Shown in pieces: positions 1 to 38,357 of a stretch of 38,357 bases of DNA; the first letter of the stretch is position 1, and each line of letters starts with the position of its first letter. The position numbers and the translations under genes were made by a program. The notes below the pieces were generated by a model, which ran no database searches, was not told the origin of the DNA, and saw only the letters and a list, made by a program, of their open reading frames with translations. Source of the stretch: Candidatus Roizmanbacteria bacterium CG02_land_8_20_14_3_00_36_15 (GTDB taxonomy: Bacteria; Patescibacteriota; Microgenomatia; UBA1406; GWC2-37-13); contig PEUF01000051.1 in assembly GCA_002780795.1 (NCBI GenBank), positions 1 to 38,357 of the forward strand, in the 5' to 3' direction.

Positions 1-33
1 CCATCTTTTTTTTATTAATCTAAGAATTTTCAT
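1..33 (-). CDS. Possible start of a gene running off the left edge
   Basis: An ATG at 33 opens a frame that stays open to the window edge. It encodes eleven residues, MKILRLIKKRW, a basic start like the N-termini of the neighbouring membrane glycosyltransferases. A TATAAT box (49-44 on the minus strand) lies ten bases upstream. It would be the next minus-strand gene after the one ending at 78. The piece is too short to assign a family. Confidence 0.4.
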   Translation of the reverse strand, partial: MKILRLIKKRW

Positions 34-43
34 AGAAAATAGA

Positions 44-49
44 ATTATA
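44..49 (-). promoter_or_regulatory. -10 box for the edge gene
   Basis: TATAAT on the minus strand, ten bases before the ATG at 33. No Shine-Dalgarno sequence is seen between the box and the start. No convincing -35 was identified. Confidence 0.35.
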
Positions 50-77
50 GAACTAATTGCCAAACTATGCAATTTCT

Positions 78-1232
78 TTAAAGAAATGGTCGCCAATTAG
101 AAATCGGCATGGCGTTAAAAACGATAAAGTTCCAACTATAAAAATATATCGCCAGCAAAAGAATCATAAAAACTGTCAGAAATTTTTTACTGGTAAAAAA
201 TTTTTCTAAGCCAATAATCGCCATTGGCCAAAGCGGTAAACTATAACGAGAAATGTCTCGGTGTTGAACCAGGATAATCGCTATATAAAAAACTAATGAA
301 AAATAATAAAGTGAACGATAACGACTATTTTTTAGAGAGTAGACCGTCAGTCCGTAAAGAAAAAAATAAAAAATTATCTCCTCAAGCCAGGCGGTGCCAA
401 CCCAAACTTTCTGGAAGTTGAAAACCGAAAATGGCAGAGCCAGATGAATATTGTCACCGGAATGAAAGTAGGCAAAGAAATCTCCGTATTGCCGGTAATA
501 CCAAGAAAAAACCGCCAACAAAGCTAGAGGAATTAAAAGAACGCTTACCCAAAGCCAGCTGATTTTTTTCATCTTTAACCAGCGTTCCAAAAAAACTAAA
601 ACATAGGCAAAAAAAAGTAAAATTCCCGGCGTCTTTGTCACTACAGCAAAAGCACCAGCTAATCCAGCCCATAGGTAGTTTTCCTTTTCAAAAAAATACA
701 ATGATATTAAAATTAATAAAAGAAACAGGCTTTCCGGTGCGCCAATTGATCGAACTACCAAAAATTTGGGTAAAAAAAGAAAGACGGCTACCAACAATAA
801 AGGTTTCGTAGTTAGTTTAAATTTTTTCAGAAAAAAATAAAAGAAAAGGGAGAGAAAAACCGTGGCAGCCAGATTAACAAAAACCATCGATTTTAAATAT
901 TCTAACCCGTTAACCCGTAAACCCGTTAACCCGACTAACTCTCTAACACCTCTTATTAATATGGGATAAAGCGGTAAGTGGGCAGCGAAGTAGTTAGGAG
1001 AGATCGGCAGTTCAAGACCGATTTTTTCAATCAATTTTGGATTATAAAAAGTTTTGGCGACAATTATATAAAGTGGACCATCAAAGTTTCTATAAACATA
1101 CTGCATGTTTGAGTTTTCGATCTTGAGTCCATACCAAGAACCGACACGCAGTAAAAAAGGTAGCCAAACAACTAAAGTACTAGCTAAAATTACTATGGTT
1201 AAGGTAAAATATGGTGATATGCGTTTCAGCAT
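78..1232 (-). CDS. Membrane GT-C glycosyltransferase, PIG-V/GT39-like
   Basis: A 384-residue polytopic protein with about nine to ten hydrophobic segments. The first is at about residues 9-29 and is followed by a long loop carrying NFDGPLYIIVAK (49-60, Asp51). An acidic residue in this loop is the usual catalytic position of GT-C enzymes that use polyprenyl-phosphate sugars on the outer face. A late HRDISRYSLP stretch resembles the PIG-V/mannosyltransferase group. The ATG at 1232 is the only Met near the N-terminus and has a TACAAT box seven bases upstream. Its first 14 bases overlap the first bases of the divergent gene at 1219. Residues 100-111 are encoded by an octamer tandem repeat (902-933). 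Donor and acceptor sugars cannot be read from sequence. Confidence 0.8.
   Translation of the reverse strand: MLKRISPYFTLTIVILASTLVVWLPFLLRVGSWYGLKIENSNMQYVYRNFDGPLYIIVAKTFYNPKLIEKIGLELPISPNYFAAHLPLYPILIRGVRELVGLTGLRVNGLEYLKSMVFVNLAATVFLSLFFYFFLKKFKLTTKPLLLVAVFLFLPKFLVVRSIGAPESLFLLLILISLYFFEKENYLWAGLAGAFAVVTKTPGILLFFAYVLVFLERWLKMKKISWLWVSVLLIPLALLAVFSWYYRQYGDFFAYFHSGDNIHLALPFSVFNFQKVWVGTAWLEEIIFYFFLYGLTVYSLKNSRYRSLYYFSLVFYIAIILVQHRDISRYSLPLWPMAIIGLEKFFTSKKFLTVFMILLLAIYFYSWNFIVFNAMPISNWRPFL
902..933. repeat. Octamer tandem repeat inside a coding region
   Basis: Four octamers in a row: CTAACCCG, TTAACCCG, TAAACCCG and TTAACCCG, with a degenerate fifth (ACTAACTC) after them. On the minus strand they encode about residues 100-111 of the glycosyltransferase, in the loop before its second membrane segment. 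The unit resembles the TTAACCTG units at 36897-36944. Confidence 0.75.
1205..1210 (+). promoter_or_regulatory. -10 box for the gene at 1219
   Basis: TAAAAT, eight bases before the ATG at 1219. It lies inside the 5' coding part of the divergent gene at 78-1232. No Shine-Dalgarno sequence fits between the box and the start, so a leaderless or nearly leaderless mRNA is inferred. Confidence 0.5.
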
Positions 1233-2688
1233 TAAAAATATTGTAGCAAAAAATAAACTGGTTATTCTATTAATCCTCGTTGGTATTTTCTTAAGACTTT
1301 ATAAACTGAATGAATTCGCCACCTTCCTAGGCGACCAGGGACGGGACGCCATCATTATAAAAAGAATCATCACTTTTGAACATTTTCCCGCCATTGGGCC
1401 GACCTCATCTGTCGGTCAGGTTTTCTTAGGACCGTTTTTTTATTATCTCATGGCCCCTTTTCTTTTTTTATTTAGATTAAATCCTTTAGGTCTGGCTTTT
1501 GGTTTATCGTTTCTTTCAATCGTTGGACTAATCGCTGCCTACCTCATTGTTAGAAAAGAAATTAACAAAAAAGTTGCTTTGTTTTTTCTCGTTTTGTCAG
1601 TTTTTTCCGCTACCCAGATCGAGTTTGCCCGCTTTTCTTGGAACCCCAATCTGTTACCAATTTTTTCTTTTTTAACCCTCTACTTTTTATACCGATCGAT
1701 TGTTACTAAAAAATATATCTGGCCGATTTTATTTGGGGCTTTTTTATCTTTCTCGATCCAACTCCATTACTTAGCTTTGTTCCTTTTTATACCAATCTTT
1801 ATTTTCTTCATCGCTAATGGATTTAAAGATAAAAAGTTCTCAATTTCCCAGTTTCCCAACTTCTTAATCTCTGGTGCTTCATTTATATTATTTTCCTCAC
1901 CACTGATTATCTTTGATTTAAAACATAATTTTCTTAACACCAAAAACTTTATCAAGATCTTTACCGAACAAAAAGTTATTGCCTACTCTCCTCCCCTTGA
2001 TCGACTGTTAACCACAATTAACTCATTTTTCTCACCCATCCTTAGGGTTAATTTCAACCCAATCTTAACTCTATTAACTTTCCTCGTTTTAATTATTTAT
2101 TTTTTCAAAAATAAATCTTTTAATAAAAATCTTTTTCTCCAACTTAATTTTTTAAATTTTTTTTTGTATATTTTCGTTTTTAGTCTTTTAAACAGTTTTC
2201 GTTATCCTCATTATTACGGACAAATTTATCTTAGTTTTTTTCTTATTCTGGCTTTTATTTCATCTCAATGGTCTAAACACCGATGGACGAAGTTTATTGT
2301 TATTGGACTCTTTATTGGTTATATCGCTCTCAATAGCCGAAATTATATTTTCCTTTATAAACAAGGTAATCGACAAATCTGGAGAGCAAAAATAGTCGCC
2401 CAAAGCATTATTAAACAAAAACCGCAAATTCCTTATCAAGTTGTCCCAATTTCTTATACGGAAATGGATAGGCATATTCGATACTTTTTAGAGATAATGG
2501 GGAAAACGCCCCTTTCAGATGAAAGTTCTGAACAACCAAAAGAGCTGTATATATTGTGTTATGAAAAAGAATGTGATGCTCTCAACCATCCCCAATGGCA
2601 GATTGCCGCTTTTAAAAATAAAAAGGTTGAAAAAATTTGGAAAGTTGATAGAGTTAAAATTTATAAACTGATTCACAAAAATAAATAA
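1219..2688 (+). CDS. GT39-family membrane glycosyltransferase
   Basis: About 489 residues when read from the ATG at 1219. A longer frame begins at 1105 but would overlap the opposite gene by 128 bases, and the N-terminus at 1219 (MRFSIKN, then a hydrophobic helix) matches the paralogues. After the first helix come FLRLYKLNEF and GDQGRDAII (Asp39, Asp43), the acidic first-loop motif of this paralogue group, then AIGPTSS and FLGPFFYYLMAPF. The protein aligns by eye with the gene at 17631 and the broken gene at 9557-10870. The expected reaction is transfer of a sugar from a polyprenyl-phosphate carrier to an outer-surface acceptor. The next gene, a polyprenyl-phosphate sugar synthase, starts 32 bases downstream and may supply the donor. 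Confidence 0.85.
   Translation: MRFSIKNIVAKNKLVILLILVGIFLRLYKLNEFATFLGDQGRDAIIIKRIITFEHFPAIGPTSSVGQVFLGPFFYYLMAPFLFLFRLNPLGLAFGLSFLSIVGLIAAYLIVRKEINKKVALFFLVLSVFSATQIEFARFSWNPNLLPIFSFLTLYFLYRSIVTKKYIWPILFGAFLSFSIQLHYLALFLFIPIFIFFIANGFKDKKFSISQFPNFLISGASFILFSSPLIIFDLKHNFLNTKNFIKIFTEQKVIAYSPPLDRLLTTINSFFSPILRVNFNPILTLLTFLVLIIYFFKNKSFNKNLFLQLNFLNFFLYIFVFSLLNSFRYPHYYGQIYLSFFLILAFISSQWSKHRWTKFIVIGLFIGYIALNSRNYIFLYKQGNRQIWRAKIVAQSIIKQKPQIPYQVVPISYTEMDRHIRYFLEIMGKTPLSDESSEQPKELYILCYEKECDALNHPQWQIAAFKNKKVEKIWKVDRVKIYKLIHKNK
1240..1245 (-). promoter_or_regulatory. -10 box for the gene starting at 1232
   Basis: TACAAT on the minus strand, exactly seven bases before the ATG at 1232. It lies inside the coding sequence of the plus-strand gene that starts at 1219. 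The two divergent promoters are therefore each embedded in the other gene. Confidence 0.5.
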
Positions 2689-2695
2689 AATAGGT

Positions 2696-2712
2696 GTCAC
2701 GAATGAGGTGAC
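2696..2712 (+). promoter_or_regulatory. Shine-Dalgarno site in a small hairpin
   Basis: GAGGTGA (2705-2711) lies nine bases before the ATG at 2721 and is the clearest ribosome-binding site in the window. It overlaps a five-pair stem, GTCAC (2696-2700) with GTGAC (2708-2712). The stem is short, so an effect on translation is only a possibility. It contrasts with operon-leading genes, which lack such a site. Confidence 0.5.
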
Positions 2713-2720
2713 TCTCCAAT

Positions 2721-3467
2721 ATGAACATTTCTTTAATAATACCGTGCTATAACGAAGAGATCAATATTCAAAAAGGTGTTTTGGATAAAATTGGTAATTT
2801 CACTAGCAATAATGCGACTTTTCTTGAGGTAATTATTATTGACGACGGATCTTCAGATAGTTCAAAAAAAATAATCAAAGAAAAATATCTCAAAACTTTC
2901 CCCAAATTTAAATTATTAGAAAATAAACACCAAGGTAAAGCTTTTGCTATCATTAACGGAATTAAAATTGCTCAAGGAGACTGGGTGATGTTTTCCGACA
3001 TTGACTTAGCTACGCCACTTGAGGAATCTGAAAAATTAATTATTCCAGCTAAAAAAAATATTTCAATCATTATCGGATCCCGCAACAGTCAAAGAGCCGG
3101 CGCGCCAATTCTTCGTAAGTTAATGGCAGTTGGTTTAATTTTGATTAGGAATCTTTTTCTTAATTTAAAAGGAATAAAGGATACCCAATGTGGTTTTAAA
3201 CTATTTAAAAAATCAGCCGCTTTAAAAATCATCAACCGATTAAGAGTCTTTCATAACAATCGCCAGGCTTATGGTTCGTCGGTGACCGCCGGTTTTGATC
3301 TCGAGTTTTTGTTTTTGGCAGCAAAACTGGGATATCAAATCGTTGAAGTTCCGGTTAGCTGGCGTCATGTGGAAACAAAAAACGTCGCTTTTGTAAAAGA
3401 TACGCTGGAAACCTTGAAAGACATTATTAAAATAAAGTATTTTAACCTAACTGGCAGTTATAACTAA
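2721..3467 (+). CDS. GT2 polyprenyl-phosphate sugar synthase (DPG/DPM-like)
   Basis: A 248-residue, mostly soluble GT-A enzyme. It shows the family start ISLIIPCYNEE, nucleotide-sugar binding IIIDDGSSD (Asp41-42), the metal-binding FSDIDLATP (Asp93, Asp95) and DTQCGFKLF (154-162). The last is typical of dolichyl-phosphate glucose/mannose synthase relatives (ALG5/DPM1 type). It should charge polyprenyl phosphate with a hexose from a nucleotide sugar on the inner membrane face, providing donors for GT39 enzymes such as its upstream neighbour. The start has a strong Shine-Dalgarno sequence. The sugar, glucose or mannose, is not decided by the sequence. Confidence 0.85.
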   Translation: MNISLIIPCYNEEINIQKGVLDKIGNFTSNNATFLEVIIIDDGSSDSSKKIIKEKYLKTFPKFKLLENKHQGKAFAIINGIKIAQGDWVMFSDIDLATPLEESEKLIIPAKKNISIIIGSRNSQRAGAPILRKLMAVGLILIRNLFLNLKGIKDTQCGFKLFKKSAALKIINRLRVFHNNRQAYGSSVTAGFDLEFLFLAAKLGYQIVEVPVSWRHVETKNVAFVKDTLETLKDIIKIKYFNLTGSYN

Positions 3468-3573
3468 ACCTAATGTTTCACGAGACTAGAAAGATTAATG
3501 AATAAAGCAAAACCACATCTTAAAGAGCATCTAATCCCCGCAATGAATTCTAATTTCCGATAAAATTATTTAA
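3468..3573. other. Intergenic gap of 106 bases
   Basis: I see no terminator hairpin or supported gene here. A 21-codon frame at 3498-3563 has no ribosome-binding site and ends in the -10 box of the next gene, so it is probably chance. The right end holds the promoter of the gene at 3574. Confidence 0.5.
3561..3566 (+). promoter_or_regulatory. -10 box for the gene at 3574
   Basis: TAAAAT, exactly seven bases before the ATG. No Shine-Dalgarno sequence and no recognisable -35 at standard spacing. Fits a leaderless start. Confidence 0.55.
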
Positions 3574-5037
3574 ATGAAAAAACGCTTTAAAAAATTTATT
3601 AAAAACCACTGGCTTTTCGTTTTGTTTTTAGTCAGTTACTCCACCGCTCTTTTCTATAAGGTAATCGCCCATCCGACACCTTTTTACGACTGGGACGAGT
3701 CGCTTTATATCCAAACTGGGCTGGAAATGTTCAAGAGAAGATTCTTCTTGTTCCCTCTCTGGCAGGGAAAAATTTGGTTTGATAAACCACCGTTGGTGCC
3801 TTTTTTATATGCTTTAGTAACCAAAGTGTTTTTCTTCATCGCTCCGGAAATCTCTACCCGTCTTTTTACTATCGTCATTGCTCTTATTATTTTAACCTTT
3901 GTTTATGCCATCTATAACAGAATTATAAAAAACTCTTTTCTGACGACTTTAATAACGTTGTTGACGGCTGTCGTCCCGATCTTCCTACAACGAGCCCAGG
4001 TGGTTAATCTTGACTCTTTTCTCCTTTTAGGCTGGTTGGGTTATCTATTGTTTATGGATAATTTCTGGTGGGGGCTTTTTTTCCTTTTTGTGGCGGTGTT
4101 TAGTAAATCTCTTATCGGTTTTTATCCGGTGTCAATTTTCACCGGCTATTATTTCTATCTTTATTTTAAAAAAGAGATTGGTTTTAAAAAATTGAAATCC
4201 GTCCTGGTCAAAATCTTTGTCCAATCGTCGATATTACTTAGCTGGTTTATCCTCATGTATCTTAAGTTCGGTCAAATATTCTGGAAGATGCAGATAGTTG
4301 AAAGCCATTTCCGCCGCGTGACCGCTTCAATCGAGTTTCACTTCGGCGAGCACCTTTTTTATATTAATTTAGTCAGGGATCAGTTGGGTATATTTTTCTA
4401 CCTTTCCTTATTGGGGGTTTTAATTATTTCCGTCCAATATCTGCAAGGTAAGTTATCGGCAAAAAACATCTTTTACGGACTTTATCTTCTTCCTTGGTTT
4501 ATCTTTCTCAACGCCACCAAAACAAAGATTTTTTGGTATCTCTTTGCCACTATTCCCCAGTTTGCTTTTTTAACCTTTTATCCTTTGGTTTTTTTAAAAA
4601 ATAAAAAAGTTCTCTTTACGTTGTTGACGGCAATGTTGATGATCATTGTCCTATATCAAACTATATTAAAACAAAAACTTTTCACGACTTTTTATTCTCA
4701 ATACGATTCTTATTATGATCTGGCGATCACCACTAAAAAAAACTGTGACAGTCTAACTCTACTAATTGATAAAAAAACCCGGGGCGATTTTGCTACTTTA
4801 GATCGAATGGGTCTGTTGATTACCACCACTAAGTGGTGGGGTAATCATCCGGCCATCGTTTATTACTCCGGCAAGCCGACAGATTTCATTTTCGACAAAC
4901 AAGAGTTCATTAACAAAATGCCAAATTTAACAAAAGATTCTTGCCTGGCTGCTTCCGATGAAGATCTTAACTTCAGCCGCCAATCACTCAAATTACTGGG
5001 AAAATTCGGCCAGATCCGTTTACTAAAGAAGATTTAA
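3574..5037 (+). CDS. GT39-family (ArnT-like) membrane glycosyltransferase
   Basis: A 487-residue polytopic protein. After a first helix (residues 13-31) the outer loop holds FYDWDESLYIQTG (Asp39, Asp41, Glu42), the acidic catalytic motif of PMT/ArnT enzymes. It is followed by IWFDKPPLVPFLYA (Asp70-Lys-Pro-Pro), a hallmark of the ArnT/PMT_2 group. About ten further hydrophobic segments follow, then a soluble C-terminal part from about residue 385. It would move a sugar from a polyprenyl-phosphate carrier to a lipid or protein on the outer face. It is convergent with the next gene, and the two stop codons overlap over 5034-5037. Confidence 0.85.
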   Translation: MKKRFKKFIKNHWLFVLFLVSYSTALFYKVIAHPTPFYDWDESLYIQTGLEMFKRRFFLFPLWQGKIWFDKPPLVPFLYALVTKVFFFIAPEISTRLFTIVIALIILTFVYAIYNRIIKNSFLTTLITLLTAVVPIFLQRAQVVNLDSFLLLGWLGYLLFMDNFWWGLFFLFVAVFSKSLIGFYPVSIFTGYYFYLYFKKEIGFKKLKSVLVKIFVQSSILLSWFILMYLKFGQIFWKMQIVESHFRRVTASIEFHFGEHLFYINLVRDQLGIFFYLSLLGVLIISVQYLQGKLSAKNIFYGLYLLPWFIFLNATKTKIFWYLFATIPQFAFLTFYPLVFLKNKKVLFTLLTAMLMIIVLYQTILKQKLFTTFYSQYDSYYDLAITTKKNCDSLTLLIDKKTRGDFATLDRMGLLITTTKWWGNHPAIVYYSGKPTDFIFDKQEFINKMPNLTKDSCLAASDEDLNFSRQSLKLLGKFGQIRLLKKI

Positions 5038-5966
5038 TTGTGAAAACCGATGGTTGATTCGATAATATAAGACGGTCTTTGTTTTACCTCGTCATAGATT
5101 CTTTTAATATATTCGCCCATTACCCCCATGGAGAACAACTGTAAACCGCCGATAAAAACCAGCAGCATCACCGTGGTGGCAAAACCGGGGACGCGGTTAT
5201 AGTTGGTAGTAAAAAATTTCATATAAACCACCCATATCGCGGCCAAAAAGGAAAAAATTATTGAAGACAAACCTAAATAGAACATGAACTTAAACGGCAC
5301 ATATGAAAAAGAAAAGATCCCGTCAAAAGCTAACTTGAGTAATTTTTTAAAGGTATACCTGCTTTCTCCGGCCAAGCGCGCCTCGCGTTCATATTCAAGC
5401 CCGATCTGTTTGAAACCGACCCAACTTCGCAGTCCCCGAATAAATCTATTTCTTTCCGGCAAAAGATTGATCGCCTGGACCACTCGTTTTTTCATAATAC
5501 AAAAATCACCACTGTCTAAAGGAATATCAATCTCGGCAATCATTTTTAAAAAACGATAGTAAGTAGCAAAAGCCAACTTCATTAAAAATGATTCCTTTCT
5601 TTTTGTACGGATAGCGTAAACAACGTCATATCCTTCTTCGGCTTTTTTAAAGAATTTGGGTAAAAGTTCTGGTGGGTCTTGGAGATCGGCATCAATGACC
5701 GCCACCAATTCTCCTTGAGCATATTTTAAGCCAGCGGAAACCGCCATCTGGTGACCAAAGTTTTTGGAAAAATTAATTACCTTGACCTGTTGATTGCTTT
5801 GATTGAGCTCCACTAGTTTGGGCAGGGTTGTATCACTCGAACCATCGTTGACAAAAATCAGCTCATGTTCTTTTTTCAATGACCTAACTACCTTATTTAA
5901 TCTTTGGTAAAGAGTGGTAATATTTTTTTCTTCGTTGTAAACGGGAATAATGATTGAATAGTCCAT
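5034..5966 (-). CDS. GT2 polyprenyl-phosphate glycosyltransferase with two C-terminal helices (GtrB/ArnC-like)
   Basis: 310 residues from the ATG at 5966. The frame extends eight codons further, but MDYSIIIPVYNEE is the family start and a TATAAT box lies seven bases before it. Motifs include VNDGSSD (Asp41), the metal-binding VIDADLQDPPE (Asp92, Asp94, then QDPPE), an acceptor-side QLFSMGVMGEY segment and a closing RPSYIIEST. Two membrane helices lie at about 228-255 and 265-290. This is the bactoprenol-phosphate glucosyltransferase (GtrB/YfdH/ArnC) layout, which charges undecaprenyl phosphate from a nucleotide sugar. It is a second, membrane-anchored donor-maker beside the soluble type at 2721, suggesting two different lipid-linked sugars. 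Confidence 0.88.
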   Translation of the reverse strand: MDYSIIIPVYNEEKNITTLYQRLNKVVRSLKKEHELIFVNDGSSDTTLPKLVELNQSNQQVKVINFSKNFGHQMAVSAGLKYAQGELVAVIDADLQDPPELLPKFFKKAEEGYDVVYAIRTKRKESFLMKLAFATYYRFLKMIAEIDIPLDSGDFCIMKKRVVQAINLLPERNRFIRGLRSWVGFKQIGLEYEREARLAGESRYTFKKLLKLAFDGIFSFSYVPFKFMFYLGLSSIIFSFLAAIWVVYMKFFTTNYNRVPGFATTVMLLVFIGGLQLFSMGVMGEYIKRIYDEVKQRPSYIIESTIGFHN

Positions 5967-5973
5967 AATTAGT

Positions 5974-5983
5974 ATTATATAAT
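5974..5983. promoter_or_regulatory. Two-way -10 box between divergent genes
   Basis: ATTATATAAT is a perfect 10-base palindrome that gives a TATAAT in both directions. On the minus strand TATAAT (5979-5974) ends seven bases before the ATG at 5966. On the plus strand TATAAT (5978-5983) ends 17 bases before the ATG at 6001. The whole gap is only 34 bases. Confidence 0.5.
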
Positions 5984-6000
5984 AGTTCAATTATTCTACT

Positions 6001-7515
6001 ATGTTTAATTACCAGGATATTATCTCTTTCTTCAAAAAAAAATTTAATCGAAAAGATCTTTTACTAATAGTTTTTTTAACGTTTTTATACCTGGTCAGCA
6101 GAATCGTTAACCTGGACAAATTTCCCATTTTCACCGATGAAGGCATCTATATCCACTGGGCCAAGATCGCCTGGCATGATGCCAGCTGGCGGTTTATCTC
6201 GCTCACTGACGGTAAACAACCGCTGCAGACCTGGGCAACCATCCCTTTTCTAAAACTTTTTCCCGGTAACGCTCTTCTGGCCGGCCGCCTGTTTTCTGTC
6301 GGTGCCGGATTTGCCGCTTTAGCCGGAGTTTTTAGTCTACTTTACTATCTCTTTGGTAAAAAGGCCGCTTTCCTGGGATCGTTTTTCTATATTATCACTC
6401 CTTATTTTCTCTTTTATGACCGGCTGGCTCTCACTGATTCTGCCGTTAACGCCACCTCAATCTGGGTACTGTTTTTTTCAATTTTAATGATCAAAACGTT
6501 GAGACTAGATATCGCTTTATTGTTTGGATTATTAGGAGGAATGACTCTTTTAACCAAATCTTCAACGAAAATGTTTTTGCTACTTTCTTTATTATCACCA
6601 ATAATTTTGATTGGTAGCTCCGGACTCAAAAAAAATTTATTGAAATCTATCAACTATCTAATTTTGTTTGTCGTTGTCGGCTTTTTATCTTTAGTTATAT
6701 ACAATGTCCAGAGACTGTCCCCTTTTCTTCATTATGTGGCCGAAAAAAATACCACTTTTGTTATGACTTTTTCAGAGTTTATCAAGGCGCCTTTTTCCAT
6801 CGTGGCCGGCAATATAAAGATCGTTCCTTGGTATATTTTCTGGGAAGCTGGTTGGTTAATACCGATCTTAGGAATTATCGGTCTTTTTTCTCTTTATAAA
6901 AAAAATCGTGGACTGGCTATCTATTTTTTTCTCTGGCTGCTTCTTCCTTTTCTGGCTATCTGCTTTTTTTCAAAAGTTGTCTTCCCTCGTTACCTAATTT
7001 TTTTTGCCAGTCTCCTGCTCATCCTTGCCAGCTACCAACTGAAACAGTTGCCTAAAAAGATCTTATTAGTCATATTTGTTCTATTAACGGTTTTTTTGCT
7101 CTACCTAAACTATCCTATTATTTTTAATTTTAAATCCATCTCTTTTCCGCCAGTTGATCGCGGTCAGTACATCGAAGGGCCACCGGCCGGTTGGGGAACA
7201 AAAGAAATCATCGATTACACACGAAATAAATCAATAATTAAACCGGTAATCATTTTAGCCGAGGGGAACTTTGGTTTGATTGCCGACATGCTAGATGTTT
7301 TTATAAAAAAAGACGATCGGATTGAGATTAGAGGCTACTGGCCATTGGAGGAAAAAAATCTTGTAGAAAACCAAAAGGAACTTGAACAAAAATATGTCTA
7401 CGTTGTCTTTCCCCACCGTGATCAATTTCCCCAAAACTGGCCGATAAGGTTGATTAAAAGATTCGATAAACCAACCAATAAATCAGCGATTTATTTTTTC
7501 GAACTGCAAAAATGA
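6001..7515 (+). CDS. GT39-family membrane glycosyltransferase
   Basis: A 504-residue polytopic protein. The first helix ends in SRIVNLDKFPIF, then TDEGIYIHWAKIA (Asp46, Glu47), the PMT-type acidic motif in the first outer loop. It is followed by DGKQPLQTW, equivalent to the GKPPL stretch of relatives. A soluble C-terminal part (from about 380) includes ADMLDVFIKKDDRIEIRGYW. Expected role: sugar transfer from a polyprenyl-phosphate donor on the outer membrane face. The stop overlaps the start of the next gene as ATGA (7512-7515), so the two are probably co-translated and may act together. Confidence 0.85.
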   Translation: MFNYQDIISFFKKKFNRKDLLLIVFLTFLYLVSRIVNLDKFPIFTDEGIYIHWAKIAWHDASWRFISLTDGKQPLQTWATIPFLKLFPGNALLAGRLFSVGAGFAALAGVFSLLYYLFGKKAAFLGSFFYIITPYFLFYDRLALTDSAVNATSIWVLFFSILMIKTLRLDIALLFGLLGGMTLLTKSSTKMFLLLSLLSPIILIGSSGLKKNLLKSINYLILFVVVGFLSLVIYNVQRLSPFLHYVAEKNTTFVMTFSEFIKAPFSIVAGNIKIVPWYIFWEAGWLIPILGIIGLFSLYKKNRGLAIYFFLWLLLPFLAICFFSKVVFPRYLIFFASLLLILASYQLKQLPKKILLVIFVLLTVFLLYLNYPIIFNFKSISFPPVDRGQYIEGPPAGWGTKEIIDYTRNKSIIKPVIILAEGNFGLIADMLDVFIKKDDRIEIRGYWPLEEKNLVENQKELEQKYVYVVFPHRDQFPQNWPIRLIKRFDKPTNKSAIYFFELQK

Positions 7516-9533
7516 AATATATTGGTATTTTAGTTTTCATTCTGTTGTCTTTTATTGTTTTTTATGAAATTTTTTCCTATAGAGGAATATATTTCTCTAA
7601 ATACGATAAAGATTATGCTCGAGATCTTTATGATCACTCACAATATAGTATTCCAATAAGTACAAGAACAATTAGTGATGAACTTTTATACCAAGTCGCA
7701 GGCAATGATTACTTTAAAACCGGGCAGCTTTTTACAATAAATCCCGAGGCTCCCCCATTGGGAAAATATTTGTTTGGCTTGTCTATCCTCATTTTTAACA
7801 ACGCTCAGATTATCTCAGTCTTTATTTTTTTGCTTTGCGCATTTTTCTATTTAAAAATTTCAAAATACATCCTAAAAGACAATATTTTTGTTACCCTTTC
7901 TTTGTTTTTGTTTATTTTAGAGCCTTTAATTTTTTCTCAAATGTCAAAAAGTATGCTTGATCTGCCTCAACTTCTTGCTTTTTTTATCCATATTTATTCA
8001 TTTTTATTGTTAATTGACGACGAGAAAAAAAGTGATTGGAAAATCTTTTTTTTGATATTTCTAGCCGGACTATCCCTTGGTTTTTTTATATCAGTAAAAA
8101 TTGGTTTTCTGGCGATTGCTATTATTTTGGCGGATTTTATCATTCTTTTAAAGAAGAAAAAAATTTTATATATCGTTCCAATCATTGGTCTTTCTGTTTG
8201 TATTTATACAATCTGCTATCTGCCTTATTTTCTTCAAGGAAATAATTTAATATCATTTATGAAAGCTCAAAAATGGATATTTCATTATTGGACGACTTCA
8301 AAAGTACAACCTATTTACGGAATGATTTTCCTGTCTTTTTTTACGGGATTGACAAAAGGCTGGCATCAAGGAGCTGTTTGGGAATGGGTTCCGGAATGGA
8401 CAATATTTTGGCCGATATATTTAGCCTCTTATCTGCTTACTCTTAGAACAGCTGCCGGAAATATAACCAAAATGAAAACAAAATATTTGTATCTTATTGT
8501 ACTTAGCGGATGTTTGCTTTTTACCTTGGCGTTTATTCCTCTATTTATAAGATATCTGTTATTGATTCTGCCTTTGTTAATTATTTTTTTTATTTTTTAT
8601 CTGAAAGCTTTTAAGCGTTTGTTTATCTTACTTTTTTCGGTTATTTTTCTTACCCAGATTTATCTTTTTTTCCATCCGAATCCTGACCAGGTTGTAAAAA
8701 ATATTAAAAGAACTTGGGAAAACGGAACCTATCAAGACATGTATAGTTTTTTATCCGGGAGTTCAATAAAAAAATTCAGTCGCTTGGAATTTTGGAGAAA
8801 AATGCAGTTATTGGAAAAAAAGCTTGGTGTTGAAAACAGAACAATCGACATTAAATTGGAGAAAATTTATCCTTGGAAAAACAAAGTAAACGCAAACTTT
8901 ACTATTCTTTATAAAACACGTTTGGGTATATATAAAAATATTCAGCCGGTTACTTTCTCCCGGGAAATCGGAATTTGGAAAATGGCATGGAAAGATAGCT
9001 TGATTTTGAAAGATTTTACATTTGATGATCAGATCATCAGCTCGTTTGCTTTGGGTCGCTTTGGGACTATTAAACTTCAAGACGGAACTGTTTTGAGTAA
9101 AGAAGGAATGCGTCCTTTTTTTCTTATTATCCCAAATCAAATAGAAGATGACAGAAAAATTCAAAATCAGATTGCAAAGTTGATTGGCAAACAAGCTTGG
9201 GATGTAGAAATAGTCTATCGGCCAAACAGTCAACCCGACATTCCTGTCGAGATTGGCTTTCTCAAAGAAGATATTTCATCAAAGTATTTGAAAAAAATAA
9301 AATTCTATGAAGCTGTTGTTGTTGAAGAAAGAAGAACACGTATCTACGATGAACAAACAATTAAAAAAATGACACTTGGAACAATTAAACGTATTGAGTC
9401 CAAATATTATTCTGTATTAAATCCTGGGTGGGGCGGAAAAGTATTGATTCAAAAACGGAATCACCAAACTGGAGTATTCCAGATGAAAGAAAAAAAAGAT
9501 GGCCAAGATCTTGTTATAGAAAATAATTACTAA
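7512..9533 (+). CDS. GT39 membrane glycosyltransferase fused to a MecA-like PBP N-terminal region
   Basis: 673 residues, much longer than its neighbours. Residues 1-388 are a GT39-type membrane part: first-loop acidic residues YDKDYARD (31-38), NPEAPPLGKYLFG (77-89) and about ten helices. After the last helix (about 366-388), residues 393-500 resemble the NTF2-like MecA_N domain of penicillin-binding proteins (TWENGTYQDMYSFLS at 401-415, then IWKMAWKDSLIL at 488-499). Residues 508-673 resemble the next PBP segment, with GRFGTIKLQDGTVLS (515-529) in the place of RGxIxDRNGxxLA. The protein ends at GGKVLIQ (641-647) and KKDGQDLVIEN, just where a PBP enters its transpeptidase domain, which is absent. 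No further PBP coding follows, since the next gene is convergent 23 bases away. The outside location is inferred from GT39 topology. The GT39 call is firm. The PBP resemblance is by eye. Confidence 0.8.
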   Translation: MKYIGILVFILLSFIVFYEIFSYRGIYFSKYDKDYARDLYDHSQYSIPISTRTISDELLYQVAGNDYFKTGQLFTINPEAPPLGKYLFGLSILIFNNAQIISVFIFLLCAFFYLKISKYILKDNIFVTLSLFLFILEPLIFSQMSKSMLDLPQLLAFFIHIYSFLLLIDDEKKSDWKIFFLIFLAGLSLGFFISVKIGFLAIAIILADFIILLKKKKILYIVPIIGLSVCIYTICYLPYFLQGNNLISFMKAQKWIFHYWTTSKVQPIYGMIFLSFFTGLTKGWHQGAVWEWVPEWTIFWPIYLASYLLTLRTAAGNITKMKTKYLYLIVLSGCLLFTLAFIPLFIRYLLLILPLLIIFFIFYLKAFKRLFILLFSVIFLTQIYLFFHPNPDQVVKNIKRTWENGTYQDMYSFLSGSSIKKFSRLEFWRKMQLLEKKLGVENRTIDIKLEKIYPWKNKVNANFTILYKTRLGIYKNIQPVTFSREIGIWKMAWKDSLILKDFTFDDQIISSFALGRFGTIKLQDGTVLSKEGMRPFFLIIPNQIEDDRKIQNQIAKLIGKQAWDVEIVYRPNSQPDIPVEIGFLKEDISSKYLKKIKFYEAVVVEERRTRIYDEQTIKKMTLGTIKRIESKYYSVLNPGWGGKVLIQKRNHQTGVFQMKEKKDGQDLVIENNY

Positions 9534-9556
9534 TCTTTGCTTTTATTTTTTATAAA

Positions 9557-10870
9557 TCACTTTCTAATAAATTTAAATAGGTATTTATTTTTATCAATAA
9601 AAAAAGTTTTGGCCAACTTTAAATTTTCTGTAGCCGTAAACTCCCAACGGCTTTCTTTATAAACAATATTTAAATTTGGAGAAAAAATATATAAAGTTTT
9701 CAAATTATTATATTCTAATTCACTATTTGATTTAGGAATCTGATGGTCTTTTTCCAAAAAAAATCTTAAATAAAGAGCGCGCATCTCCAATAAAGTTTTC
9801 TGTTACATTGTACGGTAAAGTAGGCAAACTAATAAAAAAATACCGAATAAAAAGTTCTTCTTTGGAAAAGATGATTGTTATCAGTAGTGATATCAAAATA
9901 TAAACAAGAAAGTCCTGACGGAGTTTCATCTTTTTTTTTCGATATATAAAAACCAAATAAAGTAACAGCAATAATCCCAACAGCACTTTAATTGTAAATA
10001 ACAGACTTATTAGAACCGGTATATAAGTTGCTTCGTGATCAAAACCAAATATTATTAATAATATTCTAAATATATATGTTATTTTTATATACCATGGAGT
10101 TAATGATAACACATTGGTCGAACTAAAATTAGAAATATTGAAAATAAATGCTTGTGTTAGATAAAATCTATTTCTTAGCTCAAAAATAATGATCGGCAGC
10201 AATCCAATAAATAATCCTCATATGTAAAGAAATGATATTTTTTTATCTTTCAGTTTTATAAATAAATAAAAAATCGCCAGGAAAATTACCGGGGCAACAA
10301 AATAATGCAGATTTATTAATAAACCACCTAACAATCCACATAAAAATATCTTAATAAAAGACATATTAGGATTTTTGCTATTAAAACAACTTAGATATAA
10401 GTACCAAAAAATTGGGGCAATTGTAAGGACAAAATTTGGATTCCAATAAAACCTGATATAAGAAACAATCAATGGAGATAAAGCATACATTAACGTCACA
10501 ATCAAAGCTTTTGTCTCATTCTTTAAATACTGATGTGCAAGCTTGTAAAAAAAATATAAGGCTATTATCATTAACCCAATGTTTATATAAATCGGCCCAA
10601 AAACACTATTGTTTGTAAGCATTAAACCCAAAACACCAAAATAATAACTAAGAGAGCCGAAATAAATTTCTCTTATGCCATATTGACCAAACGATAAAGG
10701 TGGACCGATTAAAGTCAGTTTTTTTGCCTGCAAAATCCTTAAAGATTGCAATGTATCTCTGGCCATATCCGCAGCAAACCAATAGGTTTGTCTTAAATTA
10801 AAATAGTAAAAAAAATAGAGACAATAATTATTAATAGTAAGAATATGGAGTTTTGTCTTTTGATCATCAT
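9557..10870 (-). pseudogene. Broken GT39-family glycosyltransferase
   Basis: The start is an ATG at 10870 that overlaps the upstream stop as ATGA. The first 20 or so codons (MMIKRQNSIFLLL) run into a stop after a T8 tract (plus-strand A8 at 10808-10815). One extra T restores the frame and gives FNLRQTYWFAADMARDTL, matching the acidic first-loop motif of the paralogues at 1219 and 17631. The frame then continues to an in-frame TGA (10218-10220) inside a membrane segment and goes on in the same frame as GLFIGLLPIIIFELRNRF. A second T8 tract (plus-strand A8 at 9756-9763) needs one T removed to reach the natural C-terminus (LEKDHQIPK to FKFIRK, stop at 9557). Repaired length is about 437 residues, close to its relatives. 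Three lesions suggest a decaying gene. Sequencing error at homopolymers or transcript slippage could explain the shifts, but not the TGA. Confidence 0.75.
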
Positions 10871-12573
10871 TTTCTTTTCAAAACAATTAATATCAATACC
10901 GAAAATAGTGAAAGGATGTTTCCGATTAATCGACTTAGGGTATCTTCAAAGACGAATTTTAATTCATGTTTTCCTTTAGGCAACAAGACCGTGATCAACT
11001 TATACTTATTTTTATCATTGATTCTTATTTTTTTATGATCAAGGTATGCTTGCCAACCAAGAAAATGAAAGGTATTTAGTTGAAATTCTGCTAATGATTT
11101 AACATCAACTTTAAAAGTTTTATTCATAAATTTATTTTCCAGAATTTCCACTTTCGCGTTACCTTTATTTAGTTGATAAATCTGTTTTGGTAAATCTTTT
11201 TTTTCAATATCTAAGATATAAACTCCTGACTTAGTTTTTTTGGCTTTGATTCCTTTTGGAACAAAATGAAGAACGGTTTTACTTTGTTTCCAGGTGATTT
11301 CATCGGTTGTTGTCAAATCTTTATCAGAGACTGAAATTAATGTCTGAGGCCTAAAATATTGCTGGTATTTAAAAATGGTTACACAGATAACAAAAGTTAC
11401 TAAAGCCGTTGGAATAAAAAACGAAAGTTTGTTTTTGAATATTTTGTCGATGAAAAATAACCAGTATGCACCAACAAGCGAAATGAATATTCCCGTGAAT
11501 ACTGAAAATCGCCAAGGAAACTGCAAATTCCAAAGTAGTTTTATCCTATCCCAAAAAAAAGATGAATAATTTGTGGTCATGAAAAGACTAAAAAACAGTA
11601 AGAAGTTAAAAAAAATAAAATTGGTTGTTTCTTTTTTATTTTTCGTTTTAAAAAGGTAAATAAAAAAACCGGCAAGAGAAATTCCAAAAAGTAGAATTGG
11701 AATCTTGCCCAACTGGAAGGTCATCCCATCACCCAGACCGGCCACCGAACCGCCAAATCCCCAGGGTGAATACCAAAATTGGTATGGATTAATATAATGT
11801 AGTTTATAACTCCCTAGTTCTTGATCAATAAAGGTATAACTTCTTTCGACGAACATCGGCAACCAATAGAAAGCTGATAAACCTAAACTTAATAATGAAC
11901 CAAGGGCCAAAAACTTGAAAAAACGAAACTGGTCTTTCTTAACCGATAAGAAATAATAAATAAAATAAAATAAGAGAAAAAATATCATTGGCAGCGCCAC
12001 TAATTGGTGAGCCAGGAAAACAAGATCGAGAGCCACTGCTAACATGATGCTATTTTTAAGGTTAGTTTTTTTTGATAGGCGATGGAAAAAAAGAAAGACT
12101 AAAGGAACAAGTGACATAGCAAAAAATTCTGACAACGCTCCCCTCACATAAGCATTAATCGCATGGTAAAAGAAATAACTATAAACGGTGGCGCTTAAAA
12201 AAGCGGCTAGTCTCCCTAGATATTCTTTAGCCAACAAAAACATAGAGGCCGCTGCCAATAGAAAACCGAGAATAAACACCAACTTTACCGACCAGATTAA
12301 AGAAAAACCCAATAAATGAAAAATTTCGCCCAGGTAATAGACCAACGGCGGGTAGAAGTTAAAAAGTGGATCGCCGAATCCGAAGCTCAACCAATCAACC
12401 CAGCGCGGATAAAGATAACCCTGCCTTATTCCTTGATCAAGTAGGTAAAGTCTTACCACGTGCTGACTGTCATGGATAGTAAAATATTGATTATTTAAAA
12501 GACTGGTGAAGGTGGGAATTGTTATAATAAGAAGAAGTAACCAGTCAATAACGAACAAGCGTCTTTTGTTCAT
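10867..12573 (-). CDS. YfhO / PTPS-related large membrane glycosyltransferase-like protein
   Basis: 568 residues from the ATG at 12573. Two upstream codons are open, but TATAAT lies six bases before this ATG. The N-terminal part shows FTIHDSQHVVRLYLLDQGIRQG and then YPRWVDWLSFGFGDPLFNFYPPLVYYLG. This HD-then-FGDPLFNFYPP layout is seen in membrane proteins annotated as YfhO-like or 6-pyruvoyl-tetrahydropterin synthase-related. About twelve helices follow, then an outer beta-rich domain (about 425-545) with HFLGWQAYLDHKKI and LPKGKHELKFVFEDT, and a last helix. YfhO-type proteins act in GT-C style glycosylation of envelope polymers; the substrate here is unknown. Its TGA stop overlaps the start of the broken GT39 gene (10867-10870). 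Confidence 0.75.
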   Translation of the reverse strand: MNKRRLFVIDWLLLLIITIPTFTSLLNNQYFTIHDSQHVVRLYLLDQGIRQGYLYPRWVDWLSFGFGDPLFNFYPPLVYYLGEIFHLLGFSLIWSVKLVFILGFLLAAASMFLLAKEYLGRLAAFLSATVYSYFFYHAINAYVRGALSEFFAMSLVPLVFLFFHRLSKKTNLKNSIMLAVALDLVFLAHQLVALPMIFFLLFYFIYYFLSVKKDQFRFFKFLALGSLLSLGLSAFYWLPMFVERSYTFIDQELGSYKLHYINPYQFWYSPWGFGGSVAGLGDGMTFQLGKIPILLFGISLAGFFIYLFKTKNKKETTNFIFFNFLLFFSLFMTTNYSSFFWDRIKLLWNLQFPWRFSVFTGIFISLVGAYWLFFIDKIFKNKLSFFIPTALVTFVICVTIFKYQQYFRPQTLISVSDKDLTTTDEITWKQSKTVLHFVPKGIKAKKTKSGVYILDIEKKDLPKQIYQLNKGNAKVEILENKFMNKTFKVDVKSLAEFQLNTFHFLGWQAYLDHKKIRINDKNKYKLITVLLPKGKHELKFVFEDTLSRLIGNILSLFSVLILIVLKRK

Positions 12574-12579
12574 AAACAA

Positions 12580-12585
12580 ATTATA
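12580..12585 (-). promoter_or_regulatory. -10 box for the gene starting at 12573
   Basis: TATAAT on the minus strand, six bases before the ATG. A weaker TATATC on the plus strand (12582-12587) lies six bases before the ATG at 12594. The divergent gap is only 20 bases, so both promoters share it. Confidence 0.5.
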
Positions 12586-12593
12586 TCAACTTA

Positions 12594-14036
12594 ATGACCG
12601 AACTGAAAAATATTAAATCAAAAACTGTCTGGAGTGCTTTCAGCCTTTTTTTTCAAAGCGGCTACTCGGCTTTTCTGGGGTTAGTGGCCAATTTAGTTTT
12701 AACCATCATCCTTTCTCCCAAAATATTTGGTATTTATATTACTCTTCTTTCCATGATTTCGTTTTTGAACTATTTTTCCGATATTGGCCTGGCAGCTTCA
12801 TTAATTCAAAAAAAGGAACTGGCTGAAGAAGATATCAAATCTACTTTCACTACTCAACAAATATTGATTATTTCCTTGATTACCATTGGTTTTGTTTTTG
12901 GCCCCTTCGTCAAAAAGTTCTACCAATTACCAACTGACGGTTTATATCTTTATTGGGCATTATTGATTTCGTTTTTTATCTCGTCTTTAAAAACAATCCC
13001 CTCGGTCTTTCTGGAAAGACAGATTAAGTATCAAAAAATTGTTTTTGTTCAGGTGATGGAAAGTACCGTCTTTTACCTGGCGATAATTATCTTCGCCTTG
13101 ACCGGGTTCGGCCTGCGAAGTTTTATCTACTCTGTCCTTTTACGCGCCGTCACCGGGCTCGTCCTCATCTATATCATCTCTCCCTGGATGCCGAAACTAG
13201 GTATCTCAAAAAGAAACCTCAAAGAGTTGTTATCTTTCGGAATACCTTTCCAAGCCAGCTCCTTTTTAGCCTTATTCAAAGATGATTTAATCATTTTATT
13301 CCTAGGCAAAGTAGTTGGTTTTGAAGGAGTCGGCTATATCGGTTGGGCCAAGAAATGGGCGGAGACACCGATAAGGATCGTCATGGATAATGTCACTAAA
13401 GTACTGTTTCCGGTTGTCTCACGCCTGCAAGACAATAAAGCCAAAGTGGGCCAGGTAATAGAAAAAATTCTTTACTATCAAACCGCCATCCTTGCCCCCA
13501 CTCTGTTAATCGCCATCTTTATTATGCCTAAACTGGTTTATGTAATCCCTAAATATACTAAATGGGCTCCGGCTCTTCCTCTTTTCTATATTTTTGTTGC
13601 CTCATCATTTTTGGTAACCTATCTTGCTCCATTTATTAATTTTTTCAACGCTTTGGGCAAAGTAAAGATTTCCTTCAGTTTCATGTTGATCTGGACGGTT
13701 ATCGTCTGGATTTTGACCCCTATTTTTACTAAATTATTCGGCCTTTATGGTTTTCCGATTGTCCATTTAATTATTTCTTCAACTTTTGGTTTCGTCGTGA
13801 TTGTGGCTAAAAAAATTATCCCTTTTAATTTCTTTAAACCGATTAGTATCTTCATTACCTCAATTTTCCCCATGGCTCTGGCGATGTATATTATCAATTC
13901 ACGCCTATCATCTAGCTTAATTATTTCACTTTTTTCTGTGTCGTTAACCGGTGGTTTAGTGTATATAATTTTCCTAAAATATATTTTTAAATTAGACATT
14001 GCTAAAAACATTAATTATTTGCTCAACCGTCAATGA
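12594..14036 (+). CDS. Wzx-like oligosaccharide flippase (MOP superfamily)
   Basis: A 480-residue protein with about twelve to fourteen hydrophobic helices. The N-terminus KSKTVWSAFSLFFQSGYSAFLGLVANLVLTIIL and the FGIYITLLSMISFLNYFSDIGLAASLIQKK stretch are typical of polysaccharide biosynthesis flippases (RfbX/WzxC). The basic WAKKWAETPIRIVMDNVTKVLFPVVSRLQ loop in the middle is also typical. It would turn lipid-linked glycans from the inner to the outer membrane face, linking cytoplasmic GT2/GT4 enzymes to the outward-facing GT-C enzymes around it. Its TGA stop overlaps the start of the next GT2 gene as ATGA, so they form an operon. Confidence 0.88.
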   Translation: MTELKNIKSKTVWSAFSLFFQSGYSAFLGLVANLVLTIILSPKIFGIYITLLSMISFLNYFSDIGLAASLIQKKELAEEDIKSTFTTQQILIISLITIGFVFGPFVKKFYQLPTDGLYLYWALLISFFISSLKTIPSVFLERQIKYQKIVFVQVMESTVFYLAIIIFALTGFGLRSFIYSVLLRAVTGLVLIYIISPWMPKLGISKRNLKELLSFGIPFQASSFLALFKDDLIILFLGKVVGFEGVGYIGWAKKWAETPIRIVMDNVTKVLFPVVSRLQDNKAKVGQVIEKILYYQTAILAPTLLIAIFIMPKLVYVIPKYTKWAPALPLFYIFVASSFLVTYLAPFINFFNALGKVKISFSFMLIWTVIVWILTPIFTKLFGLYGFPIVHLIISSTFGFVVIVAKKIIPFNFFKPISIFITSIFPMALAMYIINSRLSSSLIISLFSVSLTGGLVYIIFLKYIFKLDIAKNINYLLNRQ

Positions 14037-14857
14037 AAGAATCACTGGCCATAATCACGGTCGTCTATGAAAGCCATGAAGCCACTCAAGATTTCCTGAG
14101 ATCCTTAGAAAAACAGTCTAATCAAAACTTTCATCTTTTCTTGGCCGACCTGTCAAAAAACAAAAAAAGATTAAAAACTGATATCCCGATGACGATACTG
14201 CCTTCGACTAACAATGGCTATGCTCACGGAGTCAACGTCGGTCTTAAAAAAGCATTAGGAGAGGGTTTTGAATATTTTTGCGTTATCAACAACGATACCT
14301 ATTTTAATAACGATTTTGTCGAAAAAACTATATTATCTATCCTCCATCATCCATCTTCTATTCTCGGTGGCAAAATCTACTATGCTCCAGGTTATGAATA
14401 TCACAAAAATCGGTATCAAAAATCCGACCTGGGGAAAGTTTTCTGGTATGCTGGCGGCCAGGTGGACTGGGATAACGTTTTCACCCCTCATCGGGGCATC
14501 GACCGAGTGGATGAAGGTCAGTACGATCGGTTTGAAAAAACAGACTTTATTACCGGCTGCCTGGTGGTTTTTGACAAGGAAGTAATTAAACGGGTCGGTC
14601 TTTGGGACGAAAGCTATTTTCTATATTTCGAGGATGCTGACTATGATGAAAAAGCCAAAAGAAAAGGGATAAATTTGTATTACGATCCGTCGATTGTCAT
14701 CTGGCACAAAAATGCCCAGTCGACCGGAGGTGCTGGCTCAAGCCTTCACCAGCGTTATCAAGAAAGAAATCGGTTGAAATTTGGTTTGAAATACGCCCCA
14801 TTGAAAACCAGGCTTTACTTGATAAAAAACTATTTAATAAAACAATTCAAACGCTAA
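14033..14857 (+). CDS. GT2-family glycosyltransferase (rhamnosyltransferase-like)
   Basis: A 274-residue soluble GT-A enzyme. It shows LAIITVVYESHEATQDFLRSL at the start, NNGYAHGVNVGLKKA (60-74), a metal-binding VINNDTYF (Asp88), ITGCLVVFDKEVIKRVG (173-189) and the acidic FLYFEDADYDEKAKRKG (Glu200, Asp201, Asp203). This is the layout of the RfbF/WbbL-like GT2 group, often rhamnosyltransferases. It would add a sugar to a lipid-linked glycan in the cytoplasm. It follows the flippase with an ATGA overlap. The acceptor and the sugar are not shown. Confidence 0.85.
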   Translation: MKESLAIITVVYESHEATQDFLRSLEKQSNQNFHLFLADLSKNKKRLKTDIPMTILPSTNNGYAHGVNVGLKKALGEGFEYFCVINNDTYFNNDFVEKTILSILHHPSSILGGKIYYAPGYEYHKNRYQKSDLGKVFWYAGGQVDWDNVFTPHRGIDRVDEGQYDRFEKTDFITGCLVVFDKEVIKRVGLWDESYFLYFEDADYDEKAKRKGINLYYDPSIVIWHKNAQSTGGAGSSLHQRYQERNRLKFGLKYAPLKTRLYLIKNYLIKQFKR

Positions 14858-14886
14858 CCGACAACCGGTGTTTCTCCTCTTGTTAA

Positions 14887-16542
14887 TTATTCGATATATC
14901 CGTTAAGTTTAAGCTTGTTGAGAAGTTCTTCTCTTCTGTTATCTTGTAGATATAAATCTGTTCTTAAATTAAAACCTGTTGGACTCTTTAAAACATTAAC
15001 TCCTTTAATATTTTCGATTGAGGTGTATTTACTACTCATCCAGTCAAGGAAAAACTTGCCAAACTCCAAGGCTGGCGTCATAAAAATCGAGGCTTCATGT
15101 CTAAAAATAATCACGGCTGGTGGGTTCTGTTCAAATTGACTAATAAATGAACTCTTTAAATAATTATCTTCTCTAAACTGTGGTAACAAAGTAGGATATT
15201 TGCCTGGAAGACGAGGTTTTTTGACAAAAAATTCCTCTTGTGGTTCGTAGGGACCCACCCAATAATAATCATTTTGGTCTAAGACTTGGTCTAAAAAATC
15301 AGCCGTATATGACAGATCATATATGTGAGGCATCTTCTGCGTATAGACCTGATACCATTTATCATAGGTATTCTTAAGTAAAAAAATCAGGGTAAAAAAA
15401 ACAAAAATCGCCAGGGTGACTTGGGTAATTCGCCTCAAATCGTCAATTAAAACTTCTCGAACCTTTAATTTTTTTAACAGATATAAAGCAACAATTGCCG
15501 AAATCACACCTAAAACGATAAACAAACCTCCTTGATAGTCGGTCTCGTGGTAGTTTTGGATATCGCTTCTGGGAGCAGAAAAGGAGAGAAGGAAAAAAAA
15601 CAATGTTCCAATCATGAGATTTTTTGACAAGAGCAAGAGTAACAATGTTAAACTTCCCAGACCGGCCAAGACACCGACCGGTAAGTATAAATCGAAAAAC
15701 TTTATCTTGGTTAAAAGCGGCAGATAGCTGCCATAAAAATTGTAGATTAAGGTCAATCCAAACTTAAGCGGATTAAAAAATCGGCCTCTCACGTAGTTCG
15801 GGATACTGATATAAAGTTTGGTATTGTAAACGAAGTTGGCAAAATAAAAATCATAGAGAGATTTTGTCAAAAGGAGATAGATGAAATAAATGATATAGGG
15901 GGCAGCGCAAACGGCGAAAAATACAACAATCTTTTTAGATTTAAACCCAATCAAATATAGCTGCCAAAGATAGAAAACCAAGGCTAAATACAAGAATGTC
16001 ATTGAAGAAAAAATCAAACAAAAAGTCGCCAGCGACGAAACTAAGACGACCTGATAGTTAACCTTTTTGCTTATTGTTTGGACTAATAGCAACCAAAAAA
16101 TGATTGAAAAAAATAGAATTGCTAAACTATCAGCCAGATAAAGATGAAACCAAAAATATACCGCCAAAAGTGGATATAAAATAAAAAATCCAAGATAATA
16201 GTAGTAAAAATCTCGGTGATTTTTCCTAATCCAGAAACCGATAATGAGTAAACCTAAAAAAGTCACTACCGCCCACCAAAATCTAAATAGAGTATAAGAA
16301 TTAAAGGAAATTTTCAAAAGTATTGCTGCCAGATACCAAGCAAAAGGCAGATGATGATCAAAAAAACTCTTATAGGGAATTTCCCCATTGTTAATTGATG
16401 TTCCACCAAGTAAGTTGATAAATTCATCGGGGTAGGAAAGATAGTCGGCATTAACTTTGTAAATGATAAAGATAACGATAAATAACAAGGCTTCTGCTAA
16501 TAGCAGTTTATGTTTATTGAAAAAATCAACTAATTTGTTCAT
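14887..16542 (-). CDS. GT39/RgtA-like membrane glycosyltransferase
   Basis: A 551-residue polytopic protein. After the first helix (residues 13-31) it has YLSYPDEFINLLGG (Asp39, Glu40), then NNGEIPYKSFFDHHLPFAWYL (His63, His64). This is the acidic motif plus an NGxxPYxxFFxHH loop seen in GT39-like enzymes of the PMT_2 type. The C-terminal 170 or so residues are mostly soluble and include WVGPYEPQEEFF. Role inferred: outer-face sugar transfer from a lipid carrier. Its start overlaps the end of the preceding minus-strand gene by 17 bases, so the two form an operon read from 17608. It converges with the GT2 gene ending at 14857. Confidence 0.83.
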   Translation of the reverse strand: MNKLVDFFNKHKLLLAEALLFIVIFIIYKVNADYLSYPDEFINLLGGTSINNGEIPYKSFFDHHLPFAWYLAAILLKISFNSYTLFRFWWAVVTFLGLLIIGFWIRKNHRDFYYYYLGFFILYPLLAVYFWFHLYLADSLAILFFSIIFWLLLVQTISKKVNYQVVLVSSLATFCLIFSSMTFLYLALVFYLWQLYLIGFKSKKIVVFFAVCAAPYIIYFIYLLLTKSLYDFYFANFVYNTKLYISIPNYVRGRFFNPLKFGLTLIYNFYGSYLPLLTKIKFFDLYLPVGVLAGLGSLTLLLLLLSKNLMIGTLFFFLLSFSAPRSDIQNYHETDYQGGLFIVLGVISAIVALYLLKKLKVREVLIDDLRRITQVTLAIFVFFTLIFLLKNTYDKWYQVYTQKMPHIYDLSYTADFLDQVLDQNDYYWVGPYEPQEEFFVKKPRLPGKYPTLLPQFREDNYLKSSFISQFEQNPPAVIIFRHEASIFMTPALEFGKFFLDWMSSKYTSIENIKGVNVLKSPTGFNLRTDLYLQDNRREELLNKLKLNGYIE

Positions 16543-17608
16543 GTTTGGTCGAGAACCAAAGAAAATAAATCAAATTAATAATCGAAAACGCTAGAATTAT
16601 TATATGCTTTAATGACAGTTTTTCAACACTATCCCACCCGCCAAGTCTAATGTAGGGATAATAAGAAAGCAGCAATCCTAGAAAAAAAATATTCAACCGA
16701 TAAACCAATTTCTCAAAATAAGGCAAAAAGACAAAAAGAACCAAGAAATACCATGGCTGAATCTCGGAAAAAAAGGTTAGATAACCCAAAATAATTAGCA
16801 AGCCAATCAATATTAACACTACACCCCGGGGGTGAGTTTTAGGTCTTACTAAAAATATTAACGGTAAAGTAATATATTTAATTCCTCCGGATAATAACAG
16901 TAATAACCTAGCAAATAAATTCTTTTCTTTAAATAAATAATAAATTCCGATAATCGCCAAAGATGTCGCAATTAAATCATTGTGGGCGTTAACCAATCCT
17001 TCAATAAGAATTAGAGGATGGGTGGTAAAAATTATGGCCCATTTTTTATTTAATTTGTTTAGATAATAAACTGCCAAAAGATAAAAAAAGAGCCAGGTGA
17101 TTTTAAAGAGAAAAAAACTAATAATAAACTTACCAAAACTAAAAAATGAAGGAACCAAGGTAATCAGTAAGAATACTGGACCATAAGGATAGGTTCGATG
17201 AGTCCAGTGCATAAAACGTAACCAAGGATCACTAGAAAAATCTAGCGCTTTATAAAGATAGGGATTTTTGCCGTAAAAGGTCAAGATTTTCGCGTCAAAA
17301 AGATAGTTAAAAAAATCATGGGAAAGAAAAGGATAGGACAACAATAATAAAATTCCAATTATTAACGCTAATCTTAATGGTTTAATCTTTTTTGAATGCT
17401 TAACAAAATAAAAAGAAAAAAAGAATAAGATAATAATTAAAATTAAGTAGATTACCCAAGACCACTGCCTCTGGTAATAGCCTAAGTAGACTAAAACATT
17501 ACGAAATTGGGTCCAAAAGGGAGAGTTAATAAGAGTCAGATTAGGATCAACCAATGCATAGCCATAGATCGATAGAACAAGAAGAAAGAATATATAAAGT
17601 ACTATCAT
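16526..17608 (-). CDS. Membrane mannosyltransferase-like GT-C enzyme (GT87/MptA-like)
   Basis: A 360-residue polytopic protein. Key stretches are LSHDFFNYLFDAKILTFYG (Asp98, Asp105), KNPYLYKALDF, HWTHRTYPYGPVFLLIT (about 134-150) and HPLILIEGLVNAHND (197-211), then GIKYITLPLIFL. The HDFFNYxxxAxxxxxYGxNPY and YPYGP motifs, and NAHND, are seen in GT87 and MptA/MptB-like polyprenyl-phosphate mannosyltransferases. It is shorter than most of these (usually 400 or more residues). Likely role: outer-face mannosyl-type transfer. It shares an operon with the gene at 14887 and is divergent from 17631 across a 22-base gap containing a palindrome. Confidence 0.75.
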   Translation of the reverse strand: MIVLYIFFLLVLSIYGYALVDPNLTLINSPFWTQFRNVLVYLGYYQRQWSWVIYLILIIILFFFSFYFVKHSKKIKPLRLALIIGILLLLSYPFLSHDFFNYLFDAKILTFYGKNPYLYKALDFSSDPWLRFMHWTHRTYPYGPVFLLITLVPSFFSFGKFIISFFLFKITWLFFYLLAVYYLNKLNKKWAIIFTTHPLILIEGLVNAHNDLIATSLAIIGIYYLFKEKNLFARLLLLLSGGIKYITLPLIFLVRPKTHPRGVVLILIGLLIILGYLTFFSEIQPWYFLVLFVFLPYFEKLVYRLNIFFLGLLLSYYPYIRLGGWDSVEKLSLKHIIILAFSIINLIYFLWFSTKHEQIS

Positions 17609-17609
17609 G

Positions 17610-17615
17610 TATAAT
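17610..17615 (+). promoter_or_regulatory. -10 box for the gene at 17631
   Basis: A perfect TATAAT on the plus strand, 15 bases before the ATG. This predicts a leader of only about eight bases. Its last base overlaps the palindrome at 17615-17628. Confidence 0.45.
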
Positions 17616-17628
17616 TTAGTTAACTAAA
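17615..17628. promoter_or_regulatory. 14-base palindrome between divergent genes
   Basis: TTTAGTTAACTAAA is a perfect inverted repeat in the 22-base gap between the starts at 17608 and 17631. Its position over both start regions would suit a repressor operator. AT-rich palindromes also arise by chance, so the role is a guess. Confidence 0.35.
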
Positions 17629-17630
17629 GC

Positions 17631-19013
17631 ATGAAAAAGAGCCAACGACAGTTAATTATACAATTTTCTCTCCTCTTCTTAGTGTTTTTTTTCTTTGCTA
17701 TTTTTCGATTTTATAATCTTGATAAACGAATTATTTTTGATTGGGATCAGGAAAGAGATGCCAACATAATTAAGCAACTTCTTGTTGATCACAAATTAAC
17801 TTTAATCGGTCCCCGGGTGGTTAGTGAGAGTGGGTTTTTTTTAGGACCTTATTTTACTTACTTATTAGCTCCTTTTTACTTACTTACCAATCTTCATCCT
17901 CAAGGATTAATTTATTTTATTATTTTTTACAACATCATTTTTTTTGCGTTCAGTTATTTAATCTTAAAAAAAATTTATGGATTAAATCAATCCCTTGGTT
18001 TTCTTTTTTTATGGGCTATAAATTTTTTATTGGTTGAATATGATGTCATTCCCTGGAACTCCATTCTTATTCCACTTGGAGTAGTCATGACTTGGTTGTT
18101 CTTATATAGAATATTTAAAAATAATGCTACAGAAGACTGGTTCTTGTTAGGCTTGGTTCTGGGTTTTTTTGGCAATATGCACTTCCAGTTTATATTTATG
18201 ATTTTATTTTCCGCTTTTTTCCTAGTCCTTTATCAAATCAAAAAAAAAGCTTTTGATTTAAAAAAAATCTTCGTCGCAAAACTCAGTTTTCTGGCAATGT
18301 TCATCCCTCTTTTAATCTTTGATCTAAGACACAACTTTATAAACGGTAAACAGTTTATAAACTTTTTTTTTACGAATCTTAACAAAAATGTATTTGACCC
18401 ATTCGCATGGATTCCAGTACTAACCAACTTTTTTTATCCTCTTCTATTAATAAAAAATACGTTGCTTACAGTAGTTTTTTATCTTTTATTAATTACAACG
18501 AATGTTGTTTTAATAAAAAGGAGTAAAAACTTTTTTAAAATTTTTTATTTATCCTCATTAATTTTGTTAGTAATAACGCCAATTTTTTTTATACTATACG
18601 GTAAAAGGCCATCAGAATATTATTTCCTCTACTTGTATCCGTTTATTTTTATTCTTCTTATTCAATTTTTTCTAAAATTTAAGGCCGTAAGAATCTTATA
18701 CTTGTTAGTTCTACTCAACCTAATTTTTTCATACGGTCACCTAAAACGAATCCTTAAAGTAAATTTGTTAGGCTTATTATATAAAGATAAAATTGTCACA
18801 ACCATAAAAAAAGATTTAGGAAATAGAAGCAGTGATATTAGTCGCGATCTTGGTATAGGCCGTGATACCGGCTTTGGATATTTGATTGATTATTATAAAT
18901 TAAATAAAAGAAAAGGTAAAGTTACGGATCAAGTCCAAATTAGATTTCCCCCACAAAAACATGATTTAATTATTGGGGAATATGGAATTAATTATTCCTG
19001 GCAAAATAAATGA
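17631..19013 (+). CDS. GT39-family membrane glycosyltransferase
   Basis: A 460-residue polytopic protein and the closest visible relative of the gene at 1219 and of the broken gene at 9557-10870. After the first helix it has FYNLDKRIIFDWDQERDANII (Asp37, Asp39, Asp43). LTLIGPRVVSESGFFLGPYF follows, then a middle IFDLRHNFINGKQF stretch that matches IFDLKHNFLNTKNF in the gene at 1219. The C-terminus from about residue 385 is soluble. Role: outer-face sugar transfer from a polyprenyl-phosphate donor. Its stop overlaps the next start as ATGA (19010-19013), tying it to the GT2-GT4 enzyme. Confidence 0.85.
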   Translation: MKKSQRQLIIQFSLLFLVFFFFAIFRFYNLDKRIIFDWDQERDANIIKQLLVDHKLTLIGPRVVSESGFFLGPYFTYLLAPFYLLTNLHPQGLIYFIIFYNIIFFAFSYLILKKIYGLNQSLGFLFLWAINFLLVEYDVIPWNSILIPLGVVMTWLFLYRIFKNNATEDWFLLGLVLGFFGNMHFQFIFMILFSAFFLVLYQIKKKAFDLKKIFVAKLSFLAMFIPLLIFDLRHNFINGKQFINFFFTNLNKNVFDPFAWIPVLTNFFYPLLLIKNTLLTVVFYLLLITTNVVLIKRSKNFFKIFYLSSLILLVITPIFFILYGKRPSEYYFLYLYPFIFILLIQFFLKFKAVRILYLLVLLNLIFSYGHLKRILKVNLLGLLYKDKIVTTIKKDLGNRSSDISRDLGIGRDTGFGYLIDYYKLNKRKGKVTDQVQIRFPPQKHDLIIGEYGINYSWQNK

Positions 19014-20908
19014 AAAATCAAATTTCAATCATAATCCACTCACGTAACTCAGAAAAAGATATTGAAGAAGCAATCAAATCTGCTCAATTCCTCTCTAAAA
19101 ATATTATTTTAGTTGATATGGAAAGCGGTGATAGAACTGTCGAGTTAGCTAAAGAATTGACTGTCCAGATTTTTACCTTTCCAAAAAAAAGATATGTGGA
19201 ACCGGCCAGAGAGTTTGGAATTAATAAGTCGACAACCGACTGGGTTTTTATCTTAGACGCTGATGAAAGAATAACGAAAAAATTGGCCAAGGAAATAACC
19301 GACTCGGTTGAGGAGCGAAGCGGGAAAACCGAGTCGGTTGATATTACGCATTTCAAAATTCCTCGTAAAAACATTTTTATCGACCGTTGGCTAAAACACG
19401 GCGGCTGGTGGCCAGACTATCAGATACGACTCATCAACAAAAAGTATTTTAAAAATTGGCCAAGAGAAATACACTCTACTCCTACAATTGCGGGTAAATG
19501 TGGCATTTTAGAAAATTCCCTTGTCCATTATTTCCACGGTGATTTTGAACAGATGGTCAATAAAACGGTTATTTTTGAAGATATCGAGTCTGACCTGCTT
19601 CTCAAGGCAAAAAAACCAGTTAAAACCTTAACTTTTTTTAGAAAATTTTTTGGTGAGTTATATCGACGTTTAATAAAAAACTTTGGTTGGTTTGATGGAA
19701 CGGTTGGTGTAATTGAAAGTATTTATCAAGCTTTTTCCAAAACTATTACCTATCTATTTTTATATGAAAAATCGACTAAAGGTCGATCAACCTCTGATCG
19801 AAAAAAAATCGGTCTTTATAATCCCTTCCTCGATACTTTAGGCGGCGGTGAAAAACATATTTTATCAATCCTCGAAGTTTTGGCCGAAAAGGGATTTGAA
19901 ATTAATGTTTTCTGGAATAAAGATCTGTCGAGCGAAATTAAAAACCGTTTCTCACTACAATTTATCGATAAATTTAATTTTTTACCCAATATTTTTAAAA
20001 AGAAAACTCTTGCATTTTTAACTTTAAAGACTTTACGGATTTTAAGGACATTCGACTATTTTTTCTATGTCACTGACGGCAGTTATTTTTTCTCTTCCGC
20101 TAAAAAAAACTTTGTTTTTACCATGGTACCGGATAAGAAACTTTATAATTTAAATCTTTTAAATCGGCTAAAACTTTGGCACTGGCAGTTTATCTCTAAC
20201 TCAACCTTTACTCAAAAATGGCTGAAAAAATGGGGCATAAACTCCCAAACTATTTATCCATATATTGATGATCGGCTGATTAAATCAGATATTAATAAGG
20301 TGGTTAAGCAACCAATTATTCTTTCGGTTGGTCGTTTTTTTAGCCATCTGCATTCTAAAAGACAGGCCGTCCTTGTCAATTTGTTTAAAAAACTTAAACA
20401 ACAAAATTCACTGTTCAAGGAGTTTAAACTAATTATGGCCGGCGGGTTAAAAAAAGAGGACGAGGAATACTTCAATCAATTAAAGTCACTTGCTAAAAAC
20501 GACTCTTCAATTATTTTCAAAACTAATGTTTCTCTTGATGAACTTTATAAACTTTATGAACTTTCTACTTACTTCTGGCATTTTACCGGTCTTGGTACCG
20601 ACGAAAAAACCCATCCCGAACAAGTAGAGCATTTTGGAATCGCTCCTCTTGAGGCAATGGCGTCAGGTTGTCTAACCTTCTGTTACAATGCTGGTGGACC
20701 AAAAGAAATTATTAAAGATGGTAATAACGGCTTTTTATTTAACGACGAAAAAGAACTGTTTACTAAAATGCAGGCGATAATAATCAATAAAAATAGACAA
20801 TTAATTATCAGAAAAAATGCTAATGACTACATTAGAGAAAATTTTTCTTATCAGGTTTTTAGAGATAGAGTTAGAAAATTAATAATTGATCCGCCAGCTG
20901 GCGGATGA
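19010..20908 (+). CDS. Two-domain GT2-GT4 glycosyltransferase
   Basis: 632 residues. Residues 1-250 are a GT2 domain of the WaaE/KdtX type: ISIIIHSRNSE, LVDMESGDRT, FILDADERIT (Asp83, Asp85) and IPRKNIFIDRWLKHGGWWPD. Residues 265-620 are a GT4 (GT-B) domain like ALG11: GLYNPFLDTLGGGEKH (Gly-rich loop 278-280), ILSVGRFFSHLHSKRQ (437-452) and the EX7E motif in EHFGIAPLE (Glu540, Glu548). Both domains appear complete, so the protein may add two sugars in sequence in the cytoplasm. Residues 96-110 are encoded by a 43-base inverted repeat (19297-19339). The last residues DPPAGG come from an 18-base palindrome (20889-20906), so repeat-like DNA has become coding in two places. Confidence 0.85.
   Translation: MKNQISIIIHSRNSEKDIEEAIKSAQFLSKNIILVDMESGDRTVELAKELTVQIFTFPKKRYVEPAREFGINKSTTDWVFILDADERITKKLAKEITDSVEERSGKTESVDITHFKIPRKNIFIDRWLKHGGWWPDYQIRLINKKYFKNWPREIHSTPTIAGKCGILENSLVHYFHGDFEQMVNKTVIFEDIESDLLLKAKKPVKTLTFFRKFFGELYRRLIKNFGWFDGTVGVIESIYQAFSKTITYLFLYEKSTKGRSTSDRKKIGLYNPFLDTLGGGEKHILSILEVLAEKGFEINVFWNKDLSSEIKNRFSLQFIDKFNFLPNIFKKKTLAFLTLKTLRILRTFDYFFYVTDGSYFFSSAKKNFVFTMVPDKKLYNLNLLNRLKLWHWQFISNSTFTQKWLKKWGINSQTIYPYIDDRLIKSDINKVVKQPIILSVGRFFSHLHSKRQAVLVNLFKKLKQQNSLFKEFKLIMAGGLKKEDEEYFNQLKSLAKNDSSIIFKTNVSLDELYKLYELSTYFWHFTGLGTDEKTHPEQVEHFGIAPLEAMASGCLTFCYNAGGPKEIIKDGNNGFLFNDEKELFTKMQAIIINKNRQLIIRKNANDYIRENFSYQVFRDRVRKLIIDPPAGG
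19297..19339. repeat. Palindromic element inside a coding region
   Basis: A perfect 13-base inverted repeat, AACCGACTCGGTT (19297-19309) and AACCGAGTCGGTT (19327-19339), with a 17-base GC-richer loop. It keeps the reading frame open and encodes residues 96-110 of the GT2-GT4 protein, on the loop before IPRKN. The layout resembles in-gene palindromic elements described in Rickettsia. Confidence 0.7.
20889..20906. repeat. 18-base perfect palindrome at a gene end
   Basis: ATCCGCCAGCTGGCGGAT reads the same on both strands and is far richer in G and C than its surroundings. It supplies the last coding bases (the end of IDPPAGG) of the gene ending at 20908. It lies ten bases before the next start, so it could fold in the mRNA between the two genes. 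No T-run follows, so it is not a standard terminator. Confidence 0.7.
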
Positions 20909-20918
20909 AAATTACTAT

Positions 20919-21818
20919 ATGATCTCAATCATTATTCCTGTCTACAAAAATACCAGTCTATTTATCAAAAACTTAAAGCATAATCTACCTTTTTTGACCG
21001 GTTGTCAAATTATTATCGTCAACGACGACCCGGAAACAAGCTTGAAAAACGAACTTAAAAACTTCAAAAATATCACTTTAATAGAAAACAAGAAAAATTT
21101 AGGTTTCGGAGGGACGGTCAATCGCGGCGTCCAAGAAGCAAAAAACCAATATCTTATGTTTTTAAACAGTGATGTTGTCTTAAATGATAAAAGTTATGTG
21201 AGGGGACTTGATTATTTCCGAGATAAAAGTCTTTTCGGTATCAGCTTCTCCCAGAAAGAAAAAGATGACACTATCGTTGGAAAAAATAAAATTTACTGGC
21301 TCAATGGATTTTTCGCTCATCAAAGAGCAACTAATCTTCAGCCAGGCGATAATGGTTGGGCCGAGGGCGGCTCCTGCCTCATCGACAAAGAAAAATTTTT
21401 AAGACTAGGTGGCTTTGATCCTCTTTACTCTCCTTTTTATTGGGAAGACATCGATCTTTCTTACCGCGCCTGGAAAACAGGTTATAGAATTATTTTTGAA
21501 CCTAAGATACTAGTAAAACATCATCACGAAACAACTATCAACAAATATTTTACAAAAGTCCGCGTTAAAACTATCGCCTATAGAAATCAACTTATTTTTA
21601 TTTGGAAAAATCTGACCGATCGTCAACTAATTTACCAACATTTACTTTTTCTCCCAATTACCGTATTAAAATCTTTAGTTAAGTTCGACTATATTTTTTT
21701 AGCCGGTTTTATCAAAGCCTTACTAAACTTACCTTGGATAGTAATTAATCGATTCCATCAAAAAAAGATGTTTAGCGTCTCAGACGAAACAGTTTTAAAA
21801 TTATTTAAGAATGAATAA
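20919..21818 (+). CDS. GT2-family glycosyltransferase
   Basis: 299 residues from the ATG at 20919. The open frame starts at 20886 but would overlap the previous gene, and MISIIIPVYKNTS is the standard GT2 start. Motifs include IIIVNDDPETS, NLGFGGTVNRGVQEAKN, FLNSDVVLND (metal-binding Asp), EGGSCLIDKEKFLRLGGFD and WEDIDLSYRAWKTGYRI, followed by HHHE, as in rhamnosyltransferase-like GT2 enzymes. It follows the GT2-GT4 gene by ten bases and overlaps the next gene by eight. It would extend a lipid-linked glycan in the cytoplasm. Confidence 0.85.
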   Translation: MISIIIPVYKNTSLFIKNLKHNLPFLTGCQIIIVNDDPETSLKNELKNFKNITLIENKKNLGFGGTVNRGVQEAKNQYLMFLNSDVVLNDKSYVRGLDYFRDKSLFGISFSQKEKDDTIVGKNKIYWLNGFFAHQRATNLQPGDNGWAEGGSCLIDKEKFLRLGGFDPLYSPFYWEDIDLSYRAWKTGYRIIFEPKILVKHHHETTINKYFTKVRVKTIAYRNQLIFIWKNLTDRQLIYQHLLFLPITVLKSLVKFDYIFLAGFIKALLNLPWIVINRFHQKKMFSVSDETVLKLFKNE

Positions 21819-23400
21819 AAAAATTTTTGTCTCTCTGCTTTTGATTACGGCCGTCGGGCTTCTGCTGCATTTTTATAAAATTAATCAGTCACCGCCCTGT
21901 TTAAATGCCGATGAAGCCAGTTTTGCTTATAACGCCTATTCGATATTAAAAACCGGCAAAGATGAATACGGGACCCTCTTTCCCTTAAGACTAAAATCGT
22001 TCGGAGATTATAAAATGCCGTTAATGACTTATCTGTCGATACCGTTCATCGCTATTTTTGGTCTAAATGAGTTTTCGATAAAGCTTTTAAACAGCGTCAT
22101 TATTTTATTTTTTCCGTTTGTTGTATACTCGTTTTCTCGTCAATTTTTCAAGAATAAAAATATTTCGCTGTTGGCGGCTTTATTGTCCGTCTTATCCTGG
22201 GGAATACAGTCTATGGGTCGTCAACTCCACGAAGCACTATTGACTAGTTTTTTAGTAATGTTAAGCGCTCTTTTTTTTATCAAAGCGATCGAAGAAAAGA
22301 AATATCGATATAAATTAATATTCTTGCTGTCGGTATTTTTCTCACTTTTTAGTTATCAATCAAGTCGAGTATTTGCCTTATTCTTTTTTATCTACGTCTT
22401 ATATTATTGGATTAAAAAAAGATTCAGCCTTAAATTTTTTATTGCTTTCATCTCTATTTTAATTATCTTTGGAATCACCGACCTTAAATATAAACCTACT
22501 CGAGTAGTTAATCTGTTATTTTTTAACAATCTTGGTTTCAACCTGGAAATTGATCAATTGAGGGCGGAGGGCGGTCCGCGATTTTTATACAATAAGCTAA
22601 CTGTTGGTTTGAAAGATGTTGTTTATAACTATTTAAAATATTTCTCACCTCAATTCTTGATTACTAATGGTGATGAAAATTTCCGATTTGGATTTCCTGG
22701 GCTCTCACCACTTACGCTTGTTGAATATTGTTTTTTTCTTATTGGTGTTTACTATCTAATAAAACATAAAACCCGGTGGCGTTTTTATCTTATCGCCCTA
22801 CTACTTGTTTCTCCACTAACCGCTAGTTTATCCTGGAATACCGGATCATTGACAAGATCGTTTTTTGTCCTTATTCCCATTTTAATAATTATTAGCTATG
22901 GTGTCGTAAATTTTATTCAGATACTTAATGGAAAAAACAGAATAATCTTCTATATTATTCTTGCTGCCAGCTATTTATTTTTTATTTTTTACAACTGGGA
23001 TTTTTATTTAAATCATTATCCAAAAAGAGGAGTTGTCATCCAATCATGGCAATGCGGTTATAAACAGTTGACAGATTATATTCGCCAAAATTATTCTAAA
23101 TACCAATCTTTCTATATTAGTAAGGAACACGGTGAGCCTTATATTTTTTTTCTATTTTATCTTCGCTACCCACCAAATAAATATCAAACTCAAGCGAGAT
23201 TAAGCCCTCCTGATCAATATGGATTTGGCCAGATTGAAAAATTTGATAAATTTGATTTTACTTTTAAACTACCAAAAAATGGTAGCAATTTTGTTTCAGT
23301 AGCTTATCCCCACGACTTCAAAGGACAAGTAGATGAAACACTTATAAAAAAAATCAAAGTAAGAAATGAGGAAATCTTCTGGATCTATTCAGTCGAATAA
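21811..23400 (+). CDS. GT39-family (PMT_2) membrane glycosyltransferase
   Basis: A 529-residue polytopic protein. The first helix is followed by INQSPPCLNADEASFAYNAYSIL (Asp34, Glu35), then TGKDEYGTLFPLRLKSFGDYKMPLMTYL, the standard PMT_2 layout of an acidic pair and a downstream KxPLxxYL stretch. Many helices follow to about residue 395, then a soluble C-terminus with YKQLTDYIRQNY. It would transfer a sugar from a polyprenyl-phosphate donor on the outer face. It is the last gene of the glycan region, overlapping the upstream GT2 by eight bases. It converges with the protease gene seven bases away. Confidence 0.85.
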   Translation: MNKKIFVSLLLITAVGLLLHFYKINQSPPCLNADEASFAYNAYSILKTGKDEYGTLFPLRLKSFGDYKMPLMTYLSIPFIAIFGLNEFSIKLLNSVIILFFPFVVYSFSRQFFKNKNISLLAALLSVLSWGIQSMGRQLHEALLTSFLVMLSALFFIKAIEEKKYRYKLIFLLSVFFSLFSYQSSRVFALFFFIYVLYYWIKKRFSLKFFIAFISILIIFGITDLKYKPTRVVNLLFFNNLGFNLEIDQLRAEGGPRFLYNKLTVGLKDVVYNYLKYFSPQFLITNGDENFRFGFPGLSPLTLVEYCFFLIGVYYLIKHKTRWRFYLIALLLVSPLTASLSWNTGSLTRSFFVLIPILIIISYGVVNFIQILNGKNRIIFYIILAASYLFFIFYNWDFYLNHYPKRGVVIQSWQCGYKQLTDYIRQNYSKYQSFYISKEHGEPYIFFLFYLRYPPNKYQTQARLSPPDQYGFGQIEKFDKFDFTFKLPKNGSNFVSVAYPHDFKGQVDETLIKKIKVRNEEIFWIYSVE

Positions 23401-23407
23401 AGAAATG

Positions 23408-24064
23408 TTAAACAAATAGGGTAAGAACAATATTATATAAAGCATGAATTATTATCGGTAACGTCAAACTTTGCCTGGTTAAAAAAATAAAAGAAAGTAC
23501 CAAACTTAGAATCATATCGGTTAACATAAAAATCAACAACAGGTTGCCGGTAATATGAATATTGGTAAATAGAATAGGTACATGAAGGAAAAAAAATAAT
23601 ATACTGGCAAAGAAGGAGGCGGTATAGATGTTGTGTGAGTCTTCATACAATTTTTTAAGAATAAAACCTCTTGATAAAATCTCTTCGGAGATGCCGGTTG
23701 CCAGAGCCAGTAAACTAACCCATAAAACATAGTTCAGCGCCGGTGGTTGACTAAAAAAGATAAGTTTTTTAAATCTGAAATAGTTGGCCAACAAAGCGCT
23801 AGCAATGAAAACTGCGCCTATCATCAGTCCAAAGAGTAAGTCTTTTAAAATCATCCGTGGCTTCAGAAAGAGAGCGGGAAAAAAATTCTTTTTGTCTACC
23901 GTCTTTAAGTAGTAATAAACCGGAACAATAAAAACTAATGGTTTAGCCACTAATTCATCAAACCATTCGGGCATTCGCAGATTGACTCGATAAACGCTCC
24001 AAACAATTAAAATAACTGCCCAAAGATTGAGCGCCTTCTGCGTCGGGGATACTTTTTTCTTCAT
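23408..24064 (-). CDS. CPBP-family intramembrane metalloprotease
   Basis: A 218-residue polytopic protein with the motifs of the CPBP (CAAX-processing/Abi) family. These are EEILSRG (Glu127, Glu128, Arg132), FFFLHVP (His161) and HALYNI (His208, Asn211). These residues form the metal site in the family. Substrates of bacterial members are mostly unknown; some mature peptides or regulate stress responses. The gene lies 17 bases after rpoD on the same strand, so it is probably the third gene of the dnaG-rpoD operon. A weak TATATT nine bases before the start could give extra transcription. Confidence 0.88.
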   Translation of the reverse strand: MKKKVSPTQKALNLWAVILIVWSVYRVNLRMPEWFDELVAKPLVFIVPVYYYLKTVDKKNFFPALFLKPRMILKDLLFGLMIGAVFIASALLANYFRFKKLIFFSQPPALNYVLWVSLLALATGISEEILSRGFILKKLYEDSHNIYTASFFASILFFFLHVPILFTNIHITGNLLLIFMLTDMILSLVLSFIFLTRQSLTLPIIIHALYNIVLTLFV

Positions 24065-24081
24065 TTAAATTAAAATATAAT

Positions 24082-25173
24082 CTATTCTAAAAAGTCTTTC
24101 AACTTTCTCGCTCGAGTCGGGTGCTTTAGTTTACGGATCGCTTTTGCCTCTATCTGCCTTATCCTTTCTCTGGTAACGCGAAACTCACGCCCCACCTCTT
24201 CCAGAGTCTTAGACTTACCATTGTCCAAACCAAATCTCATAATCAAGACTTTTTTTTCTCGAGAAGAAAGAGTGTCTAAAACTTTGCTGAGAGCGTCTTT
24301 CAAAAGTTCCTTTGAGACTTTATCATATAAGGTTGGTTGATTTAGATCGGAGACGAACTGTTCCAAAGTCGCTTCTTTATCATCTCCCACCGGCGTCGAC
24401 AAAGACTTCGGTTGTTGAGAAATCTTAATCAGATTTTCGATCTCGGTCACTGACATCTGCATTTCTTTAGCAATCTCCTTAAGGCTTGGTTCTCTGCCCA
24501 GCTTCTGATTCAATCGCCGATGAGTTTTATAGTAACGATTGATGTGATCGACCATGTGAACCGGAATCCTAATCGTCCTTGATTGGTCAGCGATCGCCCT
24601 GGTGATTGCCTGCCTTATCCACCAAGTAGCATAGGTAGAAAATTTATAACCACGCCGCCAGTCGTATTTCTCGACACCGCGGATCAAACCCCGATTACCT
24701 TCTTGAATTAGGTCTAAAAAAGAAAGGCGGCGCCCAAGATATTTTTTGGCGATTGAAACAACTAATCTAAGATTGGCTTTGATTAATTTTTCTTTTGCCT
24801 TGGCACTATTTTTCTCGTACTGCTTGGCCAGTTTTATCTCTTCTTCAAAAATTAAAAGAGGAGTTTTACCAATTTCCTTAAGATACATTTTAATTGGGTC
24901 AAGCGACTCACCGTGTTTTAAAACCACCAACTGCTCCAACTCTTTTTCGATCTCTTCAGTTGACTTTTTAGCATCATTTTCTTCTCTAGTAGACAAGGTT
25001 TCAAAGATATCGATATTTTTTATTAAAGCCTCATTAAAAAAATCGTCTATTTCTTCCAGGTGTTTCTCTGGCTCAGAATATATTAGAAAGATATCATCTT
25101 GCGCCAGAAAACCGTCCTCTTCTCCTTGCTTAATTAAATCTTTTAAGGTTTTTGGCAGCTTCTGTTTAGTCAT
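24082..25173 (-). CDS. rpoD: Primary sigma factor of RNA polymerase
   Basis: 363 residues with sigma-70 regions in order: a short region 1.1-like start (about 6-60), region 1.2 ([16 protein letters not shown], 92-107), region 2 ([28 protein letters not shown] and [18 protein letters not shown], up to about 200), region 3 (205-280) and region 4. The region 4.2 helix-turn-helix lies in [20 protein letters not shown] (323-342). The -10 readers in region 2.4 look standard, in line with the TATAAT/TAAAAT boxes seen in this window. It is compact compared with E. coli RpoD (613 residues) and lacks the large spacer. It starts ten bases after dnaG ends and has its own possible TAAAAT box inside the end of dnaG. 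Confidence 0.97.
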
Positions 25174-25179
25174 AGATAG

Positions 25180-25185
25180 ATTTTA
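25180..25185 (-). promoter_or_regulatory. -10 box for rpoD
   Basis: TAAAAT on the minus strand, six bases before the rpoD ATG. It lies across the stop region of dnaG, so rpoD could be transcribed both with dnaG and alone. No good -35 was found. Confidence 0.4.
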
Positions 25186-26952
25186 TAACAGAACAATGGT
25201 TTTCTCTACTTGATTTAGTTGTTTATTAAGTTCTCTTAGTTGTTTCCTTTTTTCTTCTGCCATTTCCTCTTTTGAAGAAAGTAGTTCGGTAATTTTTCTT
25301 TTTAAGCTCGTTTTTTTCAACTGATAGGAAATTTTTTCAGCATTTTTTGTTTCCAGTTCGATGTCATGACTAGCAAACAAATAGATTTCATCAAAAACTG
25401 ACAACTGCTCTTGAGCTAAAACTTTAGCAAATTTTTGTAAGTTAAATTGACCAGGATGATTTTTTTTGTATTCGAGAAATGATTGATAAACTTTTTGATA
25501 GGCAGGAAAAGAAAAATCTTCTAAATTTACTATTCGACTAACGCTTTCTTCCGTTTGATAAGGATCGTTGCTTTGAAAAATAAAGCTTAGAAGATATTTC
25601 TGCAAGATTAGGTCTCGATTCTGTTCATGACTGCTTTTTGTCGTAACAAACGAACTCATTTTTCTTTTTGTTTTATACTTTAGTTTTCTTATTAAACCTT
25701 CAATTATTGAGTCACTAACCGACAAAAGGTTGGCTAATTGCTTGATATAATGCGACTGCACGATCGGATTTTTAATCTTTTCCAGATAAATAACCATTTC
25801 ATCGCCAATCTTTTTTTTACCAAATGGTTTGCTAATCGAGTATTTCTTTTGGAAAAAATTTAGAAGAAAATCATATATTGGGATCGGTGACTTGATTATT
25901 TTTTTAAACTTAACTAAATCGCTCCTGACTGCCTCGTCCGGATCTTTGGCGTAATCAAACAAGACCACACTCGCCTCTATGTCTAAACTTTCAATCTCTT
26001 CGACGCTGCGCTTAATCGCCTCTTCACCAGCCGGGTCGGCATCCAAAAATAAATTAATTCGGTTGACGTATCGTTTTAACAGCATCAGTTGTTCTTTGGT
26101 AACCGCCGATCCCTTAATCGCGACCACATTTTCTATTCCTTGCTGAAATGGGGAAATCATATCAAATTCGCCCTCAACTAAAAATACATTTCCTTCTTTT
26201 TTAATCATCTCTTTGGCTAAATCGATACCAAAAAGTGTCTCCCTTTTGTGATAAAGCAATGTCTCCGGAGTATTAATATATTTGGCTTCATTTTTCTTAC
26301 TTTCTATTACCCGGCCCGAAAAACCGATAATCTCTCCCCGAGGATTAGTGATGGGAAAAATTAGACGACCACGAAAGCGATCATAATAATCCTTATTCCC
26401 CTTAATAATTAAGCCTGTTTCAGAAACTTCCTCTGGCTCATAATGTTTCCTTCGCAGAAAAGAGAATAAAGACTTCCAAGATAAGGGGGCGTAACCTAGC
26501 CTGAATTTATCGATTATCTTTGGATTAATTTCTCGGTTGGAAAGATAGTCTTTGCCCTTTGTTCCATACCTGGTCTTGTTTAGGATATATTGGTAATATT
26601 GAGTGGTTAAGTTGTTGATTTCGATTAACCGTTCTTTCTTTTTCCAAACTTTATCCTCAAAACCAACCTTCTTCAACCTAATTCCTAGTTTTTGCGCCAG
26701 ATCCTTTAACGCTTCATAGAAGGTAATGTTTTCCCACTTCATCAAAAACTTAATAATGTCTCCGCCTTCACCACAGGCACCAAAGCAATGCCATATCTGC
26801 CTCTCCGGCGAAACGACAAAAGAAGGGGTTTTTTCTTGATGAAACGGGCAAACAGCCTTGAAATTACGACCAGATTTTTTCAAGGTAATATGTGAACCAA
26901 TGAAATCAACAATGTCAATTTTTCTCTTTATTTCTTCAACCGGATTCTCCAT
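25183..26952 (-). CDS. dnaG: DNA primase
   Basis: 589 residues. An N-terminal CHC2 zinc finger has Cys35, His38, Cys56 and Cys60 (VCPFHQEKTPSF, then HCFGACGEGGD). The spacing CFGAC, with three residues between the last two Cys, is a known variant. The RNA-polymerase core follows with YINTPETLLYHKRETLFG, and the TOPRIM signature FLVEGEFDMI and LFLDADPAGEEA carries the catalytic acids. The C-terminal 180 residues would bind the replicative helicase. It makes RNA primers at the replication fork. It leads the operon with rpoD. The classic rpsU-dnaG-rpoD order is present here without rpsU. Confidence 0.97.
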   Translation of the reverse strand: MENPVEEIKRKIDIVDFIGSHITLKKSGRNFKAVCPFHQEKTPSFVVSPERQIWHCFGACGEGGDIIKFLMKWENITFYEALKDLAQKLGIRLKKVGFEDKVWKKKERLIEINNLTTQYYQYILNKTRYGTKGKDYLSNREINPKIIDKFRLGYAPLSWKSLFSFLRRKHYEPEEVSETGLIIKGNKDYYDRFRGRLIFPITNPRGEIIGFSGRVIESKKNEAKYINTPETLLYHKRETLFGIDLAKEMIKKEGNVFLVEGEFDMISPFQQGIENVVAIKGSAVTKEQLMLLKRYVNRINLFLDADPAGEEAIKRSVEEIESLDIEASVVLFDYAKDPDEAVRSDLVKFKKIIKSPIPIYDFLLNFFQKKYSISKPFGKKKIGDEMVIYLEKIKNPIVQSHYIKQLANLLSVSDSIIEGLIRKLKYKTKRKMSSFVTTKSSHEQNRDLILQKYLLSFIFQSNDPYQTEESVSRIVNLEDFSFPAYQKVYQSFLEYKKNHPGQFNLQKFAKVLAQEQLSVFDEIYLFASHDIELETKNAEKISYQLKKTSLKRKITELLSSKEEMAEEKRKQLRELNKQLNQVEKTIVLL

Positions 26953-26959
26953 TTAGTTT

Positions 26960-26965
26960 ATTTTA
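26960..26965 (-). promoter_or_regulatory. -10 box for dnaG
   Basis: TAAAAT on the minus strand, exactly seven bases before the dnaG ATG, with no Shine-Dalgarno sequence. It lies in the left half of the palindrome at 26961-26976. Confidence 0.5.
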
Positions 26966-26976
26966 TCATGATAAAA
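26961..26976. promoter_or_regulatory. 16-base palindrome over the dnaG promoter
   Basis: TTTTATCATGATAAAA is a perfect inverted repeat that covers the dnaG -10 box, in the gap between dnaG and the divergent gene at 27042. It could be an operator. The low complexity of the arms makes chance possible. Confidence 0.35.
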
Positions 26977-27005
26977 CCGATTTGCCTACGATAAAATTTA
27001 TTGGC

Positions 27006-27034
27006 TTGTCTTTTATAAATTTTCTTATTAAAAT
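27006..27034 (+). promoter_or_regulatory. Promoter for the gene at 27042
   Basis: TTGTCT (27006-27011) and TAAAAT (27029-27034) are 17 bases apart, normal sigma-70 spacing. The -10 ends exactly seven bases before the ATG at 27042, predicting transcription from the start codon or next to it. Confidence 0.55.
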
Positions 27035-27041
27035 AGAGTTA

Positions 27042-28505
27042 ATGCTATATCTCTTTCTTGACCAAAATACAATTAAAGTGCTTTTGCTTAAAAAAACCAT
27101 CATGGGTCAATATGAGTTATTTTTTTTCGATAAACAGCACCAGACCGAACTATTAAAATTAGGTAAAGTCGTCAGTACCGATCTTCTCGCTTCAGCCATC
27201 AAAGAGGCTGTCAGTACCTCTAAAGAAGGATTAAGAGACAAGATTGTTTATCTTATTCTTCCCCAAGAGAGCTTCTTATTTTTACGAATGACTATTCCTA
27301 GCGATATTGCCCCTTCAGCCTTACAATCATTTATTAATGATAAGGCACGGGCTGAATGGCAGGTTAATCTTGAAGACTTTTCTTATGATTATCTTATTGA
27401 AAAAAAAGAGGATCAATCTGTTATTAATTTATTTGCTCTCGAAAAAAGCGTTTTAGCCAAATACCAAGAGGTTTTTACTCTTATTGATTATAAAATTGTC
27501 AATGTTTTACCGGAAACCTTAGCCTGTTTTAAATTATTTGAAAAAACATTAAGAAAGGATAAGTTAGAGAGAATATTGTATGCTACTCTTAATAGAAATA
27601 CTTTTTCCGCCTATCTATATGATTCCAAAGGGTTAATCTCCGCCGATAAAATAAAGGTTTCCCTACCTAAAGATACCCCGATAGAAACAGTCGTCAAAGA
27701 ACAATTAGCCGAGTTAGAAAAAAAGGGACAAAAACTAAATCGTTTGATTATTTCTGGCGAAAATTCAGAGACGATTAGGCAAGACACTTTTACTAAAGAT
27801 GTAGGTTTATGGACCAATCCTTTAAAAAAAATTGTTTCTGGCTTTTATCAAGACTATTTGAAGCAGTTAGTGACTACTGATCACCAATCATTTCCCATCT
27901 TGAAGTTTGATGTTTGTTTCGGAGCTTTTATCTTTTCGGTTGAAAATAAGCAGTTTTCTATTTTAAAAAAGAATTCACGTTTTAAGCTGTTAACACATAA
28001 AAAAATCTCATTGCCAAAAATTTCTTTGCCTTTAAAGGAAACAGTCATTTTTTTAATTTCCTTTGTCTTTTCTTTCTTTGTTTTTACCTTTATTAGCCGA
28101 TCTAAGATTAACCTTCATTCTTTTAACAATCTAATAAAAACCAAGCCATTTACTCGACCGGTTACTCCAACCATTACCAACATCCCAACAGCTACGCCGA
28201 CACCAAGTTTTAAAAAGGGAGACCTGAAGATTAAAATATTAAACGGTTCGGGAACAAGAGGAAGAGCTGCTGAGCTAAAAGATCTCTTCAGCAATAAAGG
28301 TTACGGAGAAATTCTTACCGATAACGCTGACCGTTTTGATTATTCAAAAAGCATTCTCCAGATTAAAAAAGATCGACAGCAAGCAGCTATTTGGATAAAA
28401 AACGATGTTAAAAATGTTCTTCCTAACCTAAAATCAGAGGTGCTGGATGCCAGTCAAGCCGCCGATATCGTTTTAATTGTCGGAAAAGATTTTGCCGGTC
28501 TTTGA
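27042..28505 (+). CDS. PilM-like domain, membrane helix and LytR_C domain protein
   Basis: 487 residues from the ATG at 27042. The frame opens at a TTG (26982), but the promoter fits the later start. Residues 1-320 look like a PilM/FtsA-type actin-like fold: LYLFLDQNTIKVLLLKK at the start, ILYATLNRNTFSAYLYDSKG (178-197) and LNRLIISGENSETI (232-245), where such proteins have phosphate and nucleotide loops. The motifs are weak, so ATP binding is uncertain. One helix follows (about 333-352), then a Pro/Thr-rich linker (370-390) and a LytR_C domain (393-485: LKIKILNGSGTRGRAAELK at its start, ADIVLIVGKDF at its end). The layout puts the PilM part inside and LytR_C outside, linking cytoplasm to wall. 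It stands alone before prfB. Confidence 0.65.
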   Translation: MLYLFLDQNTIKVLLLKKTIMGQYELFFFDKQHQTELLKLGKVVSTDLLASAIKEAVSTSKEGLRDKIVYLILPQESFLFLRMTIPSDIAPSALQSFINDKARAEWQVNLEDFSYDYLIEKKEDQSVINLFALEKSVLAKYQEVFTLIDYKIVNVLPETLACFKLFEKTLRKDKLERILYATLNRNTFSAYLYDSKGLISADKIKVSLPKDTPIETVVKEQLAELEKKGQKLNRLIISGENSETIRQDTFTKDVGLWTNPLKKIVSGFYQDYLKQLVTTDHQSFPILKFDVCFGAFIFSVENKQFSILKKNSRFKLLTHKKISLPKISLPLKETVIFLISFVFSFFVFTFISRSKINLHSFNNLIKTKPFTRPVTPTITNIPTATPTPSFKKGDLKIKILNGSGTRGRAAELKDLFSNKGYGEILTDNADRFDYSKSILQIKKDRQQAAIWIKNDVKNVLPNLKSEVLDASQAADIVLIVGKDFAGL

Positions 28506-28559
28506 CCTTAAATAATAAGGGGTTGTAAACCACACTCCAAATCTATATTGGCTATATCT

Positions 28560-29585
28560 ATGGAAAATAAAAAAGAAGAACTAAAAAATAAACTCAATAG
28601 TATTTTAAAAAAAGCTAATCTTATCCTAAAAAAACAAGAGTTGGAAGATCTGAAAAAACAAGTCAGTAATCCAACTTTTTGGCAAGATTCGAGAAAAGCA
28701 AGCGAAGTGATGAAAAGAATTACTTCATTAAAAAAAGAGATTGACGATATTGAAATGATGCAACTCCTTTATGAAGAAGACAGTCTTAAGGAAGCGGAAG
28801 TATTAATTAACCAGTACGAAATTCTTCTTTTTCTTTCTGGTACTTATGATCGCGGCGATGCTATTTTTTCCATCCATGCCGGACAAGGCGGCACCGAGGC
28901 GATGGACTGGGCATTCATGCTTTTCCGCATGTATACCAGATATTTTGAGAAAAAGGGCTGGCGGTTTGAGGAGTTGGACCGTGTCGCCGGCGAGGAAGCC
29001 GGCATCAAAAGTTCAGTAATAACTGTTAATGGATCGTATACTTACGGTTATCTTAAGGCCGAAGCCGGTGTTCATCGTTTGGTGCGTCAATCCCCTTTTA
29101 ACGCCGATCAACTGAGACAGACTTCGTTCGCCTTAGTTGAGGTTTTACCGATCATCAAAGACAGGGAAATAAATATAAAAGAGGATGATCTGGAATGGCA
29201 ATTTTTCCGTTCTGGTGGTCATGGTGGTCAAAATGTCAACAAAGTTGCCACGGCCGTTCGTCTAATCCATAAACCGACTGGAATAATCGTTTCCTGCCAA
29301 CAAGAAAGACAACAAGGACAAAACAGAGAGAATGCCTTAAAGATCCTTCGAGCCAAGCTTTGGCAAATCGAAGAAGAAAAAAAGACCAGGGAGATAAATG
29401 CTTTCAAAAAAGAGAAAATTGCCTCCTGGGGAAGACAAATCCGCTCATATGTTCTCCATCCCTATAAACTAATAAAGGATCTCCGAACCGGTCATGAGGA
29501 AACTAACACAGAAGCAGTCCTTAACGGAGAGATCGACGGCTTTATCGAAGCCTACCTTAAAGGAAGCTCAAATCTCAAATCCTAA
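28560..29585 (+). CDS. prfB: Peptide chain release factor 2
   Basis: 341 residues from the ATG at 28560. A TTG at 28548 is in frame, but the ATG gives the usual helical N-terminus. The stop-codon reading tripeptide SPF (178-180, in [11 protein letters not shown]) marks RF2 rather than RF1, so it reads UAA and UGA. The catalytic GGQ lies at 222-224 in [19 protein letters not shown]. The frame is continuous, with no in-frame UGA and no programmed +1 frameshift at the usual position near codon 25. prfB followed by ftsE and ftsX is a common bacterial gene order. The last codons and the stop lie in a long inverted repeat. Confidence 0.95.
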
Positions 29586-29654
29586 ATGTCAAATCTAAAT
29601 CTAATCCCGCTCAGCGGGATGGATTTGCATTTTGTATTTTGCGATTTAAGATTT
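29570..29654. repeat. Long imperfect inverted repeat at the end of prfB
   Basis: Two arms of about 40 bases meet at 29612. The core ATCCCGCT/AGCGGGAT (29604-29611 and 29613-29620) is perfect. The outer arms are built from seven-base units like AAATCTC and AAATCCT, matching on the opposite strand with a few mismatches and one gap. It covers the last five codons and stop of prfB. As RNA it would fold into a long hairpin that could end or protect the prfB transcript, though no clear T-run follows the core. Confidence 0.65.
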
Positions 29655-29660
29655 TTAAAA

Positions 29661-29689
29661 TTGATATTCTTTTAAAATATTGCTATTCT
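29661..29689 (+). promoter_or_regulatory. Promoter for the gene at 29698
   Basis: TTGATA (29661-29666) and TATTCT (29684-29689) are 17 bases apart, and the -10 ends eight bases before the ATG at 29698. It would drive the small membrane protein, ftsE, ftsX and perhaps further genes. Confidence 0.5.
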
Positions 29690-29697
29690 AAACTTAT

Positions 29698-30150
29698 ATG
29701 GACAACTCATCAATCAATAATAACCTTATTCACCATCTCAATAATCAAGATCAGGGAAAATCTTTCTCATCGTCTTTTTTTATTAGTTTGATCGTCATCG
29801 CTATCGTAGCCGGCACCGGACTTGGTCGACTAATAACTAGAGTAACCGTAAAACAAGAAAAGTCGACTACTTCCACTAACGAAACCACGACAAAAAAATC
29901 AGCGGGGATTGTTGATAAAAAAACCTTTAAAGATAACGCCGAAGGACTATTAAAGGAAGGCGGTATCGACGGCGAGGGAAATTTCCATTTAGAGCGAGCC
30001 GGGGGTGAATCTCAAAACGTCTATCTTACCTCGACAACAGTTGATCTTTCCCAGTTTGTTGGAAAAAAAGTCAAAGTCTGGGGAGAGACATTTAGTGCGG
30101 AAAAAGCCGGTTGGTTAATGGATGTTGGACTGGTTGAGGTTCTACAATAA
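29698..30150 (+). CDS. Single-helix membrane protein of unknown function
   Basis: 150 residues. A polar N-terminal tail (1-22) is followed by one hydrophobic helix (about 25-46, FFISLIVIAIVAGTGLG), a Thr/Lys-rich linker and a compact C-terminal part. The ending VDLSQFVGKKVKVWGETFSAEKAGWLMDVGLVEVL looks like a small beta-barrel (OB-like) fold in predicted strand pattern, but I do not recognise the family. The C-terminal part is probably outside the cell. The gene sits ten bases before ftsE with its own promoter, so a role beside FtsEX is plausible but not shown. Confidence 0.7.
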   Translation: MDNSSINNNLIHHLNNQDQGKSFSSSFFISLIVIAIVAGTGLGRLITRVTVKQEKSTTSTNETTTKKSAGIVDKKTFKDNAEGLLKEGGIDGEGNFHLERAGGESQNVYLTSTTVDLSQFVGKKVKVWGETFSAEKAGWLMDVGLVEVLQ

Positions 30151-30160
30151 AAAAACTTAA

Positions 30161-30838
30161 ATGATAACTTTTGACAAGGTAACAAAAAAGTTCCCCCTAG
30201 GCAATCTTGGTCTTGATGAGGCTTCTTTTGACATTGAGGAAAATGAGTTTGTTTTTTTAGTTGGTCCTTCGGGGGCCGGAAAAACCACTATTCTAAAATT
30301 AATTACTAAAGAATTAGCGACCACCACGGGTTCAATTATTGTTGACGATCTAGATATTACTGCCAACCATTTTAGCGAACTCATTTCTTTAAGAAGAAAG
30401 ATTGGGGTAGTTTTCCAAGACTTTAAAATACTAACTGATAAAAACGTTTACGAAAATATTGCTTTAAGCTTAAAAGTAATTAATTTCCCAGCGACGCAGA
30501 TAAGGCAAGAGGTAAAAAAGGCCCTTAGTTTTGTTAATCTTTCTCAAAAAGAAAAAGTTTTCCCCTCTCAGTTATCGGCCGGTGAACTACAAAGGGTGAC
30601 TATCGCTCGCGCTTTAATCGGTGAAAGAAAAATTATTCTCGCTGATGAGCCGACCGGCAACCTTGATCCTAAAACCAGTTGGGAAATTATGAAGATATTT
30701 AAAAAAATAGAGGGTAAAAAAACCGTTCTTTTTGCTACTCATAACACCGACATTGTCAATAGTTTGCAAAAAAGAGTTTTAATCTTAAAAGAAGGCAGAT
30801 TAACCAAAGATTTAAGAAAAGGCAGTTATGAACTTTAA
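30161..30838 (+). CDS. ftsE: Cell division ABC transporter ATP-binding protein FtsE
   Basis: 225 residues, normal FtsE length. Walker A is GPSGAGKTT (35-43), the Q-loop FQD is at 85-87, the signature LSAGELQRVTIARAL is at 138-152 (Ala in place of the more usual Gly), Walker B is IILADEPTGNLD (158-169) and the H-loop His194 is in ATHNTD. With FtsX it forms a membrane complex that does not transport. It uses ATP to switch on a cell-wall hydrolase outside. The ftsX gene starts 16 bases downstream, followed by a secreted coiled-coil peptidase that is the likely target. Confidence 0.95.
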   Translation: MITFDKVTKKFPLGNLGLDEASFDIEENEFVFLVGPSGAGKTTILKLITKELATTTGSIIVDDLDITANHFSELISLRRKIGVVFQDFKILTDKNVYENIALSLKVINFPATQIRQEVKKALSFVNLSQKEKVFPSQLSAGELQRVTIARALIGERKIILADEPTGNLDPKTSWEIMKIFKKIEGKKTVLFATHNTDIVNSLQKRVLILKEGRLTKDLRKGSYEL

Positions 30839-30854
30839 TTAATTTAAACCCGTT

Positions 30855-31748
30855 ATGAAAGAACTTTTCCAATCGGTTAGAAGAACGCCGTACCAATCAG
30901 TGGCTATTTTCTTAGTGTTATTTTTTACCCTGTTCCTGTCAACGGCAATTTTTATCGCTTTATCTTTCTTTCATAGTTTTTTAACTTATATTGAAACAAG
31001 ACCTCAGGTCACCGTCTATTTTCAAAACAAAGCCTCGACCAAAGAGATTTTTAAGTTACGCGATGATCTAACTAGCTCCGGTAAAATCCTTTCTATTAAA
31101 TATGTTTCTAAGGAGGACGCCTTTAAGATCTATAAAGAATTAAACAAAGATAATCCGCTACTCCTAGAAATGGTATCGGCCGATATTTTGCCAGCGTCGC
31201 TGGAAATTTACGCTAAAAAACCAATATTTCTCCCTGAGATTGCTGAATACCTGAAAAAACAACCTGGTGTTGACGAAGTCATCTTCCAAAAAGATATCGT
31301 CAATCAGTTAATCACTATCACTAATATTTTAAGAATTATTTCTTATACCTTCTTCGGGTTCTTGATCTTCATGACTGTCGTCGTCTTAATTGCGATTATT
31401 TCCTTTAAAATTGCCTTAAAAAAAGAGGAAATCCAGCTCTTGCAACTTCTTGGGGCTATCCGATCATACATTCGTTATCCGTTTCTGAGAGAAGCGGTTT
31501 TCTTTGGTTTAGCCTCCTCTCTGCTTTCGTTTGGCATTCTCACATTAGTTCTGTTTTATTTTAATCCCTTTCTGAAGTCTTATCTTCAGGGCATCCCCAC
31601 TCTAACCCTTGATCTTCATTTTTATCAACTAGCTGTTTGGCCAATCAATCTCAACTTTCTTTTAATAACTTTGGCTCTTTCTATCTGTTTCGGAATCTTC
31701 ATTTCTACCTTAGCCAGTTTTCTCGCCATCGAAAAATACCTAGAATAA
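30855..31748 (+). CDS. ftsX: Cell division membrane protein FtsX
   Basis: 297 residues with the FtsX layout: a short cytoplasmic start with RRTPYQSVAIFLVLFFTLF (helix 1, about 13-38), a long outer loop (about 40-165, VTVYFQNKASTKEIFKLRDDL and VDEVIFQKDIV), then three helices (about 170-195, 215-240, 265-290). The conserved LLQLLGAIRSYIRYPFLREA segment between helices 2 and 3 is the FtsE contact region. The outer loop would grip the coiled coil of the hydrolase encoded next, whose start lies 38 bases downstream. Confidence 0.93.
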   Translation: MKELFQSVRRTPYQSVAIFLVLFFTLFLSTAIFIALSFFHSFLTYIETRPQVTVYFQNKASTKEIFKLRDDLTSSGKILSIKYVSKEDAFKIYKELNKDNPLLLEMVSADILPASLEIYAKKPIFLPEIAEYLKKQPGVDEVIFQKDIVNQLITITNILRIISYTFFGFLIFMTVVVLIAIISFKIALKKEEIQLLQLLGAIRSYIRYPFLREAVFFGLASSLLSFGILTLVLFYFNPFLKSYLQGIPTLTLDLHFYQLAVWPINLNFLLITLALSICFGIFISTLASFLAIEKYLE

Positions 31749-31771
31749 TCTTTTTTGACCACGGTTTAAGT

Positions 31772-31777
31772 TATAAT
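31772..31777 (+). promoter_or_regulatory. -10 box before the wall peptidase gene
   Basis: A perfect TATAAT, nine bases before the GTG at 31787. A TTGACC further upstream is only 11 bases away, too close to be its -35. The peptidase gene may thus have its own promoter besides read-through from ftsX. Confidence 0.45.
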
Positions 31778-31786
31778 AAAAATGTT

Positions 31787-33019
31787 GTGGAAAGAAAATC
31801 AGTAAAATTTTTATTCAAAAAAAGTCTAATTATTTGTTTTATCATCGTTTATATCTTATGTATCCAAAACGTCTTAGCTGTTGAATGTGACGGCAATCTA
31901 AATTCTTGTGACAATAGTAATCTTCAATTAAAAATAAATTGTTTAGAAGAAAAGAAAAACGTCTGTAGCGAGAAAGGAACAACGTTAACGACGGAAATCA
32001 ACCGTTTTAATACACAAATTTATCTTACCGAAACTAGGATCGCCGCTACCGAACAAAATATTATTAAAATCCAAAATGAGATTGATAGTTTGGGTAAAAG
32101 AATTGAGGGTCTGGACTCTTCCTTAAGCTACCTTACCGAACTCTTCTTGGAAAAAGTAATTGAGGGTTATAAACAAAGATCTTTATCGCTCCTTGATTAT
32201 GTTTTTAATGCTAATAATATTGCCGATTTTTTAGCTAGGGTAAAATATCTAAAAACAACTCAAAACAATAACCAAAAAATTGTTGTTCAAGTCCAGCAAA
32301 CCAAGCTTAATTCTGAGGAACAAAAAAAGCTTCGTGAGGAAAAGGTGAAGGAACTTGATAATTTGAAGGAACTTCTTGTAACACAAAAGCAGGATTTAGA
32401 CGTTCAAAAAAGCGCCAAACAAAAACTTTTGACCGCTACTCAAAGCAGTGAGGTTGTCTATCAACAGCTTATAGAAAAAGCCCGTCAGGAACTTGCTGGT
32501 TTTAGTGCTTTTGCCCGAGCTGCTGGCGGAGGGTTGACCACCTTTGGTAACGGAAGTAATGGTTGGTATTTTACCCAAAGAGACCCTCAATGGGGAAATA
32601 ATAATTTACCAGGATCATCATATAATTTAGCCACCGCTGGCTGTGCCGTTACTTCTGTGGCGATGGTTTGTAGAAGTTATGGACAAGGAACGACGCCGGC
32701 GAGTATCGCCGCTGACTCATCTAGGTTTATCGGCGGTGATCTTTGGAACTGGGCTTTTAGCTGTGATGGCAAAGGTCAAACCTGGCTTAGTTCGCCATCT
32801 CAAGATCAAATTAAATCATATGTCCAAAACAATACCCCGGTAATTCTAAGACTTTATGCTCCTAGTGTCTCTGGTTTACATTTTATCGTTGCCTATGGCT
32901 GGGATGACGGAAAAAATGATTTTAAAATTCATGATCCTTATTATGGACCAGATAAGTTATTTTCTTCTGATCTACAATATAACTGGTCACAAGTCACTAC
33001 GGCAATCGTGATTCAATAG
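31787..33019 (+). CDS. Secreted coiled-coil protein with C39-like peptidase domain
   Basis: About 410 residues from the GTG at 31787. The frame extends back into ftsX, but this start gives a proper signal peptide: MERKSVKFLFKK, hydrophobic 13-31 and LAVEC near the cut site. A long coiled coil (about 50-235) resembles the N-terminus of CwlO, PcsB and EnvC, the hydrolases switched on by FtsEX. A Gly-rich hinge (AAGGGLTTFGNGSNG) leads to a C39-like cysteine peptidase domain (260-410). It has QRDPQWG, TAGCAVTSVAMVC (Cys286), GLHFIVAYGWD (His365) and KIHDPYYG (Asp383). It probably cuts peptide cross-links in the wall during division, but the substrate is inferred from context. Confidence 0.82.
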   Translation: MERKSVKFLFKKSLIICFIIVYILCIQNVLAVECDGNLNSCDNSNLQLKINCLEEKKNVCSEKGTTLTTEINRFNTQIYLTETRIAATEQNIIKIQNEIDSLGKRIEGLDSSLSYLTELFLEKVIEGYKQRSLSLLDYVFNANNIADFLARVKYLKTTQNNNQKIVVQVQQTKLNSEEQKKLREEKVKELDNLKELLVTQKQDLDVQKSAKQKLLTATQSSEVVYQQLIEKARQELAGFSAFARAAGGGLTTFGNGSNGWYFTQRDPQWGNNNLPGSSYNLATAGCAVTSVAMVCRSYGQGTTPASIAADSSRFIGGDLWNWAFSCDGKGQTWLSSPSQDQIKSYVQNNTPVILRLYAPSVSGLHFIVAYGWDDGKNDFKIHDPYYGPDKLFSSDLQYNWSQVTTAIVIQ

Positions 33020-33034
33020 ACTTTCGACTTGATG

Positions 33035-33122
33035 GACTTTATTAACTTTATAAACTCTCATTTTTGTAGCCTAGAGTCCGTTGACAAACATTAGTTCATA
33101 AAGTTATAAAGTTTATAAAGTC
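33035..33122. repeat. Inverted and tandem ACTTTATAA-type repeat
   Basis: The left arm (33035-33056, GACTTTATTAACTTTATAAAC and one more base) is nearly the reverse complement of the right arm (33102-33122), with one mismatch and one gap. Both arms are made of eight- to ten-base ATAAAGT-type units. The gap between genes here is 115 bases and I see no gene in it. The right arm runs into the -10 box of the next gene. Confidence 0.6.
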
Positions 33123-33128
33123 TATAAA
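33123..33128 (+). promoter_or_regulatory. -10 box for the lamin-tail protein gene
   Basis: TATAAA, six bases before the ATG at 33135 and directly after the right arm of the repeat. No Shine-Dalgarno sequence is seen. Confidence 0.4.
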
Positions 33129-33134
33129 GTGAAT

Positions 33135-34334
33135 ATGGTTAAATTATTGATTTTGTTTTTTTGTTTCTTAATAGCCACAAAATATGTTGTTGCTTTGACA
33201 ATTAATGAAATCTACCCCGCGCCTGAAACAGGTAACTACGAGTGGGTTGAACTTTATAACAACAACGAAATTACCGTTGACCTCACACAATATATTCTTA
33301 CTGATCTGGCTAATAATAAAATAAAAATCATCGATAACATTATGCTTCCTTTAGGATTTATCATTGCCACTTGTTCTTCAGTATTAAACAATAACGGCGA
33401 CAGTGTTTTTTTGAAATCTATCGCCGGAGAAACGATTGAAATCGCTACTTATTCGGGTAGCTTTTCTTCGGACAAAAGTTATTATAAGTGTCCCGACGGC
33501 AACGGACAATGGTTTACTTCCAATATGATCACTAAAAATACCAGCAATTACCCGGCCTGCTTAGCTCTAACACCAAACATTACCCCTGTTTCATCTCCGA
33601 CGCTGGCACCAACCATTACGCCCACCAGCGAACCAACTCCCACGCCGACAACAAAAATTGCCAACTATGACAACATCTATCTTTCCGAAGCTATAATTAA
33701 TCCTCCAACCGGAGAACACGAATGGGTCGAAATTTATAATAATAACGACTTTTCTGTCAATCTCGTTAACTGGTACCTAGATGATTTGGAAAATGCCGGC
33801 TCCTCGCCAAAAGCTTTTTCTTTAACTATTAAAGAAAAAAATTATGCCGTTGTCGAGCTTAGCACCTCCATGTTTAATAACGATTTGGACGACGTCCGTC
33901 TACTGGATAATGACAGAAACTTAAAAGACAGTTTTGAATATGGAGAGACTGAAAAAGGATTCAGTTGGGGAAGGATTAATTTTTCAACCGACCAATACTG
34001 CCTTCAATCTCCGTCAAAAAATCTCCCCAATAATTCATGCCTTGATTCTAACGGTTATCTTTCTCCCACGCCTTTACCACTAACAATATCCGATGATAAC
34101 GAAATTAGAAGCTCGGCGGTAAACTCTGTTCCTTTCCAAAGCTACCCTAAAACTCAACAAACTTTTCACAATTATAACCAGTCAGTTCAAGTTTTAGGAG
34201 TTAATACAAATATAAAAACTCAATCGAAAAAAAAGCCGTTGATCAACTCAACTTTGTCCTTCATTTCTTTCTCTAATTCGCTTTTGACTATCGTCTCGCT
34301 TTTGCTTAAAATTAAAATTCAAGAAGGTCTTTAA
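33135..34334 (+). CDS. Secreted protein with two lamin-tail domains
   Basis: 399 residues from the ATG at 33135 (a GTG two codons earlier is possible). A signal peptide (1-20, LLILFFCFLIATKYVVA) leads to a first lamin-tail (LTD) domain, about 21-140. Its core is TINEIYPAPETGNYEWVELYN, with later YILTDLANNKI. A Thr/Pro linker (about 150-175) separates it from a second LTD (about 181-295: IYLSEAIINPPTGEHEWVEIYN, WYLDDLENAG). A hydrophobic C-terminal segment (about 372-392) probably anchors it. Bacterial LTD proteins are extracellular and often joined to nucleases or adhesive modules, but no enzyme domain is present here. Two LTDs on a membrane stalk suggest a binding role at the surface. Confidence 0.78.
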   Translation: MVKLLILFFCFLIATKYVVALTINEIYPAPETGNYEWVELYNNNEITVDLTQYILTDLANNKIKIIDNIMLPLGFIIATCSSVLNNNGDSVFLKSIAGETIEIATYSGSFSSDKSYYKCPDGNGQWFTSNMITKNTSNYPACLALTPNITPVSSPTLAPTITPTSEPTPTPTTKIANYDNIYLSEAIINPPTGEHEWVEIYNNNDFSVNLVNWYLDDLENAGSSPKAFSLTIKEKNYAVVELSTSMFNNDLDDVRLLDNDRNLKDSFEYGETEKGFSWGRINFSTDQYCLQSPSKNLPNNSCLDSNGYLSPTPLPLTISDDNEIRSSAVNSVPFQSYPKTQQTFHNYNQSVQVLGVNTNIKTQSKKKPLINSTLSFISFSNSLLTIVSLLLKIKIQEGL

Positions 34335-34336
34335 TT

Positions 34337-35209
34337 ATGAAAAAATTAGCGTCTCTTTTCCATTATTTTTTCATACCCCAAGAAGAAAATAATTTTCGCG
34401 CCAAAGTCCTCCATATTGACTTTTTAACGTATTATCTTCTCTTTGCCTTAGTCTTAAGTTTCAGTTTTAATAAGTTTAATTTTCCTAATGTTTTAGGCTT
34501 CGCTACTGATATCACTGTTGAGAAACTCTATCAACTAACCGATCAGGAGCGGCAAAAAAATAACCTCCCAACTCTTACTTATAATGATAAATTGGCTTCC
34601 GCTGCCCATCAAAAAGCCGAGGATATGTTTCGCAAAAACTATTGGTCTCATTATGCTCCTGACGGAACAACCCCATGGGATTTTATTCTTGGTTCAGGTT
34701 ATAAATATGAGTATGCCGGTGAAAATCTCGCTAAAAATTTTTTATTTAGTCAGGGAGTGGTCGACGCTTGGATGAACTCCCCTTCTCATCGAGAAAATAT
34801 TCTTAGATCGGAGTATTCTGAGGTTGGCCTGGCCGTGGTCAACGGCGTCTTAAACGGAGAACAAACAACGTTGGTCGTTCAGACATTTGCTAAACCGCTG
34901 TCTTCAACCATGGCAACAACCAACAATCCTCACCCAGTGGAAAAAGTTCAAAATAATACTCAATTTTTAACCAGCTCATCATCTAATGTCTTAGCGAACG
35001 CTTCGGCTAAAAAATTTACCTTAGCTAACTTTACTCTTGATATTAATTTTCTCTTTCTAATTTTTTTGGCCTTTGCTTTAATCATGGATCTTTATTTTTC
35101 TGTCAGGCTTAATATTATAAGAATTAGAGGTAAAAATATTGCTCACTTAATTTTTATCGGCTTTATTATTTTAGGTTTGGTTTTATTTAGCCGAGGAACA
35201 ATTTTATAA
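34337..35209 (+). CDS. Membrane-anchored CAP-domain protein (SCP/YkwD-like)
   Basis: 290 residues. A first helix (about 29-46) puts the CAP domain (about 60-187) outside. Its motifs are QLTDQERQKNNLPTLTYNDK, AAHQKAEDM, NYWSHYAPDG, YAGENLAKNF and SPSHRENILRSEYSEVGLAV. The His and Glu residues that form the cavity in CAP proteins are present. Two more helices (about 236-255 and 268-286) follow a Ser/Asn-rich linker. Bacterial CAP proteins are linked to envelope or spore-surface functions and their activity is mostly unclear. It starts three bases after the lamin-tail gene, so the two surface proteins are probably made together. Confidence 0.85.
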   Translation: MKKLASLFHYFFIPQEENNFRAKVLHIDFLTYYLLFALVLSFSFNKFNFPNVLGFATDITVEKLYQLTDQERQKNNLPTLTYNDKLASAAHQKAEDMFRKNYWSHYAPDGTTPWDFILGSGYKYEYAGENLAKNFLFSQGVVDAWMNSPSHRENILRSEYSEVGLAVVNGVLNGEQTTLVVQTFAKPLSSTMATTNNPHPVEKVQNNTQFLTSSSSNVLANASAKKFTLANFTLDINFLFLIFLAFALIMDLYFSVRLNIIRIRGKNIAHLIFIGFIILGLVLFSRGTIL

Positions 35210-35214
35210 AACTT

Positions 35215-35496
35215 ATGAAAGCGTTTGTTAACCATTGCCTGAAAGAAATAAAAAGGCATTTGTTTGATTATCTGTTGCTTATTACCGCCGGGGTTTTTTT
35301 CATCGCCGCTGTCAATCTATTTCGAGGAGAGAGATTAACCGAGTTTATCATTTTATTGATTTTTATTTCTTTTTACATCATCTGGGGAATCTATCATCAT
35401 ATTGTAGAAACTGGTTTTCAACTGCGAATTATGATAGAATATATTTTTATTGGCCTGGTGATTTTATTTCTTTTAAAACTTATAATTTTGCCTTAA
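35215..35496 (+). CDS. Small membrane protein of unknown function
   Basis: 93 residues with three predicted helices (about 17-36, 43-60 and 72-91) and a basic start (MKAFVNHCLKEIKRH). I do not recognise a family. It lies five bases after the CAP gene and ten before the nucleotidyltransferase gene, so it belongs to that operon. Confidence 0.65.
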   Translation: MKAFVNHCLKEIKRHLFDYLLLITAGVFFIAAVNLFRGERLTEFIILLIFISFYIIWGIYHHIVETGFQLRIMIEYIFIGLVILFLLKLIILP

Positions 35497-35506
35497 CTCA
35501 AAAAGT

Positions 35507-36274
35507 ATGAAAGGCGTCGTTATTGCCGGCGGATTGGCCACTAGATTGTTTCCCTTAACTCATGCTACCAACAAACATCTTCTTCCTGTTTATGATAAAC
35601 CGATGATTTTCTATCCGATTCAAACTCTCGTCCAAGCGGGTATTAAAGATATATTAATTATCGTCTCCGGCCCTCATGCCGGTCATTTTATCCCAGTACT
35701 GAAAAATGGTACTGACTTTGGCATCAATCATCTAGAGTTTGCTTATCAAGAAAAACCCGACGGTGGCATTGCCGATGCCCTAGCCCTGGCCGAGGATTTT
35801 GCTGACAATAGACCTATCGTCGCCATCTTAGGTGATAATACCACCGATGCCAAAATATCAACCGTTGTTAAAGAGTTTAAAGATGGAGCGGTTGTTTTTT
35901 TAAAAAAAGTCCCTGATCCCCACCGATTCGGTGTTCCCCGATTTGATAAAAAAGATCATAAAAGGATTGTTGAAATCATGGAAAAACCAAAAAAAGCATC
36001 ATCTCCTTATGCGGTTACTGGTGTTTATATTTATGACGAAAAAGTCTTTGACTATATTAGAAAATGTAAGCCATCAGCGCGGGGTCAATTGGAGATAACC
36101 GATGTCAATAATCTTTATATTAAAAATAACAAATTAAAATGGAGTGAATTAAAAGGCTACTGGTTGGACGCGGGCACCTGTGATACTCTTACGCTTGCCA
36201 ACCTTTATTGGGCAAAAAAAAGAGGTTCACGCTTTTTTAAAAGGATTATAAAAGAAATTGCTTGGGGTTTTTAA
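35507..36274 (+). CDS. Sugar-phosphate nucleotidyltransferase (RmlA-like)
   Basis: 255 residues, somewhat shorter than typical RmlA (about 290). The N-terminal signature is MKGVVIAGGLATRLFPLT (nucleotide-binding GGLATRL; Ala replaces the usual Gly), followed by NKHLLPVYDKPMIFYPIQTL. AILGDNTTD (about 108-116) holds the metal-binding Asp, with EKPKKASSPYAVTGVYIYD and GYWLDAGTCDTL later on. It should make dTDP-glucose or a related nucleotide sugar from a sugar-1-phosphate and an NTP, feeding the glycan enzymes of this genome. The other dTDP-rhamnose genes (rmlB, rmlC, rmlD) are not in view. Confidence 0.85.
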   Translation: MKGVVIAGGLATRLFPLTHATNKHLLPVYDKPMIFYPIQTLVQAGIKDILIIVSGPHAGHFIPVLKNGTDFGINHLEFAYQEKPDGGIADALALAEDFADNRPIVAILGDNTTDAKISTVVKEFKDGAVVFLKKVPDPHRFGVPRFDKKDHKRIVEIMEKPKKASSPYAVTGVYIYDEKVFDYIRKCKPSARGQLEITDVNNLYIKNNKLKWSELKGYWLDAGTCDTLTLANLYWAKKRGSRFFKRIIKEIAWGF

Positions 36275-36298
36275 TTTTATTAATTTAAAAAATCAAAG

Positions 36299-36565
36299 AT
36301 GGACACAACTCAACTTTTACTGACGGTCGTTCTCACTATTACCACTATTTTCTTGGTTATTGTCGGAATTCAGTTAATTTTTATTCTCAGAGATTTTCGC
36401 CGGCTTTTAAAAAAAGTTAATAGTATTGTCGATGAACTAGAGAAAGCTGGTGTATCTCTAGAACATGGTTTTTCCGAGATTAATGGCTTTTTATCCGGTA
36501 TCAAGGTCTTGTTCCGGATCATTAACACCTTTCATCATAAAAAAAATGGCAAGTCATCAAGATAG
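36299..36565 (+). CDS. Small DUF948-like membrane protein
   Basis: 88 residues. One N-terminal helix (about 6-30, LLLTVVLTITTIFLVIVGIQLI) is followed by an amphipathic helix (RDFRRLLKKVNSIVDELEKAG) as in DUF948 proteins. It lies 24 bases after the nucleotidyltransferase gene and its end overlaps the next small gene by 20 bases. DUF948-like and YtxH-like proteins often sit together in bacteria, and their function is not well known. Confidence 0.65.
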   Translation: MDTTQLLLTVVLTITTIFLVIVGIQLIFILRDFRRLLKKVNSIVDELEKAGVSLEHGFSEINGFLSGIKVLFRIINTFHHKKNGKSSR

Positions 36566-36881
36566 TACGAAGAGTTCTAATTTTTGGTTCGGTTTTTCTC
36601 TGGGTATTGCCGCTACCTCAATGCTTATTTATTTATTTGGCACCAGCAATGGCCGCCAAACATTAAAAAATCTACTTGATCTTTCTGAGAACTTTGAAGA
36701 AAATTTAAATTCCTTAATCGAAGAGTTTACGACCGAAACCAAGTCTGATAAACACGAAATTTCTACTCTTGGTTCCATTCTCAATAAAATGAAAATCTTT
36801 TCTCCCTTATTGGAAAAAAAACAGGTCAAAAAATTCTTTCTCAAAGAGGATAAGCTAATTGAACAAAAAGTTAAATCCTAA
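36546..36881 (+). CDS. YtxH-like small membrane protein
   Basis: 111 residues from the ATG at 36546. The frame is open from 36465, but those codons lie inside the previous gene in another frame and look unlike protein. A helix at about 14-31 (FWFGFSLGIAATSMLIYLFG) is followed by SNGRQTLKNLLDLSENFEENLN, the YtxH pattern of a Gly-containing helix and then a basic amphipathic tail. It pairs with the DUF948-like gene. Nothing shows its function. Confidence 0.65.
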   Translation: MASHQDSTKSSNFWFGFSLGIAATSMLIYLFGTSNGRQTLKNLLDLSENFEENLNSLIEEFTTETKSDKHEISTLGSILNKMKIFSPLLEKKQVKKFFLKEDKLIEQKVKS

Positions 36882-36896
36882 TCTTCTTCCAATCCC

Positions 36897-36944
36897 TTAA
36901 TCTTTTAATTTTTTAATCGGTTAACCTGTTAATTTGTTAATCTT
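36897..36944. repeat. Octamer tandem repeat after groEL
   Basis: Six eight-base units in a row: TTAATCTT, TTAATTTT, TTAATCGG, TTAACCTG, TTAATTTG and TTAATCTT. It lies between the two converging genes ending at 36881 and 36943 and overlaps the groEL stop codon by two bases. GGTTAACC (36919-36926) in the middle is a palindrome. The TTAACCTG unit resembles the TTAACCCG units inside the gene at 78-1232. Confidence 0.7.
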
Positions 36945-38357
36945 AATATTCCGGCATTGGCGGCGTTGGTGTGGCTCCAGAGGCTGAATTCTTCTCTGGA
37001 ATATCGGTAACCAGCGCTTCCGTGGTTAAAATCATTGTTCCCACTGAGGCCGCATTTTCTACTGCCGCCCGAACCACCTTTAAGGGATCAATTATGCCTG
37101 CTTTAATCATATCAATTGGTTGAGCTGTTGCCGTCGACTCGGTTGTCAACACATCAAAACCTTGTCCATGGGCGCTGGCGACGCGTGCTTTGGCAATTAA
37201 CTCGCCCGGATTAAGACCAGCATTCTCCATTAATTTAGTGAATGGAGATTCGATGGCAATCTTCACAATCCTAAAACCATCAATCTCATCTTTACTAGCG
37301 TTGTCTTTTTCTAAATATTTAATATCCATTCTTTGAGCAATGTTTAAAAGAGCAATCGCACCTCCTGGTACGATGCCTTCTTCAAGAGCGGCTTTAGTGG
37401 CCGCGACAGCGTCATTCACCCTTTCTTTTTTATCCTTAAGCTCTACCTCGGTGGCAGCACCAACATTAATGACGGCGACACCGCCTGATAGTTTGGCTAA
37501 TCGTTCTTGTAGCTTTTCTTGATCAAACTCTGAAGTGGTTGTTCCCATTTCTCGTTTAATCTGGGCGATCCTGGCCTGTATCTTTGTCTTATCTCCTTTA
37601 CCACCAATAATACTGGTATTTTCTTTGTCTGACTTTACTTTCTCGGCTCGTCCACAGTCATCGACCTCAATATTCTCCAGCTTTTTGCCTAAATCTTCGG
37701 AGACAACTGTGCCTCCGGTCAGAATAGCAATATCTTCAAGTATTTCTTTTCTTCGGTCACCAAATCCTGGTGCTTTAACCACTAAGACGTTAAAGGTACC
37801 ACGAAGTTTGTTAACCACTAAAGTGGCCAGGGCTTCCCCATCTAACTCATCGGCTATAATCACTAAATTTTTAGAAACTTTAACAAATTTTTCTAAAAAG
37901 GGCAAAATATCAGCAACGGCCGATATCTTTTTGTCTGTAATTAGAATATAAGGATCTTCTACTTCGGCTACCATCTTGTCGGCATCGGTAACAAAATAGG
38001 CTGAAGCATAACCACGATCAAACTGCATCCCTTCTTTATGCTCAACATTTGTTTCCAATCCTTTACCTTCTTCAACGGTTACCACGCCGTCTTTGCCGCC
38101 TACTTTTTTTAAAGCATCGGCAATTAATTCACCTAATGCCGGATCACCGGCAGAAATGGTGGCGACATTGGCTGCGTCGCCGAGGGTAATTTTTTTAGCC
38201 ATTTTTTTCAGCTCTTTGACAATATACTCACTTGCTTTAAGCACACCGCGTCTCATCACCATTGGATTGGATCCAGCGGTGATCATTTTTATTCCTTCTG
38301 TAACTATCGCTCGGGCCAAAATTGTCGCGGTCGTCGTTCCATCACCGGCTACATCGG
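36943..38357 (-). CDS. groEL: Chaperonin GroEL, 3' part
   Basis: About 470 residues are visible and the gene runs off the right edge. The first visible residues, DVAGDGTTTATIL, are the ATP-binding motif near residue 85-95 of a full GroEL (about 540), so only the first 80 or so are missing. Further family stretches are KISAVADILPFLE, IIADELDGEALATLVVNKLRG, KAPGFGDRRKEILEDIA, LSGGVAVINVGAATEVE (the 400s in E. coli numbering), EEGIVPGGAIALL and DPLKVVRAAVENAASVG. The tail is PTPPMPEY rather than the Gly-Gly-Met repeats of many homologues. It folds proteins in the cytoplasm with GroES, whose gene is not in view. Confidence 0.97.
   Translation of the reverse strand, partial: DVAGDGTTTATILARAIVTEGIKMITAGSNPMVMRRGVLKASEYIVKELKKMAKKITLGDAANVATISAGDPALGELIADALKKVGGKDGVVTVEEGKGLETNVEHKEGMQFDRGYASAYFVTDADKMVAEVEDPYILITDKKISAVADILPFLEKFVKVSKNLVIIADELDGEALATLVVNKLRGTFNVLVVKAPGFGDRRKEILEDIAILTGGTVVSEDLGKKLENIEVDDCGRAEKVKSDKENTSIIGGKGDKTKIQARIAQIKREMGTTTSEFDQEKLQERLAKLSGGVAVINVGAATEVELKDKKERVNDAVAATKAALEEGIVPGGAIALLNIAQRMDIKYLEKDNASKDEIDGFRIVKIAIESPFTKLMENAGLNPGELIAKARVASAHGQGFDVLTTESTATAQPIDMIKAGIIDPLKVVRAAVENAASVGTMILTTEALVTDIPEKNSASGATPTPPMPEY

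Follow-up and report, generated by a model that had tools for sequence, protein, structure and literature searches.

Outer domains that recognize the acceptor are common among GT-C glycosyltransferases. In PglB/STT3/AglB and in EmbC, the GT-C core is followed by a C-terminal soluble domain on the outer side that takes part in acceptor binding. For the GT39 enzyme MtPMT, mutagenesis has established a requirement for D74 in the loop EL1, D176 in EL2 and R441 together with Y444 in EL5; the enzyme tolerates the exchange of R to K and, partly, of Y to F, and its layout comprises 11 transmembrane (TM) helices with the N-terminus inside and the C-terminus outside (PMC12331936). The MIR domain of PMTs influences their processivity (PMC7759382). 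Class B penicillin-binding proteins (PBPs) also act on GT-C-type partners: the TM helix of PBP2 stimulates RodA (PMC10449877), and ECL4 of the SEDS glycosyltransferases is a target of the class B pedestal (PMC8078798).

Here, we describe a gene in which these two worlds meet in one chain. It lies in a stretch of 38,357 nucleotides, hereafter the window, from Candidatus Roizmanbacteria bacterium CG02_land_8_20_14_3_00_36_15 (contig PEUF01000051.1). Our analysis confirmed that the protein is a fusion of a GT39/PMT-type GT-C enzyme (residues 1–388, 11 helices) with the entire non-catalytic part of a class B PBP of the MecA type. It is a conserved new domain architecture assembled from known families. 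The first-pass annotation of this DNA knew of no described fusion of this kind, and our search of open-access text found no earlier description of a GT39–PBP fusion either. A comparison with plasmids gave no match.

Domain architecture

The fusion gene is an open reading frame of 673 codons with an ATG start and a clean stop (Table 1). The start codon is supported by its overlap with the stop of the PMT_2 gene directly upstream (ATGA).

Table 1. Features of the fusion gene and its surroundings, in window coordinates.
Feature	Position (strand)	Residues	Remarks
PMT_2 glycosyltransferase gene	6001..7515 (+)	504 aa	Directly upstream of the fusion
Fusion gene, whole	7512..9533 (+)	673 aa	GT39 – MecA_N – PBP_dimer, without transpeptidase
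GT39/PMT-type GT-C membrane core	7512..8612 (+)	1–367	Ten TM helices, common to tail-less sisters; based on conservation, PMT/PMT_2 matches in relatives and AlphaFold helices, the TM count being a reading of helices and charged loops
D56–E57, 'DE' motif in EL1	7677..7682 (+)	56–57	D56 is the counterpart of MtPMT D74
D150, MLD motif in EL2	7959..7961 (+)	150	Counterpart of MtPMT D176
R347–Y348 in EL5	8550..8555 (+)	347–348	Probable counterpart of MtPMT R441/Y444
TM11	8613..8675 (+)	368–388	Probable former PBP signal anchor; tail outside
MecA_N (PF05223) NTF2-like domain	8709..9020 (+)	400–503	Pfam, family profile, Foldseek
PBP_dimer (PF03717)/pedestal domain	9027..9530 (+)	about 506–673	Ends at the transpeptidase boundary
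Wzx-like flippase gene	12594–14036

The PBP-derived tail is recognized by several means. In the window protein, MecA_N reaches 25.7 bits against a Pfam cut-off of 22, and the NCBIfam PBP2a model matches residues 373–630 (E = 5e-7), beginning at profile position 8. PBP_dimer stays below threshold in the window protein alone (12.7 bits against a cut-off of 24.4, E = 0.18), whereas it is clearly above cut-off in relatives of the same architecture (E = 1e-12 in L039, 1e-9 in L047 and 6e-8 in L006). In proteins of the class with the same length and domain order, Pfam matches above cut-off occur for MecA_N, for PBP_dimer and for PMT or PMT_2 in varying combinations, and these relatives support the two assignments, PMT and PBP_dimer, that fall short in the window protein. 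At E up to 0.01, MecA_N was matched by 16 and PBP_dimer by 12 of 21 tails. The profile built from these 21 tails matched the solved structures of B. subtilis PBP3 (7bn9; E = 3e-32, profile positions 7–306 of 307), PBP2a (E = 4e-26, positions 5–306) and E. faecium PBP5 (E = 2e-24), and the matches stop where the transpeptidase segment begins. The AlphaFold model of the tail (pLDDT 91.5) was placed by Foldseek on PBP3 and PBP2a at about E = 6e-22 with the whole tail covered; the TM-scores of 0.40–0.58 and rmsd values of 10–13 Å leave no doubt about the domain identity but make the placing of the lobes relative to each other uncertain.

These results agree almost to the residue with the first-pass annotation, which had read the protein as GT39 (1–388), an NTF2-like domain of MecA_N type and a PBP dimerization/pedestal domain, and had suggested profile searches and structure prediction as checks. 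An absence of profile or structural matches, or an outer domain of unrelated origin, would have spoken against that reading; neither was found, and the unrelated domain is ruled out by the Pfam calls in relatives, the family profile and the Foldseek matches to PBPs. PF00905 was not matched in the window protein, and the reading frame ends before the transpeptidase domain in all intact members; because this domain (SxxK/SxN/KTG) is absent, the fusion protein is not a class B PBP. In the PBP_dimer part of the tails of L083, L085–L093, L118 and their relatives, a Glu-Cys-Cys motif is conserved that may possibly form a disulfide or metal site; it is absent from the Roizmanbacteria tails.

The GT39 half of the window protein received no Pfam call; PMT_2 was called in 13 and PMT in 8 of the 27 aligned GT halves, and weak profile matches to Pmt4 and Pmt2 were obtained. 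A profile of the GT halves alone matched nothing among solved structures at E up to 5, and the residue-level mapping onto PMT therefore rests on loop and motif context, without structural superposition. D56, K85, D150, R347 and Y348 are invariant in 22 of 22 fused proteins. D56 is also invariant in 24 free, tail-less relatives, which have R or K at position 347 and Y or F at 348. The spacing in EL5 differs between the fusion (RY) and MtPMT (RxxY). The placement of the window protein in GT39 is based on the PMT/PMT_2 matches of its relatives and on the conservation of catalytic residues. Since the active-site residues of MtPMT are invariant in the fused family, the enzyme half is probably active.

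The two halves are joined by an additional hydrophobic helix, TM11 (at about residues 368–388), which directly precedes the tail in 22 of 22 fused proteins and is absent from 23 of 24 tail-less relatives (the exception being L082). Judging by the positions of helices and charged loops, an enzyme with ten helices and no tail would have its C-terminus in the cytoplasm, and TM11 would put the tail outside, where PBP ectodomains must be. TM11 is probably the former signal anchor of the PBP itself, given that the match to the MecA model opens at model position 8, within the anchor part. The linker between TM11 and the tail is very short: the TM helix spans residues 368–386, and the next helix starts at residue 391.

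Distribution and origin

A search in other CPR genomes, also suggested in the first-pass annotation, recovered the same fusion in about 24 intact copies across Microgenomatia, very small bacteria of which most are uncultured; the copies come from Roizman-, Levy-, Gottesman-, Woese-, Curtiss-, Shapiro-, Davies- and Collierbacteria. Judged by its closest relatives, the genome of the window falls with the Roizmanbacteria. The tail profile matched 29 of the 374 genomes of the class, among which the matches in G375, G185 and G120 are ordinary PBPs or chance; the matches L059 and L060 were likewise rejected as ordinary PBPs. A few of the other matches are interrupted by contig ends or frameshifts, and broken fusions occur in the draft genomes G020 and G142. 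MecA_N exceeded its cut-off 15 times in the 374 Microgenomatia genomes: 14 of the matches are fusions, and the last (L075) is a chance match that lies antisense inside a methionyl-tRNA synthetase-like gene region. In 380 genomes drawn from the phylum, there was a single further match, L160, which is an unrelated NTF2-like protein. A MecA-type PBP that could have been the direct donor was thus not found elsewhere in the lineage, in either the 374 Microgenomatia or the 380 phylum genomes.

In a tree of GT39 halves, made with a quick method and containing some long branches, all 23 fused proteins and the tail-less L082 form a clade of 24 with a support of 99. As all fused proteins fall into one GT39 clade, the data fit a fusion that arose once and was followed by losses. 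L082 (7890–9095) belongs to the fused clade and has lost the tail while keeping TM11. In the Shapiro/Davies/Collier clade the pedestal has degraded, and Beckwithbacteria L084 (3200–4657) lacks it altogether; this protein of 486 aa consists of the GT39 core and the NTF2 (MecA_N) domain and is encoded directly behind a tail-less GT39 gene. The NTF2 domain stays in each case.

This pattern bears on two simple explanations. The first would regard the protein as a degenerate class B PBP with a functionless tail, or as an assembly or annotation artefact, in keeping with the missing transpeptidase and the broken copies in some draft genomes. It is very improbable: the stop at the transpeptidase boundary, already noted in the first-pass annotation, recurs with the same architecture across independent assemblies, in about 24 intact proteins, which rules out chance, an assembly artefact or a premature stop, and the catalytic residues of the GT half are invariant. 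The second would have the PBP piece gained by chance together with TM11 and retained as a passive anchor or stalk, mainly for stability or topology and without specific binding. The co-occurrence of TM11 and tail is in line with such a stalk, as are the erosion of tail parts in one clade and the retention of the GT half in L082. We nevertheless consider it improbable, because across many candidate phyla the intact tails, at 20–25% identity, have retained the core of the NTF2 domain and in most cases the entire pedestal, and genomes of about 1 Mb would be expected to lose a useless domain of 285 aa.

Genomic context

In the window, the fusion is part of a large glycan cluster (positions 78–23400) with several PMT_2, GT2 and GT4 enzymes, a PTPS_related/YfhO-like protein and a Wzx-like flippase. 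Similarly, in genomes of the Roizman, Levy, Shapiro, Collier and Beckwith types, the gene is found mostly among GT2/GT4/PMT_2/YfhO genes, often with a Wzx-like flippase; in the Gottesmanbacteria group, it is found among unrelated genes. No conserved neighbour that would name a pathway is common to all lineages examined. At five loci (the window, L094, L084, L002 and L004), a PMT-type gene directly precedes or overlaps the fusion, and this tandem arrangement recalls, by analogy, the PMT heterodimers. Two adjacent reading frames of 156 and 182 aa on the reverse strand of the window (9732–10766) look like one frameshifted PMT-type membrane glycosyltransferase. A conserved membrane protein of about 170 aa without a Pfam match is encoded near the fusion in L086 (6369–6872) and at eight other Gottesmanbacteria-type loci.

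The host genome has five other transpeptidase-domain matches, two of them on class-B-sized reading frames, so that the fusion is not a substitute for the PBPs of the host. These ordinary PBPs imply a wall to dock on, and they are compatible with the idea of the first-pass annotation that the PBP half binds peptidoglycan or a partner in wall synthesis or the divisome and brings the enzyme to sites of wall growth for glycan attachment. Much of the PBP2a outer region whose crystal structure has a peptidoglycan analogue bound at the allosteric site (3zg5) has its counterpart in the tail, and in L095 (6040–16833), the fusion adjoins a DUF4012 gene about 3 kb upstream of mraZ and a PBP gene. Docking of this kind is a serious but rather unlikely alternative, considering that the contexts are otherwise mostly glycan clusters or unrelated genes, that the most conserved residues of the tail are fold-core positions, and that the pedestal is the part that degrades or disappears while NTF2 is kept. 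Because contexts vary, the pedestal erodes and one relative carries NTF2 as its sole tail domain, a role beside the active site of the glycosyltransferase is at least as likely as docking.

Possible function

The reading that we judge most likely, and to which we give about an even chance, is that the PBP half serves as an outer scaffold that positions the acceptor and/or regulates in cis a GT-C core of the polyprenyl-phosphate-sugar-dependent GT39/PMT kind. It is favoured by the very short linker, the confident joint model and the precedents of RodA–PBP2 and the SEDS pedestal. The GT-C core would transfer a sugar from polyprenyl phosphate at the outer side of the membrane, and D56 would act as the base. 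TM11 and the short linker would hold the NTF2 and pedestal modules on the outer face of the enzyme, and the PBP-derived module over the active face may position the acceptor and/or hold the enzyme in an active state. The acceptor would probably be a glycan or protein associated with the wall or surface. The confident AlphaFold model of the whole protein (pLDDT 90.9, pTM 0.88) suggests a fixed arrangement of GT half and tail, and the erosion of the pedestal with retention of NTF2 in one clade fits a role near the membrane face. Against the in-cis scaffold, we count the faster evolution of the tail (mean identity about 0.25, compared with 0.33 in the GT half) and the fact that the SEDS parallel comes from a different GT-C family. 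A bolder version of the scaffold reading, which we regard as unlikely, is that a class B PBP has been converted into an in-cis activator and acceptor guide hard-wired to GT39, a one-chain counterpart of RodA–PBP2 that would decorate the growing wall or a surface glycan and not polymerize peptidoglycan.

The fusion shows that a PBP's non-catalytic half can exist without the transpeptidase and be put to new use in another GT-C enzyme. If this half regulates or guides the glycosyltransferase, the family would be a natural experiment on pedestal and NTF2 domain alone, with relevance to PBP2a, RodA–PBP2 and FtsWI. The fusion could also serve as a marker gene for surface glycosylation in Microgenomatia, in which envelope chemistry is almost unknown.

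Comparison with known systems

The tail has the same order and register of TM helix, MecA_N and PBP_dimer as the MecA-type class B PBPs (S. aureus PBP2a, B. subtilis PBP3 and E. faecium PBP5), but it lacks the transpeptidase, and its TM helix forms the final helix of a glycosyltransferase. The enzyme half resembles the GT39 PMTs (M. tuberculosis PMT and yeast Pmt1/2/4) in its 11-TM layout with N-terminus in and C-terminus out, the DE motif, the Asp in EL2 and the Arg/aromatic pair in EL5; however, the outer domain of PMTs is a MIR beta-trefoil or a small EL4 motif within a loop, whereas that of the fusion is a C-terminal PBP module. The SEDS–class B PBP synthases (RodA–PBP2, FtsW–FtsI) likewise pair a GT-C-type glycosyltransferase with two class B PBP parts, the TM helix and the pedestal. 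They do so with two chains, with lipid II and with the transpeptidase present, in contrast to the single chain and GT39 enzyme of the fusion; to our knowledge, PBP2 and FtsI have no MecA_N domain. Finally, the C-terminal outer domains of PglB/STT3/AglB and EmbC are unrelated to PBPs, unlike the tail of the fusion.
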